A DNA stretch of 60,749 nt from Planctomicrobium piriforme (GTDB lineage Bacteria > Planctomycetota > Planctomycetia > Planctomycetales > Planctomycetaceae): contig CAMATH010000040.1 in assembly GCA_945860955.1 (NCBI GenBank), forward strand, positions 1 through 60,749, given 5' to 3'. The stretch's first letter is position 1. Each line of letters opens with the position of its first letter. Of the stretch, positions 1 through 60,749 are shown in pieces. Both the position numbers and the translations under genes were made by a program. Under the pieces are notes generated by a model that had not been told where the DNA came from, did not search any database, and was given only the letters and a program-made list of their open reading frames with translations.

Positions 1-153
1 ATGAGCAAAGAAGTCTGGAGCGTGCGGTATCCGGTGCAGTCGATCGGCTCGATCTTTCACGTCTCCGGGGCGGCTCCTCCTGGAAGCGACCCGACGGTCC
101 CCAACGACGTGAAGGGCAAGACTCCCACCAAAACCAAAAAGGGTGTGAAGTAG
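1..153 (+). CDS. C-terminal end of a truncated gene, or small hypothetical protein (50 codons)
   Basis: An open frame runs from the first base of the window to a TAG at 151-153. The first codon is ATG, but the window edge cuts here, so it may be an internal Met. The 50 residues have no family signature I recognise. The middle is Gly/Pro/Ser-rich, and the C-terminus is Lys/Thr-rich (KTPTKTKKGVK), like a basic low-complexity tail. Ninety-three bases separate it from the next start. No function is assigned. Confidence 0.4.
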   Translation: MSKEVWSVRYPVQSIGSIFHVSGAAPPGSDPTVPNDVKGKTPTKTKKGVK

Positions 154-246
154 GCGAGCGCTCGGTGTGGCGGATCACTCGCGGTGCCGATTCCCGATCT
201 CCGCCATTTTCACCCGATTGAACAACTCCCTTCCGGGTCGGATTCC

Positions 247-1740
247 ATGCGCATCGCCTTTGGCGGCCTGCTTCACGAAACCAGTACGTTCGCGAAGACC
301 CCCACAACGCTGGCCCACTTCGCCAGTGGCTTCGGGATCTACCGCGGTCCCGAGATTCTCGCGCGGTTTCGCAGTGCGAACATCTGCACCGGCGGGTTCA
401 TCGACCGACTCGAACGAGAAGGCCACGATCTGGTCCCGCTGCTGTGGGCGTTCGCCTACCCCAGCGGGTTGATCGTCGCCGCCGACTACGCGGCGCTCAA
501 AGGGGAATTTCTCGGCCACCTGCGGAGGGAAATCGCCTCTCCGGCGGGAGTCGACGGTGTGCTGCTCGACCTCCACGGCGCGATGGTGGTCGAGGGAATC
601 CCTGACGCTGACGGAGATTTTGTCGCCGCCGTCCGGGAAGTTGTGGGACCCGACCGTCCGATCGTCGTCACTTACGATCTGCATGGAAATCATAGTTCGC
701 CCCGCATGCGGTCGGCGACCGCCTCGATCGGGTTCGACACCTATCCGCACGTCGATATGGCCGAGCGCGGCCGCGAGGCGGCGGAGCTGATTTTGGCGAC
801 CCTCTCGGGAAAGGTCGTACCCGTCACGGCGTTTCGTTCGATCCCCATGTTCTGGAACGCGCCGTGCCAGGTGACTGCGCATCCTCCGATGAACGAGGTG
901 ATCGATCTGCTGCATGCCATCGAGCGGCGGCCGGGGATCCTCACGGCCAGTGTCTCCACCGGATTTCCCTGGGCCGACGTGCCCAACATGGGATCAAGTG
1001 TGTGGGTGACAGCGGATCGCGATCAGGAACTCGCCGACAGGACGGCACAGGAACTCGCCGACTGGATTTGGGAACGCCGGGCGCAGTGGCAGTGCCCCCC
1101 GCTGAGTGTCGTAGCGGCTCTCGACAAAGGGGAATCGCGCGGAAAGTACCCGATCCTACTCGCCGACCACGCCGACAACACGGGAGGTGGTGCGCCAGGG
1201 GATTCGACGGAAGTGTTGCAGACATTTCTTGATCGGGGTTTGAAGGACGCCGCCATTCTGTACATCGTGGATCCCGAGGTGGTCGAACTTGCCCACAGAG
1301 CGGGAATCGGCGCGATTCTGGACACGGAAGTTGGCGGAAAGTCCGATCCGATTCAGGGACCGCCGGTGAAGATGCGGGCGACGGTCCGGGCGCTCTCCCA
1401 GGGGGATTTCACCTACGACGGCCCGATGTATGCGGGCCTGACGGGAAACATGGGACCCTCCTGCTGGATCGAACAGAACGGGGTCCATGTGGTTGTCGTC
1501 ACCGCGACCGAACAGCCGCTGGGGCCAGCCTTCGCGTTGACACTCGGGCTCGACTGCCGCCAGTTGAAGTACATCGCGGTGAAATCCGCTGTCCACTTTC
1601 GTGCGAGCTTTGAACCGTTCGCGGGACTGATCCTGAGTGTCGACGCGCGGGGCACCCACACCCACGATTTTCGGGCACTGAAATATCAGCACCGACCTCG
1701 TCCGATGTACCCGATTGACGACGTCAGGCCGGAAGGGTGA
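247..1740 (+). CDS. M81 family metallopeptidase (MlrC/microcystinase C-like)
   Basis: This 497-residue protein belongs to the MlrC family, an N-terminal DUF1485 metal-binding domain followed by the MlrC C-terminal domain. Family members are zinc enzymes, best known from cleaving linearised microcystin fragments. Visible marks are HETSTF at residues 10-15, a DLHG motif at D108/H110 and a second at D144/H146 (DLHGN), which are the expected metal-site residues, and the Gly-rich segment HADNTGGGAPGDST in the C-terminal half. I chose ATG 247 because MRIAFGGLLHETSTF is the usual start of the family; an in-frame GTG at 184 would add 21 unlikely residues. It has no signal peptide and is probably cytoplasmic. 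Many environmental bacteria without microcystin carry such genes, so the real substrate is unknown. Confidence 0.88.
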   Translation: MRIAFGGLLHETSTFAKTPTTLAHFASGFGIYRGPEILARFRSANICTGGFIDRLEREGHDLVPLLWAFAYPSGLIVAADYAALKGEFLGHLRREIASPAGVDGVLLDLHGAMVVEGIPDADGDFVAAVREVVGPDRPIVVTYDLHGNHSSPRMRSATASIGFDTYPHVDMAERGREAAELILATLSGKVVPVTAFRSIPMFWNAPCQVTAHPPMNEVIDLLHAIERRPGILTASVSTGFPWADVPNMGSSVWVTADRDQELADRTAQELADWIWERRAQWQCPPLSVVAALDKGESRGKYPILLADHADNTGGGAPGDSTEVLQTFLDRGLKDAAILYIVDPEVVELAHRAGIGAILDTEVGGKSDPIQGPPVKMRATVRALSQGDFTYDGPMYAGLTGNMGPSCWIEQNGVHVVVVTATEQPLGPAFALTLGLDCRQLKYIAVKSAVHFRASFEPFAGLILSVDARGTHTHDFRALKYQHRPRPMYPIDDVRPEG

Positions 1741-1808
1741 GTTTGCTTTCTCCATCTGCTACACTTCGCCCCTTTGGTTGTCGACCGTTGGGAATTCGGG
1801 AAAGCGTG

Positions 1809-3989
1809 ATGCCTGAGCAAGATGTGTACCGCGCATGTCACTGTGGCAGCGGCAAGAAGCTGAAGTTCTGCTGTCTCTCCGTGATGGAAGAACTGGGGCG
1901 GGCGGCCGAGCTGGAAGAGCGCGAACAGTTCGAAAAAGTGGTGCCCTATCTTGAGGGGGTTCTCAAGAAGGGGGTCTCCGAACGGTCCGCCCGGACCGGT
2001 GTGCGGCTGACGGTCGCCATCAATCTGATGCGGCTCGGGAACGGCGCGAACGAGGCGATCATTTCGGACCGCATGCGAACTCTCGTCCAGGAGATGTTGA
2101 AAGACACTCCCGACCATCCTGAAGTCCTGGCGCTTGACGCCATGCAGGAGTTGCAGGACAAGGGATACCCGGCGGCGCAGAAGAAATTCTCCCGCATGCT
2201 CCAGAAGATCAATGGACAACAGTCCCCCTGGGGTGCGACGGCGCTCTATGCGTTGGGTGAATACCTGCTGAGAGACGCGCATTCGCTCGCGGGGATCAAG
2301 CACTATTTCCAGTCAGGATTGCAGTCGAACGCCGAAAACCGTGAGGCGTTGTTTGAAGACATCTCGCAACTCACCCGTTCCGGGGGTTTGCTCTATCCCT
2401 TTCGGTTGAATTACCAGTTGCGGCCCATCGCCGGCCTGGGGGCGTTGCAGGCCCAGTTTGAGACCGCCACGAAGCTGGCGGCGATCGGTTGTTTCAGCGA
2501 TGCCGCGAAGGCGTTCGCCCCTGTCGCGCGCGAACGCCGGAACGATTGGCAGGTCTGGTGGAATATGGGGCTGTGTCATGCCTGGGCCGCGGAAGATCCG
2601 TTGGCGGTCATGGCGTTGACGGCGGCGTCCTCCGAGGCGGCGGCTGCCGATCCCGAGACGGCCGCTGATTGTCTCATGCTGGCCCGCCTGCTCGATCAGC
2701 CGGGCGATGACGTCGCCATTGAAACCCTTCAGCACGACTTCACCGTCGGTTCCATGACCCGGATCCTGATGCTGCTGGATGAGTCGAAGCGGCTGAGTCG
2801 GGTCGATGAGAAGCACGATCACGACCATGACAGCGCCACGGCGCATGAGCCACACAATCCCAGCTCGGTCACCTACGCGGTCCTCGACAAACCCCTGCCC
2901 GAGAATCCGGATCCGGACTTCGTCGACTGGCCGAATGTCTGCGGAACGCTCGTGGTGTTTGCGGGTGACGAAAAATCGAATACGCCAGCGAAAGCGCGGC
3001 TGATCGCGATTGGCCGCGAAAACGCGACCGGTTTGATGGCGTATTTGCAGGAGATCGCCTGCGGTGAACTGACGCCGACGGGCGACCTGGAAGTCGACCT
3101 CAAGCTGTTCCCGGAACAGGTGTTGTGTGACCGCAATGCGTTCATCGTCTCGAAATCGCCCTTGGCGAATATGCAGGCCGCCCGCGCCGCCGTCGCCCGC
3201 AAAATCGACCTTTGGTTCCAGCAACCCCAGTCGATATTGAGGGGCCTGACACCGACCGAGGCGGCCAAGGATCCGGAACTGGGAGTTGCACTCCGGGCGG
3301 CGGTGTTGCTGATGGAGGCCTATTTTCACCGCCGGGATCAACTGATCGAGGTCGACGAGATCCGGGAACGACTGGCACTTCCTCCGACTCCGAAATTCAG
3401 CGTCACAGATGAAGAACTGCGGGATCTGGGGCCGCTCTCGTACCGACGGGTCGATTTGACGACTGCGCCGGAAAACGTGGTTCTCAAGTTGTTGCTCGAT
3501 GCGCAGGGGACCGAGTCCCCGATTCTGGTTCCCTGTCTGCGAGAGGTTCCGCGTCGGCCCGCCACGTTCAACGATCCACGCATCACCGAATTCGCCCAAT
3601 TGTCGCTGGTGCGGTTTCTGCAGCGCTACATGCGACTCGAGGAATCGCTCGCGGTGTGTGCCTCGGCGGTCGAACAGGGGCGCAAGGCCAAACAGCCGAT
3701 GCAGTTGCTGGCCACCTGGGAACTCCGATTACTGGTCCAGTTGAATTTCCTGGAACGGCGCGACGAGGCCAAAGAAGTGGGGCTGCGACTCTGGACGCAG
3801 TACATTCCGAAGCTGCCGGAACTTCGCAAGGAGCTGGTCACGGCTTTGCGCACCCAGATTCCGGAAGGACCGTGGCATGCCAGCGATGCGATGATTCCGA
3901 CCGCCGGAACCACCACAGCCGGGGGAATCTGGACGCCGGGCGCGCCGGCGGCGGAAGCTCCGGGCAAGTTGTGGATTCCGGGATCGTAG
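1809..3989 (+). CDS. SEC-C zinc-motif protein with TPR-like helical repeats
   Basis: A 726-residue protein opens with a compact zinc-binding SEC-C motif, CHCGSGKKLKFCC at residues 10-22, the motif found at the C-terminus of SecA and in many helper proteins. The rest is mostly alpha-helical with TPR-like hairpins, for example residues about 40-310 and again near the C-terminus. A His/Asp-rich patch (KHDHDHDSATAHEPH) lies near residues 333-350. The start at ATG 1809 puts the zinc motif at the usual position right after the N-terminus; the longer frame from 1737 would overlap the upstream stop. The C-terminus is Gly/Pro/Ala-rich. The function is unknown; a SEC-C motif hints at protein binding. 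The gene probably follows the MlrC gene as a separate cistron. Confidence 0.75.
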   Translation: MPEQDVYRACHCGSGKKLKFCCLSVMEELGRAAELEEREQFEKVVPYLEGVLKKGVSERSARTGVRLTVAINLMRLGNGANEAIISDRMRTLVQEMLKDTPDHPEVLALDAMQELQDKGYPAAQKKFSRMLQKINGQQSPWGATALYALGEYLLRDAHSLAGIKHYFQSGLQSNAENREALFEDISQLTRSGGLLYPFRLNYQLRPIAGLGALQAQFETATKLAAIGCFSDAAKAFAPVARERRNDWQVWWNMGLCHAWAAEDPLAVMALTAASSEAAAADPETAADCLMLARLLDQPGDDVAIETLQHDFTVGSMTRILMLLDESKRLSRVDEKHDHDHDSATAHEPHNPSSVTYAVLDKPLPENPDPDFVDWPNVCGTLVVFAGDEKSNTPAKARLIAIGRENATGLMAYLQEIACGELTPTGDLEVDLKLFPEQVLCDRNAFIVSKSPLANMQAARAAVARKIDLWFQQPQSILRGLTPTEAAKDPELGVALRAAVLLMEAYFHRRDQLIEVDEIRERLALPPTPKFSVTDEELRDLGPLSYRRVDLTTAPENVVLKLLLDAQGTESPILVPCLREVPRRPATFNDPRITEFAQLSLVRFLQRYMRLEESLAVCASAVEQGRKAKQPMQLLATWELRLLVQLNFLERRDEAKEVGLRLWTQYIPKLPELRKELVTALRTQIPEGPWHASDAMIPTAGTTTAGGIWTPGAPAAEAPGKLWIPGS

Positions 3990-4047
3990 TCTCGCCACGC
4001 TGAAGTGTGGAACCCCCAGTCAGCCGCTCGACAAGTGAGTGTTTCGC

Positions 4048-5532
4048 ATGAGCCAACTTCCCGCGTGGGGCCAGGACGACCTCCCCGAGCCTTTGCCGTT
4101 CAACGTCAAGAATATCTTCAAGACGATTGGCCCGGGAGCGATTCTGCTCGCCGCCTCGATCGGCGGAGGGGAGTGGCTGGTCGGACCGGCGGCCGCTGTG
4201 AAGCACGGTGTGGATATCTTTTGGATCGCGACCACCGCGATCATTCTGCAACTGATTTTCAACCTCGAAGCGATCCGTTACACGCTGTACACGGGTGAGC
4301 CGATGATCACGGGGATCATGCGACTCAAGCCCGGTTCGTCGTTCTGGGGAACGCTCTACACCTTCATCACGATCATTCAGTTGGGAGTCCCCGCGCTGGC
4401 CGTGGGTTGCGCCCCAGTTCTGTTCGCGATGGCGACCCATGGGTTGCCGGGTGAAGGGGGCGAACACAAATGGGTGCTGGTGGCGATCGCCTACGGCGTG
4501 ATGGCGCTCGCTGTCGTCCTGCTGATGTCCGGGGGAAAAATTGAGCGGACGCTGGAACGCCTGTCGTGGGCGATGATCGCGTACATCTTCATTTTTCTGA
4601 TCTTCGTCAACATCTGGTTCGTGCCCCCCGAAAAATCGCTCGAGACATTTCTGGGCTTCTTTAAGTTCGGCACCGCGCCACGGACGGAAGGGGGCAAGAT
4701 CGACATGCTGCTGCTGGCGACGCTGGCGGCGACCGCGGGAGCGGGAGGGATCGGGAACCTGACGATTTCCAACTGGGCGCGCGATAAGGGATTTGGCATG
4801 GGAGGCAAAGTCGGCGCGATTGGCAGCGCGTTCGCCACCGAGACTCATGAGCCTTCCCACGTTGGCAAGGTCTTCCCGCTGACCGAACTCAACATGCGTC
4901 GGTGGGCGACTTGGTGGAAATACGTGCAGATCGACCAGGTCTGGTTATGGGCGGCCGGCTGCTTTTTCGGAATGTTTCTCAACGTCAATCTGGCGCTGGC
5001 GGTGGTCGACCCCAGCGTGCAGATGGATGGAATTGGAGCCGGTGCGTATCAGGCCGACCAGATGGCGAAGCAACTCTGGAGCGGCTTGTGGTATCTGGGG
5101 TTGTTGAACGGCTTCTGGATTCTGTTCTCGACGCATCTGGGCAATACCGACGCGATGGTCCGCAACGTGACCGACATCCTGTGGACTGCCAATTCCCGCG
5201 CCCGGGCCTGGAAGGGAGGGAGCATCACCCGCATCTATTACACCGTCCTGGCGGTGGTCACTCTGTTTGGCGGTGTCGCGCTCTTGTTCGGCAAAGCGAT
5301 GGACCTGTTCAAGTTCCTCGGCTTCATCGCGAACATCGTGCTGGCGGTCGGGGCGATTCAAATGTTGATCGTCAACACCAAACTGCTCCCCAAACCCCTG
5401 CAACCCTCCTGGTGGCGGAAGGGGCTGTTAATTGTCTGCTGCCTGTTCTACACCACGACCACAACTCTGACTCTGTGGCAACAGCTTGGTTTCGACGCGC
5501 AACCGAAAGTGGAACAATCCGAGGACGAGTGA
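4048..5532 (+). CDS. Nramp-like divalent metal transporter family membrane protein
   Basis: A 494-residue integral membrane protein with about eleven hydrophobic segments. The layout resembles the Nramp (SLC11) superfamily: a first helix with a Gly-rich unwinding segment (IGPGAILLAASIGGGEW, near residues 27-43), which corresponds to the Nramp TM1 region. The canonical metal ligands of Nramp proteins, DPGN in TM1 and MPH in TM6, are not present in recognisable form, so manganese or iron transport should not be assumed. An ATG at 4048 is used; the in-frame GTG three codons upstream is a poorer start. The C-terminus is acidic (EQSEDE). Distant Nramp-related families move other cations or are uncharacterised. 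Confidence 0.7.
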   Translation: MSQLPAWGQDDLPEPLPFNVKNIFKTIGPGAILLAASIGGGEWLVGPAAAVKHGVDIFWIATTAIILQLIFNLEAIRYTLYTGEPMITGIMRLKPGSSFWGTLYTFITIIQLGVPALAVGCAPVLFAMATHGLPGEGGEHKWVLVAIAYGVMALAVVLLMSGGKIERTLERLSWAMIAYIFIFLIFVNIWFVPPEKSLETFLGFFKFGTAPRTEGGKIDMLLLATLAATAGAGGIGNLTISNWARDKGFGMGGKVGAIGSAFATETHEPSHVGKVFPLTELNMRRWATWWKYVQIDQVWLWAAGCFFGMFLNVNLALAVVDPSVQMDGIGAGAYQADQMAKQLWSGLWYLGLLNGFWILFSTHLGNTDAMVRNVTDILWTANSRARAWKGGSITRIYYTVLAVVTLFGGVALLFGKAMDLFKFLGFIANIVLAVGAIQMLIVNTKLLPKPLQPSWWRKGLLIVCCLFYTTTTTLTLWQQLGFDAQPKVEQSEDE

Positions 5533-5586
5533 GTTTGGTGGCAAATTTCGCGATTTCGCTGCGAACCCCCGCGTGTGATTCCCGCC

Positions 5587-6270
5587 ATGACAGTCAAAGA
5601 AGTTCTCACACAGCTAAAGTCCCTGGGTAACAAAACCCGCCGCGAACACAACACCAAGGCCGGGGCACCCGAAAACCAGTTCGGCGTGAAGCTGGGCGAC
5701 CTCCGGGTGATCGCCAAGAAGATCAAGACCGATCACGAACTCGCGCTTCAGCTCTGGGAGACCGGCAACGTCGAAGCGCAGCTCCTGGCCACGCTGATCA
5801 TCAAGCCCGGGGCGCTCTCGACGGAGGAACTCGACGCGCTGACGCGTTCCACCACCTGCGCGCAGGTCGCGGACTGGCTCAATGCCTATGTGGTCGCACA
5901 ACATCCAGAGAAAGACACGCTCCGCGTGAAGTGGATGAAGGACAAAAACCACTGGGCGGCCCGCGCGGGTTGGAATCTCACCGCCAGTCGGGTGAACAAG
6001 GGAGGCGACGGTCTCGACCTGGTCGCGTTGCTCGACCGCATTGAAAAGGAGCTGCCGAAAGCCGAACCCGAAGTGCAGTGGACGATGAACAACACGCTCG
6101 GCGCGATTGGGATCAAGCACGCGGAACACCGGGCGCGGGCGATCGCGATCGGGGAGAAGATCGGACTGTACCGCGACTGGCCGGTGTCGAAAGGTTGCAC
6201 TCCGCCGTATGTGCCGGTGTGGGTTGAGGCGATGGTCCAGCGGGTCAAGTCGCACGTCCATGCCACTTGA
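5587..6270 (+). CDS. DNA alkylation repair protein, AlkD-like HEAT-repeat glycosylase
   Basis: A 227-residue soluble protein of the AlkC/AlkD superfamily, which uses HEAT-like helical repeats to bind DNA and excise N3- and N7-alkylated purines. Recognisable features are the N-terminal helices with RREHNTKAGAPENQFGVK, the central AQVADWLNAYV and HWAARAGWNLT segments, and the conserved-looking C-terminal CTPPYVPVWV. Length fits the family (about 210-240). ATG 5587 is chosen over a GTG at 5575. It follows the Nramp-like gene by 54 nt on the same strand. I cannot confirm the catalytic Asp/Trp set by eye, so it may belong to a non-catalytic branch. Confidence 0.8.
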   Translation: MTVKEVLTQLKSLGNKTRREHNTKAGAPENQFGVKLGDLRVIAKKIKTDHELALQLWETGNVEAQLLATLIIKPGALSTEELDALTRSTTCAQVADWLNAYVVAQHPEKDTLRVKWMKDKNHWAARAGWNLTASRVNKGGDGLDLVALLDRIEKELPKAEPEVQWTMNNTLGAIGIKHAEHRARAIAIGEKIGLYRDWPVSKGCTPPYVPVWVEAMVQRVKSHVHAT

Positions 6271-6427
6271 CTTCTCGCGGCTCACACTCCCCGTTATGAT
6301 CCGGCTGTCGCTCCCAGTTGCCCACGAACGCCGCGTGAAGGTCGAGATTTCAGGGCAAAGGAACATGTCGCGTTCTCCGCGGAGATCGCCGACCCCCTGA
6401 ACCGCTCTCATTCCCAAACGAACCACT

Positions 6428-7057
6428 GTGAACATTCGATTGCTCCCCTGGAAAGATTCCCTCGGGAACGCAAGCCGACTGCCGGTCGCGCGCCGTGATT
6501 CGGCCGCTCCGATCTCCGCACGGGAGCTGGCGATTCTCGTTGTGTGCGGCGTCGCATCGGCCCTCGCGGTCACGACACTGGAATTCAAACTCAAGCTCCC
6601 CGGCCACTCGATACTGCGGGCCGTATTTCCGATGGCGTTCGGCTTGGCGCTCGTGCCTCGTGTGGGGGCGGGTACTGTGATGGGCATCGGGGCGGCGACC
6701 GCCTCGATTCTCATGACTATGGCGGGCTGGGGGGAACGGGGACTGGGAGCGGTGACCAGTTTGTATCTCATTGGTCCCTGTCTCGATCTGGCGGTTTGTC
6801 GCGCAAAATCGGGTCGGTGGATTTACCTTTCATTGGTCAGCGCGGGGCTAATGGCCAATCTGGCGGCGATGGCCGTTCAAGTGACCGCGAAGTCCATGGG
6901 CTGGAAAGTTCAGGGAATGGGAAAATCTCTGGCAGAGTGGTTGCCGTGGGCCGCGATCACTTATCCCTTGTGCGGAATTCTCGCCGGCCTGCTGAGCGCG
7001 GTGGTCTGGTTTCGCTGGAATTCGGGGCGTCAACACCCGACGGACGCGCGGTCGTGA
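6428..7057 (+). CDS. Hypothetical membrane protein, ECF S-component-like topology
   Basis: A 209-residue protein starting at GTG 6428, with a polar N-terminus of about 30 residues and then five or six hydrophobic segments (for example AILVVCGVASALAVTTLEF and ITYPLCGILAGLLSAVVW). Size and helix count resemble the substrate-binding S-components of energy-coupling factor transporters, but no substrate motif is recognisable. Its TGA overlaps the GTG start of the next gene by 4 nt (GTGA), so the two are very likely translationally coupled. A ModE-like regulator follows. If it is a transporter part, metal, oxyanion or cofactor uptake would be worth testing. That is inference from context only. Confidence 0.6.
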   Translation: MNIRLLPWKDSLGNASRLPVARRDSAAPISARELAILVVCGVASALAVTTLEFKLKLPGHSILRAVFPMAFGLALVPRVGAGTVMGIGAATASILMTMAGWGERGLGAVTSLYLIGPCLDLAVCRAKSGRWIYLSLVSAGLMANLAAMAVQVTAKSMGWKVQGMGKSLAEWLPWAAITYPLCGILAGLLSAVVWFRWNSGRQHPTDARS

Positions 7058-7761
7058 TCTACGTGGGTCTCGACGATACCGATATGCCCGACACGCCGGG
7101 CACGAACCAGCTCGCGCGGGTTCTGATTCAGCACGTGGCGGACCGATACCGCTGCCGGCATCTGCTGCGCCATCAACTGCTGTTCGACCCCAGGGTGCCG
7201 TACACCAGCAAGAATGGCTCCGCCTCGTTGCTGCTGGAACCGCTGAAAAGTTCGAACGAATCGCTCGAACCGCTGATCGCGTCGTTGCGGGCGCGGATGC
7301 TGGAGTGGTACGTTTCGGGAAGCGACCCGGGGTTGTGCGTGACGAAAACGGTTCCAGAGGAAATCGTGGCGTTTGCGCAACGGTGTCAGCGGGAACTGAT
7401 GACTCGGGGCGAGGCGGAAGAACTCGCCGCTCGGCAGGGGGTGTACCTGGAAGGGCTGGGAGGGACGCGTGGCGGAATGATTGGCGCGCTCGCCGCTGTG
7501 GGACTCGCTTCGACCGGAAACGATGGACGTGTGGTCGTGAACGGAGCGTGGCCCGATGACCTTTCCGGACGTCAACCGGTCGCGCTCTTGGAAGATCGCG
7601 GAGTCGACGTCCGGTGTGCGAAGACCGGAAGGGTGATCACACAGGGCGGTGTGGACGTCGGCAAGCACTTGCGGCCGAATCTTCGAGAGGGGAGGATCGT
7701 CTTGTTCGTCGAGTCGGCGGAGTGGGGTGACGACGAATGGCGGGCGGTCCGCGTCCCCTAA
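7054..7761 (+). CDS. TiaS-like protein (tRNA-Ile2 agmatinylcytidine synthase N-terminal-like domain)
   Basis: A 235-residue protein with the N-terminal signature GLDDTDMPDTPGTNQLA, very like the GIDDTDSP...T motif that opens archaeal TiaS, and further on a GSDPGLCV segment resembling the TiaS pattern GSNPG. TiaS proper has about 420 residues with OB-fold and zinc-ribbon tRNA-binding parts; these are missing here. Bacteria modify the same tRNA position with TilS, so a TiaS-like truncated bacterial protein probably does something else. The start is GTG 7054, overlapping the upstream stop by 4 nt. It ends 26 nt before a ModE-like regulator. The family link is moderately sure; the function is unknown. 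Confidence 0.62.
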   Translation: MIYVGLDDTDMPDTPGTNQLARVLIQHVADRYRCRHLLRHQLLFDPRVPYTSKNGSASLLLEPLKSSNESLEPLIASLRARMLEWYVSGSDPGLCVTKTVPEEIVAFAQRCQRELMTRGEAEELAARQGVYLEGLGGTRGGMIGALAAVGLASTGNDGRVVVNGAWPDDLSGRQPVALLEDRGVDVRCAKTGRVITQGGVDVGKHLRPNLREGRIVLFVESAEWGDDEWRAVRVP

Positions 7762-7787
7762 CCTGCACCCTGTACGAGAGATCTTCC

Positions 7788-8192
7788 ATGCGAACGAAAT
7801 CACCCCCCCGGGCCAGCCAACGGCAGTTGCCGATCCGGCCGCGGGTGAAGCTGTGGTTTGAACTCGACGGTGACCGGGCGTTTTGTCCGGGGGTCTGTCG
7901 GATTCTCGAAGAAGTCGAACGGACCGGTTCCATCAAAGAAGCCGCCGTCGCAATCGATCGCAGCTACCGCTTCGTCTGGGGCAAGATCAAGCAGGTTGAG
8001 AAAGCGCTCGGTTTGCAGCTTGTGGAAACGCGCGTGGGCGGAAGTCAGGAGCAGCGCAGCGCGCTCACCGAAACCGGTCGCGTACTCGTGCGAGAATTCC
8101 TCGAACTCCGCCAGCGGCTGTTCAAAATTGTTGACGAAGAATTCGCCCCCCGATTGCGGCAGGCGGTCGCCAAGGCCCAGGATGCCGGCTGA
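7788..8192 (+). CDS. ModE-type winged helix-turn-helix transcriptional regulator (N-terminal domain only)
   Basis: A 134-residue protein with the LysR-like winged helix of ModE: RTGSIKEAAVAIDRSYRFVW is the HTH, followed by the dimer helix and wing (GGSQEQRSALTETGRVLVREF). Full ModE has two C-terminal molbindin domains for molybdate; these are absent, so this is a stand-alone DNA-binding domain. ATG 7788 is chosen since the N-terminus is basic and fits. It lies 26 nt after the TiaS-like gene and probably regulates this small operon or molybdenum/tungsten-linked genes elsewhere. Only MogA (43271-43831) in this window is also molybdenum-related. Confidence 0.82.
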   Translation: MRTKSPPRASQRQLPIRPRVKLWFELDGDRAFCPGVCRILEEVERTGSIKEAAVAIDRSYRFVWGKIKQVEKALGLQLVETRVGGSQEQRSALTETGRVLVREFLELRQRLFKIVDEEFAPRLRQAVAKAQDAG

Positions 8193-8281
8193 ACCGATCT
8201 GATCCCGTTTTCTGCTTGTTCTCCTTCCCGCCACCCGCGATTCCTCAAATCGCACAGTGATACCATTTGATTCCCCAAGCC

Positions 8282-9196
8282 ATGTCCAGCCTCATGAAAC
8301 CCCGCCGTCACGACCGAACCACTGCGAGCGCGCGACGCCCCTCCCCAAAAGCATTCACTCTGATTGAGCTGCTGGTCGTGATCGCGATCATCGGCATTCT
8401 CATGGCGCTGTTGCTTCCCGCCGTCCAGCAGGCGCGCGAGGCGGCCAACCGGACCCGGTGCAAAAACAACCTGCGGCAGATCGGACTCGCCCTGCACAAC
8501 TATCAGGGGACCTACAACGTCTTTCCGTTTGGCGTATTGGGAAACACCGGCAGCACTGCGGCTAAACAGCCACTCCACACCTGGATGTCGCAGATTCTGC
8601 CGCAGATGGAACAAACCCCGCTATACAACCAATACAACTTCAACGTGCGTTTCGACACGACAAACAACGCGCCCTCGGTTTCGACCAAAGTGCCGGGTTA
8701 TCTGTGTCCGTCCGCGCTCCCTCCCGAAACGGTGACAACCTATGCGACCTCGAATTACGCGGGGAACGCGGGAACGATGTCCGGACTCGATGACGGCATT
8801 CTCTTTCCCCTGTCGAGCGTCAGCTTTCAGGATGTGCGCGATGGGGCTTCCAACACCGTCGCTGTCGGCGAATTGACCTACAGCGTTGGGGGTTGGGCTC
8901 AAGGGGCGGTCAACTCGGGTTCTGGAGGAGGTGGTGGGGCAGGCCAGGGATTCGCCCGTAGCGTTCTGCGCTGGTGGAAATGCGCGTCGGACTGCGCGCG
9001 CCCGGGGATCAATCCGCCTGTCACCACCTGTTCCAGCTCATGCGAACGGCAGTTTCAATTCTCCAGTGCCCACCCTGGCGGGGCGCACGTGGTGTTCGTC
9101 GACGGACACACGGCGTTCCTGGCCGAGAATATGAACGTCGATGTGCTGAAGGCACTGCTCACGCGGGCGGGCCGAGAAACAGTGGAGTCGTATTGA
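8282..9196 (+). CDS. DUF1559 protein with type IV prepilin-like N-terminus
   Basis: A 304-residue member of the DUF1559 family, strongly expanded in Planctomycetota. After a basic leader comes the prepilin methylation/cleavage motif FTLIELLVVIAIIGIL, then QQAREAANRTRCKNNLRQIG and the DUF1559 body, ending with the family-typical segment AHPGGAHVVFVDGHTAFLAEN. The residue before the cleaved Phe is Ala (SPKA/F), not the usual Gly. It is presumably exported and processed by a prepilin peptidase, giving a pseudopilin-like surface protein. ATG 8282 is used; ATG 8294 is equally possible. Its 3' end lies 7 nt from the end of the convergent small gene on the minus strand. Confidence 0.9.
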   Translation: MSSLMKPRRHDRTTASARRPSPKAFTLIELLVVIAIIGILMALLLPAVQQAREAANRTRCKNNLRQIGLALHNYQGTYNVFPFGVLGNTGSTAAKQPLHTWMSQILPQMEQTPLYNQYNFNVRFDTTNNAPSVSTKVPGYLCPSALPPETVTTYATSNYAGNAGTMSGLDDGILFPLSSVSFQDVRDGASNTVAVGELTYSVGGWAQGAVNSGSGGGGGAGQGFARSVLRWWKCASDCARPGINPPVTTCSSSCERQFQFSSAHPGGAHVVFVDGHTAFLAENMNVDVLKALLTRAGRETVESY

Positions 9197-9203
9197 ATCA
9201 GAA

Positions 9204-9620
9204 TCATTGGCTTTCAAACGACGGGACCGCTTCGGTGGCGATGGTGTTGCGCGTTCCCCGGCGGGACTTGTCATGCGCCCGACCAGCGGCGAGGTAGATG
9301 GTTTCCGAGGGACATTCCCAGACCTGCCCCGGCTTCCAAAAGTGGTCCCCCTGCTGCCACTTCACATGACCCAACTTCGCTTGCGCATCCACTGGAACCC
9401 GTCCCTCGCCCGGCGTGGTATACAAGGGCGTCCAGTGGGAAACATCGCCCGTAACCGAGACGCAGACACAAAAATGCTGGCTTTGATCCCGAAAATCAGG
9501 TTCAAACCGAGGCGATCCCGCCCTTTTTTCCAGGATGGCGGGATCGAGGTGCAGCACCAAGCCGACGGCAATGTCCGCGGCGAGATCTGCATCGTACAAA
9601 TGCGCGAACTTGGGATTCAT
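9204..9620 (-). CDS. Hypothetical protein (138 aa)
   Basis: A soluble 138-residue protein in a frame with good coding character, convergent with the DUF1559 gene and 7 nt from its end. I do not recognise a family. It has no signal peptide or membrane segment. The middle contains FCVCVSVTGDVSHWTPLYTT and a Trp-rich stretch (HVKWQQGDHFWKPGQVWECP), and the C-terminus is basic. The start is the ATG at 9618-9620; no clear Shine-Dalgarno precedes it, which is common in this phylum. The 214-bp gap to the divergent lipoprotein gene must carry promoters for both. Confidence 0.55.
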   Translation of the reverse strand: MNPKFAHLYDADLAADIAVGLVLHLDPAILEKRAGSPRFEPDFRDQSQHFCVCVSVTGDVSHWTPLYTTPGEGRVPVDAQAKLGHVKWQQGDHFWKPGQVWECPSETIYLAAGRAHDKSRRGTRNTIATEAVPSFESQ

Positions 9621-9834
9621 CCGGGCGATTCTATCGGTGCGGTCAGTGGAATGACAGCACGGCTCTCAGCTCTCAACAGTCCAACCAACTGATCTCGACA
9701 GATTTCGACTTTGCCGGTAAAAACCAGATCCTCTCCTCGCGTCACATCCCCGTTCTCCCGCCGGTTTCTCCCCCCCAGTTCCCGTCCCAATTTGGAGACG
9801 CGACCAAATTCCTCCATTTTCAGGCCAATTCCGC

Positions 9835-11124
9835 ATGGCCCGTGTGCCGTTTTGCGCGCTCCTACTCGCCACCGGGATGATCTCCGGCTGCGCCACCCCG
9901 GCATCTGTCGCCAGCCGGCCAGAGTCGCAGCACGTACCGGCCGCCGACGATGCGTTCGAATCGACGGCCACGATCGCGAATTTGCAGAAGCAGGCGCGGG
10001 AGGCGGAGCAAACGGGAGACGCGGCGACCGCGCTCAAGCACTACAAACGCATCCTGCAAATCGATTCCGGTCATCCCGACGCCCACCATCACATGGCGGT
10101 GGTCGCCGATCAGGCCGGTCGGTTTGACGAAGCGGGAGCGCACTACAGGGCCGCTCTGGCCCGGGCACCACAGGACTCCGACATTCGAACCAGTCTGGGT
10201 TGGTCCTTTCTGTTGCAGGATCGAGACGCCGACGCCGAGCGCGAGCTGAAAACGGTTCTTCAGACCGACCCGAAGCATCAGATCGCGCTGTACAACCTGG
10301 GCTGGTTGTACGCCAAACGGGGTGATGACGAGCAGGCTTTGGCGATGTTCCGCCGAGGGGGATCGGAAGCCGACGCTCAAAAGACATTGTTCGAAATCCG
10401 CGAACAGCGGGCGAACGTCGACGTCGCGATGGACTCGCCGCCGACGGAGACAAAAAGCATTTCCGCCCCATCTCCCCGTCGCGGACGACGCGGGGATTTG
10501 GGCAAAGCGATCGCCGTTCGTGAGAAATCGCAACCCGTCGCCGCGCTGCGTCCCACACCGGAACGATCTCCTCGCGCTACCATCGAAGAGATTGTCGCGG
10601 GAGTCGAATCTGTCCGGGATCCCGTTGACGAATCCGCGATTCCGCGGCGATCGACACCGGAGCGCGACACCAGGGTCACACAAACGGGCGACTCGGATGG
10701 AACTCCCGCGAGCGATCGTGACAGTCGACACATCAAGGTGCCGAACCCGGGGACTCGCAAGAACTCTGAAACGGACCGCGTTGTCCTGGCGGGTCACATT
10801 GCCGAAAGTCCCGGCGACCGTTCGGACGAGCCTGTGAAAAATGCGGCCAATCCGTGGGGACTCACTCCGGCCGAGATCACGGCGGTTGGCCGAGCCGTCA
10901 TCCTGGGAAAACCCGCCGACGCCGGTGTCGCGAAGGTCGAGGAGCCGACGACGGAGGCGAAATCTCCCGTAACGACCGAAGTGGCCGACCTCGAATGCAT
11001 CGAGGCGGCGAAAATCGGCCTCAACGTCGGACTGCCCCCCGCGATGCAAGTGACGGACGGTGCCCCGCGCGAATCACCACGGCGACTCAAGTTGACGGGA
11101 CGGGGGCCACGCCGTCCGTCATAG
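9835..11124 (+). CDS. TPR-containing lipoprotein
   Basis: A 429-residue protein with a lipoprotein signal: a short basic N-terminus, a hydrophobic run, and the lipobox MISGC with Cys19 as the lipidated residue. Three to four TPR units follow (about residues 45-170), with recognisable helices such as GDAATALKHYKRILQIDSG and a typical LGWLYAKRGDDEQALAMF. The C-terminal 230 residues are low-complexity, charged and Pro/Arg/Ser-rich with no recognised domain. It is probably a periplasmic or membrane-anchored scaffold protein. A 0.77 kb non-coding repeat region lies downstream. Confidence 0.78.
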   Translation: MARVPFCALLLATGMISGCATPASVASRPESQHVPAADDAFESTATIANLQKQAREAEQTGDAATALKHYKRILQIDSGHPDAHHHMAVVADQAGRFDEAGAHYRAALARAPQDSDIRTSLGWSFLLQDRDADAERELKTVLQTDPKHQIALYNLGWLYAKRGDDEQALAMFRRGGSEADAQKTLFEIREQRANVDVAMDSPPTETKSISAPSPRRGRRGDLGKAIAVREKSQPVAALRPTPERSPRATIEEIVAGVESVRDPVDESAIPRRSTPERDTRVTQTGDSDGTPASDRDSRHIKVPNPGTRKNSETDRVVLAGHIAESPGDRSDEPVKNAANPWGLTPAEITAVGRAVILGKPADAGVAKVEEPTTEAKSPVTTEVADLECIEAAKIGLNVGLPPAMQVTDGAPRESPRRLKLTGRGPRRPS

Positions 11125-11191
11125 CGGCGGGTGTTGTAATACCCGGATCGGCGGACAGTGCGGTACTCAGCCCGAGCCGCGCCCGTTTTAC

Positions 11192-11219
11192 TCCACGCGA
11201 CCGAAAACGCGACATTGCA
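11192..11219 (+). repeat. Direct repeat, copy 1
   Basis: A 28-bp sequence beginning TCCACGCGACCGAAAAC and ending GACATTGCA recurs, with a few changes, at 11632-11660 in the same orientation. The two copies flank the palindromes and long inverted repeat between them. Confidence 0.6.
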
Positions 11220-11273
11220 CTCAAGCCGGAAGGGGGCTCTCGAAATCCGGATGGAGGCTGGTGTTGGTGACGG

Positions 11274-11298
11274 CCCCATCCGCCTTGAGCGGATGGGG
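11274..11298. repeat. Small palindromic (REP-like) element
   Basis: A perfect 10-bp stem, CCCCATCCGC / GCGGATGGGG, with the 5-nt loop CTTGA. No T-run follows on either strand, so it is not an obvious intrinsic terminator. The same palindrome core recurs at 11343-11366 and, inverted, at 11562-11585. Confidence 0.75.
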
Positions 11299-11337
11299 AG
11301 AAAGATCGATGGCTAGTCCCAAATCACATTGCGCGGT

Positions 11338-11590
11338 CCAGACCCCATCCACCTTGTGTGGATTGGTGAATCAGATCTTCGCTCTGTCTGCCACGCACGA
11401 CGTCGGAAACCAAATCAATCGGTATCATTGGCGATGTCGTGTTGTTTGCGAGGCATGAATGCGTTTGGCGTCCCCTGCGACAATTGGCGACCAATCGCCT
11501 TGCGATCCGGACAGGTTTCGGGTGACGCCGATCTTGTCTGACAGAGCGAGGATCTCATTCACCAATCCACACGAGGTGGATGGGGTCTGG
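11338..11590. repeat. Long inverted repeat (about 53-bp arms, about 150-bp spacer)
   Basis: The left arm (about 11338-11390) and right arm (about 11538-11590) are inverted copies, identical except for a few bases over roughly 50 bp. Each arm starts, at its outer end, with a small palindrome (CCCCATCCACC...GTGGATTGG) related to the one at 11274-11298. The spacer has no convincing gene. Termini read CCAGACCCC...GGGGTCTGG. I see no target-site duplication. It could be a MITE- or REPIN-like element, or a large RNA/DNA hairpin. Confidence 0.75.
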
Positions 11591-11631
11591 GGCCACGAAT
11601 TGTCGGATTTGACGCCGCGCGGGGTATATAT

Positions 11632-11660
11632 TCCACGCGGCCGAAAACCAGACGATTGCA
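11632..11660 (+). repeat. Direct repeat, copy 2
   Basis: The second copy of the 28/29-bp direct repeat, reading TCCACGCGGCCGAAAACC...GATTGCA, lying just outside the right arm of the long inverted repeat. The rest of 11125-11890 shows no gene I can support. Confidence 0.6.
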
Positions 11661-11890
11661 ATTTTCCCCAGGGAATGTCGGGCACGACGGAACTGGACTT
11701 CGGTCGGCATCGAACGGTTGACAGACGGCGGCCGACCGGAAATTGCGCTTGACTGGGGAGTTCTGATGGTTGACACCGGTCGCGCAAACCAGGGAACGCC
11801 ATCGATTCGCACCTGAGCGTCGTTCGAATTCACCTGCCGGGCGCGGCTCTCAACCCAAACTTTCTTGTCACCCCTCGTACCGCCGAAATA

Positions 11891-13072
11891 TTACCGTTGC
11901 CGCTTGAGTCGATCGCGAACGGCGGTTGGCAAATCCCCCATCGAAACGCGGGCTTTGTCCAGTTGCCGCACGATGCGCTGCCGCAACGAGGTCTCGGCAT
12001 CGGTCGCGGAATCGGGATCGGGGGTCGTTCCGTACAAGTCGGCCCGCCAGTCGGCCAAGGCCTGCCGGGCGATTGTCGCGGGGACACCGTCCAACATATC
12101 GCCAATCTCAACCTGCAACCGGTCGCGAACACCCGACTGAGCGCTGAACGCGTCGAGAATCTCCTCGGTCAACCGTTCCACCTGGGCATCATCGCGGGCG
12201 GTTGTCGCCGGCCGGCGCGGATTGTAGGTGCCACGTTTGGGTGTGGTCGGTTCCGCTTCGTCGCTCGCCGGAGGCTTGTCTTCCCCACGAATCACGCCAT
12301 CAACAATTTTCGAAACTTCATCGCGAACCCGTTCGCCAATCGCGCCGGCCGCCTGTTCGATGAATGATCCCTCTTTTTCGGCTGAATCTGCCGTGTCGTT
12401 CTGACGGTCTAGACGATCCGCGACGTCGGTCTCGCGATCGTCGAGATTCTCCCGGTCACGATTGGTTTCGCTCTCGCGGTCCGCGTCGTCTTCCCGAGGA
12501 TCGAGATCAAATGGCAACACGCTTCCCTTGCCCGTTCCGTTGTCCTGATCCTGCTCTTCGGCGATTTGGATCAATTCCCCTTCGATCTTGCGAAAGTAGG
12601 GGGCCAGCACGCCGTCAAGTTCGCGGGGCATGATCGCCGACGACTTGTACAACAAATAACCCGCCAGCCGGCCAGAGTTTGTCCGCAAGACTTTTTCACG
12701 AGCCGACTCAGACAACGCGACGACAAAGAACGTCAGGACCAGGCACAGAATCGCACCCTTGACGAAACCGAACAGTCCCCCGAGGTGCTTGTCGAACTCC
12801 TGGAACTGAAAGGTTTCCAGCATTCCCCGTACCGTCCGGGCGGCGGCGAAACAGCCGAACGAGAACGCCAGGTAGATCCCCAGCATGGCGATCCACCGAT
12901 TGAGTGGCGGATCGACCTTGATCATGGGGGCGACGGTCAGCGACAGGGGGGCCGCGAACATGAAGCACAACAAAATCGCGGCGATTCCCGCGACTTGCCA
13001 GGTCACGCCCCGCGCGGAACCGCGCCACGTGGTGTAACCAAGAATCAGCAGCAGCAGCGCGTCGTAGTACAT
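11891..13072 (-). CDS. CvpA family membrane protein with a long charged C-terminal extension
   Basis: A 393-residue protein. The first about 165 residues match the CvpA fold, four membrane segments beginning YYDALLLLILGYTTWRG; CvpA family proteins are linked to envelope stress tolerance and, in E. coli, to colicin V production. Beyond the membrane part, typical CvpA ends, but here there are about 230 more residues: an Asp/Arg/Glu-rich linker (about 190-260), a Pro/Thr/Arg segment, and a helical C-terminus. ATG 13072 (MYYDALLL) is chosen since it starts right at the first helix; the frame is open further upstream. It is divergent from rsmH, with 106 bp between the two starts. Confidence 0.75.
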   Translation of the reverse strand: MYYDALLLLILGYTTWRGSARGVTWQVAGIAAILLCFMFAAPLSLTVAPMIKVDPPLNRWIAMLGIYLAFSFGCFAAARTVRGMLETFQFQEFDKHLGGLFGFVKGAILCLVLTFFVVALSESAREKVLRTNSGRLAGYLLYKSSAIMPRELDGVLAPYFRKIEGELIQIAEEQDQDNGTGKGSVLPFDLDPREDDADRESETNRDRENLDDRETDVADRLDRQNDTADSAEKEGSFIEQAAGAIGERVRDEVSKIVDGVIRGEDKPPASDEAEPTTPKRGTYNPRRPATTARDDAQVERLTEEILDAFSAQSGVRDRLQVEIGDMLDGVPATIARQALADWRADLYGTTPDPDSATDAETSLRQRIVRQLDKARVSMGDLPTAVRDRLKRQR

Positions 13073-13178
13073 CGCTCGATCCGTGAAGAAATTCCGACCT
13101 CTCCTTCTGTTCCCTAGTATACTCGCAGTCGAACCTGTGAATGAAGACCAGTCTCCGTCTCTTGCGCCGTACCCGCAG

Positions 13179-14234
13179 ATGCCCGACCCCACGTCCGATC
13201 GTCCCCCGCGCCGCCCCCGCTACCGTGGCAAAAACCCCCGCGCGTTTCACGAGAAATACAAGGAACTCGCACCTCAGCAGTATCCCGACGATGTTGCCAA
13301 AGTCATCGCCTCGGGGAAAACGCCCGCCGGTACGCACCGGCCCGTTATGCTGGATGAAATCCTGACGGGACTGACTCCCCAGGCGGGGGAAATCGCGGTC
13401 GATTGCACGCTGGGATATGGCGGGCACGCGAGTGAACTGCTGGCGGCGATTCAGCCCGGGGGCCGACTGATCGCGTTTGACGTCGACCCGATTGAACTGG
13501 AGCGGACGGAAGCCCGACTGCGTGGTCTCAACGTCCCTCCCGAATCCCTGCTGGTCCGGCGGATGAATTTTGCTGGCGTGGCGCAGGTGCTGGCGACGGA
13601 AGCCCCCGGCGGGGCAGACCTGCTGCTGGCGGACCTGGGGGTTTCATCCATGCAGCTCGACGACCCGACCCGGGGGTTCACGTTCAAGTCTGACGGCCCG
13701 CTCGATATGCGGATGAACCCGACACGCGGCCGGAGTGCCGCCGACCTGCTGCAATCGATCGACGAAGACGAATTGGCGGAACTCCTGGTGGACCATTCCG
13801 AAGAGCCACACGCCCGGGCGATCGCTGAGGCGATCGTGTCTGGACAAAGGAACCAGCCGGTCGATTCGACTCTGAGATTGCGCGCGATTGTCGCCGGCGT
13901 GATCGAGCGCAAGCGGTCGAACGATCCGGACGCTGTCAATGACGCGGTTCGGCGAGTCTTTCAGGCATTGCGGATCGCTGTGAACGATGAGTTCGGTGCC
14001 CTCGACGCGTTGCTGCGGAATCTCCCCTGGTGTTTGAAGCCTGGTGGTCGGGTGGCGATTTTGACGTTTCATTCAGGTGAAGACCGCCGGGTCAAACAGG
14101 CGTTCCGGTCCGGACTGCGTGAAGGGATCTATTCCAACGTGAGTGACGAGGTGTTGCGGCCGTCGGCGGAGGAACGCCGGTCGAATCCGCGGTGCGTGTC
14201 AGCCAAGTTGCGATTCGCGACCCGAGCCGATTGA
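13179..14234 (+). CDS. rsmH: 16S rRNA (cytosine(1402)-N(4))-methyltransferase RsmH
   Basis: RsmH (MraW) methylates N4 of C1402 in the 16S rRNA decoding site using S-adenosylmethionine. Family marks are HRPVMLDEIL, the SAM loop DCTLGYGGHASELL (near residue 74), ADLGVSSMQLDD, GPLDMRMN, the helical insert ending RVFQALRIAVNDE, and the late motif FHSGEDRRVKQAF (usual form FHSLEDRIVK). Length (351 aa from ATG 13179) is slightly over the usual 310, owing to an N-terminal basic extension rich in Pro and Arg. GTG 13137 is an alternative start. In most bacteria it sits in the dcw cell-wall cluster; here no mraZ, ftsL or mur gene is next to it, in line with the scattered dcw genes of planctomycetes. 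Confidence 0.93.
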   Translation: MPDPTSDRPPRRPRYRGKNPRAFHEKYKELAPQQYPDDVAKVIASGKTPAGTHRPVMLDEILTGLTPQAGEIAVDCTLGYGGHASELLAAIQPGGRLIAFDVDPIELERTEARLRGLNVPPESLLVRRMNFAGVAQVLATEAPGGADLLLADLGVSSMQLDDPTRGFTFKSDGPLDMRMNPTRGRSAADLLQSIDEDELAELLVDHSEEPHARAIAEAIVSGQRNQPVDSTLRLRAIVAGVIERKRSNDPDAVNDAVRRVFQALRIAVNDEFGALDALLRNLPWCLKPGGRVAILTFHSGEDRRVKQAFRSGLREGIYSNVSDEVLRPSAEERRSNPRCVSAKLRFATRAD

Positions 14235-14345
14235 ACCAGAGATCAGCCTGCCTCCGCTCGTAACGGACGCCGCTCGTGAACGGTCGCACCCGAGGGCAGG
14301 TTCTGTGTCGCCACTGGAAAAAAAGAATCTTAGCGTGACCAGAAT

Positions 14346-14362
14346 TTGGCACAGTTATTGCA
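14346..14362 (+). promoter_or_regulatory. Sigma-54 (RpoN) -24/-12 promoter
   Basis: TTGGCAC-N5-TTGCA fits the sigma-54 consensus (TTGGCACGN4TTGCW) at every position but one, with exactly 10 bp between the invariant GG and GC. It lies about 170 bp upstream of the DUF4114 protein start and in the same direction. An imperfect inverted repeat just upstream (CCTGCC...GGCAGG, 14249-14300) may be the rsmH terminator or part of an enhancer site. The 5' leader contains two small hairpin-forming repeats (about 14395-14428 and 14496-14510). Confidence 0.82.
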
Positions 14363-14530
14363 TTTCTCAAATTGCAGTGAAGTCACACGGTGATCGAAAC
14401 CGGTACTGCTGAAACACGAGCCGGTTCGAGTGAGTTGGGTGAAGACCCTGAATCACTACGGTTTTCTGCGAAAGACAGAAGCCGAATTTAAACAAGTCTC
14501 AAATCGAGACGACAGAAAGCGAGATTCAAA

Positions 14531-15559
14531 ATGAGAAGCGCACTGATTGCGACTGTGATTGCGACCATAACGATTTGTAGTACCACGGCTGAGGCGGGGA
14601 AGGTGTCGCCCGTTCAGTCTTCGGCCCGTCCGCTGGGACTGAAGACGGTCGCGCCGGTAATGATGGGTGCGACTGACGGACGGTCGAAGGCGTTTATGGA
14701 GAAATTTCTGCCCACCATGAACAAAGCGGTCGAACAATTGCTGCCCGAGGGGAAAGACAATCGCGGAAACGCGTTGGGAAACAAGAATGGCAAGTCCGAT
14801 GACAAAAAGTCAGACGACAAAAAAAATGAGTCTGGGAAAGGGAAATCGGGTTCGAGCAATGGCAAAAGCGATTCGGAAAAAGGAAATTCCCGATCGTCGG
14901 GTAAGGATTCAGACGAACAAAGCTCGCTCGGTCGAGCGATTGATCCTTCGCTGCTGAAGCTGGAATACGACTACCACGTCCGGGCGTACTTCGTCGGTGA
15001 AGGTGCCGGTTACCACAATGGCTTCGGCTTCTACACTTCGGACTACGACCCCAAACAGGGGATTCAGTCGACGGACGCCAAGTTGATTTTCCCGGATGCT
15101 TCCAGCTCGGCTTCTTATCTGGGGAGCGGCAAAGGGGAACGCAACGAAAAGGAGCCATTGCTGCCCGGCGACTTTGTGCAGCTCGGAAAGCTGAAATCCG
15201 GAACGCAGATCAACCCGTTCCTCGTCGCGGACGGTGCCAACGGCGGCAAGGACGTGTTCACCCCCTACGCCTCGAAGAACCCCGATGGCCTCCAGCACTT
15301 CAGTCTGCTGTCGGTCACCGCGATTCCCAACAGCCCTTACCTGCTGCTCAACATCGAAGACCTCCGCGGCGGTGGTGACAACGACTACAACGACCTCGTG
15401 GTCGCTCTCGATATCGGTGCCCGCAACGTGATGGGAATCACCGGTGCCGCCGTTCCCGCCCCTCCGGCCGTGTGGGGTGGTCTGGTGGCGTTCGGCTGGG
15501 TGGTGGTCGCCAGAGTCCGGGCTCGCCGCAATCAGGGTGCAGCGACCGCTCAGGTCTGA
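14531..15559 (+). CDS. DUF4114-domain secreted protein with PEP-CTERM/VPLPA-like C-terminal sorting signal
   Basis: A 342-residue protein with a signal peptide (cleavage near AEA/G, about residue 23), a Lys/Asp/Ser/Gly/Asn-rich linker at about 75-135, and a DUF4114 domain at about 145-300, including the Asp-rich core GGGDNDYNDLVVALD typical of this calcium-binding-like domain. From residue 308 it reads VPAPPA, a hydrophobic helix, then the basic cluster RVRARR close to the C-terminus. This tripartite end is how exosortase substrates of the PEP-CTERM and VPLPA-CTERM classes look. It has a sigma-54 promoter and its own terminator, so it is likely a single-gene unit. No exosortase is visible in the window. 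Confidence 0.8.
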   Translation: MRSALIATVIATITICSTTAEAGKVSPVQSSARPLGLKTVAPVMMGATDGRSKAFMEKFLPTMNKAVEQLLPEGKDNRGNALGNKNGKSDDKKSDDKKNESGKGKSGSSNGKSDSEKGNSRSSGKDSDEQSSLGRAIDPSLLKLEYDYHVRAYFVGEGAGYHNGFGFYTSDYDPKQGIQSTDAKLIFPDASSSASYLGSGKGERNEKEPLLPGDFVQLGKLKSGTQINPFLVADGANGGKDVFTPYASKNPDGLQHFSLLSVTAIPNSPYLLLNIEDLRGGGDNDYNDLVVALDIGARNVMGITGAAVPAPPAVWGGLVAFGWVVVARVRARRNQGAATAQV

Positions 15560-15614
15560 TTCCGAAAGAAGCTGAAGCAGCTACTGGCGCCCTTCGATCG
15601 CAGGGTGTCACTTC

Positions 15615-15658
15615 GCCGGCTGTGGTTCTCCGCGACACGAGACCACAGCCGGCTTTTT
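15615..15658 (+). terminator. Rho-independent terminator after the DUF4114 gene
   Basis: A perfect 12-bp stem, GCCGGCTGTGGT / ACCACAGCCGGC (15615-15626 and 15642-15653), is followed at once by TTTTT. It lies 55 bp after the stop of the DUF4114 gene. Confidence 0.88.
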
Positions 15659-15778
15659 CATTGGATCAGCGGCGCGATGCCGCGACTCTTTTGACAGAAT
15701 GTCCTTCTGTTCCCATGATCTCTGACCCAAGGTACTCGCAGCTCTCGTTGAACCAACACTGTCCCGCCGACTCCCAGA

Positions 15779-17353
15779 ATGACTTCCTCTACGGCCACTT
15801 CCAACAGCTACGATGTGGTCCTCTATCCGGGCAATCCGTACCGCGAGTCTCATCCCGATCATCTGGCCACGGTCGCCCGACTGTTCGGTCTGGAAGCACC
15901 GTTGGTTGACGGCTGCCGGGTGCTGGAAATCGGGTGTGCCTGTGGCGCGAATCTGATCCCTATGGCGGTCTCGGTTCCCACAGCGCGATTTGTGGGGATC
16001 GATCTGTCGCAGCGGCAGATCAACGAGGCTACGCAAACGGTGACAGCGCTGGGGCTGACGAACATCGAACTGCGCCACGGGAGCGTCACTGAAATTGGGC
16101 CTGATGACGGACTGTTCGACTACATCATCTGTCACGGTGTTTTCTCCTGGGTTCCGCAAACCGTTCGCGAGCATGTCCTCTCAGTCTGCTCGCGCAATTT
16201 GAGTCCGGGCGGTGTCGCGTATATCAGCTACAACACCTACCCTGGCTGGTTCATGCGGGGAATGGTCCGCCGTATGATGGGGTTTCATGCGAAACGCTTT
16301 GTCGAGCCTGCGGCCCAGCTCGAACAGGCGCGGGCGCTCCTCGATTTCTTGGCGGCATCGTGTACGGGGGGAGATCCGGCATACCAGGCGTTACTGACCC
16401 GGGAACTCGATATCCTGCGCCAATGTAACGATTCGTATCTCTTTCACGAGCATCTGGAGGACGTCAACGAACCGATGTTCTTCCACGAGTTTGTCGAGCA
16501 GGCGTCGCGTCACCAGTTGCGGTACCTGGCCGAACCGTACCTGCGTGAAATGGTGGCGGTCAACATCGACCCCAAGATAATTGAAGTTCTGCAGAAACTT
16601 GGAGCCAACATTGTCCATTTCGAACAATACCTGGATTTCCTGCGAAATCGCACATTTCGACGGACGTTGCTGTGTCATGCCGACCAGGTTCCCCGACGGG
16701 ACATCGGCCCGGACCAGATGCGGCATTTTCGTGTGACATCGCTTCTGAAGAGACGGAATCCCGAGGGAACGATCGCCGACGACAGTCCCTGGGAATTCAC
16801 CCGCGGAGGCCAGTCTGTTGGGGTTTCAAATCCCATTCACAAGGCGACACTCTGGTGCCTGGAGCAGGCCGGGCTGCCAGGGCTCTGGTGTGGCGAGATA
16901 GTCCAACGGGCGATTGAGGCTCTGGCGGATTGCGATACGGTGCGGCCGCCGGCGGTTGAAGGTGAGATTCGAGATCTGGTTCTGCAGCTCCACGTGCAGG
17001 GATTGCTGGAGCTTGCGATCAATCCCCCACGATTCGTTTCGGAGATTTCAGAGCGGCCGATCGCCAGTTCGCTGGCGCGCCGACAGGCGGCCGCGGGACA
17101 GGTTGTCACCAATTTGCGCCATGAGCAGGTCAAGCTGGAGCCTCTCGACCGGGAATTGATCCGGCGGCTGGATGGCTGTCACGATCGCACAGAACTGATT
17201 GAATTCCTGGGCGATGCGCTGCGGACCGGAGAAATGACGATTTCGAATACCGCGGGCCCGTTGCCGCCTGACGAACAAACCTCCGCGCTGCTGAGCGGAA
17301 TTCTGGATCATGGGCTGAACAGTCTGGCTGCCCAGGGACTGCTGCGGGCGTGA
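15779..17353 (+). CDS. Class I SAM methyltransferase with PKMT-type regulatory domain
   Basis: A 524-residue protein: an N-terminal Rossmann methyltransferase domain with VLEIGCACGANLIPMA (about residue 48) and GIDLSQRQI, then a MethyTransf_Reg/PKMT regulatory region (about 215-300, SYLFHEHLEDVNEPMFFHEF is characteristic) and a C-terminal PKMT winged-helix-like part. The protein lysine methyltransferases of Rickettsia (PKMT1/2) share this build and methylate outer-membrane protein OmpB; planctomycetes have many homologues whose targets are unknown. It sits 111-144 bp upstream of the DUF4280 PAAR-like gene on the same strand and a short distance from vgrG, so its substrate could be a secreted protein. 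That is inference. Confidence 0.8.
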   Translation: MTSSTATSNSYDVVLYPGNPYRESHPDHLATVARLFGLEAPLVDGCRVLEIGCACGANLIPMAVSVPTARFVGIDLSQRQINEATQTVTALGLTNIELRHGSVTEIGPDDGLFDYIICHGVFSWVPQTVREHVLSVCSRNLSPGGVAYISYNTYPGWFMRGMVRRMMGFHAKRFVEPAAQLEQARALLDFLAASCTGGDPAYQALLTRELDILRQCNDSYLFHEHLEDVNEPMFFHEFVEQASRHQLRYLAEPYLREMVAVNIDPKIIEVLQKLGANIVHFEQYLDFLRNRTFRRTLLCHADQVPRRDIGPDQMRHFRVTSLLKRRNPEGTIADDSPWEFTRGGQSVGVSNPIHKATLWCLEQAGLPGLWCGEIVQRAIEALADCDTVRPPAVEGEIRDLVLQLHVQGLLELAINPPRFVSEISERPIASSLARRQAAAGQVVTNLRHEQVKLEPLDRELIRRLDGCHDRTELIEFLGDALRTGEMTISNTAGPLPPDEQTSALLSGILDHGLNSLAAQGLLRA

Positions 17354-17497
17354 CGCCGACGCAGTGGCCGAGCGGGATATCTGAATCGCCAACGTGAACA
17401 TGTTTTCACAATTGACACCCCGCGCGGCGGCAATCAGGATAGCGTCTCAACCTGTGGTCGACACATGGTTCGTTCACATTCTGGAGTGCCTATCTCG

Positions 17498-17887
17498 ATG
17501 GGAATGCAGGTCGTAAACACCGCGTTGTTGCAGTGCAGTTTCGGCGTGGCCCCCAGTCCCCTGGTGGTGTTGCCGTTGAATCGTGAAATGGTGTTCAATC
17601 AACCGGCCGCGAACATCATGGATCACATTCCGATGACGAACATCATGCCGTTCGGGGTGTGCAACTCAATTGCCAACCCAATGGTGGCGGCCGCGACGGC
17701 GGCGGCGCTGGGGGTACTCACGCCGATGCCGTGCATCCCGGTGACGCCTGCCCCCTGGGTTCCCGGGAGCCCGACGGTGCTGGTGGGAAACATGCCAGCG
17801 CTCAACGATTCGAGCATGTGCATGTGCAACTGGGCGGGAGTCATCAAGATCAACATGCCCGGCCAGTTTACGACGATGATTCCCTGA
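17498..17887 (+). CDS. DUF4280 PAAR-like spike-tip protein
   Basis: A 129-residue protein of the DUF4280 / PAAR-like family, beginning MGMQVVNTALLQCSFG. It has the family-typical repeated NIM motifs (ANIMDHIPMTNIMPFGVC), AAALGVLTPMPCIPV, WVPGSPTVLVGN and a Cys-Met-Cys cluster near the end. PAAR-like proteins cap the VgrG spike of type VI secretion or contractile injection devices and can carry effectors. No effector extension is present. I take ATG 17498, which matches the family start; ATG 17465 would add 11 residues. It converges with vgrG, the two stops being 11 bp apart. Confidence 0.83.
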   Translation: MGMQVVNTALLQCSFGVAPSPLVVLPLNREMVFNQPAANIMDHIPMTNIMPFGVCNSIANPMVAAATAAALGVLTPMPCIPVTPAPWVPGSPTVLVGNMPALNDSSMCMCNWAGVIKINMPGQFTTMIP

Positions 17888-17898
17888 CAGGTTGGGAA

Positions 17899-20022
17899 TC
17901 AGTTGATTTTGACGATTCCCCCCTTCAGGGTGAGCATTCCGTCCGCCAGGACGTCCACCAGCGGCGCCTTGGCGGTGAGTTTCGCCCCTCCCACGACGTC
18001 GAAGGTCGTGTTGGCCTTCATCACGATCTTGATCCCTTCGAGAGTGATCCCCTGGGTGTCGATCTTGATACTGTTGCCGCCAACCTTGAGCAGAATCTCT
18101 TTGGCCGCTTCCAGCGAACTCGCGCCCGCTTTGATGGCGATTTTCTGATTCCCCTGGGAAACCGTCAGTTCTTCATTTCCTTCTTTAATGGTCACGGTGC
18201 GGTTTTTGGTGATTTCGACCGTTTCGTCATTCCCGATCGTCACGACGTGGTTTTTCGCGATGGTGATTTTGCGTCCGCCATCCTTGGCGCTGCCATCGCC
18301 CCCAAACCCGATCTTGATCGTCTGATCTTTGCCAATCGTGATCGACTGATCCTTCCAGATGACGGTTTTGTGGCTCCCGTCTTTGGAGTTCTTGTTGCCA
18401 ATTGTGACCGACTGATTGTTGTGGATCACGATGGTCTGATCGCCGGCGTCTTTGACTTCCAAGCCGACCTTGAGAACGTCGTTGTTCTCGACGATTCTCA
18501 GGAAGTCGCGTTCGGCGTGGAAGTAGATTTCCTCCGCCCCCTTCTTGTCCTCGAACCGGAGTTCATTATAGGTCTCGTCGGTCCCCCCTTTGGTGGAATG
18601 AGTTTTCAGTCCCGATTTGGTTTGATTGTCGGGGAGGACATAAGGGGGCATCTGGTCGGCGTTGTACACCGCTCCCGTGATGATCGGCTGGTCGGGATCC
18701 CCCTCGAGAAAATCGACGAGCACTTCCTGCCCAATCCGGGGCAGGAAGACCGCCCCCCATTGTTTGCCCGCCCAGGTTTGCGAGACTCGAATCCAGCAGG
18801 AACTGTCCTGATCGAGTTTTCCCAGTCGGTCCCAATGGAACTGGACCTTCACGCGGCCGTATTTGTCGCTGTAAATCTCGTCCCCCTGCGGCCCGACAAC
18901 CACGGCCGTCTGTGGACCGTGAACCGTGGGTTTCACCGTCAACCGTTCCGGACGGAAAGGCGTCGCGCTGGGAATGACGCGGTGCTGGCTGACATAATCG
19001 AGATCGATGGTGGCCGCGCCACGCGAGCGCGTGATGTGCGTCTCAATTTCGTATCGCGACGCGACGATCAGGTATTCACGGTTCTGATCGTCACGATGAT
19101 GGTCCGCCAGTGTGAACAACCAACCGGCTGCCAGGCCGCGCGCATCCGAACGAAGTGAAACCTGTTCCGCTTGCGATTCCCAGGTCTCGACTCGAATCTT
19201 TGAAAAGTGTTCTCCATGTCCGCTCTTGCGAAAAGAGCCCGGATAATCAAAGATCTCCTGCGATCCTTGGGAGGGAGAGAGCTTGGATTTGAGGGTGACC
19301 GTAAGATCCGTCGCGGGGGTCTCAAAGTAGTAGTCCCTCAAGACCGCTTTCGCTGGCTGAAATTCACGCCAGGTCGCCCATTCGAAGACGGATTCGTCGC
19401 GTACCACATTGTCGCTGGGGGGCAGGAAGTAAATCGTGGCCTGCCCCTCGACCGGACTATGCGAATCGATCCCGTCGCACAGCACCAGAGTGTGCTTTTG
19501 CTCCTCGTGGATAAAATAGAAATAGATGCCCTCGTGTTCCATCAGACGGCTGACGAACTGGAAGGCGGTCTCCCGATACTGCACACAATATTCCCACGGT
19601 TCGTACGTCGCCGACAATCGCGATTCGAAATCGGAGAATCCCTGGTCGCGAAAAACCTGTTGGATGATAGCGGGAGTTGTCATGGATTGAAAAATCCGGC
19701 AATCCGCAGTCCGGGTGAGAAACCACAACCAGGGACGCAACGTCGCTCGATATTGATAGCGATGAGCGACAAACTCTCCCTGCTGACAACGGCTGACGAT
19801 CCCATGAAAAAAACGCACGCTGTCGGACTTCAGCGGGACCTTGATCGTCATGCCGCATCCCAGCACTTTGCTGAGATCGACATCGTGCTGTTCGCTGAGC
19901 AGTTCGACGTCGAATTCAAACGGTCGACCGAGTTCCTCGGTCCCCGTCATCGACCGGAGAACAAACGGATTCGAGCTGGCCAGCGGGCCCGAGAGGCTTA
20001 AAAAATCGACTGCAACTGGCAT
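17899..20022 (-). CDS. vgrG: Type VI secretion system tip protein VgrG
   Basis: A 707-residue VgrG: gp27-like N-terminal hub (LRSMTGTEELGRPFEFDVELL; RQGxSDF-like and YCVQYRETAFQFVSRLMEHEG segments are characteristic), a gp5-like OB-fold at about 385-470 (DKYGRVKVQFHWDR, WIRVSQTWAGKQWG, PRIGQEVLVDFLEGDPDQP), and a C-terminal beta-helix needle of short TIG/KIG/TIK repeats from about 540 to the end. No effector domain follows the needle. It is preceded by a TPR-methyltransferase gene only 7 bp upstream, suggesting co-transcription, and faces the PAAR-like gene. No tss sheath, baseplate or ClpV genes lie in the window, so this is an orphan spike pair. Confidence 0.92.
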   Translation of the reverse strand: MPVAVDFLSLSGPLASSNPFVLRSMTGTEELGRPFEFDVELLSEQHDVDLSKVLGCGMTIKVPLKSDSVRFFHGIVSRCQQGEFVAHRYQYRATLRPWLWFLTRTADCRIFQSMTTPAIIQQVFRDQGFSDFESRLSATYEPWEYCVQYRETAFQFVSRLMEHEGIYFYFIHEEQKHTLVLCDGIDSHSPVEGQATIYFLPPSDNVVRDESVFEWATWREFQPAKAVLRDYYFETPATDLTVTLKSKLSPSQGSQEIFDYPGSFRKSGHGEHFSKIRVETWESQAEQVSLRSDARGLAAGWLFTLADHHRDDQNREYLIVASRYEIETHITRSRGAATIDLDYVSQHRVIPSATPFRPERLTVKPTVHGPQTAVVVGPQGDEIYSDKYGRVKVQFHWDRLGKLDQDSSCWIRVSQTWAGKQWGAVFLPRIGQEVLVDFLEGDPDQPIITGAVYNADQMPPYVLPDNQTKSGLKTHSTKGGTDETYNELRFEDKKGAEEIYFHAERDFLRIVENNDVLKVGLEVKDAGDQTIVIHNNQSVTIGNKNSKDGSHKTVIWKDQSITIGKDQTIKIGFGGDGSAKDGGRKITIAKNHVVTIGNDETVEITKNRTVTIKEGNEELTVSQGNQKIAIKAGASSLEAAKEILLKVGGNSIKIDTQGITLEGIKIVMKANTTFDVVGGAKLTAKAPLVDVLADGMLTLKGGIVKIN

Positions 20023-20029
20023 GTGTCAC

Positions 20030-21406
20030 TTACTTCTGATCGTACGGGTTCGCGGAACGCGCGGCCACCAGCCACGCGGAGACCGGCTTTCCGGACTCGC
20101 TTCTCAGGAAAATCTCCCGGACCAAAGTGACGCGAAATCCAGCCATCTCGAACACCGACCGGAGATAGGTGTCGGTATGGCTATAGCGGCCGTGATACTG
20201 CAATCGATAGCCCCCCGGCGCGTCTTCGGGATTGGCCTTCTCAACCGTGAAAACGAGCAGCCCGCCCGGCTTCAGTCCATTCGCGGACGCCGCGGCAAAC
20301 GCCGACAGTTCCCCGAAATAACTCAATACGTCCGCGGAACTGATGACGTCGTACGCCTGCGATTGGCTCCGCAGAAACTCGGTGATTTCCACCTGCAGCA
20401 ATTCGTCGTAGACGGCGCGCTCGCGCGCTTTCGCCAGCATTCCCGCCGACAGGTCGATCCCGATCATTTTTCTGGCGATTGGCCGTAACAGGGGACCGCA
20501 CAGCCCCGTTCCGCACCCCGCGTCAAGCAAAACATCACAAGGAACGTTGGCGGCCAGTTCCGAGGTGATCGTCTCAATCATCAAGTGCGGTCCCGAGTAG
20601 TCGAGTCGCTTGAGAACGGTATCGAACGATTCGGAGAATTTGTCGAAAACATCCTGGATGTATTCATTGCTGGCGCGTTCGGGAACCGCGACACCGGTAC
20701 AGCTTGCCAGAAGGTGTCCTGGTCGGGGATTTTCGGGGTCCAGTCGTATCCAATTTCGAAAGAGTTCGGCCGCTTCCGTGAGTTTGCCCAAACGGGACAG
20801 CGCGTGTCCCAAAGAACCGTACAAATCGGGCTGCAACCGCCGACGCATCAGAGTGGACTGGAACGCGGACGCCGCCTGCTCAACCTGCCCCTCCGCCGCC
20901 AGCGACTCCGCCAGTTCCAGCTCCGAGGATTCCAATTCCGGAGTCAACTGGACGGCCCGCAGGCACATCGCGAGTGCCTCCTCGGATTTTCCCGCCATAT
21001 TACAGGCGGCCGCCAGGTTGCTGTATCCATCGACAAAATTCGGATCCAGTTCGATCGCCCGCCGGAATGCGAACTCCGCCCGTTCAAACAAACCCACATG
21101 CATCAGCACATTGCCGAGATTGTTGATCGCCGCGACGTACCCTGGATCGATCTTGATGGCCGCGAGCATCAAGTCCAGAGCGGCTTCGGAATTCCCCGTC
21201 TGATGGGCCAGCATTCCCAGGAAGTGGAGCGCCTCCTGCTGCTGCGGCTTGACCCGCAGAATTTCGCGATAGATTTGTTCGGCGGTTTCCAGATTTCCCG
21301 CAACGTGGTGACGACGTCCGAGTTCCAGCGCCTCCTTGAGAGTCATGTTGACTGTCGACTCAGCGGCCTGCGCCGGGTCTTGATCGGGAGGAGGTGAGGT
21401 CGTCAT
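20030..21406 (-). CDS. TPR-repeat class I SAM-dependent methyltransferase
   Basis: A 458-residue protein: about five TPR units (residues 15-240, with classic FRRAIELDPNFVDGYSNLA and LGNVLMHVGLFERAE helices) followed by a methyltransferase domain at about 265-450 with DAGCGTGLCGPLL (about 296) and GIDLSAGMLAKARE. The C-terminus is a typical beta-strand end with RSESGKPV. ATG 21406 (MTTSPPPDQ) is chosen, because the longer upstream frame would run into the neighbouring gene and is low quality. vgrG starts 7 bp after its stop, so the two are probably one operon. TPR-methyltransferase fusions of this build modify unknown, often surface or glycan-linked, substrates. Confidence 0.83.
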   Translation of the reverse strand: MTTSPPPDQDPAQAAESTVNMTLKEALELGRRHHVAGNLETAEQIYREILRVKPQQQEALHFLGMLAHQTGNSEAALDLMLAAIKIDPGYVAAINNLGNVLMHVGLFERAEFAFRRAIELDPNFVDGYSNLAAACNMAGKSEEALAMCLRAVQLTPELESSELELAESLAAEGQVEQAASAFQSTLMRRRLQPDLYGSLGHALSRLGKLTEAAELFRNWIRLDPENPRPGHLLASCTGVAVPERASNEYIQDVFDKFSESFDTVLKRLDYSGPHLMIETITSELAANVPCDVLLDAGCGTGLCGPLLRPIARKMIGIDLSAGMLAKARERAVYDELLQVEITEFLRSQSQAYDVISSADVLSYFGELSAFAAASANGLKPGGLLVFTVEKANPEDAPGGYRLQYHGRYSHTDTYLRSVFEMAGFRVTLVREIFLRSESGKPVSAWLVAARSANPYDQK

Positions 21407-21630
21407 CGTCGGAGGTTGAGAGAGCGTCGCGAAGAAATCCCGCGGGAGTTCGCGAAATTTGGACCGGGAATCGGCCGTGACGCTGACCATTGTCGGCATT
21501 CCCCGTCGTGGGTGCAACCACACGGACGCCCACTTTTCAGGGAGTCTGGAGATTCGCGGAAACGCGGCCTGCGGCCCCGCATTTCCGACGTTTCCGAGGA
21601 ATGCTCGACGAGCGGACAGAATGGGACGAG

Positions 21631-22206
21631 TCAAACCGCGTATTGCTTCCACGGCAGACGATCCACGGGGACCGCCGCAAGGAGTTCCTGAAGTGTCGGG
21701 TCGCCATAGTAGACAGGAGTCCCGTCTTCTTCCTGTCCCATCAGAATGACCGGTACACCGAACCGCGGCTCCAGGTCGGCGATGACCAGGTCACTCTCGC
21801 CCGGTCCCGATACAGTGGACAGTCCGACGAGAACAACCACAAACTTCACACCAGCCATGGTAATGGCTGCCGCCGTCACCTGTCGTGCGGACGAGGTTGT
21901 CACAGGACTCTCCGGCTCATCCGCCTGGATCGCTTTTTCCCGCGAAGTCGACGGACCGGACTCGACAGCTCCCGATCCGTTCGGCTCCGCTCCGTCGGTT
22001 TCCGAATCCACAATCACGTCGCGCAGTAGCATCCGATCGACGGCGTGTTCCCTCGAACGGTCGACGACGGCCGGCAACCAATCGTCGTTCACACGGACGA
22101 GAACATGGACCGTGCCGGGAGGGAGTTCGTTGACCGCCGTGCGGGAGACGAACCACCGAATTGCGGGGTTCACCCGCGATTGACACTCGAACGCCCAAGC
22201 TGACAT
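21631..22206 (-). CDS. Hypothetical protein upstream of the TPR-methyltransferase/vgrG operon
   Basis: A 191-residue soluble protein, family not recognised. ATG at 22204-22206 is preceded by GAGGATTTC, a fair Shine-Dalgarno match at a usual distance. The N-terminal 75 residues look folded (WAFECQSRVNPAIRWFVS, HVLVRVNDDWLPAVVDR), a Ser/Glu/Pro-rich linker follows at about 75-100, then a hydrophobic strand (AAAITMAGVKFVVVLVG) and a compact C-terminus ending in DRLPWKQYAV. It is the first gene of a minus-strand series ending in vgrG, with a 224-bp gap before the methyltransferase, so co-transcription is possible but not sure. Confidence 0.55.
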   Translation of the reverse strand: MSAWAFECQSRVNPAIRWFVSRTAVNELPPGTVHVLVRVNDDWLPAVVDRSREHAVDRMLLRDVIVDSETDGAEPNGSGAVESGPSTSREKAIQADEPESPVTTSSARQVTAAAITMAGVKFVVVLVGLSTVSGPGESDLVIADLEPRFGVPVILMGQEEDGTPVYYGDPTLQELLAAVPVDRLPWKQYAV

Positions 22207-22707
22207 GAAATCCTCGCGAGAACAGGCAATCGGTCAGTGACAGAAACGTACGGTGCCGGGCAAAGCCACCAGGCGAAACGCCTGCGGGTCAAAAACGCCT
22301 TGGAAGAGTACCCAAGAAGCGGTCGGTATCGTGCTGCTCCAGGTGCGGACACAGTCTATGACAATTCGCAGCTCGATTGTATCCGCCGCGACCGGATGGC
22401 TTGAATTACCGCCGCGGCTCATCAACAAATTGGTTCGATCACGTCCCCCCTGTCACGTTGCGATTGACGGCGACTATGGGTGGGCAAAAAGAACGATCGA
22501 GACCTTGTTGAACGCGAAACGATCTGCGATTCGATGAGATGGTGATTCCCGGAAGCCATGACGCGGGAGTCTACGGGACCATTTTGACGACGGTTGCGTC
22601 GCCTGAGTCGTATGCGCGGCGTAAGGCGTCCGACATCTATCGGCTCGTCCTGAGAATTCGTACCAGGGTTTTGACGGGAACTGATCCACGAAAAGGAAGC
22701 GATACTG
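22207..22707. other. Region without a supported gene
   Basis: About 500 bp between two minus-strand genes. Short open frames occur on both strands, but none has a coding look, a start with a Shine-Dalgarno sequence, or a recognisable product. I see no tRNA, clear repeat or terminator. Promoters for the 22206 gene must lie at its left end. Confidence 0.5.
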
Positions 22708-23355
22708 CTACCGAGACCATTGGTCGCGAGCCCGTTTCGCCAGCGTTTCATACAATCGCCCAAACGCTTCGGCTTTGGTCTTTGAATAGCCTCCTGCTGC
22801 GCAGGATTCGCCGTAGATCAGTTTCTCTTTTCCCTCGACAACAACGCTGATCGAGCGATGTCCTAACTCGAAATCGGTCCCGGCAAAGTGAACAAAATCC
22901 TCGTCGGCGCGATCGGTAAACGAAAAAAAGTCGGCATCGAGCAGAATCTTGCCCAACGTGCTGGTATCGCAGCGTTTTGACTCGACTCGTCGGTAGGTCG
23001 GTCGATTCCCCGCCTTCGGGTCTTGGGAGTATTCTCTGACCACGCGATGGACTCGGTCGGTGCTGAATTCCCAAACTTCCCGGAACCGCTTCTGTTGGGG
23101 TTTCTCTGAGGCGTTCGATTCACTCTCACGGGCCTCGTCGGCGGAAATGGAATTGAAGAGATCGGCTTCCAACCGCAGCACGACCCCCATGGGCAACGCA
23201 TCGCCGGCTCCCTCGCCCCCCAAGATCTTCCGCAAGACCGCATGCCCATCCGGTTTGCCATCATTTACGGGACCGGCAGGCATCGGGCCGGCAGCACCCA
23301 TGGCGGCACCAAGGAGAATCCAGGCAATGCACGCGACGCCGGCGAATCGGTTCAT
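22708..23355 (-). CDS. Hypothetical secreted protein
   Basis: A 215-residue protein with an N-terminal signal peptide (MNRFAGVACIAWILLGAAMGAAG) and otherwise no recognised domain. ATG 23355 is preceded by GGAG at about 9 nt. The body carries a Glu/Ser/Asn-rich insert near 75-90 and a folded-looking C-terminal half (FREVWEFSTDRVHRVVREY and KILLDADFFSFTDRA). It is probably periplasmic or surface located. It is transcribed in the same direction as the coiled-coil membrane protein 215 bp upstream. Confidence 0.65.
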   Translation of the reverse strand: MNRFAGVACIAWILLGAAMGAAGPMPAGPVNDGKPDGHAVLRKILGGEGAGDALPMGVVLRLEADLFNSISADEARESESNASEKPQQKRFREVWEFSTDRVHRVVREYSQDPKAGNRPTYRRVESKRCDTSTLGKILLDADFFSFTDRADEDFVHFAGTDFELGHRSISVVVEGKEKLIYGESCAAGGYSKTKAEAFGRLYETLAKRARDQWSR

Positions 23356-23570
23356 GGATGAACTCCAGGAAACGCGGGGAGTGGGATCGGAGGGACAATC
23401 GGTTTGACGTCGGGAAACACGGATTGGTTCCCTTCTATTCGGACTGGATTGCCGTTAGATCACCAACGGACAACTGGGTGGCACGGCCAGCATTCTGGCC
23501 GCGTCGAGAGATCGAAACGAGTTGACGCAATCCTCAAGGCATCAGGCCGAAGAGAATCCCTCTGTCGCGG

Positions 23571-24236
23571 TCATTTTGGCTTTTTCTCGTTCCGCTCGTC
23601 CATCGTCTCGGGGGTCGGGAGTTTGAAAGACGGGCCAACAATGTTGCGGATCGCTTGAGCGAGGTCGAGCGAGAGCCTTTTCATGCGGGGATCACCGATA
23701 TCCGGATTTTCCTCCAGTAGGTTGCCATATTTGACCATCGCCCTTTCGACCGCAGCCGTTCTGGGATCCTCCTTCTTATCGGGGTCGTTTGTCCCATAGT
23801 CAATGCCGATGTCTTCCACACAGGCCAGCGGGCCATAGTACAACTCCCAGAATTGCGCCTTCGCATCGTCACGAGCCGACTCATTGCTGGAAGTCGCGAT
23901 TGTGGCCGCTGCCTGGGACGCGGCGAGATACAATTTGAGCTGCGATTCAAAGAAACCTCGGGCGACTTCACGACGCAGTGATTCGCTTCTTTGGTTCTCC
24001 GCGGCGAGTTGCTCGTGCTGGTATTGATAGACGCCGAATAGGAATCCTACCACCGCTATGGAAGAAGCGACGACGGGGAGGTAACGGGACAGAATGCGGT
24101 CCAGCGGGGAGGTTGATTTCAGCTCCGCGATCTCCAGCTTCATTTTTTCGACTTGCTGGCTGAGATACTCCAGTTCGAGCTGATCTCGGCTCTTCGGGGA
24201 CGTCGAGACGGGTTTTTGATTGGGTTCGCCGGGCAT
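23571..24236 (-). CDS. Hypothetical single-pass membrane protein with a coiled coil
   Basis: A 221-residue protein: a short polar N-terminus, a coiled-coil-like helix (DQLELEYLSQQVEKMKLEIA, about 20-40), one membrane helix (LPVVASSIAVVGFLFGVYQY, about 55-75), and a helical soluble C-terminal part. ATG 24236 (MPGEPNQ) is chosen; the frame stays open upstream to a TTG at 24383, but that extension lacks a good start. No family is recognised. Fusions of this shape, coiled coil plus one helix plus helical domain, are common structural proteins, and no function can be inferred. Confidence 0.6.
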   Translation of the reverse strand: MPGEPNQKPVSTSPKSRDQLELEYLSQQVEKMKLEIAELKSTSPLDRILSRYLPVVASSIAVVGFLFGVYQYQHEQLAAENQRSESLRREVARGFFESQLKLYLAASQAAATIATSSNESARDDAKAQFWELYYGPLACVEDIGIDYGTNDPDKKEDPRTAAVERAMVKYGNLLEENPDIGDPRMKRLSLDLAQAIRNIVGPSFKLPTPETMDERNEKKPK

Positions 24237-24998
24237 GGTGGGACTTCTGGAAAAACGTATAGATTCTCGGTGCAGGACAATTTCGTCGATTCCGCGGAGA
24301 AACTCAACCGCTACTCGATTGAAGCGTTCTTGAGCCACTTGATTGGGTATTCGGGGGTCGGTTTCGAATTCCACGGCGGCCAAGCCGTTGAGCGGAAGCT
24401 GGAGGGGACTCTGCCTCCCCCAGACCCCCTCCGGGATTTCGGAGGCATGGGTCCAGTTGGGGGCCGGTCAACTGAGTCCACGGTACGGCGAAGAGGCGAA
24501 GCCCCGACGGGGGAGGAGATCATGGACGAGAACCTCTTTATCAGGCTGTGGATGCCGGAGGACTTGCCGGCGACGTTTCGATCTTTGGTGCAATTCGATG
24601 ACGAATGCGCTCAACACGAATCCCGATCCGGACGGGGATGGCGTCGCTATAATGGGAGCCGCATCAATACCGCAAGTGGGGTGAAGTCGAACACTTAGTG
24701 AGCGACCCCTTGCGGGCACCCGAGAGTTTGCCTTCGATCTCATTCACATGCCCCTCAAGGGGGTATGGGTCGCGAGCGCGAAGTGCCTCAATTGGTACCG
24801 CGCTCAGCAGAGAACGACCGGAAGACAGGCCCACGAATCGTCCACTCCACCCCGCTCCGCACGACCAATTTCTCACCATCTTCAATTTTTCCCGTCACAA
24901 TTCCACCCCGGGGCGCATATCCTAGTCAGTCGCGGAGCGGTCGCTCCGCTTCGCTCGAACCACTGACGCACATCTCATCCCTGGAACAGACCCTCCGC
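24237..24998. other. Region without a supported gene, upstream of the sigma-factor operon
   Basis: About 760 bp. Short open frames exist (for example 24153-24698 plus) but look like noise. A palindrome-rich patch near 24400-24460 (GGGACTCTGCCTCCC, CTCCGGGATTTCGGAG) has the look of an intergenic repeat. Just before the sigma factor, CGGAGCGGTCGCTCCG (about 24932-24947) forms a short hairpin. The promoter of the sigma/VWA operon should be here, but I cannot pick it with confidence. Confidence 0.45.
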
Positions 24999-25605
24999 AT
25001 GGTGGGCCAGACCGAGTTGGATTTGGCGCAGGGGCTGGCCGGCGGTGATCCTGTCGCCTGGCAGTCTCTGTACGACGAACACGCACCGGCGGTGTGGCGG
25101 TTCGTCGCGCGCCTGCTCGGCCCTCAGAGATCCGAGATCGCCGACGTGGTTCAAGAGACCTTTCTCGCCGCCGCCCGCGGGGCGAAGCAATTCGACCCGG
25201 CGCGTGGCAGTCTCTGGTTGTGGTTGTGTGGCATCGCCCGACGTCAGGTGGCGCTGTACTACCGCAAACAGGGACGCACCGACCGCTTGAAACAGGCCGC
25301 CGCCCGGTTGTTTGAACAGGACGGCGAATACTTTCGCCCCGGAGGGAGCGACACTGCCCCCCCCCGCCGACACGCTCGCCTCCCGCGAACTCGCCGAGCT
25401 GGTTCGCGAAACGCTCTCTGAACTTCCCGTTGAGCAGGGTTCGTTGCTGGCGGCACGTTATCTCGACGGAGAAGAAATCGAACAACTCGCCAGCCGGGCG
25501 GGATGTTCGAACCAGGCCTTGCGAGCGCGGCTGACCCGCGCCCGAGTCGCGTTCCGTGACGCGTTTGCCCGCTACCTCGACCTGCCGGCGGAGTCGCCCC
25601 GATGA
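24999..25605 (+). CDS. ECF-type RNA polymerase sigma factor, frameshifted at a run of nine C
   Basis: Region 2 is read in one frame from ATG 24999 (YDEHAPAVWRFVARLLG, DVVQETFLAAARG) and continues to a linker; region 4 (LSELPVEQGSLLAARYLDGE, CSNQALRARLTRARVAFRDA) is read in the next frame to the TGA at 25603-25605. The switch falls at a run of nine C at 25357-25365; with eight C the gene would be a single intact reading frame. As written, translation from ATG 24999 ends at 25421 and lacks the -35 recognition region. Either a sequencing error, a true mutation, or a phase-variable switch explains this. The last base pairs overlap the start of the giant VWA gene (ATGA), so the product normally couples the two. 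Confidence 0.85.
25357..25365 (+). repeat. C9 homopolymer inside the sigma-factor gene
   Basis: Nine consecutive C between the two sigma domains, exactly where the reading frame breaks. Removing one C joins both frames into a 201-codon sigma factor. Confidence 0.9.
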
Positions 25606-28600
25606 ATGGCCCGTTTCCCACACCCGATTCCGAACGCGACGAGCGCGATCTGGCGCCCGACCGCGCCGGCGACGCCGCTGCGCCCGCCCCGGAATCGGAG
25701 TCGGTGTCCGAAGCCTGGTTGTCGCGGGTGATCTCCACAGTCGATCGCGATCTCCCCGAACCGGATCCTGTCTTCCTCAGCCAGCTCCGCGACCGGTCGC
25801 TCGCCGCGTTTCTCGAGTCGCACCGAACGACCGCTCCCGCGGTCGCGGTCGTCGCGACTCAACCGACTGCCAGTGTTCCACCTGGAGCTGTCCCGCGGGG
25901 AACCGGCCGCCCCGCCGAGGGGGTTGTCCCCAACGCTTCCGTTCCGTCCTTTCCGTCATTCACTGGTCCAGTCGTCACCGCGACTCCCGGTTCCCATACA
26001 GTCCCTTCGCCCCCGCGAGGTTCCATGTTCAGTCTCCCTTTGAAAGCGCTGTCGGCGTGCGTCGCCGGCCTCGCGCTGACAATCGCAGCCTTCTTTGTCC
26101 CCGTCACACCACCGGCGGCCGAAGCGAGTTTTGGCACCATCCTCGACCAGTTCGCCCAAGCACCCGGGGTCGAAATTCGGGTCGAACGGAGTGGCACCGA
26201 CTCGCTCCTCTCGCTCGACCAGCGCGGCTGGGCCCGCATCGACTCACCCGATGGGAGCAGCCTGGTCTTTCGGGATGGATCGCTGTTCACACTCTCGACG
26301 GGTAATGAACTGGCGCAGGTGGAACGTTCGCCGATGCGCTCGATCCCCACAACCAGCGATCAGGCGCTGCTGGAACTTTTGGGAATCGACCTCGCTCGTC
26401 ACACCGACAGCATTCGCCAGCAGCAGCCGGCGGAAAAGTTCTCGCAGGATGGCAAGAGCTGGTACCGGTATCACTTCACTCTGGAGAATGACGGAGAGAC
26501 CCTGACGGTCGACGCGAAAGCCGATGCGTTCACGCACCGGCTCGCGTCACTCTCTGTGCAGTCGCAAACGGTCGCCACGCAGCGCGACAATGCGGAGGTC
26601 GACCGCCCCCTCGCACTTCTGCTGGGGCCGAATCAGCGGGTCATGTTGGAGGTCGCGGTGGGGAACGTCGTGGTCGATCCGAAGAAATTTGAAGTGAGCG
26701 AGAAACTCGCCGACGACGGTCGGCTGGGGCATATCGCCGACGTGCAGGGGCTGGTCAGCGTCAAGCCGGCCGGCCAGTCGCGCTGGACTCCGATCTTTGG
26801 CAAACTCGTGATCCGCCCCGGCGATCAGGTACGCAGCGTCTTGCGCGGCGCGAACGCCGCTCTGGTGAAATTGGAAACCGGTCCGGAAGTCACGGTCGGC
26901 CCCGGGGGATTGGTTGAGTTCACCAAGCCGGGTGAAATTCGGCTCTTTGCCGGCGAACTCGCCACCTCGGTCGCCAACGGACAATTCCTCTCACTGATCG
27001 GTCCCGACAACGCCACGCATTCCCTGGAAGGGAACAAATACTTCCGGGGTGAAGATCGCAAACTGACGTCGCTCCCCAAAGAGTCAAAATGGCTCGCGGG
27101 GTTCAAGGGGGCGGTGGTTCGGGAATCGATGGGAATGCTCGAAGCCAACATCGACTCCCGCAATGTTCCGTTGTCGGTCGGGTATCACCGGGTGCGGGTC
27201 GACATTCGCGATCAGATCGCCCGGACGGAAATCGAAGAATCGTTCGTCAATCACACCGACCAGAGGCTTGAAGGGGTGTTCACGTTTCCCCTGCCGGCTG
27301 ATGCGTCGATCTCGGGATTTGGGATGTGGATTGGCAACGAACTGGTTGAGGCGGACGTCGTCGAGAAAGAGCGGGCCCGCGAAATCTATGAGACGATTCT
27401 CGCCGAGAAGCGGGATCCGGGACTCCTGGAATGGACCGGCGGGAACCTGTTCAAGGCCCGCGTCTTTCCGATCGAAGCCCATTCCGAGAAGCGAATCAAA
27501 ATCAGCTACACGCAGGTGCTGCCCTGGCGGAACAACAGTTACCGCTACAGTTACGCTCTGCAAAGCGATCTGTTGAGGCAGCATCCGTTGCGGGATTTGT
27601 CGCTCGATCTGACCTTCGCGTCGTCACTCGCCATTCAGAAGGTGACTTCTCCCAGCCACGCCGTCCGGGTCGAGCAGACGCCGCACGCCGCCCATGTGGC
27701 GTTCGCTGCCAGCGAGTACGTCCCGACCCGCGATTTCGAAGTGGTCGTGGAGGCCGACAGCCGAAATTCGGAACTGGTGGTGATACCGCATCGGCGGGGA
27801 GAGGATGGCTACTTTCTGATGCAATTCACCCCGCCGGCGGCCGGCGCGTGGAAGCGGGAGGTTCTTCCCGACGGCAAGCCGCTCGATCTGTTGATTGTCG
27901 CCGACACGTCGGCTTCGATGGACCCGGGGCAACGTCGGCAACAGGCGGAGTTTGTCGAAGCGCTGTTGGGGACACTCACTCCCAACGACAAATTCAATCT
28001 CGCGGCGTGCGATGTTGACTGCGTCTGGACATTCCCGGCGAAGCAGGCCGCCACTCCGCAGGGAATCGCCGCTGCGCAGAAGTTGTTGGCCGACCGCCCC
28101 TCTCTCGGCTGGAGCGATCTGGCGAAAGCGTGTCAGTCGGCGTTCGCGCAATGCGGTCCTGAGACCCAGGTGATCTACCTGGGCGATGGCGTGGTGACCG
28201 CGGGGTCGACCGATCCGCAGGAATTCGCCCAACAGCTCGCCCGGCTGCATGACGGTGTGCCGGGAACCATGCACGCGGTCGCGTTTGGTTCGTCGTACGA
28301 ACGGCCGGTGTTGCAGGGGATGGCGGCGCTCGGTGGGGGGACGGTTCGGTACGTGTCGCAAGAGCGGCCCGGACGGGTGATCGCGGTGGAACTGTTGACC
28401 GACCTGGTTCGTCCGGGATTGCGAAACCTGGCGGTGGAGTTCCGCGGAATTCGGACCGCCGCCGTCTATCCGAACAAGCTCTCGAACCTGCCTGCGGGGT
28501 CGCAGCAAGTCATCCTGGGACGGTTCCTACCCAGCGCGGGAGAACAGCGGGGAGAGGTGGTCGTGACCGGGGAACTCGATGGGAAGCCGGTTCGATTCTC

Positions 28601-31600
28601 GGCACCGATCGTTCTGGCGCAGGAGGAGGAAGGGAATTCGTTCATCCCCCGGCTCTGGGCGCGATTGAGACTCGACGAATTGTTGGCGCAGGGTCAGACG
28701 CCGAGTGTGAAAGAGGACGTGATCACACTGTCGGAAGATTTTCAGATTATGACACCGTACACGTCGTTTCTGGTGTTGGAGACCGACGCCGACCGTGCGC
28801 GGTTCCAGGTCAAGCGACGGTTCCGCATTCGTGATGGCGAGCGGTTCTTTCAGGAAGGACGCGACGACGCCCGGTTTGAACTGGTTCAGCAGCAGATGCG
28901 GGGTGCGGGGAACTGGCGGCTCAATCTGCGGCAGCGGGTTTTGCAGCAGTTCGCGACATTGGGGCGAAACGCGGCAGGTCTGCGACCCGCTGGGGGACCG
29001 TATCGGAACTACTCACGGGAAGGAAGGGGCGGAGATGAACTTTTCCGTTCAAAACCGTTCGGGACATTCCGGGATTTCAGTGGCCCGATGGGTGGCGCAG
29101 AACGAGTGGATGCGTTGTTCCTGGGCGATTCCGATTTTTCACCGGATTTCGGACTTGAGTCGGAGAATTTCCTGGGGGCGAAACTCAGCAATCGTACGGT
29201 GCGGGTTTTCGACAGCAGTGAGAGGAGTCTGTTTGACGAAAGCCCGCCCGAGTCGGGTGCGGTATCCGTGGATGGCACCGAAGACTCCCTGCGCAAAATG
29301 TCCGTCTATACGCGGCAAGATGCCGACTTTGATGCGAAGACGGAGAACGTACGACAGTCGTTCGATGGCTACGACCGGATCGACGATGCTCGAGGCTCCC
29401 TGAGGTTAAAAAAGGCTATGCGGCAGGAGATCGGGCGGGGCGAGAACGACTTCGAAAGTCAGAGCAACTGGCTCAGTCCGCTCGACCTGTCGACCGCTGC
29501 CGGTGATTTCGACGATCTTGACTTCAAACGCAAGAAAAACTGGGATTCGAACGGCCGGGGGATGATGTTTCAACCCATGGGCGCGTTTGGCGGTGGCGGT
29601 GGATTCGGCGGTGGCGAATTCATGGGTCGGATGGCCTATTACCCCGATCCCTACCCCTGGCTGAGCCAGCTCATCCCAACCATTCCCAACTTTCCCGTTC
29701 CGCCGGCTCCTGGTTCCGACGATCGATCACCCAACTGGACCGAAGAAGCGGCCGCGGTGTCGAAGAGTCTGTTGCGACCCGATCGGCTGTTGAAACTGCC
29801 GGGCGGAATTGAAATTGTCCGGACGACCGAATCGTACGAGGCGGCCCGCAATCGGCTGCAATCCCGTACGAAACGCTGGGAACTGTATTCTCCCAAAACA
29901 TGGCTCACCCGGACTGAAAACGCTGGCAGTCAGACGTCGACTCACTGGTGTAACGAAAACGAACGGGGTGTTGTCGGCGCGGGATTCGAACTCGGCACGT
30001 CGCGCAATTCGATCGCAGGCGACCTGGTTCCCACGCAGGTTCTGGAACTGACGGACTACTCATTGCAAAGCGTCATGAGCGCTGATCCCGGCTATACCAC
30101 CACCGTCGAGCCGTCGGGGGATCAAAGGGTACGCCTCAAGGTCGTTCTTGACCCGGCGAACATCGCGGATGAGTTCCTGATCGATACCACGCGCAAGGTG
30201 GTGCTGAGTCACCGCTCGCTCCTGCAATCCCGCCGAATGCGGGTGGAGTTCAGCGACTTTGTCGAAACGAGCGCGGGATTCTTCCCGAAACGGATTGAGA
30301 CCTTCGACGGCGCAGATCGCCGGCAGTCGCTGGTGACTCAGGAAGTGACGGAACATGACGCCGCGACATTCGCCCGGCGGATGTCGGCGGAACTGGCGGT
30401 GCGCGACGGGTCGCAAATTCTGAATTTGCCCCTGCCTTCCGTCGCCGACGCGAAGCGAATGCAAGGCCAACTGGGAGATTTGCGATTCGAGGACGTGTTC
30501 ACTCTGGTGTTGTACTACTCCACCACGCAGCGCTGGGGTCGCGTGGATGGGGCGCTCGCAAAGTGCGAGAGACTGGCGAAGAACCCCCGGGCCGTGGCCT
30601 GGATACGTGAAGCGGTCTGGCAGACGAGTCGGCGGCATGAAGAGTGGCGGCTGGCGTTCCCGGAGATTCTCGCTCGCATCCAATCCCGGCCCGAGACCGA
30701 ACGGTTGTTCCTCGCTCAGTATCTGGTCGGCCACGCGGGGTCCATTCTTGAAGCGAATGAGAGTCTCGAACTGATCGCGAGTCTGCAGCCAATCTATGAT
30801 TCGGCCCCCGACTTTTCCGGTGCCAAAGTGATGCTCCGGCAACATCGGATCAATCTGTTCCAGCAGGTGGGCCGCCTGGACGAGGCAATTGCCCTGGCAT
30901 TCCAGACCGCACAGGAAAACCCTCGTGATTCCTACCAGCAGCGGCACTTCGCTCAAATGGTGTTCAACGCCGGAGATTACGAAATGGCGTTCACCTGGCT
31001 GGAGCGCCTTCTCACAGATCCAACGGGGGAATGGAACGCACAAGAACGGCAGTCTTTCCTCGAAGCGCAGTCCGACTTTCTGCATTCGCAAGGGCGATTC
31101 CCGGAACTGGTCGTGCAACTGAAACGGGTGACCGACTTGCAGCCACAATCGATGAATCCGTGGTTGCAATTCCTGGGTGCGCTGGTACAGACTGACCGCG
31201 AAGAAGAGGCCGATGCCCTGGTTCGACAGTGGCTCAAAGAGGCCTCCGCCGTCGCTCCCCTGGCGAACCCGGTACACTACTATCGAGGTCAGGCGGCGAT
31301 TTACTACTGCTTTGGACAACGACACTATCTCTCGAACAACCTTTGCGATGAACAGTGGCACGAGCCTCTCGCCGAGTTCGTGCTGGCGATCGCCTCGAAC
31401 AAAGGAAATCCGGACCTTGCCGACCAGGTTCTGGGGAACCATCTGTTCAATCAGACGCCCCAGTCGCAACGGGTGCGACTGCAACTCTTCGATACGCTGG
31501 CGACAAACGTCGCGACCCTGGAGATCGGTTGGGTCGGCAAATACCTGGAGTGGTCGCTCACCAACACCAGCAATCTCCCCAAGGAGCGGCTGCTGAAGAT

Positions 31601-34600
31601 TCGCGATGTGCTGCTGGCGCGATGGAAGGAGGAATGTGAGTCGGCGATTCGGGCGAACCGGAACGATTCGCAAAACCTCACCTGGGCCAACAGCGTCCTC
31701 CGCGTGTTGAATTACGCCGACACCGAGGGAGTTCTCCCGTTCCTGCGACGGCAACTCGCCGAGGGGCCTCCCCCGTTCCGTCAGAGCTTCGCTCAGTCGC
31801 TCTATGACCACCTCCTGTCGCTCGCCTGGACCCCCGAGACCGAGAACGAACTGTTCTCGCTGCTCGACCAGACCGTCGCCGCGTCACCTCCCGCCGAGCG
31901 ATTGCGACAACTGATTGAGCGGCTGCACAGTCTGACTGACGCAATGATCGCCCGTCGCGAGGCGATCGGGTTGGCGGCGATCGAGAATCTCGGGACACTC
32001 CCCCGGAAACAGCAGGCGGACGAACGCCAGCGGATTCGCAGGGAGGCACAAACCGGCTTCGCACACCGATTGCAGGTTGAATTGCCCAGGCGACCGGCCG
32101 ATTTGCAACTGTGGATCAACCTGGAGATTCTGCATCTCGATGTGCAGGTGGAAGCGGACCTCGCCAATTGTGGCGAGCGGGCTCTCGCGCTGCTCGACCA
32201 GTTGCCAATTGTGAAGCACGAACCGCAACCCGAACCGGACCCCGCCCGCCCCGCACCGACGGCCGCCGAGGAAGCCCGCGCTCAAGCCGACGCTCAAGAG
32301 GCCGCGCAGCGTCGACAGCTCACCCGCACCGCCCGGCTGCGAACCCTGCTGATTCTGTCGCACCTTGCCTGCCGACCGAAGGCCGATCCGAAGTGGGCCG
32401 ACGAGCTGCTGAAATTCATCGCGGCGGCACAAACCGCCGAGCCTGCCAATCCCCTGTGGAAGAACCTGCAGTACCAGGTGTTGGTTGGTCTCGACCGGCC
32501 GCTGGAATTGAAAACGCGGCTCGCGGGTTGGGTACTCGAAGAAGATGGCGAACGCTGGCGGCTCGCGCTGGGATATCTGCTCGCGGAACTGGGTGACGTA
32601 CCGGCGGCGATCGGTCTCTTCGAAGCGACCGAAACCGCCGACGAACTCACACCGCCGGCGTACCGGGCACTCTCGGGCTGGTACCAGGCGGCGGGACGTC
32701 GGGCCGAATACGATCATGCCCGCATCCAGATCTTCAAGACCGCAGAAGAATGGCAGATGGGGCAAATGTTGGGCCAGCGGCTTCAGCCCTGGCAGGCGAC
32801 CACGGGAGCATTGCCCAGCAAGCTGAATGATGACGTGTTGCTGCTGTTCCGCGCTTTGTTCGAGAAGTCGGGATCCCCAGGCAGCTACCTGGGGTATCTG
32901 CAGCAGTTCTACGCCGCCACGCACGACTTCCGGTTGCTGTCGGTCTTGGCAGACAGTGTGATCGGTCACTCGGCGGGGAAGGTGTATCCGTTCGTGCAGG
33001 CAATGCAGCCGACTCTGGACGAGATTCGCGACGAAGCGACGGCCGACGAACTGCGGGATCAGATCATCGCCGTCCGCAAACGGGCGAAAACGCGGGTCGA
33101 TCAGCGGGCGCTCGACCTGCTGGAATTGCAAGTGGAACGCCGGGCGGCCGAAGTGCGGAACCAGCCGGGACCACATATCGACCGGGCGGTCGCCGCTCTC
33201 AAACGGGCGCTCGCGAAGACGGGCTGGGTCGTGCAAGAAGGAACGGAATCGGTGATCAACCTCGACCCCAATCAGCAACCGAAGATTCGGGATGGCTGGT
33301 CGCCGGGTGAACCGCGATTGATGGCCGACTTTCTGGCATCGCTCGGGAAGATCACCCCGCAGCGGTTGGCCGATGTACAGATTCAGGCGTTGACTGAATT
33401 GCACGGTGCCCAGCGTGTCGGGTCGTACGATCGCCTGCATATCGCCGAGCAATACGCGAGGGTGTTGTGGTCCCAAGCAGCGGAACCATGGCAGGACAAA
33501 GCGATCGAGTTACTCAGTGCGGGACTCCGCGAATTCGAACAGGCACAGGGAGGCTTTCTCCCGTACAGCGCGAGAAATGCCATCTCAACCTACTCGTCGT
33601 ATCTGCGTGACCGAAGGCGCTTCATTGAGGCCGAACGGTTCTTCGATGCGCAGTTGAAACACCCGGTTCACGGCCAGCAGGAGATCTTCTTCACCGATCG
33701 ACTGTATGAAGTGTGGCTGGGGGCGTTGACTACGGAGAGTCCGGTGTCACTTGGCAAGGGGCAGGAACTCTATCAGGCGATGCGAAGCCGGCTGATCACG
33801 CGACTTGAGACGACCGGCGATCAGAGCCAGCGGTACAACGTCAATTCGACGTTGTGTTCCCTGTATCGTGTCGCGGCGGACCGCAAATACGCGACGGTCC
33901 AGGCCGACCTGCGGGGTTATGCCACCAAGATCGTCCCGGAACTTCTCAAAACGCAGACGAGCAACTACACCAGCATTGTTGTGCAGGTCGCGTCGACGCT
34001 GCACGCGGTGAATGGTCCCCGGGAGGCGCTGGCGTTCCTGATGGACCGAACGGAACAGTCGCCGCGTTGGTTCCGGTTCACCTACAACAGCGACATTTGG
34101 TCGAATTACGGATCGTATCTGGCGGAATGGAGGCGAGAGCTGGGAGACGTGGGAGATCTTTCGCCCCGTCTGGAGGCGCTGTTTGTCGCCGAGCTTCGCA
34201 AAGATCTGACGACACTGCGCGGGAACTACCGGATCGGCTACGCACGAGACGCTGACTCCGGACGATTCTGGAAGGAAAAAACGGAGGTGTTCGCGAAGGT
34301 GGCCGACGAGGTCTACGCGAAACGAGGAGCGCAGACGGAAGTGGTCGAACATATCGCTCGCTACCTGTGGAGTGGCCTGGGACTCGAAGACCGGGCAATC
34401 GCAATGCTGTTCGACGCGCACGGAAAGAAGGTGCTAGGAGAGAACGGTCGATCGCTGCTGGTGCAATTCCTGCAAGGGAAACAGCGGTTCGGCGAATCGG
34501 TCGCGCTGCTGGAGCAGTTGATCGAGCAGAATCCCGACCATGTGGAGTATGTTGTCATGCTGGCGTACGCTTACTTCCAGACACAACGTCCCAACGACGT

Positions 34601-35579
34601 GGCGCGAGTTCAGTCGGCCGCTGAGGCACGTTTCCGCAGTCGCAAGACCTGGGGAGAAGGATCCGCAGCTCGTCTGGGGCAGAGCGCGTTGCAAACGACG
34701 CGCTACGCCGACGCGGTTCGGCTGCTGACGGAGGCGATTGCACTGCGAGAGGAATCGCGGATCGACCGGGGTGCCCAGGATGGCAGCTTGGGCACCTACT
34801 ACACCGATCGTGCCTTGGCGTATGCCGGTTTGGGTGAGACCGCCAAAGCTGTCGACGACGCCACGAGCGGCCTGGTAGCCTGGGGACCTGACGCGCGACA
34901 GCACGGAACCGCATTGAGTGTCCTGAAACAAGTACTGAACTCGTCTCCCGATCTGGTGAAGTACGCCGCCGACCTCAATCGCGAGACAGCCGAGTCGAAG
35001 ACCGACCGACCCGCAGTGCGCAAGGCGCTGGGTGAAGTGCTGCTCGACAAGAACCAGCCAGCGGCAGCGAAGGAACAACTGCTGATCGCCTGGGAGTTGC
35101 GTCCCTATGATGCCGAGGTGCAGCGATTGCTGGTCACGTGTCTGGATCGGCTGGAGGATCCCCTGGGTGCGATTGACCGCCTGTTGCAGTCGGCTCAGTC
35201 ATCGCGTCGCAACTACGGAGTGTATGCCGACCTGGGATCGCGGTACGACCGGTTGGGCGACGCGGCGGCCGCCGAGCGGGCCCGCACCAGTGTTTTGGAC
35301 CTGTTACCCAACGACGCCGAGGGACACCAGAACCTGGCGCAGATCCGCGAGGGGCAGAACCGCTTTCAGGACGCCCTGACGGAGTGGCGGGAGGTTCTGC
35401 GACTCCGCCCGATGGATCCCAACGGACTGTTTGGCGTGATTCGCAACCAGATCTCGGCGAAGGATCGGGAGGGAGCGAAGGAGTCGCTTCAGGTTTTGAA
35501 GAAGACCAACTGGCCACCGCGGTATCGTGAGCCGGTTCAGCAGCAGGTGCGGGAACTGGAGGAACGGATTTCGCAGTAA
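25602..35579 (+). CDS. Giant (3325 aa) anti-sigma-like / FecR-like / VIT-VWA / TPR fusion protein
   Basis: One uninterrupted frame starts at ATG 25602, 4 nt inside the sigma-factor stop. Segments: an Asp/Pro/Ala-rich cytoplasmic part (1-140) with WLSRVISTVDRDLPEPDP; one membrane helix (about 143-167); a LolA/DUF2092-like part (about 170-330); a FecR-like strand domain (about 378-460, VQGLVSVKPAG); a VIT domain (about 515-650); a VWA domain with the MIDAS start DTSAS at 768-772; a low-complexity linker with a Gly-rich run near 1330; a second LolA-like part (about 1405-1600); and TPR-like helices from about 1630 to the end. The topology suggests a cytoplasmic sigma-binding end and a large extracytoplasmic array. 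Sigma/VWA pairs of this kind are a planctomycete trait; the function is unknown. Confidence 0.85.
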   Translation: MNGPFPTPDSERDERDLAPDRAGDAAAPAPESESVSEAWLSRVISTVDRDLPEPDPVFLSQLRDRSLAAFLESHRTTAPAVAVVATQPTASVPPGAVPRGTGRPAEGVVPNASVPSFPSFTGPVVTATPGSHTVPSPPRGSMFSLPLKALSACVAGLALTIAAFFVPVTPPAAEASFGTILDQFAQAPGVEIRVERSGTDSLLSLDQRGWARIDSPDGSSLVFRDGSLFTLSTGNELAQVERSPMRSIPTTSDQALLELLGIDLARHTDSIRQQQPAEKFSQDGKSWYRYHFTLENDGETLTVDAKADAFTHRLASLSVQSQTVATQRDNAEVDRPLALLLGPNQRVMLEVAVGNVVVDPKKFEVSEKLADDGRLGHIADVQGLVSVKPAGQSRWTPIFGKLVIRPGDQVRSVLRGANAALVKLETGPEVTVGPGGLVEFTKPGEIRLFAGELATSVANGQFLSLIGPDNATHSLEGNKYFRGEDRKLTSLPKESKWLAGFKGAVVRESMGMLEANIDSRNVPLSVGYHRVRVDIRDQIARTEIEESFVNHTDQRLEGVFTFPLPADASISGFGMWIGNELVEADVVEKERAREIYETILAEKRDPGLLEWTGGNLFKARVFPIEAHSEKRIKISYTQVLPWRNNSYRYSYALQSDLLRQHPLRDLSLDLTFASSLAIQKVTSPSHAVRVEQTPHAAHVAFAASEYVPTRDFEVVVEADSRNSELVVIPHRRGEDGYFLMQFTPPAAGAWKREVLPDGKPLDLLIVADTSASMDPGQRRQQAEFVEALLGTLTPNDKFNLAACDVDCVWTFPAKQAATPQGIAAAQKLLADRPSLGWSDLAKACQSAFAQCGPETQVIYLGDGVVTAGSTDPQEFAQQLARLHDGVPGTMHAVAFGSSYERPVLQGMAALGGGTVRYVSQERPGRVIAVELLTDLVRPGLRNLAVEFRGIRTAAVYPNKLSNLPAGSQQVILGRFLPSAGEQRGEVVVTGELDGKPVRFSAPIVLAQEEEGNSFIPRLWARLRLDELLAQGQTPSVKEDVITLSEDFQIMTPYTSFLVLETDADRARFQVKRRFRIRDGERFFQEGRDDARFELVQQQMRGAGNWRLNLRQRVLQQFATLGRNAAGLRPAGGPYRNYSREGRGGDELFRSKPFGTFRDFSGPMGGAERVDALFLGDSDFSPDFGLESENFLGAKLSNRTVRVFDSSERSLFDESPPESGAVSVDGTEDSLRKMSVYTRQDADFDAKTENVRQSFDGYDRIDDARGSLRLKKAMRQEIGRGENDFESQSNWLSPLDLSTAAGDFDDLDFKRKKNWDSNGRGMMFQPMGAFGGGGGFGGGEFMGRMAYYPDPYPWLSQLIPTIPNFPVPPAPGSDDRSPNWTEEAAAVSKSLLRPDRLLKLPGGIEIVRTTESYEAARNRLQSRTKRWELYSPKTWLTRTENAGSQTSTHWCNENERGVVGAGFELGTSRNSIAGDLVPTQVLELTDYSLQSVMSADPGYTTTVEPSGDQRVRLKVVLDPANIADEFLIDTTRKVVLSHRSLLQSRRMRVEFSDFVETSAGFFPKRIETFDGADRRQSLVTQEVTEHDAATFARRMSAELAVRDGSQILNLPLPSVADAKRMQGQLGDLRFEDVFTLVLYYSTTQRWGRVDGALAKCERLAKNPRAVAWIREAVWQTSRRHEEWRLAFPEILARIQSRPETERLFLAQYLVGHAGSILEANESLELIASLQPIYDSAPDFSGAKVMLRQHRINLFQQVGRLDEAIALAFQTAQENPRDSYQQRHFAQMVFNAGDYEMAFTWLERLLTDPTGEWNAQERQSFLEAQSDFLHSQGRFPELVVQLKRVTDLQPQSMNPWLQFLGALVQTDREEEADALVRQWLKEASAVAPLANPVHYYRGQAAIYYCFGQRHYLSNNLCDEQWHEPLAEFVLAIASNKGNPDLADQVLGNHLFNQTPQSQRVRLQLFDTLATNVATLEIGWVGKYLEWSLTNTSNLPKERLLKIRDVLLARWKEECESAIRANRNDSQNLTWANSVLRVLNYADTEGVLPFLRRQLAEGPPPFRQSFAQSLYDHLLSLAWTPETENELFSLLDQTVAASPPAERLRQLIERLHSLTDAMIARREAIGLAAIENLGTLPRKQQADERQRIRREAQTGFAHRLQVELPRRPADLQLWINLEILHLDVQVEADLANCGERALALLDQLPIVKHEPQPEPDPARPAPTAAEEARAQADAQEAAQRRQLTRTARLRTLLILSHLACRPKADPKWADELLKFIAAAQTAEPANPLWKNLQYQVLVGLDRPLELKTRLAGWVLEEDGERWRLALGYLLAELGDVPAAIGLFEATETADELTPPAYRALSGWYQAAGRRAEYDHARIQIFKTAEEWQMGQMLGQRLQPWQATTGALPSKLNDDVLLLFRALFEKSGSPGSYLGYLQQFYAATHDFRLLSVLADSVIGHSAGKVYPFVQAMQPTLDEIRDEATADELRDQIIAVRKRAKTRVDQRALDLLELQVERRAAEVRNQPGPHIDRAVAALKRALAKTGWVVQEGTESVINLDPNQQPKIRDGWSPGEPRLMADFLASLGKITPQRLADVQIQALTELHGAQRVGSYDRLHIAEQYARVLWSQAAEPWQDKAIELLSAGLREFEQAQGGFLPYSARNAISTYSSYLRDRRRFIEAERFFDAQLKHPVHGQQEIFFTDRLYEVWLGALTTESPVSLGKGQELYQAMRSRLITRLETTGDQSQRYNVNSTLCSLYRVAADRKYATVQADLRGYATKIVPELLKTQTSNYTSIVVQVASTLHAVNGPREALAFLMDRTEQSPRWFRFTYNSDIWSNYGSYLAEWRRELGDVGDLSPRLEALFVAELRKDLTTLRGNYRIGYARDADSGRFWKEKTEVFAKVADEVYAKRGAQTEVVEHIARYLWSGLGLEDRAIAMLFDAHGKKVLGENGRSLLVQFLQGKQRFGESVALLEQLIEQNPDHVEYVVMLAYAYFQTQRPNDVARVQSAAEARFRSRKTWGEGSAARLGQSALQTTRYADAVRLLTEAIALREESRIDRGAQDGSLGTYYTDRALAYAGLGETAKAVDDATSGLVAWGPDARQHGTALSVLKQVLNSSPDLVKYAADLNRETAESKTDRPAVRKALGEVLLDKNQPAAAKEQLLIAWELRPYDAEVQRLLVTCLDRLEDPLGAIDRLLQSAQSSRRNYGVYADLGSRYDRLGDAAAAERARTSVLDLLPNDAEGHQNLAQIREGQNRFQDALTEWREVLRLRPMDPNGLFGVIRNQISAKDREGAKESLQVLKKTNWPPRYREPVQQQVRELEERISQ

Positions 35580-35596
35580 GATCCTTCGCGAAAACC

Positions 35597-36169
35597 CTAT
35601 CGAACTCCATCCACCCCTTCAGATCCTGGCGGGCCTTGACGCTCCGCCAGCCACTTTCCGAATTTCACCAAGGCCACACAGTGCGTGATGATGTAAGCCA
35701 AAGTCAACACCTGTGTCACCACGGTCACGACGAGCATGATGATACGCATCACGTCGGGCGGCAGCCCTGTCGGCAGATTGGAGAGTTTGTCGATCTGTTG
35801 AATCGAAATCACTCCCCCGATCACCGCGCCAATCGCCCCGACGACCGCTGCGATCCACCCGAGCGTCAGACCCCACGACCGCTTTCGGAGAATCCCAATC
35901 GCGGCTGGAAACGCCGTCAAGAAGACCAGAACATTCACAACCGTTGCGAGGATCAATTGTTCCCGGGAAAGTTGTGCCTGTTGTTCCGGAATGATCCCGA
36001 GCGCGATCAGTACGCCGGACAACACTCCAAAGAGTTTCGTCGCGCAGGCGATCAGCTCCATGATCATCACCACGATCACCAGCACCGGCAATGATTCACT
36101 GCGGGCTCGGGCCTTCGGGCGGACCGGCACTTCTGGATCGTCTTCGAGAAAAATACTGGGTTCAGCCAT
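35597..36169 (-). CDS. Hypothetical four-helix membrane protein, paralogue of the upstream gene
   Basis: A 190-residue protein with a charged N-terminus of about 28 residues, four hydrophobic helices, and a short hydrophilic C-terminus. It resembles the 36210-36764 product throughout: both share the acidic start, the Arg/Lys-rich segment before helix 1, FPAAIGILxKxxWGxTLGW and ALVxFGKWLAxR near the C-terminus. They are therefore a tandem duplication. It is the distal gene of a minus-strand pair, 40 bp apart. No known family is recognised. Its end is 17 bp from the end of the giant gene (convergent). Confidence 0.7.
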   Translation of the reverse strand: MAEPSIFLEDDPEVPVRPKARARSESLPVLVIVVMIMELIACATKLFGVLSGVLIALGIIPEQQAQLSREQLILATVVNVLVFLTAFPAAIGILRKRSWGLTLGWIAAVVGAIGAVIGGVISIQQIDKLSNLPTGLPPDVMRIIMLVVTVVTQVLTLAYIITHCVALVKFGKWLAERQGPPGSEGVDGVR

Positions 36170-36209
36170 GGGAATTCGCGACGGTGTTCATTTACGCGAC
36201 CGAGTTCAT

Positions 36210-36764
36210 TTATTCGTCATTCTCGGCGGGACGGGCCGCGAGCCACTTGCCAAACTGGACCAGCGCGACGATGTACAAGACCAGGATGAGCAGGCGGATA
36301 CCAACCCCAATCAAGACTCCCACGACCGCCGCTCCCTGAATGACGTTCGTGTCAGCCCCCGCCGCGATCGCCCCCTGCATGTTGATGGGGATCGCCAGAT
36401 AACCGGAGTAGGCGGTGATTGGGATCGACAACCCGGTGACCGCCACCGCGACCCACCCCAACGTCTTCCCCCAGGGGGCCTTCATCAGAATGCCGATCGC
36501 CGCTGGAAGTCCCAATAAAAACAACAGAACATCCAGCACTCCACAAGCGACAGAGATCCCAACCAGGGACTGGAACTTTGGTTGCTGCTGGGCGACCAAA
36601 ACCAACGAAAAGTTGGCAAACGCGGTCAGGACTCTTCCGAGTGAGAAGAGTATGTCCAGAATCATCATCACCAGCACAAACACCGGCAGCGTTTTCGATG
36701 CCGTTGCTTTACGGGGCCGACGTGTCGGACGGACCTCTGCGAAATCGTCTTGTTCTTCGTCCAC
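36210..36764 (-). CDS. Hypothetical four-helix membrane protein, paralogue of the downstream gene
   Basis: A 184-residue membrane protein with an acidic N-terminus (DEEQDDFAEV), an Arg/Lys-rich segment, and four hydrophobic helices. Its layout and several short blocks match the 35597-36169 product, for instance LPAAIGILMKAPWGKTLGW against FPAAIGILRKRSWGLTLGW. No catalytic or binding motif is visible. It is probably co-transcribed with its paralogue, 40 bp downstream. Confidence 0.7.
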   Translation of the reverse strand: MDEEQDDFAEVRPTRRPRKATASKTLPVFVLVMMILDILFSLGRVLTAFANFSLVLVAQQQPKFQSLVGISVACGVLDVLLFLLGLPAAIGILMKAPWGKTLGWVAVAVTGLSIPITAYSGYLAIPINMQGAIAAGADTNVIQGAAVVGVLIGVGIRLLILVLYIVALVQFGKWLAARPAENDE

Positions 36765-36845
36765 GTTGCCTCCCAGATGACTTTCAGTGAAGGGTGAATC
36801 CCAATCCGAATGGGGATTCTACCGGCGGCGATGGGCAAAAACCAA

Positions 36846-38237
36846 TCAGGCCCCACCAAACTGCAACTGCAACAACAGCGATTTCACGTCCGTCATGGCG
36901 ATCGCGTCCCGTTCGAGCCCCTTTGACGACGCAATGAACACCGGAGCTTCCGATTCCTCTTTGCCCCGCGTGGGGAGTCGGCCGTGGCTCCCTTTGACGA
37001 TCGTCGCATCCAGTCCGATGACATCCATGTAGTAGCGGAAACCCAACTTCTTCTGGGCGAGCCGACGGGCGACACGCAGTTTGGGAAACTTCAACTGGGG
37101 GTCGACAAACAGTTCCACCGGGTCGTACCCCGGTTTGCGGTGAATGTCGATCGTGCGGGCATAGTCGGGGGCCAAACTGTCATCGAGCCAGAAATAATAG
37201 GTGAACCACGCCCGCTCACTCGCGATCACAACCAGATCCCCGGACCGGTCGTGGTTGATCCCCACTGATTTTTGCTGGTCGCGGTCAAGTACCTGGTCGA
37301 CTCCGGGCGTCCGCGACAGCAACTGGGCCACCGCGGAAACGTCCGACGGATCGCGGACATAGACGTGCGCCACCTGATGATCGGCGACCGCGAATGCCCG
37401 CGACGCTCCGCAATCGAGCGTCTCCCATCCCAATGGCTCCCTGCGAACTGTCAGATAGCCCGCCTCGCGCAGAACGCGGTTGAGATGCACCGGACGATCG
37501 ACCGCGGTGATTCCATATTCCGAAACCACGACCACCTCCGCTCCCCCCGCCCGCGCCGCCGATATCAGTCGGCCGGTCTCCGCATCCACGTGCCGAATGT
37601 CGGCGTCGATCCTCGGGTCGTCTGGCCCCAGTCGCTGCAGGTTGTAATCGAGGTGGGGCAGGTAGACGAGTGACAGATCCGGGCGGTATTTCTCAAACAC
37701 CGCGATCGACGCGTCGACAATCCACCGGGTGCTGCCAATGTCGGCGGTCGGCCCCCAGAACTTCGGCAGAGGAAAGACCCCCAGCCGCGATTGCAGTTCG
37801 TCGCGCAATCCCGCCGGCTGACTGTACGAATCAAACACCTTGCGCCCGTCGGCGGGATAGCTCGGGCGCGGCGTCATCGACCAGTTGACGTTCGCGTACA
37901 TATTGTACCACCAGAACATCTTGGCGACCGTGTAGTTGGGATCGCGCTGGCGGGCCGCCTGATAGACCGGCTCGCCCCCCACCAGGTGATTTGACTGCTT
38001 CCAGAACATTACCTCGGCGAGATCGCGAAAATACCAGCCATTCCCGACGATGCCGTGTCCGCTCGGCAATTCCCCCGTCAACAACGTCGACTGAGCCGAA
38101 CACGTGACGGCGGGCAGAACCGTTCCCATCGGACGCGCGAAGCCGTCGGCGGCCAGCCGCGACAAGTGTGGCGTTCGCTCCCCGAGCATTTCATGCGTCA
38201 AACCGACAACGTTGATGACAACCAGCGGAGAGCGCAT
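36846..38237 (-). CDS. Type I phosphodiesterase/nucleotide pyrophosphatase-like protein with altered metal ligands
   Basis: A 463-residue protein of the alkaline-phosphatase superfamily. The nucleophile segment PAVTCSAQSTLLTGELPSGH is intact (Thr45), and the later GSHGRLP is typical. However, three metal-ligand spots differ from the classical NPP pattern: the first strand reads VINVVGL where VxxDG is expected, the HxxGP-type segment reads LDYNLQRLGP, and the DHG motif is SEYGIT (about 240-245). These same deviations may be a feature of a subfamily, not decay, as the rest of the fold is well kept. It has no signal peptide. Substrate unknown. The neighbouring genes do not suggest a pathway. Confidence 0.78.
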   Translation of the reverse strand: MRSPLVVINVVGLTHEMLGERTPHLSRLAADGFARPMGTVLPAVTCSAQSTLLTGELPSGHGIVGNGWYFRDLAEVMFWKQSNHLVGGEPVYQAARQRDPNYTVAKMFWWYNMYANVNWSMTPRPSYPADGRKVFDSYSQPAGLRDELQSRLGVFPLPKFWGPTADIGSTRWIVDASIAVFEKYRPDLSLVYLPHLDYNLQRLGPDDPRIDADIRHVDAETGRLISAARAGGAEVVVVSEYGITAVDRPVHLNRVLREAGYLTVRREPLGWETLDCGASRAFAVADHQVAHVYVRDPSDVSAVAQLLSRTPGVDQVLDRDQQKSVGINHDRSGDLVVIASERAWFTYYFWLDDSLAPDYARTIDIHRKPGYDPVELFVDPQLKFPKLRVARRLAQKKLGFRYYMDVIGLDATIVKGSHGRLPTRGKEESEAPVFIASSKGLERDAIAMTDVKSLLLQLQFGGA

Positions 38238-38380
38238 CGGGAATTGGTGGACGCAGAATCAGGAGAGCGGACGGCGGCCCGTCAAACAGGAACGGGGAGC
38301 GACTCGCTGGGAAACAACAGGGGACCACCGACAAATTTCGAAGGTCGCGTCCGAGAAGTGTATCGGAAACCGCGCGGAGA

Positions 38381-38496
38381 ATAAAAACAGCCGCGGCGTT
38401 CATCTATCGACGAACGCCGCGGCGTGTTGCCCCGGCCCCTCGGAATCGGTGACCGGAATGCTACCAACAAAAAACACCGGTGATGGCGAGCCATCA
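38381..38496 (-). terminator. Two tandem intrinsic-terminator-like hairpins after the ECF sigma gene
   Basis: On the minus strand the stop codon itself lies in the stem TGATGG-CTCG-CCATCA (38481-38496), with a run of six T beginning 6 nt later. A second, stronger hairpin, CCGCGGCGTTC / GAACGCCGCGG (38391-38401 and 38412-38422), is followed by CTGTTTTTATT. Together they isolate the sigma gene from the phosphodiesterase gene downstream. Confidence 0.78.
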
Positions 38497-39045
38497 ACCC
38501 ACGAGCTGCAGTTCGGTCATCGTTTCCCGCAGCCGGTTGCGGGCGGTATGCAGCCGCCGCTTGATCGTGCCAACGGGGCTGGCGAACTGATCGCTCATTT
38601 CCTGCAGCGACCGACCTTCGAAGTAGAACGCGACCAGCGTGTTCCGGTCGAGTTCCCGCAGCCGGCCCAGACATTCCCGCAGCTTGTCGGCGTTCTCGCT
38701 GGCGACCATTCGGTCGAGCGGAGCGGTTCCGCTCGACTTGACGGCACCCAGCGCGTCGTCCTCACCCAGCCGCTCGCGCGGCCGGCGAACCGCCTTGTTG
38801 ATCGCCAACCGGACGGCGATCTTTCGCAACCACGGTTCGAACAGGGCGTCGTCCCGGAGTTGAGAGAGCTTGCGCAACATCTGGATGAAGACATCCTGCG
38901 TCACCTCTCGGGCGCAGGTCCGGTTCTTCAACCGCCGACAGATGGTCGCGAAAACCATCGGCTCGTACCGGATCACCAGTTGGCCAAAGGCGTCGTGGTC
39001 GCCATCGCGGGCCAGTTTCAACAAATCGAAAACTTCGGCATCCAT
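38494..39045 (-). CDS. ECF-type RNA polymerase sigma factor
   Basis: A 183-residue sigma-70 family factor with region 2 (FGQLVIRYEPMVFATICRRL, REVTQDVFIQMLRKLSQL; -10 recognition and core binding) and region 4 (ELDRNTLVAFYFEGRSLQEM, SPVGTIKRRLHTARNRLRE; -35 recognition). The size and two-domain layout are those of an extracytoplasmic-function factor. I use ATG 39045; ATG 39063 would add six residues. No anti-sigma gene sits next to it, so regulation must be different, for example by its own abundance or by a distant partner. Tandem terminators follow its stop. Confidence 0.9.
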   Translation of the reverse strand: MDAEVFDLLKLARDGDHDAFGQLVIRYEPMVFATICRRLKNRTCAREVTQDVFIQMLRKLSQLRDDALFEPWLRKIAVRLAINKAVRRPRERLGEDDALGAVKSSGTAPLDRMVASENADKLRECLGRLRELDRNTLVAFYFEGRSLQEMSDQFASPVGTIKRRLHTARNRLRETMTELQLVG

Positions 39046-39327
39046 TATGACTGCTCTTCCCATCGAGGTACCCCGCCGGCGTACGGCAGGGCCAAACCCG
39101 ATCTTGAGAGGAAAACCAGCGGGGGCGTGCGAACGCCTCGCTGGAGAGTGGGACAGATGTGCCTGAAGCGACGCGAACGCGTCGGCCCACGGTGCTCAAC
39201 CGCGATCGATCGCTCGCGATAACGGCGAACGAACTCTCGGGAAGAACCCACAGGGCGGGAGGGGCGAAACGAACCCTCGTTTCCCCGCTCCACACACTTC
39301 AGACAAACAACACGCGGCGGCGGCTGG

Positions 39328-39603
39328 TCAGCCGCTGACTGTGCCGCACAGCACCATGCGAGCCCATAGCTGCGGTCGCATATGGACCGGCCACGGGGCC
39401 CGCGTTGGATACTGGCGGGCTGCGGAGGGGCGTTCTGCCGAACGTTTTAATGTTCCCTCACGCATCCTGGCGTGTTGCATCCCTGAAAACTGGCTCTCCG
39501 CGAGATCCAGGCGATGCGCGACACCAGCCACCGAGACCTGAACGCCATTTTGGGCGACGAGGGTCTGGAACACCACGTTCGTGTTCTGGCTGTTGATCGA
39601 CAT
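39328..39603 (-). CDS. Small hypothetical protein with a strong ribosome-binding site
   Basis: A 91-codon frame whose ATG (39601-39603) is preceded by a perfect AGGAGG 7 nt upstream, unusually strong for this window. The N-terminal half (NVVFQTLVAQNGVQVSVAGVA) is moderately hydrophobic and plausible as a folded segment; the C-terminal half is basic and Arg/Pro/Trp-rich. No family is recognised and there is no signal peptide. If the far half is not conserved, the real gene may be shorter. Confidence 0.5.
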   Translation of the reverse strand: MSINSQNTNVVFQTLVAQNGVQVSVAGVAHRLDLAESQFSGMQHARMREGTLKRSAERPSAARQYPTRAPWPVHMRPQLWARMVLCGTVSG

Positions 39604-39922
39604 TGCAAGACCTCCTGCGAGAAAGCCGCAGTCACAAATGAATACCGGCGCCGAACATCGACGCCCGTGCCCGACTTCGGGTCAGTGGGACAGTGTTTCC
39701 CGGCGGTGAAGCCGGGGGAGATTGTCAGTCTCTACTGCCAAAGACGATCCGCGAACCGAGTTGGTTCGCTCAAAAATATGAACTTTTTTCAGATTTTTCT
39801 CAAGGGGAACCAGCACGCTGGATGTAACCCCTTCAGGGTGAGCGAGTTATGGCCAACTATCTGGCCCGATTTTTTTTCTCGCGGATCGGAACCCTAGATC
39901 CCAGGGTCGGTCGGAGCTGTGC
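39604..39922. other. Intergenic region between the DUF1559 gene and the small gene
   Basis: About 320 bp without a supported gene. The AGGAGG of the small gene lies at its left end (39611-39616). Two AT-rich runs occur near 39770-39800 and 39868-39885 in an otherwise GC-rich context, the likely place of a minus-strand promoter, but no -35/-10 pair is convincing. I see no clear intrinsic terminator for the DUF1559 gene. Confidence 0.4.
39611..39616 (-). promoter_or_regulatory. Shine-Dalgarno sequence AGGAGG
   Basis: A perfect AGGAGG, 7 nt before the ATG of the 91-codon gene. It is what decides that this small frame is probably real, since its coding signal alone is weak. Confidence 0.7.
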
Positions 39923-40828
39923 CTAAAAGCCGTTGTCACCGATCACTTCCCGACCGTTCCGCGTAGCCAGCGCGTCATAGACCGCGCTGTTCATGTTGTT
40001 CGCCAGAAACCGCACCGAACCATCGCCGATCAAGTGGTGGACGCCTCCGGTATGTCCGCTGGAGGGACCATATTCCGCGTCGATTCCCTGTCCATTCGCG
40101 ACGTAGTAGGGATGGAAATTGAGGGCGTTCTCGGGGCCGGCGTAACTGGGGGCGTTCGATTCGTCGTACCTGCGAGTCGTCATCGCCGCCGTTCCTCCAT
40201 CGATCCAGACTGCCGACTTCGGTTCCCGAGTCTCGGCAATGAAGATTGTCTGCGATAACCCATCGCGCACATCCGCCACCCGCGTAGATGACCGCGCGTA
40301 GAACACGCCGTCCGGTTCCTGCCACAATTTGCCCACGGTTGTCGCCCCGACAGCGATGTAGTTCCGCACCGCGTATTGCCCGAACAGCTTGGAATACAGC
40401 GGATCGGTGCTGATACCCAGTCCCGAGTAGGAAGGGCATCGATACACCGGGATCTGAACGATTCCCGCAGCCGTGTTGGCGGGAGCCAGAGCCGAGACTC
40501 GAAAGTCGATCTGTTGATACAAAGGGGTCTGGTCAAGCTGAGGCAACAGAAACGTCGCCCAACTGTGCAGGTGGTACTGTGTGGGATTGGGACTCCAGAC
40601 ACCGAAATCAATCTGGCTGGTGGAACTCGGAGGGAGAACCAGATGGACCGACTCGTAACTCGCGAGAGCCAGCCCCATCTGCCGCAGGTTGTTTTTGCAC
40701 TGCGTCCGACGGGCCGCCTCGCGGGCCATTTGAACCGCGGGAAGCAGCAACGCCACCAGAATTCCAATGATGGCGATCACAACCAGGAGTTCGATGATAG
40801 TGAACCCCCGACGACGTGAAATCGACAT
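39923..40828 (-). CDS. DUF1559 protein with type IV prepilin-like N-terminus
   Basis: A 301-residue DUF1559 protein, second of two in the window. The leader is short and basic (MSISRRRG), with the canonical Gly at -1 and FTIIELLVVIAIIGIL after it; then QMAREAARRTQCKNNLRQMG and the beta-rich DUF1559 body ending in SSGHTGGVHHLIGDGSVRFLANN. ATG 40828 is right at the family start and has a GAGGTCGGT ribosome site. The frame is open further upstream, but that stretch is the shared promoter region with the divergent MFS gene. It is presumably cleaved by a prepilin peptidase and sits at the cell surface. Confidence 0.9.
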   Translation of the reverse strand: MSISRRRGFTIIELLVVIAIIGILVALLLPAVQMAREAARRTQCKNNLRQMGLALASYESVHLVLPPSSTSQIDFGVWSPNPTQYHLHSWATFLLPQLDQTPLYQQIDFRVSALAPANTAAGIVQIPVYRCPSYSGLGISTDPLYSKLFGQYAVRNYIAVGATTVGKLWQEPDGVFYARSSTRVADVRDGLSQTIFIAETREPKSAVWIDGGTAAMTTRRYDESNAPSYAGPENALNFHPYYVANGQGIDAEYGPSSGHTGGVHHLIGDGSVRFLANNMNSAVYDALATRNGREVIGDNGF

Positions 40829-41086
40829 ACCGACCTCTCGAACCCGGCCTCGGCTGAAGTCGGTCCTGTGACAGCCCCCTGCACACCATACTCTCAGCGT
40901 ACGTACGGACCACATCGGGGGATAGGGGGAAATGGGAAATCTCTGGCGAAGAACGGATTGAGTTGTCGGGCTGCGACTTCGCCCCGAGGGGGACAATCGA
41001 CTATAAAGTGGTACCCTGGGCCGGTCTGGGGGGGAAGTGTCGAACCAAGTCCGATTCGCGGAGGGGCCGCCCGGATCAGAGAACAT

Positions 41087-43243
41087 ATGTCACAGCATCA
41101 CTCAACTTCACTCAAATCGAAGACGTACCTCGGGCTGATCCTGGCCCAGTTCACGGCGACGTTCAATGATCAGGCGATCCACATGGTCGCCGTCTTTTAC
41201 GCCGTCGACATGCTGGTTCGCTTCGCGAAACTGCCTCACGTGGACGAAAAGGCGGTCGTTTCGATCGTCACCGCGTGTTTCATCACCCCCTTCCTGTTGT
41301 TTTCGTCGTTCGCCGGCATGGTGGGCGATCGCTACAGCAAGCGAAACATCATTGTCTTCTGGAAAGTGGCGGAAGTCGCCATGATGGCGTTGGCGCTGTT
41401 CGGGTTGGCGCTGCCGCATTTCGTGGGGGTCGATTCCCCCTACATCCGGGCGGTTTCTGTCTGGAGTGCCGGGGTGGTGGTGGCGTCGGTCTTTCTGATG
41501 GGCATGCACAGCACGTTTTTCGTCCCCGCCAAGCTGGGGGTGATGCCCGAGATCATTCACCCGTCGATCCTCTCCCGGGCCAACGGTATTCTTGAAGGCA
41601 CGAGCTTCATGGCCCAGATTATGGGAACCTCGTTCGGGGGAATGCTCTACGCCCTGCTCAAGGGGGAGGTGACTCCCGGAAATCCGACCCGCGTGGTTTT
41701 GGGGCAGGAGTGGATCATTGGGGTCGTGCTGTTACTGCTGGCTGTCGTGGGGACAGGAACCTCTTTGCTGATGCGCCCAGTCGCGGCCGCCGCCCCCGAG
41801 CGGAAACTCTCGTGGAACTGGTGGACGCCGCTGCGGACGAATATCGGAATCGTCCTGCGCTCGAAACCGCTCACCCTCTCATCAACCGGAATTGCGTTTT
41901 GTGTGTTCATGACACTGTTCCTGCGGCAGACGCTGCTGCTGCAAGGGGAGATGGTCAAAGAACTCAACACCGCGAAGACCGAGCTGGCGGCGGTGGAAGG
42001 GCGACAACTCGCGCGGGAGGACGATCCGGAAGCCGACGAGGATCCGATCGAGGCGGTGGTCGAAATGAAGAGCTGGATGCCCCCCCGGCTGGTGCATGCG
42101 CTGCGCGAACCGGAACTGCGGGTCTCGATGTTGTTCGTACTGGTCGGGCTGGGAGTCGGGGTCGGCAGTCTATTCGCGGGATTTCTCTCGGGACATCGCG
42201 TGGAACTGGGGCTGGTGCCGATCGGGGGACTACTGATCATCATCTGCACGCTGATTCCCGGCTTCACTTTGCTGCAACATCCCAAGCTGTTCGGGTTCTG
42301 CCTGTTTGGAATCGGGTTTGGTGCCGGCTTTTATCTCGTCCCCATGTACACCCTGCTGCAGCAGCGGGCCCCCAAGGCATCCAAGGGGAATGTCATCGCG
42401 GCGAGTAACTTCATCAACGTCTCCGGCGGAGTGATTTCGGTCCTGGTGTTTTTCGCCGTCGCGTGGCTGCTGGAAAAGTTCTACGGTGCCCGGCTCACCG
42501 AGTCGACCGCGGTTGGAGATCCGGCTTTGTTGCGACGCTGGGTCGGAGAGCTGGAAACTCAGTTCATCATCCCCCGACTGCTGTACCTGACCGCGACACT
42601 GTTCACGATCGCGGCGTTGATTCTGCTGGTGCGGAAGCTGCCCGATTTCGTACTCCGTTCGATGATCTGGTTGCGGGCGTGGTGCCATAATCGATTGCGG
42701 GCGGTCGCGCTCGACAGGTTGCCGCTTGATGGGCCGGTGGTTCTGCTCACCAATTGCGGCAATTTTCAGAGTGTTCTCGATCTCACCGCCGCCCTCGATC
42801 GGCATGCCCATGTGATCCTGGCGACGTCCCCGTCGCAATGGGAGGGAATGCCGCTGATGCGGCGGCTGGCGATTGGTTCGGGGACGACACTGCTGTCTCT
42901 CCCCGCACAAAGTGACGACTGGACGCAAGCCACGGCGATTGGCGAACGCGTTCTTCGGGAGGGGGGGATGATCTCGCTGAATCTGGGGGATGGCAGCGAC
43001 GATGCGGATCGAAGAGCAATGCTCGAAGCGCTGCGCAAGTCGGCGAACGCAGTCTGGCTGACGGTGTTTTCCACTGCGGGAACCGTCGGCAGCGAGGCCA
43101 GCAAGAAACATCCACGCATCGTCTTCGGCGAAGCGATCGCCAGCGACTTGGCGATTGCCGACATCCGCTCGAAGATCGCGGAACTTGAGACGTACCAACC
43201 CCCGGAGCCGGGTGGCGTCCCCGAAGTCGCCTCCCTTCACTGA
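41087..43243 (+). CDS. MFS transporter fused to a degenerate acyltransferase-like domain (LplT/Aas-like)
   Basis: A 718-residue protein. The first about 530 residues are a major-facilitator of the LplT type, with about 12 helices and a charged, Glu/Asp-rich insertion in the middle (about 290-345). LplT flips lyso-phospholipids inward for the partner Aas acyltransferase, and the two are fused in many bacteria. Residues about 550-715 correspond to the acyltransferase part, but its catalytic HX4D box reads NCGNFQSVLD, with no His, so acyl transfer is unlikely. ATG 41087 is chosen, as the upstream frame overlaps the promoter region. It is divergent from the DUF1559 gene and followed after 27 bp by mogA. 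Confidence 0.75.
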   Translation: MSQHHSTSLKSKTYLGLILAQFTATFNDQAIHMVAVFYAVDMLVRFAKLPHVDEKAVVSIVTACFITPFLLFSSFAGMVGDRYSKRNIIVFWKVAEVAMMALALFGLALPHFVGVDSPYIRAVSVWSAGVVVASVFLMGMHSTFFVPAKLGVMPEIIHPSILSRANGILEGTSFMAQIMGTSFGGMLYALLKGEVTPGNPTRVVLGQEWIIGVVLLLLAVVGTGTSLLMRPVAAAAPERKLSWNWWTPLRTNIGIVLRSKPLTLSSTGIAFCVFMTLFLRQTLLLQGEMVKELNTAKTELAAVEGRQLAREDDPEADEDPIEAVVEMKSWMPPRLVHALREPELRVSMLFVLVGLGVGVGSLFAGFLSGHRVELGLVPIGGLLIIICTLIPGFTLLQHPKLFGFCLFGIGFGAGFYLVPMYTLLQQRAPKASKGNVIAASNFINVSGGVISVLVFFAVAWLLEKFYGARLTESTAVGDPALLRRWVGELETQFIIPRLLYLTATLFTIAALILLVRKLPDFVLRSMIWLRAWCHNRLRAVALDRLPLDGPVVLLTNCGNFQSVLDLTAALDRHAHVILATSPSQWEGMPLMRRLAIGSGTTLLSLPAQSDDWTQATAIGERVLREGGMISLNLGDGSDDADRRAMLEALRKSANAVWLTVFSTAGTVGSEASKKHPRIVFGEAIASDLAIADIRSKIAELETYQPPEPGGVPEVASLH

Positions 43244-43270
43244 CGGCACTCTCAGATTCCACAACAGTCT

Positions 43271-43831
43271 ATGTCCGATCTTCCCCGCATTGGCATTGTC
43301 ACAGTTTCCGATCGCGCGTCGCGCGGCGAGTACGAAGATCGCGGAGGGCCGGCGATTCAAGCTTGGCTCACCGACGTTTTGGAGTCGGAATGGCAACCGA
43401 TACCGCGAGTGATCTCGGACGAACAGCCGTTGATCGAAGCGGCTCTGAAGGAGTTGTGCGATGAGCAGGGATGTTGCCTGGTGGTGACCACCGGCGGCAC
43501 CGGTCCCGCCCGCCGGGATGTGACCACGGAGGCGACGGAAGCGGTTTGCGAAAAACTTCTCCCCGGGTTTGGCGAACTGATGCGGCAGGTCTCGTTGACC
43601 AAGGTTCCGACGGCGATTCTGTCGCGCCAGACTGCGGGGATTCGGGGGAAGTCGCTGATCATCAATCTGCCCGGTCAGCCGCGGGCGATTGGTGAGTGCC
43701 TCGACGCAGTCTTTCCCGCCGTGCCATACTGCATCGATCTGATTGAGGGGCCGTACTTGAAAACCCGGGAAGAGCGGCTGAAAGCGTTTCGCCCACAAGC
43801 GAAAGCCCCGGCCCAAACTACCACGACCTGA
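43271..43831 (+). CDS. mogA: Molybdopterin adenylyltransferase MogA/MoaB family
   Basis: A 186-residue protein with the MoCF-biosynthesis fold: GIVTVSDRASRGEYEDRGGP at the N-terminus, then VVTTGGTGPARRDVTTEAT, the MPT-binding signature, and IINLPGQPRAIGECL. MogA adenylates molybdopterin before molybdenum insertion; some homologues are called MoaB. The usual GTGP/DxT core is present, so the enzyme should be active. It starts 27 bp after the MFS gene and 12 nt before sufE, so all three may be co-transcribed. No other molybdenum-cofactor genes are here except the ModE-like regulator at 7788-8192. Confidence 0.9.
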   Translation: MSDLPRIGIVTVSDRASRGEYEDRGGPAIQAWLTDVLESEWQPIPRVISDEQPLIEAALKELCDEQGCCLVVTTGGTGPARRDVTTEATEAVCEKLLPGFGELMRQVSLTKVPTAILSRQTAGIRGKSLIINLPGQPRAIGECLDAVFPAVPYCIDLIEGPYLKTREERLKAFRPQAKAPAQTTTT

Positions 43832-43843
43832 CCGTTCGGTGTG

Positions 43844-44272
43844 ATGACTGATTTGCTGAAGACCCGCTTTGAAGATCTGGTGAGTGAATTTCGCGAGCTG
43901 GATGATCGCGACGCGGAACTGGAATTGCTGCTGGAACTGGGAGGCTCGCTTCCTCTGTTTCCCGAAGCCAAACGGACCGAGGAAAACAAGGTTCATGGCT
44001 GCCTGAGTCAGGCGTGGGTTGTGCCGAGCCTGACGGAAGAGGCACCGCACACTCTGCGTCTGGAAGCCGACAGCGACTCACAGATTGTCGCCGGCCTGAT
44101 CGCGGTTCTGATTGTCCTGTTCAACGGTCGCACCCCCACAGAGGCGGCGACACTGGATGCGCGCGGGGCGCTGAAGGAAATCGGTCTCGAACGCCATCTC
44201 AGCCCGCAACGCCGCAATGGCTTGTACGGTATGCTGCGGCGTGTGCAGACGTTTGCGAAGGCGTTCGCGTGA
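43844..44272 (+). CDS. sufE: SufE family sulfur-transfer protein
   Basis: A 142-residue SufE-like protein. SufE accepts sulfur from the cysteine desulfurase SufS for iron-sulfur cluster building. The reactive Cys is present in KVHGCLSQ (Cys53), in the usual VxGCxSQ context, and the body has the helices and strands of the family. ATG 43844 is used; a GTG 3 nt before it is an alternative. No sufS or sufBCD gene is next to it, so it is an isolated sufE, perhaps paired with mogA for cofactor sulfur. The 136 bp to the convergent Gfo/Idh gene hold nothing clear. Confidence 0.88.
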   Translation: MTDLLKTRFEDLVSEFRELDDRDAELELLLELGGSLPLFPEAKRTEENKVHGCLSQAWVVPSLTEEAPHTLRLEADSDSQIVAGLIAVLIVLFNGRTPTEAATLDARGALKEIGLERHLSPQRRNGLYGMLRRVQTFAKAFA

Positions 44273-44408
44273 GGATCTCAAACCTCGATGTGGTTTGACG
44301 ATGGCTTCTAAGGATTTCGTTGTTGGCGAGATGCTCCGCGGCTCGCCTCATCACACCGCAGGTGCCGGTCGGAAGCGTCAACGGATTTCCAGTTCCTTTT
44401 CATCCGGT

Positions 44409-45530
44409 CTAATCCAAGTCAGACGGCCGCGAAGGGACCATGGTCACACGACCAGTTCGCGCCGACTCCAGGGCGGCCTCGACCGTGGCGCAAAAGTGCC
44501 AGCCGGCGCGAGCGTCGAGAACGGTTGGAGTGTTGTGTGCGATCGCCTGTGCGAAGTTCTCCATCAGCAGGTAGTCGGCGTCGTTCGCCACCCGACGGTG
44601 TTTGAATTCCTTTTCCGGTTGTCCCCGGTAATACACCCCCACTTCGGGACGGGCCTCGCTCGCGACGAGCGCTCCCTTCGATCCCACGACATGCAGTTTG
44701 ATTTCGCCAATATCCGGATGGCTGGCGTTGCCGATCCGTCCCACGCACAGACTCCCCACGATTCCACGTTCCATTTCCAGCGTCACGGTCGCCAGGTCTT
44801 CGACGTGGTTGTCGACATTCACTTGGTGAAAATGCGCCGCCGTCCGTGCGAAGACCCGCTTCACAGCGGCCCCACACACCATCTGAATGTAGCCCAGCGG
44901 ATAGATCCCCTCGTTCGAGAGTTCCCCCAGGGGCAGCGTGCCGACCGCGCCGTCGGATCCGTCGGCGTGGGCCGCGATCTGAAATGTCAACCAGTCGATT
45001 GGCGGATCATCCGGTCCGCGAGAACCTTTCGGTGGACCGGCATCTTTCGCGAAATAGAAGTCGACGTGAATCGAGCGGACTTCGCCGATCTCGCCGTTCG
45101 CGATCAGGTCGCGGGCCTGAACGACCGCCGGCAGAAAATTGCGATTCCACAATAGAAACTTCACGCCGCGACGTTCGACCGCCGCGACGACCCGTTCGCA
45201 CTGCGACAGCCGATTCGACATCGGTTTGTCCTGCACCACATGCAATCCCGCTTCGATCGCCCGTACCGACAGATCGCAATGTCGCTCGGCTTCGGAACTG
45301 ATGACCGCCACCTGGGCATTGAAGTCGGAAAGGGCTCGGGCGACATCGCGCACATAGGGGACACTGAATTCGTCGGCGAGTTCCTGATTGCGCTGATGCA
45401 CCCATTCAGGGCGGTCGGCGTCGTCGGCGACCACCACAATCTCAAACTGCGGATGCGCCGCCACCCCGCGCGGGACGTATGCATGTTTGACAACACTCAA
45501 AACGGCACAACGCCAACGGGGTACCGTCAT
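44409..45530 (-). CDS. Gfo/Idh/MocA family oxidoreductase
   Basis: A 373-residue NAD(P)-dependent oxidoreductase: an N-terminal Rossmann-like half (AVLSVVKHAYVP...EIVVVADD) and a C-terminal dehydrogenase half with an alpha/beta substrate domain. The EKP lysine motif appears as QDKPMSN, and GEIGEVRSIHVDF and the His-rich segments (AHFHQVNVDNHVEDLATV) are typical. The usual GxGxxG of the nucleotide site is not recognisable, but many family members vary here. It is the last of a minus-strand series. Substrates are probably sugars or inositols; none can be named. Confidence 0.8.
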   Translation of the reverse strand: MTVPRWRCAVLSVVKHAYVPRGVAAHPQFEIVVVADDADRPEWVHQRNQELADEFSVPYVRDVARALSDFNAQVAVISSEAERHCDLSVRAIEAGLHVVQDKPMSNRLSQCERVVAAVERRGVKFLLWNRNFLPAVVQARDLIANGEIGEVRSIHVDFYFAKDAGPPKGSRGPDDPPIDWLTFQIAAHADGSDGAVGTLPLGELSNEGIYPLGYIQMVCGAAVKRVFARTAAHFHQVNVDNHVEDLATVTLEMERGIVGSLCVGRIGNASHPDIGEIKLHVVGSKGALVASEARPEVGVYYRGQPEKEFKHRRVANDADYLLMENFAQAIAHNTPTVLDARAGWHFCATVEAALESARTGRVTMVPSRPSDLD

Positions 45531-45590
45531 GACAGCCCCCTTCCATGAATGGCGTTTGCCAGAATGCAAACCCACCACGCACTCGCCGAT

Positions 45591-46595
45591 TCACGCCAGA
45601 ACATAATGGTCCTCCGGGTGAGTCAACCGAACGGCCGCCGAGCCTTCCGACGACAACTTCGCCCCTGCCAGCACGATCCCCGAGCGACGGAGATCTTCCA
45701 ATGTGGTCAACGCGGTAGCTCGTCCCGCACACGCCTCGAACAGATTGCGTAGACGCGACACGATGGGCAACACCCCTTCGCCGCTGGTCACTCCCCGGGC
45801 TCCGGCCGGTCCCAACAGCAATTGGCGATTGTGATGATCGTCGGCGTACGTCGCGCCGGTGGAACCCAGCACGGAAAGGGAAAAGTAAATCTCAGCCGAG
45901 GGAAGCGAGCGGTCGCAATCGAGAATCGCCATTCCACCGGCGCGAAACCCCAAATGAATTTGGAGCGCTCCCACTGGTCCGACGGTCGCCTCGTCAACTT
46001 CTAGTGGTTGCGAGGAGGCACAGTACATCGACTCGGGCTTTTCACCAAACATCCAGCAGGCCAGATCGATGTTCGCCCGCAACGCCTCCCAGATGGACGC
46101 GGCCTGCACCGAGGGGGCGTGACCCCAGTCGTGCAACCGCATCAGGCCGATCTTCCCCAGTTTCCCGGACGTGACCGCCTCTCGGACCGCCTGAACCGAC
46201 GGCCGATGTCGCAACGGCTCACCGACAATGACTCTGGCTCCCCGCTTTTCCCCCAGGAATTGCAGTTCCTCGATTTCCGCAACCGGCCATTTCTCTGGCG
46301 AGGCGAGCAGCAGGTGTTTTCCCAGAGCGACCGCTCGGCGAAGCGAGGCGACTTCGGCTTGTTCCGTCGCGATGAGCAGCGCGTCAAAGGGAGTCGCCGG
46401 CGTTGTCAGCAGTTCGTCCACAGTCTGAACGGCAACGCCTTGCGAACGCCAAGTGTCAGTGTCAATGTCTGAACTGCCGTCGCAGTCAACGATTGCCGCC
46501 AGCGTCACGTCCGGAATTCGCTGCTGCGCCGACACGAACACGGGCGTTTTCGATCCGGCCCAAATCGCCAGCCGCAGGTTCGACGGTTCGTTCAT
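45591..46595 (-). CDS. Divergent Gfo/Idh/MocA-like oxidoreductase
   Basis: A 334-residue protein with the same two-domain layout as the neighbouring 44409-45530 product. The N-terminal Rossmann motif is lost (RLAIWAGSKTPVFVS) and the EKP motif reads PEKWP, so dinucleotide binding is uncertain. The C-terminal half (GKIGLMRLHDWGH) keeps the family character. ATG 46595 is used; the frame runs upstream through the neighbouring BamB-like gene in another frame, which is noise. It starts 38 bp after the PQQ-propeller gene and ends 60 bp before the next Gfo/Idh gene. Confidence 0.7.
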   Translation of the reverse strand: MNEPSNLRLAIWAGSKTPVFVSAQQRIPDVTLAAIVDCDGSSDIDTDTWRSQGVAVQTVDELLTTPATPFDALLIATEQAEVASLRRAVALGKHLLLASPEKWPVAEIEELQFLGEKRGARVIVGEPLRHRPSVQAVREAVTSGKLGKIGLMRLHDWGHAPSVQAASIWEALRANIDLACWMFGEKPESMYCASSQPLEVDEATVGPVGALQIHLGFRAGGMAILDCDRSLPSAEIYFSLSVLGSTGATYADDHHNRQLLLGPAGARGVTSGEGVLPIVSRLRNLFEACAGRATALTTLEDLRRSGIVLAGAKLSSEGSAAVRLTHPEDHYVLA

Positions 46596-46633
46596 GGGGC
46601 ACGTCTCTTCGACTGTGGTTCGCCGACGCCGAA

Positions 46634-47902
46634 TCAATGTCCGATGCAAAACAAATGCTTGTGAGTCCGCAGGAAAATCTCGCCGTCTGAGATCGCCAGT
46701 GTCGAATTGCTCGGTTCGTCGAGCTTGTTCTCGGCCAGCAATTCGAACGTCTCTGGATCGGCTCGAAAGACGAGTGTCGTTCCTTCCTGGTTCGTCACGT
46801 AAAGGCGATTCGCGACGCGGACGAGGGATCCCCAAATGACCCCCTGGGGCATCCGCGACTGCCACAGCTCCTTCCCGGTGGTGATGTCGATGCACTGGGC
46901 GATGAACTGTTCATTCGCCATGTAAAGGTGCTTGCCGATGACAACTCCCGAACCGATTCGCTGCGGATTGGGCTTTTCAGTAAGCCAGAGCCGATGCGTT
47001 TTTGTCACGTTTCCCGAATCGCCGAGCTTGAAGGCCATCGCCGGCCCATGGTAGCCCCCCATCGCGATTCCAATCCCCTCACTGATCAGCGGACTGGTGT
47101 AAACCAGTTTCCCCAACCCGTCGACCGTCCAAAGGATCTTCCCGTCCGCCGGGTCGTACGCGTTCACACGGTGTGGCAAACTGACGATCACCTGTTCGTG
47201 GCCGTCGACCTGCGTCACGATGGGAGTACTCCATGAGCCAATCCACTCCTCGGCTCCTTTTTCGCCACTGGCGCCACCCGGTTCGTCGACCTGCCACAAT
47301 GTCTTGCCGGTCTTGATGTTCAGTGCGGTCACAAATGAGCGCTCGCCCGGACCACAATTCAGCAGCAGACGCTCGCCAGAAATCACGGGGGACGACCCGT
47401 AGCCCCAAATGTGCTTGAATGTTCCCAGGTCGCGATGCCAGAGTTCTGTTCCCGCGAGGTCATAACAGTAAACGCCGGCTGATCCATGCCAGACGACAAC
47501 ACGACGACCATCCGTCACCGGGGTCGAGCTGCAATAGGGATTCGTGCGGTGCGTAGGATCTTCGCCGGTGAACTTTACCATCTTCGACCACACGAGCCGT
47601 CCCCCATTGCGGTCGTAACAGAAGAGGCCGCGTTCAGTGTTGTCGGCATTGGGCCCCGCGATCCAGACACGTTTCTCGGCGACGATGGGGCTGCCGTTGC
47701 CGGGTGCCGGGAGCGCGACTTTCCAGTGAACCCCGCTGGTCGCATCCCAATTCAGCGGAACACGCGTTTCGTTGCTGACACCGTCACCTCTCGGACCGCG
47801 AAACGCCGGCCAGTCGTCTGACTGGGCGTTCGCGACAAATCCCAGAATTCCCCAAACGGACAACAGCAGCAGCCACGAGCGACGCATGGTGGGTCTCGCC
47901 AT
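46634..47902 (-). CDS. Secreted PQQ-binding-like beta-propeller protein (BamB-like)
   Basis: A 422-residue protein with a signal peptide (MRRSWLLLLSVWGILGFVANA; cleavage near residue 26) and an eight-bladed propeller of PQQ-type repeats, recognised by DWPAFRGPRGDG at the start and repeated G.L.W motifs (GGRLVWSK, GTELWHRD, GKTLWQVD, GKILWTVD, GKELWQSR). Planctomycetes have many such proteins, often near Gfo/Idh genes. The true BamB of the outer-membrane assembly machine is only distantly related. ATG 47902 is used; ATG 47887 would put the signal peptide right at the start. It lies 95 bp after ettA and 38 bp before the Gfo/Idh gene. Confidence 0.85.
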   Translation of the reverse strand: MARPTMRRSWLLLLSVWGILGFVANAQSDDWPAFRGPRGDGVSNETRVPLNWDATSGVHWKVALPAPGNGSPIVAEKRVWIAGPNADNTERGLFCYDRNGGRLVWSKMVKFTGEDPTHRTNPYCSSTPVTDGRRVVVWHGSAGVYCYDLAGTELWHRDLGTFKHIWGYGSSPVISGERLLLNCGPGERSFVTALNIKTGKTLWQVDEPGGASGEKGAEEWIGSWSTPIVTQVDGHEQVIVSLPHRVNAYDPADGKILWTVDGLGKLVYTSPLISEGIGIAMGGYHGPAMAFKLGDSGNVTKTHRLWLTEKPNPQRIGSGVVIGKHLYMANEQFIAQCIDITTGKELWQSRMPQGVIWGSLVRVANRLYVTNQEGTTLVFRADPETFELLAENKLDEPSNSTLAISDGEIFLRTHKHLFCIGH

Positions 47903-47997
47903 AGACTCGAATGGAAAGGGTGTGTCGGGAGTATAACCGCTGTTTGCAAAGGGCTCATTCCGGTCGGCTTTGAGGATTGGAAACCGCCGGGAGCCGC

Positions 47998-49671
47998 CTA
48001 CACCTTGACCGGTTTGTACCGTACGCGGTGCGGGCGGTCGGCGTCGACTCCCATACGTGTGCGACGATTGGTCTCGTAGCTCTGATAGTTCCCCTCACAC
48101 CAGTACACCCGGCTGTCCCCCTCGAACGCCAGAATGTGCGTCGCGACCCGGTCGAGGAACCACCGATCGTGGCTGATCACGACGGCGCAACCCGCGAAAC
48201 TGAGCAACGCCTCTTCGAGCGCCCGCAGCGTTTCGACGTCGAGATCGTTGGTCGGTTCGTCGAGCAGCAGCAGGTTTCCGCCAGAACGCAGCATCTTCGC
48301 CAGGTGAACCCGGTTCCGTTCCCCGCCCGAAAGTTCTCCCACCAGCTTCTGCTGATCGGGACCTTTGAAGTTGAATCGGCCGACGTAGCTGCGGGAGTGA
48401 ATCCGTACTTTGCCGATCTCGATCACGTCGAGTCCTCCCGAAATCTCTTCGTAGACCGACTTCTTGGGATCGAGCGCGTCGCGTGACTGGTCAACGTACG
48501 AGGGGACCACGGTCTCACCCACACGCAACGTGCCGGCATCGGGCGTTTCCTGACCCATGATCATGCGGAACAACGTGGTCTTTCCCGCGCCGTTGGGGCC
48601 GATCACCCCCACGATCCCGCCACGTGGCAGGTTGAATGTCATGTTCTCGAACAGCAGCCGATCGCCGTACCCTTTGGAGAGATTCTCGGCCCGCACCACC
48701 AAGTCGCCCAGTGGCAGGCTGGTCGCGATCTGAATGTCGGGCGCGTCTTCCCGGGCGTCGTATTCCTGGGTGAGCATCTGCTCGTACCGTTCCATACGGG
48801 CCTTGTTCTTGGTCGCCCGCGCTTTGGGGTTCATACGAACCCACTCCAGTTCCTTCTTCAAGGTCTTCTGGCGTTTGGATTCCTGCTTTTCTTCGAGCGC
48901 CAGGCGTCCCTGCTTTTGTTCCAGCCAGGCGGAGTAATTCCCCTCGTAGGGAATTCCGCGCCCCCGGTCGAGTTCCAGGATCCACCCCGCGACGTTGTCG
49001 AGGAAGTAGCGATCGTGCGTGACGGCGACCACCGTCCCTTTGAAGTCATGCAGATAACGTTCCAGCCACCCGACTGAATCCGCGTCGAGATGGTTTGTCG
49101 GTTCATCCAGCAGCAGCATGTCGGGTGCCCGCAACACCAGTTGGCACATCGCCACGCGGCGTTTTTCACCCCCCGACAGTGTTCGAACCAAGGCGTTCCC
49201 GGGAGGGAGTCGCATGGCGTCGCTGGCGAGTTCGAGGGTTCGGTCGAGTTCCCACAGATTGGCCGCGTCGATCTGATCCTGCACCCGCGCCTGCTCGGCG
49301 AACACTTTCTCCATTTCTTCCGGCGACAGCGATTCACCCAGCTTCATGTTGAGTTCGTTGTAGCGATCGAGAATCGCCTGCGAGTGGGACACCGCTTCCT
49401 GAATGCACTGGTCGACCGTGGCATCGGGATCGAGGATCGGCTCCTGGCGGAAGTAGCCAATGTCAATCCCCTTCGCGGGACGTGCGGTTCCCATGAAGTT
49501 CGTGTCTTCACCCGCCATGATTCTCAGCAGGGTGCTTTTCCCCGAGCCGTTGGCCCCGAGTACGCCAATTTTCGCGCCGGGATAAAACGACAGCCAGATG
49601 TCGGAAAGAACCGCTTTTTGCTCATAGATCTTCGTCACCTGCTCCATGGTGAAGATGTACTGCTGACTCAT
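47998..49671 (-). CDS. ettA: Energy-dependent translational throttle protein EttA (ABC-F ATPase)
   Basis: A 557-residue ABC-F protein with two ABC cassettes: Walker [10 protein letters not shown] (39-47) and GPNGAGKTT, signatures LSGGEKRRV and LSGGERNRV, Walker B DEPTNHLD and DEPTNDLD. Between them lies the P-site tRNA-interaction linker ([20 protein letters not shown]), the mark of EttA. EttA binds the ribosomal E site and couples translation initiation to ATP/ADP. Length matches E. coli EttA (555). ATG 49671 overlaps the ribokinase stop by 4 nt, so the two are translationally coupled. Confidence 0.95.
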
Positions 49672-50651
49672 CGATTCTTTCCTTCGGAAACTCGGTCGTC
49701 CGCGGACAGATCCAGCAGACGTTGAATGGTGAAGCGTGGGGGAAGCGAAGGCTGCGCGCCACTGTGGGTGACACTGAGGGCCGCCGCCGCGCTGGCGAAG
49801 CGTACCGCGTCGGGCAACAACCGCCCCTCCGCCAGCCCGACCGCCAGAGCCCCGTTGAAGGCGTCTCCCGCAGCCGTCGCGTCGACCGCCGTCACGCGAA
49901 AAGCGGCGGCCGACCAGACAGTGTCGGCGACCACCAGGCACCCCTCGGCACCCAGGGTCGCGATCACTGTGGCGCAACCGCGATTTTGCAATTCTAGCGC
50001 GCCCGCCCGAATCGGGGAAGAGTCGGGGGAATTTGCCCCCTCGGGCAGCGGTCGCCCCGTCAACAGCGACAGTTCCGTTTCATTCGGGGTGAGAATATCC
50101 ACCAGAGACAGCAGATCCCCTTCCAGAATTCGCCGATCGGCCGGGGCGGGGTTGAGAATGGTGGTCAATCCAAAGTCGCGAGCCCGTTCCAGCCCCCGGC
50201 GGACCGTTTCTATAGGGGTTTCCAGGCTGCACAAGAAGACCCGGGCGTTTTGAAACAACGAATCCGGGACCGCGTCGACGTCGGCGGGGGCCAACCGGGA
50301 ATTCGCCCCCGAAGCGACACTGATCATGTTCTGACCGGACGCATCGACCAGAATCAGCGCGATTCCGGTCGCGCAGTCCGGGATCGTGCGGATCTCGCTG
50401 ACGTCCAGACGATCCGCCACGAAACCGTCGATCGACAACTTTCCGAAATTGTCATCCCCCACGGCGGCGATGAATGCCACGGAAGTCTGTGCGGCCCGGG
50501 CAGCGGCGACGGCCTGGTTCGCTCCCTTGCCCCCGGGGGCCTGAAAAAACTCGCCGCCGAGGATTGTCTCACCGGGCAAGGGAAGTCGCGATCCACGGAT
50601 GACCAGATCCATGTTCACCGATCCGAGTACGATCGTTGCGGGGGTCTGCAT
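49668..50651 (-). CDS. rbsK: Ribokinase (PfkB family carbohydrate kinase)
   Basis: A 327-residue PfkB-family kinase. [10 protein letters not shown] at the N-terminus, [14 protein letters not shown] (substrate loop), and [18 protein letters not shown] (the DTxGAGD catalytic loop, with Ala in place of the usual first Gly) identify it as ribokinase, which makes ribose 5-phosphate. The catalytic Asp is present. ATG 50651 is used. ettA follows with an ATGA overlap. The 288-bp gap to the divergent sulfotransferase holds the promoters of both. Another PfkB sugar kinase is possible. Confidence 0.85.
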
Positions 50652-50939
50652 GTCAGAATGACCGAGGGGTGGCATGACGGGGTGGTCGGGGATACTGGGG
50701 GGGTCGCAGAGCTTGTGCGGGGGGTATCGCGAATCGAAATGCTTGCGGGGTGATCGTGTCGATTTACCAATGCGAGTGAAATTGGGCCAGGAACCACCCC
50801 CTCAAGGTGTCGAAGGGACGCGTGACAATGGGGGGTTGGCGAGGACTGAAGGAGTCACGCGGTATTTTCACCTTGCCGATCACCCTATCCATCCGATAGA
50901 GTCCTGCAAGATCGAATCCCCGGAAAAAACGGACGAACC

Positions 50940-52127
50940 GTGCCCAATTTTGGCGACTGGATGCACTCAACCTTCGGACCAGGATGGTTTGGAGGAATCA
51001 ACTTTGGCGACTGGGTTCGCCTGTTGGCGCGCGAACGCTTCGCCGTTCCGCCCAAATACTGGCCACGCGCCGCATTCACCACGTTTCTCAGCGTGTTGAC
51101 GTCGGGCATCCAAACCGTCGAAGACGGTATCTACCGCCCTAAACTGCGCAATCTGCCAATCGAGCCACCGCTGTTTATTCTCGGCCACCCCCGTTCGGGG
51201 ACGACGCACCTCCACAATCTGGTCTCACTCGACGAGCGTTGGGGCCACCCGACAATGTTCGAGGTGAATTTTCCGCAATCCTTCATGCTGGCGGAACGCG
51301 TCGCGTCGTGGATTCTGCAACTGACGATGCCCAGCACCCGGCCGATGGACAATATGTCGGTCGGGGCCGACTCGCCACAGGAAGACGAATGGGCGCAGAT
51401 CGTCCTGACGCAAACGTCACCGTACATTGGCTGGTCGTTTCCTCATAGTATCGACCGGTACCAAAAGTACTGGACGTTCAACGACGCGACACCTGCCGAG
51501 CGGAAGAATTGGCAGCAGAAGTTGCTGTGGTTCTGCAAAAAGGTGCAATGGACGCACCAACGGCCGCTCGTTCTCAAGTCCCCCGCCCACACCTGCCGGG
51601 TGCGGTGGCTGCTGCCCGTGTTTCCTCAAGCGAAATTCGTTCACGTTCATCGCCATCCGTACGAAGTGTTCCGCTCGACACAACGGCTGTGGCAAAAGAT
51701 CCGCCCGTTCTGCCAGTTCCAGGAACCAACGGACCTCGACCGGGACGACGAGCGGATTCTGACGTGTTACAGGGAGATGCACCGTCAGTATTTCGCCGAC
51801 CGGGATCTGATTCCCAAGGGCCACCTGTGCGAGGTCCGCTACGAGGATCTCGAACGCTCGCCGCTGGAGACAATGGAGCGGGTTTATGACGAACTCAGTC
51901 TCCCCGGTTTCGCCGCGTTCCGGGTGAAATTGGCGGAATATCTGGAGAAAAACGCCGGCTACCAGAAGAACCGACACCAGCCACTGCCGCCAGAACTTGT
52001 CGCGAGGATCAATACCGAATGTCGACAATCGTTTGACGAATGGGGATATCGGCGGGAAGAGCCGGTCTCCCCTGCTCAGCCGGCTGCCGCAGGATTTGAG
52101 GCCGGGGGATTGCCTGCGGCGGCCTGA
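50940..52127 (+). CDS. Sulfotransferase family protein
   Basis: A 395-residue protein of the Sulfotransf_3 type. The PAPS 5'-phosphosulfate loop is HPRSGTTHLHNLV and the 3'-phosphate site is VHVHRHPYEVFRST. LKSPAHTCRVRWLLPVFP between them is characteristic. Start is GTG 50940; ATG 50961 is an alternative. There is no signal peptide. The C-terminal about 20 residues (AQPAAAGFEAGG...) are low-complexity because this part of the DNA is shared with the opposite gene btaB and with a hairpin. Substrate is unknown; planctomycetes are rich in such enzymes. Confidence 0.83.
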   Translation: MPNFGDWMHSTFGPGWFGGINFGDWVRLLARERFAVPPKYWPRAAFTTFLSVLTSGIQTVEDGIYRPKLRNLPIEPPLFILGHPRSGTTHLHNLVSLDERWGHPTMFEVNFPQSFMLAERVASWILQLTMPSTRPMDNMSVGADSPQEDEWAQIVLTQTSPYIGWSFPHSIDRYQKYWTFNDATPAERKNWQQKLLWFCKKVQWTHQRPLVLKSPAHTCRVRWLLPVFPQAKFVHVHRHPYEVFRSTQRLWQKIRPFCQFQEPTDLDRDDERILTCYREMHRQYFADRDLIPKGHLCEVRYEDLERSPLETMERVYDELSLPGFAAFRVKLAEYLEKNAGYQKNRHQPLPPELVARINTECRQSFDEWGYRREEPVSPAQPAAAGFEAGGLPAAA

Positions 52128-52855
52128 CTCCCATCCCCCTTGCGACCAACGAAGAGGTAATACGGAGCGCGAAGCAGTGGCACGTACGGGATCCGCGCTA
52201 GATGCTCCGACTGCGTTTCGCGTTCAAAGCGCTGGTTGAGGTATGGCAGGTGGTCGCGACTCAGGTGGACGTTGTCGGTCGCGAACCAGACGGGAACAAC
52301 CGAACGGGTGAACCACGAATGGCGCACCTGCCCGACGTCGAGGTATTTTCGCGACGCGTAAAAGTCGACAACGCCGATCCGCCCCCCGGGCTTAAGAATC
52401 CGCCACGCCTGGTCAATCGCCGCGAACCAGTTGGGGATCATCGTCAAAGAATAGGAAAACGTGACGAGATCGACCGGCTCCTGAGGGGTGAATTGGGTCG
52501 CGTCGGCGTGAACCGTCTCGACTTGGGTCCAGCCGCGCGCCGCGATGCGCTTGTCGCATTGTTCCAACAATGGCGCGCACAAATCGACGACCTGAACTTT
52601 TCCGCAATGGGAGATCCAGGGAGCCCACTCCAGATTGGCACCGGTCCCTCCGCCGAAATCGACCCAGGTCGCTCCAGCGGGCGGGTTCAATCCGGAGATC
52701 AACTCCTCGCGTCCTTTGAGCAACCGGGCGCGGAACGAGTCGTAATCTCCGGCTTGTCCCTCGTAAAAACTGTCGAGCCGGTCGGCGTGGGTTTTTCCCC
52801 GCACGGGGGAGAAAGCCAAGTGCCACAGGACACGCAGGTCGGAAGTAAGTGACAT
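52076..52855 (-). CDS. btaB: BtaB-like diacylglyceryl-homoserine N-methyltransferase
   Basis: A 259-residue class I methyltransferase with the SAM motif VDFGGGTGANLEW (about 65-77) and the post-I motifs VVDLCAPLL and HADATQF; VDLVTFSYSLTMIPNW and GRIGVVDFYASR are typical of BtaB. It would add three methyl groups to diacylglyceryl-homoserine to give DGTS, a phosphorus-free betaine lipid. The gene before it encodes BtaA, 15 bp upstream, so the call rests on both sequence and context. Its last 52 bp overlap the convergent sulfotransferase gene; the tail is Ala/Pro/Gly-rich for this reason. Confidence 0.85.
   Translation of the reverse strand: MSLTSDLRVLWHLAFSPVRGKTHADRLDSFYEGQAGDYDSFRARLLKGREELISGLNPPAGATWVDFGGGTGANLEWAPWISHCGKVQVVDLCAPLLEQCDKRIAARGWTQVETVHADATQFTPQEPVDLVTFSYSLTMIPNWFAAIDQAWRILKPGGRIGVVDFYASRKYLDVGQVRHSWFTRSVVPVWFATDNVHLSRDHLPYLNQRFERETQSEHLARIPYVPLLRAPYYLFVGRKGDGSQAAAGNPPASNPAAAG
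52082..52124. terminator. Inverted repeat in the overlapping 3' ends of the sulfotransferase and btaB genes
   Basis: GGCTGCCGCAGG (52082-52093) and CCTGCGGCGGCC (52113-52124) form a 12-bp stem with one mismatch and a 19-nt loop. It has no T-run on either side, so a bidirectional intrinsic terminator is possible but not certain. It lies entirely within the coding overlap of two convergent genes. Confidence 0.5.
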
Positions 52856-52870
52856 GAAGCGGGCGAATGA

Positions 52871-54067
52871 TCAGGGAGTGAAGCGGGCGATGGAAAAGTG
52901 TCCGTAGGTATGCACCCGATCGAGCGGATGCAGCCGGTCGGCCAGTTCCCGATCATACGTCAGCAGATCGCCGACGGCGCGTTCCTGTCCCTGAAAATTG
53001 ACCCGCAGGGGGTCGATGAAATCGGTATTCGTCCCGCCGGAACGCCACAGGAACTTCGCGTCGGGAGCGGCTCGGTCGACCAGCGCCTGCCATTCGTCGC
53101 GCAGCCAGTCAATGCGATAGGTACTCAGCCAGTCCATGTGGTCGAGCAGCACGAACCGCTGTATGGGTGGCCCCCCTTGCTTCAGAAATCCCGCGACCGA
53201 ATTGGTATGGACGTCGATCCGATCAACGAGTCCCGCTTTCAGTTTTTCAAAATTCTCCTTTCGCAAGTACTCTGGGCAGCACGAAGCCGTGTAATGGCCA
53301 GTGAGATACACCCGCCAGAAGTAGTTGTCGTGCAGGGGGAGTCTGGTGAAGACGGTTTCGACGCAGTCTTCGATGAAGGTGGCGATCCCCCCTTCATAGG
53401 TGTTTTCCACCTGTTGCCTTTGCGGCCGCGGAACCCCCAACAACGAGAGCGTCGTGTCCCGGCCGACGAACCAGCGAACCAGTCGATTCCAGACGACCGA
53501 TTTGAGTTCGCGGTTGTAGATTTCCTGTTGCTCCTCGACCGTTCGCGCATTCAGGATGCGTTCGACGCCATCGCGAATCCGCAGTACGCGATCAACGTAG
53601 CGATTGATCGTTCTGGCGAAATAGCCTGCGGTCCCGTGAAAATAGAATGAACTCCGACCGCGATTCTTGCGGAAAAATTTGATGTTGCGATCCCAATACC
53701 GCCGGGCAAACCCATGGAGTTGCGGCCGCAGCGCGTCTTCGTAAAGTTCGCGGTACCGTTCGGTCGCGCCCATTCCGAACAGGCTGAAAAAATCCTCGTG
53801 GCCAAGCGCACGGATACCCGCCAACTTCAACGCCAACAACGCGTTCTGGCGGGGGTTCATGTCGACGCAGTGAACCTTCCGTGGTTCCGTCAACGCGTAG
53901 TCCAGCGCATTGCACCCCGCCGACGTGATCACCAGAATTTCGTCGTCCGGCCCGGTGGCGAGCGCCACCCGGTCCAGCCGGGGATCCTCCCAACAGGTGT
54001 TGTAAACCAGATTGTGCTCGTGGACGAGCTGGAACCAGAAATTACTGAACCGGTCTTGAAGCTTCAT
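52871..54067 (-). CDS. btaA: BtaA-like S-adenosylmethionine:diacylglycerol 3-amino-3-carboxypropyl transferase
   Basis: A 398-residue DUF3419 protein, first enzyme of betaine-lipid (DGTS) synthesis: it transfers the 3-amino-3-carboxypropyl group of SAM to diacylglycerol. Family marks are YNTCWEDPRLD near the N-terminus (about 22-32), TSAGCNALDYAL (about 49-60), VDMNPRQNALLALK, GTAGYFARTINRYV and VLLDHMDWL. Length is normal for the family. Its ATG (54067) overlaps the stop of the metallophosphoesterase gene by 4 nt (ATGA), so the genes are translationally coupled. btaB follows after 15 bp. Confidence 0.92.
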   Translation of the reverse strand: MKLQDRFSNFWFQLVHEHNLVYNTCWEDPRLDRVALATGPDDEILVITSAGCNALDYALTEPRKVHCVDMNPRQNALLALKLAGIRALGHEDFFSLFGMGATERYRELYEDALRPQLHGFARRYWDRNIKFFRKNRGRSSFYFHGTAGYFARTINRYVDRVLRIRDGVERILNARTVEEQQEIYNRELKSVVWNRLVRWFVGRDTTLSLLGVPRPQRQQVENTYEGGIATFIEDCVETVFTRLPLHDNYFWRVYLTGHYTASCCPEYLRKENFEKLKAGLVDRIDVHTNSVAGFLKQGGPPIQRFVLLDHMDWLSTYRIDWLRDEWQALVDRAAPDAKFLWRSGGTNTDFIDPLRVNFQGQERAVGDLLTYDRELADRLHPLDRVHTYGHFSIARFTP

Positions 54068-54999
54068 GCGGTGGTGGAGGTGGCCTGTTCACACTCACGC
54101 TCGGCTACCGCCGTGCCCGCCGCATAACGCGGCGGAGCGAAGTCGAACAGATCAGTCGGATTATGGACAGGAATTTCATCGGAATCGGACAACGTGTTCC
54201 ACTGGAACTCCTCGGGAGAGAATCGACCTCCCGTGGTGGCCGGCTCAAATTCGCGTCGCGGTTCCGACTGATTCAGCGGCCGGTGGAGCAGTTCGAATGT
54301 TCCATCATTGTACTCGACGAGCGCCGTGCAACTTTCGACCCAGTCACCCGTGTTGTAATAGTCAATCCCGTTCACCCGAGAGATCTTCGGAGTGTGGATG
54401 TGACCGCAGATCACTCCGTCGCATCCCCGTTGAAGGGCATGCCGGGTGAGGACGTCTTCAAAGTTCCCGATGTAACTCGTCGCCTGCTTCACTTTCCGCT
54501 TGATCGCTCCCGACAGTGACCAGTAGCCGAATCCCAGCCGCCGGCGAACCGCGTTGAACACCACGTTGATTCCTAGTAACAGATTATAACCAATGTCTCC
54601 CAATTTGGAGAGCCACGGAGCGTGGGCCACCGCCGCGTCGAACATGTCCCCGTGTGTGACCAGCACCTTGCGCCGGTCGGCGGTCGTGTGAACAAACTCG
54701 TCGGCGAGTTGGATGCTGCCGAAGTTTTCAATGAATGACCGCAAGAATTCATCGTGATTCCCGGGCGTGTAATAGACGCGGGTGCCCCGCTTCATCAAAT
54801 CGACAATCCGCTTCAGCAGATACGTGTAGGTGTCGTTCCAGTACCAACCCCGCTGCAGTCTCCAGCCGTCAATGATGTCTCCCACCAGATACAGATGCTG
54901 TGGCTGCTGGTTCTTGAGGAACGCCAACAGGGCCTCGGCATGAGCGTACTTGCAGCCCAAATGAGCATCGCTGATGAAGACCGATCGAACGCCGTTCAT
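54064..54999 (-). CDS. Calcineurin-like phosphoesterase, PlcP/LpxH-like (proposed phospholipase C for lipid remodelling)
   Basis: A 311-residue metallophosphoesterase with all five motifs: D11-H13 (ISDAHLG), GDIIDGW (Asp41), GNHDE (80-84), THGDMFD (His116) and CGHIHTPKI (His200, His202). The COG2908 family includes UDP-2,3-diacylglucosamine hydrolase (LpxH) and the PlcP phospholipase C of Sinorhizobium, which releases diacylglycerol from phospholipids when phosphate is scarce. Operon position directly before btaA, the enzyme that consumes diacylglycerol, favours the PlcP role. ATG 54999 is used. The C-terminus carries a Pro/Ser/Glu-rich tail. I cannot exclude a role in lipid A synthesis. Confidence 0.75.
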   Translation of the reverse strand: MNGVRSVFISDAHLGCKYAHAEALLAFLKNQQPQHLYLVGDIIDGWRLQRGWYWNDTYTYLLKRIVDLMKRGTRVYYTPGNHDEFLRSFIENFGSIQLADEFVHTTADRRKVLVTHGDMFDAAVAHAPWLSKLGDIGYNLLLGINVVFNAVRRRLGFGYWSLSGAIKRKVKQATSYIGNFEDVLTRHALQRGCDGVICGHIHTPKISRVNGIDYYNTGDWVESCTALVEYNDGTFELLHRPLNQSEPRREFEPATTGGRFSPEEFQWNTLSDSDEIPVHNPTDLFDFAPPRYAAGTAVAERECEQATSTTA

Positions 55000-55219
55000 G
55001 GGGATTCCTGTGGGATTCAAGCTTGGCAACTGGTCGCGCCGGGTATCACTCGCGGCGAAGTCGCTTTGGTTTCCCTCCATTGGAAATTCGATCCTTCCCA
55101 GTGCGACGCCAGAGATGTTACGTCAAGGCCATGAAGGGTTTGTGTTGTTCCCGAGAAATGATCGACAATTCGAATGTTCACCCCGGAGTCGCCTCGGATC
55201 ACCACGCTGCTCTCCGCAT

Positions 55220-56695
55220 TCAAGTCGAACCACTCGAAACTCGTGGGACGGCGACGTCAGGGGCGCTTGTCGCCCGGACGGGAGCCCCACCGTCTCCCGA
55301 CGAAACCACTCCCGGATCGCGGAGTGCCAATTCCTGCACCTCCACCCGACGCACTCGCGTCGCTTCCGCATCGAGAACAACCAGTTCGTGCCGACCCAGT
55401 CGAATCTTCTCCCCGGGAACCGGAATGTGCCCCAGGAGTTCGACCATCAACCCCCCCGCGGTATCCGACGTGATATCCGCCGGGATCTCCACATGGCATT
55501 GCGCCACCAGATCGTCGAGTCCACACAACGCGTCGACCAGAAACCGACCCTTCGACCGGCGGATGATCATCGGCAGTTCGCGATCGAATTCATCCTGAAT
55601 CGGTCCCACGACTTGTTCGAGTACGTTTTCAAACGTCACCATCCCCGACACCGTGCCGTATTCATCGACCACCATCGCCACATGCGTCCGATTCTTCTGG
55701 AATTCGCGGAGCAACACGTCGAGGGGCATCGTCTCGGGAAAGAAGGGCAGTTTGCGAACGATTTCGGTCAGACTGGGCAACGATTTGCCCGTATGGATGA
55801 TGGACAACAGATCCTTCGCATGCACCATCCCCACCACCCGATCGAGGTCGCCGTCACACAACGGGAATCGCGTGTACTGCGAGTCGGCGATAATCGAGAT
55901 GTTCTCCTGCATCGCTCGACGATTATTCAGGTACACGATGTCGCGTCGCGGGACCATCACCTGCCGGGTGACTTTGTCTTCCAGGTCCAGCACGTTCTCC
56001 ATCATCAACCGTTCGCCGCGTGTCACCTCTCCGCCGGCGGCCGACTCGGCCAGAATCAACCGCAGTTCCTCTTCCGAGTGGAGCTGTTCATGGCTCCCGG
56101 TGATGCGAACGCCAATCGCTCGCAACATCAGATTGCTGGAAGCGTGCAGCACCCAGATAAACGGCCACAACAGCTTGTAAAAAATCGCCAGCGGGAACGA
56201 AACCGCGAGCGTGGTCGACTGCGCCGCCCGAATCGCCATGATTTTCGGCACCTGCTCACCCAAAGAAATGTGCAGGAACGTGATCAGCATGAATGCCAGC
56301 GGGATCGTGACATACGGGGCGACCCCGTCCCAGTGCAGCCAGTGGAAGAGTGGCTCCAGAAGGCTCCGCGCGACCGACTCGCCGGCCCATCCCAGTCCCA
56401 GACTGGCGAGCGTGATTCCCAACTGGCACGCCGACAGATAGGCGTCCAGTCGGTTCAAAACATTCTTTGCGATCGACGCTGCCCAGGAACCTTGCCGCGC
56501 CAACTGTTCGATTTGACTGAGGCGGACTTTGACCAGTGCGAACTCGGCGGCGACGAAAAAGCCGTTGGCGAAAACCAAAACGGCCACCAGCAGCAGTTGG
56601 AGCAACGTGGTCACGGCCGATGGGTTGGCCGCAGCCACTTCCTCGGCAGCCAGCGGGAGGCCGAGCGCGTACGCCGACAAAAGGATCGGGGACAT
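55220..56695 (-). CDS. CNNM/CorC-type hemolysin-family membrane protein (DUF21, CBS pair, CorC_HlyC)
   Basis: A 491-residue protein: four helices of the DUF21/CNNM domain (VLVFANGFFVAAEFALVKVR, SACQLGITLASLGLGWAGE, HISLGEQVPKIMAIR are typical), a CBS pair in the middle (QVMVPRRDIVYLN, GMVHAKDLLSIIH, VVDEYGTVSGMVTFENVLEQ), and a C-terminal CorC_HlyC transporter-associated domain. Family members transport or sense Mg2+ and related cations; the old hemolysin name is historical. ATG 56695 is used; a GTG 18 nt upstream is less likely. The C-terminal about 30 residues are Ser/Gly/Val-rich. Divergent from the zinc-ribbon gene. Confidence 0.9.
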   Translation of the reverse strand: MSPILLSAYALGLPLAAEEVAAANPSAVTTLLQLLLVAVLVFANGFFVAAEFALVKVRLSQIEQLARQGSWAASIAKNVLNRLDAYLSACQLGITLASLGLGWAGESVARSLLEPLFHWLHWDGVAPYVTIPLAFMLITFLHISLGEQVPKIMAIRAAQSTTLAVSFPLAIFYKLLWPFIWVLHASSNLMLRAIGVRITGSHEQLHSEEELRLILAESAAGGEVTRGERLMMENVLDLEDKVTRQVMVPRRDIVYLNNRRAMQENISIIADSQYTRFPLCDGDLDRVVGMVHAKDLLSIIHTGKSLPSLTEIVRKLPFFPETMPLDVLLREFQKNRTHVAMVVDEYGTVSGMVTFENVLEQVVGPIQDEFDRELPMIIRRSKGRFLVDALCGLDDLVAQCHVEIPADITSDTAGGLMVELLGHIPVPGEKIRLGRHELVVLDAEATRVRRVEVQELALRDPGVVSSGDGGAPVRATSAPDVAVPRVSSGST

Positions 56696-56954
56696 TGTTG
56701 GGGTGTCCGACACGGGGAATCCCCCCGGTGGACCTTGGACCTTTCGATCATGGACGTTGCACCTGTCCGTAGTGAACAGGCGATTGGGAACTTGCTCCCA
56801 TTGTCTCTCGCGAACGGGCGCAAAGCAACCCGGTTCACGGACAGGGAGCGTGACTCAGCCGAAGGAGTTGCTACACTGAGGGGGCGCGACGGGCTTCGTC
56901 TCCTGGTGTACCGCCGTCCGATTCGCGTTCTGCCGCTCCTTCAAAAACACGCCC

Positions 56955-58259
56955 ATGCCGGTCAAAGTCCGCTGTCCAGGTTGCCGCAAGGTGTTGACCG
57001 CCCCTGATGCCGCCCGAGGCAAGGCGCTCAAATGTCCAGAGTGCGAAACCAAGGTGCGTGTTCCCGAGGAGGGGGGAGTCGATGCGGGCTCGTCGGGCAA
57101 AGGGACGGCAAAGCCGAAGCCCAAGGCGAAAACCATTGAGGACGACGAAGACCTGCTATCAAAACTCGACGTTTCGAAAGCGGTCGACACCGGGGCGAGC
57201 ATGTGCCCCAAGTGTGGTGCCGAGATCCCCGAGGGGGACGAAGAATGTCCGAAATGCGGTGTTGACCCGACAACGGGGCAACTGAGCAAGGCGGCGAAAC
57301 GCCGGAAGAGCTTCAAGGGGGTCGACCCGAAGGAGTTCTTCAAGGTCGTCTGGAGCGATTCGTGGCGGTTCAGCATGGAGAATTTCGTCACCATCATGTT
57401 GACGATGTTCTACCAGTTGTTTTTCCTGTCGTTACAGGGGTGCTGCTCCTTTATGGTGCAGTGGTGTTCCGACACTCCCCCCAAGGCCTTCTGGGCCTTT
57501 TTGGGGGTTTTGTCGTCGCTGGCGTACCCGGGCTGGATCTGGCATCTGAATGTCGAAACGATCAAGTTGACGACCGTCAAAAAGTCGTCGATGAAGGATG
57601 TGAAGTTCGACATGTTCACGGCGTTCGCGCTGGGGATCAAAGTCTACGTCTGGATCTTGTCGCACATCTGGATGCCGTTCGGGCTGTTGTGCCTGCCGAT
57701 CTCTCTGATCCACTTCGCGATGCCGGTCTCGGGAAAAGCGTGGCTGGCCCCGTTCACCATGAAGATGTCGTTGAAGCACTTTGGCGCGGTCGCGTACTAC
57801 TGGGTCATTCGCTTCGTGATCACCCTGGTGGCGTCGATCGCGCCACTCATCGTGGTGGCGATCTACTTCAAGCCAATCACGGAGGCGATGGAGCAGGCGA
57901 ACTACAAAGACATCGAGACTTTGGTTTGGATTCTGGTCAGTATCGCCGTTATCACCTGTGCATTCCTCTCCTCGTTCATGGAAGTCTTCATGGCGCGGGT
58001 CAATGGCCTGATCGCCTTCTACTTCCGTGACACGCTCGAACTGCAAACGGTGGTCGCGGAGAAGAAGTACGTCAAGAAACAGGTCAAGCTCGACAAATTC
58101 GGGAACCCCATCAAGTCGCCCCTGGCGGTCTGGGGCCCGGTCGTGTTCGCGCTGATTGGCGTCCTGCTGGCGGGGAACGTGATCTGCTACTACGCGACTG
58201 GAAAACAACACTTCCTGATGCCGGATTCCTGGGCGCGGGGATTGGGCATTCTCGACTAG
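56955..58259 (+). CDS. Zinc-ribbon multi-helix membrane protein
   Basis: A 434-residue protein with two N-terminal zinc ribbons: C7-C10/C27-C30 (CPGC...CPEC) and C84-C87/C98-C101 (CPKC...CPKC), joined by a Lys/Pro/Asp-rich linker. The remaining about 320 residues carry five or six membrane helices (FWAFLGVLSSLAYPGWIW, FVITLVASIAPLIVVAIYF, and a final VVFALIGVLLAGNVICYY). Zinc-finger-plus-membrane proteins are numerous in planctomycetes but none is characterised. Twenty-four base pairs separate it from tatC, so they are probably one operon. Confidence 0.75.
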   Translation: MPVKVRCPGCRKVLTAPDAARGKALKCPECETKVRVPEEGGVDAGSSGKGTAKPKPKAKTIEDDEDLLSKLDVSKAVDTGASMCPKCGAEIPEGDEECPKCGVDPTTGQLSKAAKRRKSFKGVDPKEFFKVVWSDSWRFSMENFVTIMLTMFYQLFFLSLQGCCSFMVQWCSDTPPKAFWAFLGVLSSLAYPGWIWHLNVETIKLTTVKKSSMKDVKFDMFTAFALGIKVYVWILSHIWMPFGLLCLPISLIHFAMPVSGKAWLAPFTMKMSLKHFGAVAYYWVIRFVITLVASIAPLIVVAIYFKPITEAMEQANYKDIETLVWILVSIAVITCAFLSSFMEVFMARVNGLIAFYFRDTLELQTVVAEKKYVKKQVKLDKFGNPIKSPLAVWGPVVFALIGVLLAGNVICYYATGKQHFLMPDSWARGLGILD

Positions 58260-58283
58260 CACACACTTTCGACAGGACGCGTC

Positions 58284-59363
58284 ATGGCGGAAAAAGATCT
58301 GTTCGACGACTCGACGATGACCTTCGGCGAGCATCTGGAGGCGCTGCGCTCGCACCTCTGGAAGGCGATCATCGGATGGCTGATCGCCACGGTCGCGGCT
58401 TTCTGGCTCTCGAAGCCAGTGATCATCGAAATCCAGCGCCCGGTGATTGGGGCGATGGAGACGGTCTTCATGCAGACCGGAAAGAAGATGGAAGTTGTCG
58501 ATCCCGACATTGTTCAAGAGGTTGGCAATGTGGGGGTCATCGACAAAATCAAGAGCTGGTTCTCGGGAGAAAAACCGGCGGAGGCGGTCCAGCCAACCCC
58601 TCCTGCGGTCGACCCCAACATGCAGTTGGAATTCGACGCGCTGGATGTGCTGCGCTCGTTGCACACGTCCGATCCCGAACGGTATGCCGCCGTTCCCGAC
58701 GACGCTCCACCCGCACCGGTCAAAATCTCGCTGGTCGACACGGAGTTTGGAAAACTGATTTCGGGGATCCGCTATGACTCGCTCCGCCCTCGAACGGACG
58801 GTGTCGACGAGGCGTTCATGATCTACCTGAAGGTTTCGCTGGTGGTTGGCTTCGTCCTCGCCAGCCCGTGGATCTTCTACCAACTGTGGTGCTTTGTCGC
58901 CGCCGGACTGTATCCCACCGAGCGAAAGTACGTCTACCGCTTCATGCCGTTGTCGATTGGGTTGTTCCTCGTCGGGGGGGCGTTTTGCTTCTATGTCGTG
59001 ATTCCCTACGTGTTGAAGTTTCTGTTCCAGTTCAATGTCGAACTGCAGATGCGACCGGAAATCAAGATCGGCACCTGGATCATGTTCGCGCTGGTGGTCA
59101 CCTTGATGTTCGGCCTGAGTTTCCAGTTGCCCCTGGTCATGCTGGTTCTCGACAAGATCGGCCTGGTACCCGCCCGGCTGTTCCGCGAACATCGGCGGTG
59201 GGCGATTCTTGCCATCGCGTTTCTGTCGATGGTGCTGACCCCGGCCGACCCGGTGAGCATGATGGCGATGATGATTCCCCTGCTGATTCTGTACGAATTC
59301 GGAATCCTCATGTGCGGGCGTGGTTCCGGAAAGACCAGCCCGTTCGAAATTCAATCCGCCTGA
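58284..59363 (+). CDS. tatC: Twin-arginine translocase subunit TatC with a large first periplasmic loop
   Basis: A 359-residue TatC; the usual length is about 240-260. The N-terminus (FGEHLEALRSHLWKAI) and the later family blocks FMIYLKVSLV, ASPWIFYQLWCFVAAGLYPTERK and FQLPLVMLVL are well kept, including the Glu in ERK that binds the twin-arginine signal. The extra about 110 residues lie between helix 1 and helix 2 (about 63-172): Lys/Pro/Asp-rich, with no membrane helix, thus periplasmic. TatA/TatB are not in the window. A LarA-like gene follows 40 bp downstream. The insert may form a lid over the periplasmic cap of the receptor; that is inference. Confidence 0.92.
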   Translation: MAEKDLFDDSTMTFGEHLEALRSHLWKAIIGWLIATVAAFWLSKPVIIEIQRPVIGAMETVFMQTGKKMEVVDPDIVQEVGNVGVIDKIKSWFSGEKPAEAVQPTPPAVDPNMQLEFDALDVLRSLHTSDPERYAAVPDDAPPAPVKISLVDTEFGKLISGIRYDSLRPRTDGVDEAFMIYLKVSLVVGFVLASPWIFYQLWCFVAAGLYPTERKYVYRFMPLSIGLFLVGGAFCFYVVIPYVLKFLFQFNVELQMRPEIKIGTWIMFALVVTLMFGLSFQLPLVMLVLDKIGLVPARLFREHRRWAILAIAFLSMVLTPADPVSMMAMMIPLLILYEFGILMCGRGSGKTSPFEIQSA

Positions 59364-59403
59364 CCTCACTCTTGCTTCCGGGTCTCTCCGCCACGTGAAT
59401 TCG

Positions 59404-60714
59404 ATGCTCCCCGACGACTCGAGCGGCCCGCGGATTCTTCCTCCAGAACCGCGAGATCCGCTCACCGACGAAGCGGTCCGTTCCTGGATCGAACACAACC
59501 TGCCGACGGCCGACTTCGCCGGCCGTCGGGTTCTGGTGATCATCCCGGACGCTACCCGGACCGCGCCCCTCCCCTTGCTTTTTAGCGCAATTCACGCCCG
59601 CCTGGCACCGGTGGTGCGGAAGCTCGATGTGCTGGTCGCGCTGGGGACACATCCGCCACTGGAACAACAACAGATCTGCCAGTTGCTGGGATTCACCGTC
59701 GAGGACCGCGAACGCCTCTATCCCAACGTCGGATTGTTCAACCACGCATGGGACAACCCCGATCGACTCACGCTGCTGGGAAACCTGACGTCGGCTGAGA
59801 CACGGGAGATTTCCGCAGGACTGCTCAGCGAAGAAGTCCCCGTGAAAATCAACTCGCGGATCGCCGACTACGAAACACTGCTCGTGGTCGGACCGGTCTT
59901 TCCACACGAAGTGGTCGGGTTCTCCGGTGGCAACAAGTACTTCTTCCCGGGAATCGCCGGCCCGGAAATCCTGAACTTTTTCCACTGGCTCGGGGCGCTC
60001 ATCACCAACGCGTCGATCATCGGCGTCCAGCGGACGCCGGTCCGCCAGGTGGTCGACCGGGCCGCGTCCCTCATTCCCAACGAACGCCGCTGTCTGGCGT
60101 TTGTCGTGTCGCCCAAGGCCGAGATTTACGACCTGTTCTACGGAACCCCCGAGTCCGCCTGGGCGGGGGCCGCCGAACTTTCTTCGCGGGTTCATATCAC
60201 CCGCGCGACTCGGCCATTCGAGCAAGTGTTGTCCTGCGCCCCCCCGATGTACGACGAACTGTGGGTCGCGGGCAAGTGCATGTACAAGCTGGAGCCGATT
60301 GTCGCGGACGGTGGCGAGTTGATCATCTACGCGCCCCATCTTCACGAGATCTCGGTGACGCATGGCGGGCTGATCCGCGAAGTGGGCTATCATTGTCGCG
60401 ACTATTTTCTCAGGCAGTGGGAGCGGTTTGGCCACATCCCGCGAGGGGTTCTCGCCCATTCGACCCATGTCTTCGGGCAGGGGACCTATTCGGCGATCGA
60501 CCGGGTCGAACAGGGCCGGGTCCGTGTGACGCTGGCGACCGGGTTGCCCGAGGCGCTCTGTCGGGAGATCAATCTGGGCTATCGGGATCCAAATAGCATT
60601 GACATCGAATCGTTCGCCAATCGCGAGCAGGACGGGGTATTGCTGGTCCGCAAGGCGGGGGAAATGCTGTATCGACTGAAACACAACACTCAACCAATCC
60701 AGGAGACACCATGA
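59404..60714 (+). CDS. LarA-like lactate racemase domain protein
   Basis: A 436-residue protein of the DUF2088/LarA family. LarA racemises D- and L-lactate (relatives act on other 2-hydroxyacids) with a nickel-pincer nucleotide. Key residues match: PDATR (49-53), the His in LGTHPPL (His83), FPHEVVGFSGGNKYFFPG with His168 and Lys178, which would carry the pincer cofactor. LarB, LarC and LarE, which make that cofactor, are not here; they may be elsewhere. ATG 59404 is used; GTG 59395 adds three residues. The stop overlaps the start of the next gene (ATGA). Confidence 0.85.
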   Translation: MLPDDSSGPRILPPEPRDPLTDEAVRSWIEHNLPTADFAGRRVLVIIPDATRTAPLPLLFSAIHARLAPVVRKLDVLVALGTHPPLEQQQICQLLGFTVEDRERLYPNVGLFNHAWDNPDRLTLLGNLTSAETREISAGLLSEEVPVKINSRIADYETLLVVGPVFPHEVVGFSGGNKYFFPGIAGPEILNFFHWLGALITNASIIGVQRTPVRQVVDRAASLIPNERRCLAFVVSPKAEIYDLFYGTPESAWAGAAELSSRVHITRATRPFEQVLSCAPPMYDELWVAGKCMYKLEPIVADGGELIIYAPHLHEISVTHGGLIREVGYHCRDYFLRQWERFGHIPRGVLAHSTHVFGQGTYSAIDRVEQGRVRVTLATGLPEALCREINLGYRDPNSIDIESFANREQDGVLLVRKAGEMLYRLKHNTQPIQETP

Positions 60715-60749
60715 CCACCCCTCCCGCAGCGACCAATCGCGAAGATCTC
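60711..60749 (+). CDS. Start of an unidentified gene, cut by the window end
   Basis: ATG 60711 overlaps the stop of the LarA-like gene by 4 nt and an open frame of 13 codons (MTTPPAATNREDL) runs to the last base. Coupling suggests a function linked to the LarA-like protein; nothing else can be said. Confidence 0.6.
   Translation, partial: MTTPPAATNREDL

Follow-up and report, generated by a model that had tools for sequence, protein, structure and literature searches.

In a planctomycete genome a gene for a secreted DUF4114 protein is most likely under the control of RpoN, the alternative sigma factor. The best reading of our analysis, which we regard as probable though well short of certain, is that the gene encodes a sigma-54-controlled matrix lectin that is sorted by an exosortase. 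It lies in a 60,749-nucleotide stretch of Planctomicrobium piriforme DNA (the window), which is contig C40 of an 8.4-Mb genome that is 98.9% complete. An earlier note on this DNA had described a TTGGCAC-N5-TTGCA sequence with exact GG-N10-GC spacing about 170 bp upstream of a secreted-protein gene. That observation holds: the element is real, at 14346-14362 on the forward strand with all 12 specified bases, and the measured distance from its end to the ATG at 14531 is 168 nt. The site, the gene, the tail, rpoN, the activator domains, the exosortases, the conservation and the fold similarity reported here were all computed. The features of the locus are as follows.

14346..14362, + strand: sigma-54 -24/-12 promoter element TTGGCACAGTTATTGCA, 12 of 12 specified bases
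14363..14530, + strand: 5' leader; transcription expected to start near 14372 (inferred), giving an RNA leader of about 159 nt
14531..15559, + strand: gene for the 342-residue secreted DUF4114 protein (open reading frame, domain match, orthologue and paralogue)
14531..14599, + strand: N-terminal hydrophobic segment, a probable signal peptide inferred from sequence (hydropathy; helix at residues 3-14 in the model)
14762..14929, + strand: low-complexity Lys/Ser/Asp-rich linker (mostly missing in the paralogue; low model confidence)
14936..15424, + strand: beta-sandwich, residues 136-298, with DUF4114 and a GGGDNDYND loop, like LecB-type calcium lectins
15452..15529, + strand: C-terminal sorting-signal-like tail of VPAPPAVWGG, hydrophobic helix and Arg cluster (sequence, hydropathy, model)
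15615..15653, + strand: hairpin followed by TTTTT, a probable intrinsic terminator (fold -30 kcal/mol, z -3.2)

The DUF4114 gene and its lectin-like product

The domain assignment rests on a PF13448 (DUF4114) match of 45.6 bits, against a cut-off of 27, over residues 221-294. The gene is flanked by mraW/rsmH (PF01795) and a methyltransferase gene, and the C-terminus of its 342-residue product contains VPAPPAVWGGLVAFGWVVVARVRARRN. Among named genomes, relatives were found at one locus, in a Lac Pavin Planctomycetota assembly, and none was confirmed in viral contigs. Elsewhere in the window (17465-20022) a DUF4280 gene adjoins a VgrG-like gene with Phage_GPD and gp5 C-terminal domains, the two being on opposite strands; these neighbours may encode a spike pair of the type VI or contractile-injection kind.

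An AlphaFold2 model of the protein, made with nine homologues, has a mean pLDDT of 72.5. Within the region of residues 141-300 most blocks reach 84-95, three lie at 66-76, and residues 280-282, within the loop, fall under 50. A renewed comparison of the Foldseek matches placed LecB-type calcium lectins, thrombocorticin among them, at ranks 1-15, with alignments of 110-117 residues that cover nearly whole chains and with Z scores of 5.2-7.9, which are middling values in that they lie under 8. The next rank scored Z 3.4, leaving the group alone at the top. As modelled, the DUF4114 region resembles LecB-type calcium lectins. What it shares with LecB, BclA and BC2L lectins (PDB 1ous, 2wr9, 2xr4) is the predicted fold, which spans almost the entire lectin chain, whereas sequence searches of the region against solved chains gave no match of weight and the planctomycete protein has an extra N-terminal region, a linker and a tail. 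A tie between DUF4114 and both LecB/BclA-type lectins and exopolysaccharide has been made in the accessible text of PMC9109919.

A sorting-type tail and the exosortases of the genome

The protein had been claimed to end in VPAPPA, a hydrophobic helix and an Arg cluster, and it does so, in the form of VPAPPAVWGG followed by the helix and the cluster. Residues 308-333 match the layout of exosortase signals; a signal-peptide-like start, a short motif, a hydrophobic helix and a basic end are all present as judged by sequence and hydropathy. When the whole genome was searched for VPxPxxxWGG as a DNA pattern, only two genes were found, this one and a DUF4114 paralogue on contig C3 with the same VPAPPAVWGG tail. 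One match with a mismatch is without the Trp codon and was rejected as a further tail.

The tail might be a mere membrane anchor, the promoter being real and the protein staying in the inner membrane facing the periplasm. A single hydrophobic helix with an Arg cluster would suit such a role, as would the finding that no NCBIfam or Pfam CTERM model is over its cut-off on the window tail (the best, MYXO-CTERM, gives 13.7 bits against 20). TIGR02595 and PF07589 are likewise under cut-off for the tails of the window protein, the paralogue and a homologue from another genus (genome G062). Control tails do pass, L042 and L055 in both models and L058 in TIGR02595 only, and hence the tail is not filed as PEP-CTERM. 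Also in keeping with an anchor, the window's contig has no exosortase gene, just as the earlier note had said of the window.

An exosortase, whose absence from the genome would have told against sorting, was nevertheless found there twice, as PF09721 genes of 210 and 116 bits on two other contigs. The exosortase on C11 has 324 residues and is over the general exosortase cut-off; its closest models are XrtD, XrtW and XrtA, each under cut-off, and its neighbours are a tyrosine autokinase and a frame with a weak likeness to EpsI. The exosortase on C26 has 529 residues, is over the Pfam cut-off and under the NCBIfam one (84 against 105.55), and weakly matches EpsI at its end. Near it, and so on a contig other than the window's, is a PrsT-like TPR gene (95.5 bits against a cut-off of 312.2).

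The distribution of the tail among relatives argues against a mere anchor. We searched 170 genomes of the family (the order-level search also covered 170) and found four close homologues with a VPxP-type tail, in three genomes. VPxP is kept across genera and the remainder of the tail varies, from VPAPPAVWGG to the VPLPSS that stands at the same place in the G062 homologue. Moreover, every genome with a close tailed homologue has an exosortase: PF09721 is present in all three, against one of seven tested genomes with tail-less homologues only, the other six being without it (one-sided Fisher p 0.033, relatedness ignored). This count leaves out the tail-less genomes G095 and G167, and also G034 and G047, two genomes with distant PEP-type tails, both of which have exosortases. 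There are two counter-examples, G148 with exosortases and a tail-less homologue, and G046 with an exosortase and no close tailed homologue. The genome co-occurrence and the VPLPSS in the corresponding position of a homologue from another genus support an exosortase-type tail, even though no CTERM model reaches its cut-off, and we consider a mere anchor rather unlikely.

A separate protein of the same genome, ice-binding-like and encoded on C48 (L042 15861-16739), has a classical VPEPST PEP-CTERM tail over cut-off; at least one exosortase target of the ordinary kind is thus encoded in the genome as well.

The probable promoter element and its matches in the genome

Within TTGGCACAGTTATTGCA the GG at 14348-14349 and the GC at 14360-14361 are ten bases apart. 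The perfect pattern occurs once in the whole window and in none of 100 dinucleotide shuffles of it; a shorter pattern with up to two mismatches is no commoner in the window than chance (58 found, 57.7 expected). The 8.4-Mb genome has only three perfect sites: one before the window gene, one before the C3 paralogue and one 94 nt before csrA. By genome frequency, the chance that a given start has a perfect site within 550 nt is about 1e-4. Two of the three stand upstream of the genes that alone carry the VPxPxxxWGG tail pattern. With up to one mismatch there are 30 sites in the genome against 26 for the reversed control pattern, and 23 of the 29 outside the window lie inside an open frame of at least 500 nt on either strand, the paralogue's among them. 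As near matches are no commoner than the control, weight can be given only to the perfect matches and their context.

Sigma-54-like sites in the genome also include a set of four loci (L001, L008, L010 and L009) before two csrA genes, a groEL-type chaperonin gene and cpaB. The first csrA site is the perfect one; those before the second csrA, the chaperonin gene and cpaB have one mismatch, and all four point in the right direction. In the accessible text of PMC12316311, csrA is reported to be sigma-54-dependent in a Pirellula strain.

The site of the paralogue, 288 nt upstream of its gene, is inside the 3' end of the preceding tyrosine-kinase-like gene. The kinase codons L-A-Q-F-L-H favour it, the chance of a perfect match given these residues being about 0.005. 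Five homologues of the kinase score 8, 9, 9, 9 and 11 of 12 at these codons, the last without the GG, and none has a perfect site. Four of the five are seen to be without a DUF4114 frame after them, and the followers of all five include none. Given these coding-derived near matches, the paralogue's site is the weakest of the four before close tailed DUF4114 genes, and on sequence grounds it may be a by-product of kinase coding.

This weakness is one of three points in favour of the view that the -24/-12 match in the window arose by chance and that a housekeeping or ECF sigma promoter drives the gene; the others are the similar numbers of near matches and control matches, and the failure to find an activator site. 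The rarity of perfect sites, three in 8.4 Mb, points the other way, as does a sigma-70 consensus scan of 14200 to 14531 (ECF promoters lie outside such a scan), which found no match. Further evidence comes from the homologues. The same-genus orthologue (L071) has a different open frame before the gene, by eye not rsmH, and its identity to the window is 144/168 over the leader, 13/17 over the site and 30/65 just upstream of the site, a drop that on sequence comparison is a conserved edge at the promoter. In the site itself, TCGGCACAGATCTTGCT, the GGCAC and TTGC cores are unchanged, and the distance to the gene is the same. In G062, where the homologue is in two pieces on two contigs, the site TTGGCACAGAACTTGCC matches at 11 of 12 bases, 511 nt before the start codon and past the end of an open frame. 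(That frame has a polysaccharide-export look by eye only, and was set aside as Pfam did not confirm it.) Because there are sites at the orthologue, at the homologue of another genus and, more weakly, at the paralogue, we keep to the reading of a sigma-54 promoter and judge a chance match improbable.

Site and tail in homologues

The best site within 550 nt upstream scores 12, 12, 10 and 11 of 12 for the close tailed homologues and 5-9 of 12 for nine tail-less homologues. Sites of at least 10 of 12 are thus found for four of four tailed and none of nine tail-less genes (one-sided Fisher 0.0014, or 0.018 when collapsed by genus, relatedness being otherwise ignored). The tail-less G108 C340, which has no upstream sequence, is omitted from the count, and G108 C315, a fragment with an unseen end and a score of 9, is outside the nine. 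For more distant DUF4114 proteins with PEP-type tails the picture is mixed, with weak sites or none: the scores are 7, 9 and 10 of 12 in genus g35, where the tails are VPEPSS, VAEPSS and VSEPSS, and 6 in G047, where the tail is VPEPAT.

In two of the three species of g35 (L058 and L059), GTGGAACG-N4-TTGC is kept about 239 nt upstream of the PEP-tailed DUF4114 genes, and may be one more sigma-54 promoter that serves a DUF4114 protein destined for sorting.

Least credible among the alternatives is that the tail is a GlyGly-CTERM-like signal for rhombosortase: VPAPPAVWGGLVA does have a GG at the start of the hydrophobic helix in the window protein, the paralogue and the same-genus orthologue, but no GlyGly-CTERM model matched up to E 10 (filters can drop weak matches) and the G062 tail keeps VPxP without the GG.

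The kinase locus of the paralogue

The paralogue is directly after glycosyltransferase and tyrosine-autokinase-like frames, and is followed after 384 nt by a frame on the same strand. The autokinase-like frame has a best NCBIfam match of 62.9 bits, under cut-off, with AAA_31 just over, and the Wzz-like frame beside it has no NCBIfam model match. At about 11727-11729 on the minus strand (L038, G000 C3) an in-frame stop lies between the Wzz-like and the tyrosine-kinase-like parts. Five relatives have one open frame each, of 732-815 residues. The stop represents a pseudogene, a split gene or an assembly error.

In G062 the homologue of the kinase gene is followed by an exosortase, and in G027 a relative is followed by a receiver-like frame without a Pfam match and then by a haem-NO-binding (HNOB) gene. 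HNOB genes are also seen at L142 201-737 (minus strand), near a relative of the kinase gene, and at L040 853-5286 (minus strand) on the C26 contig, with the exosortase and a large hybrid histidine kinase close by. As a lead rather than a result, such links point to a single exopolysaccharide/exosortase system whose parts are spread over several loci.

Sigma-54 regulators, leader and probable terminator

The genome was searched for rpoN as a refuting check on sigma-54 control, and the gene was found on C69 (PF04552, 213 bits). Fourteen of 22 PF00158 activator-domain matches score at least 188 bits; GAFTGA or GSFTGA is found in nine of these 14, and one of the other five was read in the wrong frame. 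Of the 14 activator proteins, 10 were scanned for PrsR, which the earlier note might have led one to expect, and none was over the TIGR02915 cut-off of 502.6 bits (best 392 bits). In the 300 nt upstream of all four sites TTTACA, the core of the PrsR box and the only part of it searched for, is absent on both strands. The same four 300-nt regions have no 7-mer in common and no 8- or 9-mer in three of four, and the comparison thus pointed to no upstream activator site. As PrsR is not over cut-off in the proteins scanned, TTTACA is absent, the tail is outside the models and its pattern is confined to two proteins, we do not claim a general parallel circuit in planctomycetes, and the idea is cut down to a two-gene set in this genome.

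In the 5' leader (window 14363-14530 against L071 3976-4143) the stems are identical and the loops changed. The fold z scores are -2.3 and -1.2, for two sequences from two species with no covariation. An Rfam search gave no match of weight (best E 0.28, far under the gathering score), and a known riboswitch or RNA family was therefore rejected. The leader is present in two of the four genomes of the genus, those of the window and its orthologue, and its kept stems and varied loops in two species make it a possible cis-acting RNA. Sequence like the hairpin at 15615..15653 is also seen, by eye, 3' of the orthologue; a consensus terminator scan with a loop limit of 8 did not list the hairpin.

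Discussion

If the gene does encode a sigma-54-controlled, exosortase-sorted matrix lectin, sigma-54 RNA polymerase would wait at 14346-14362 until a putative NtrC-type activator opened the promoter, and a single-gene transcript would presumably start near 14372 once that activator was active. The product would be exported by the Sec route and held in the inner membrane by the VPAPP tail until one of the two exosortases cut it, a predicted cleavage after which the protein would be passed to the cell surface or the exopolysaccharide. The LecB-like and presumably calcium-dependent domain may then bind sugars of the cell's own matrix, its putative ligand, and the lectin would act as a matrix cross-linker or a surface adhesin.

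In Proteobacteria the PEP-CTERM/EpsH system, which includes PrsK/PrsR/PrsT and a sigma-54 box, is set out in the accessible text of PMC1569441. It is alike in having a secreted protein that ends in a short, three-part tail, an apparently own transcription unit with a large upstream region and a -24(GG)/-12(GC) site, and an exosortase in the genome together with exopolysaccharide genes, which here lie beside a paralogue. The mean distance to the start codon is 71 nt there, in contrast to 168 nt here (PMC1569441). Unlike that system, the planctomycete one has no PrsR over cut-off among the 10 of 14 proteins scanned and no TTTACA, and its tail is outside the TIGR02595/PF07589 models. The planctomycete pair works like the proteobacterial kind rather than being a member of it. 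In the accessible text of Haft et al. 2006 (PMC1569441) the DNA box was found only in Proteobacteria, and the table there has dashes for Rhodopirellula baltica beyond EpsH.

In Aquincola tertiaricarbonis the PEP-CTERM gene pepA, which takes part in floc formation, has an RpoN1-dependent promoter (TGGCAC / CTGCTT), and its overexpression brought soluble exopolysaccharide down and bound exopolysaccharide up, according to the accessible text of PMC9850573. The likeness is an RpoN-type promoter before a gene with a sorting-type tail; the phylum and the passenger domain are different, and prsT adjoins pepA there (PMC9850573), whereas here the PrsT-like TPR gene is near the C26 exosortase and away from the window's contig. 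Myxococcus PilY1.1 also has DUF4114, for which calcium-dependent exopolysaccharide binding is proposed in the accessible text of PMC9109919; there it is a pilus-tip module, in contrast to the stand-alone secreted protein with a sorting tail described here.

The pairing of sigma-54 with a sorting tail is best known from a different bacterial phylum. Planctomycetota possess sigma-54 activators and sorted surface proteins. Among the matches listed in a literature search on the phylum, no title or abstract opening joins the two, and outside subscription papers none was found to join DUF4114 with PEP-CTERM or PEP-CTERM with LecB. PEP-CTERM and exosortase are absent from the accessible main text of a survey of sigma-54 regulons, published in 2025, whose scope includes Planctomycetia (PMC12316311).

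It is conceivable, if doubtful, that an ancestral tail-less lectin gene gained together a new class of exosortase-type tail (VPxPP/VPLPS) and a sigma-54 promoter, outside Proteobacteria. A signal, perhaps NO or oxygen, would then switch an exopolysaccharide-binding surface lectin via an activator unrelated to PrsR, in lineages where genes for a tyrosine kinase, an exosortase and a haem-NO-binding sensor are linked two at a time, in differing combinations.

Tailed and tail-less homologues, set side by side, offer a natural test of the tail's role. Should the more limited reading of a sigma-54-controlled, exosortase-sorted lectin be true, the coupling of sigma-54 to exosortase targets would have arisen, or would persist, in a second phylum, where activator, tail and passenger all differ.
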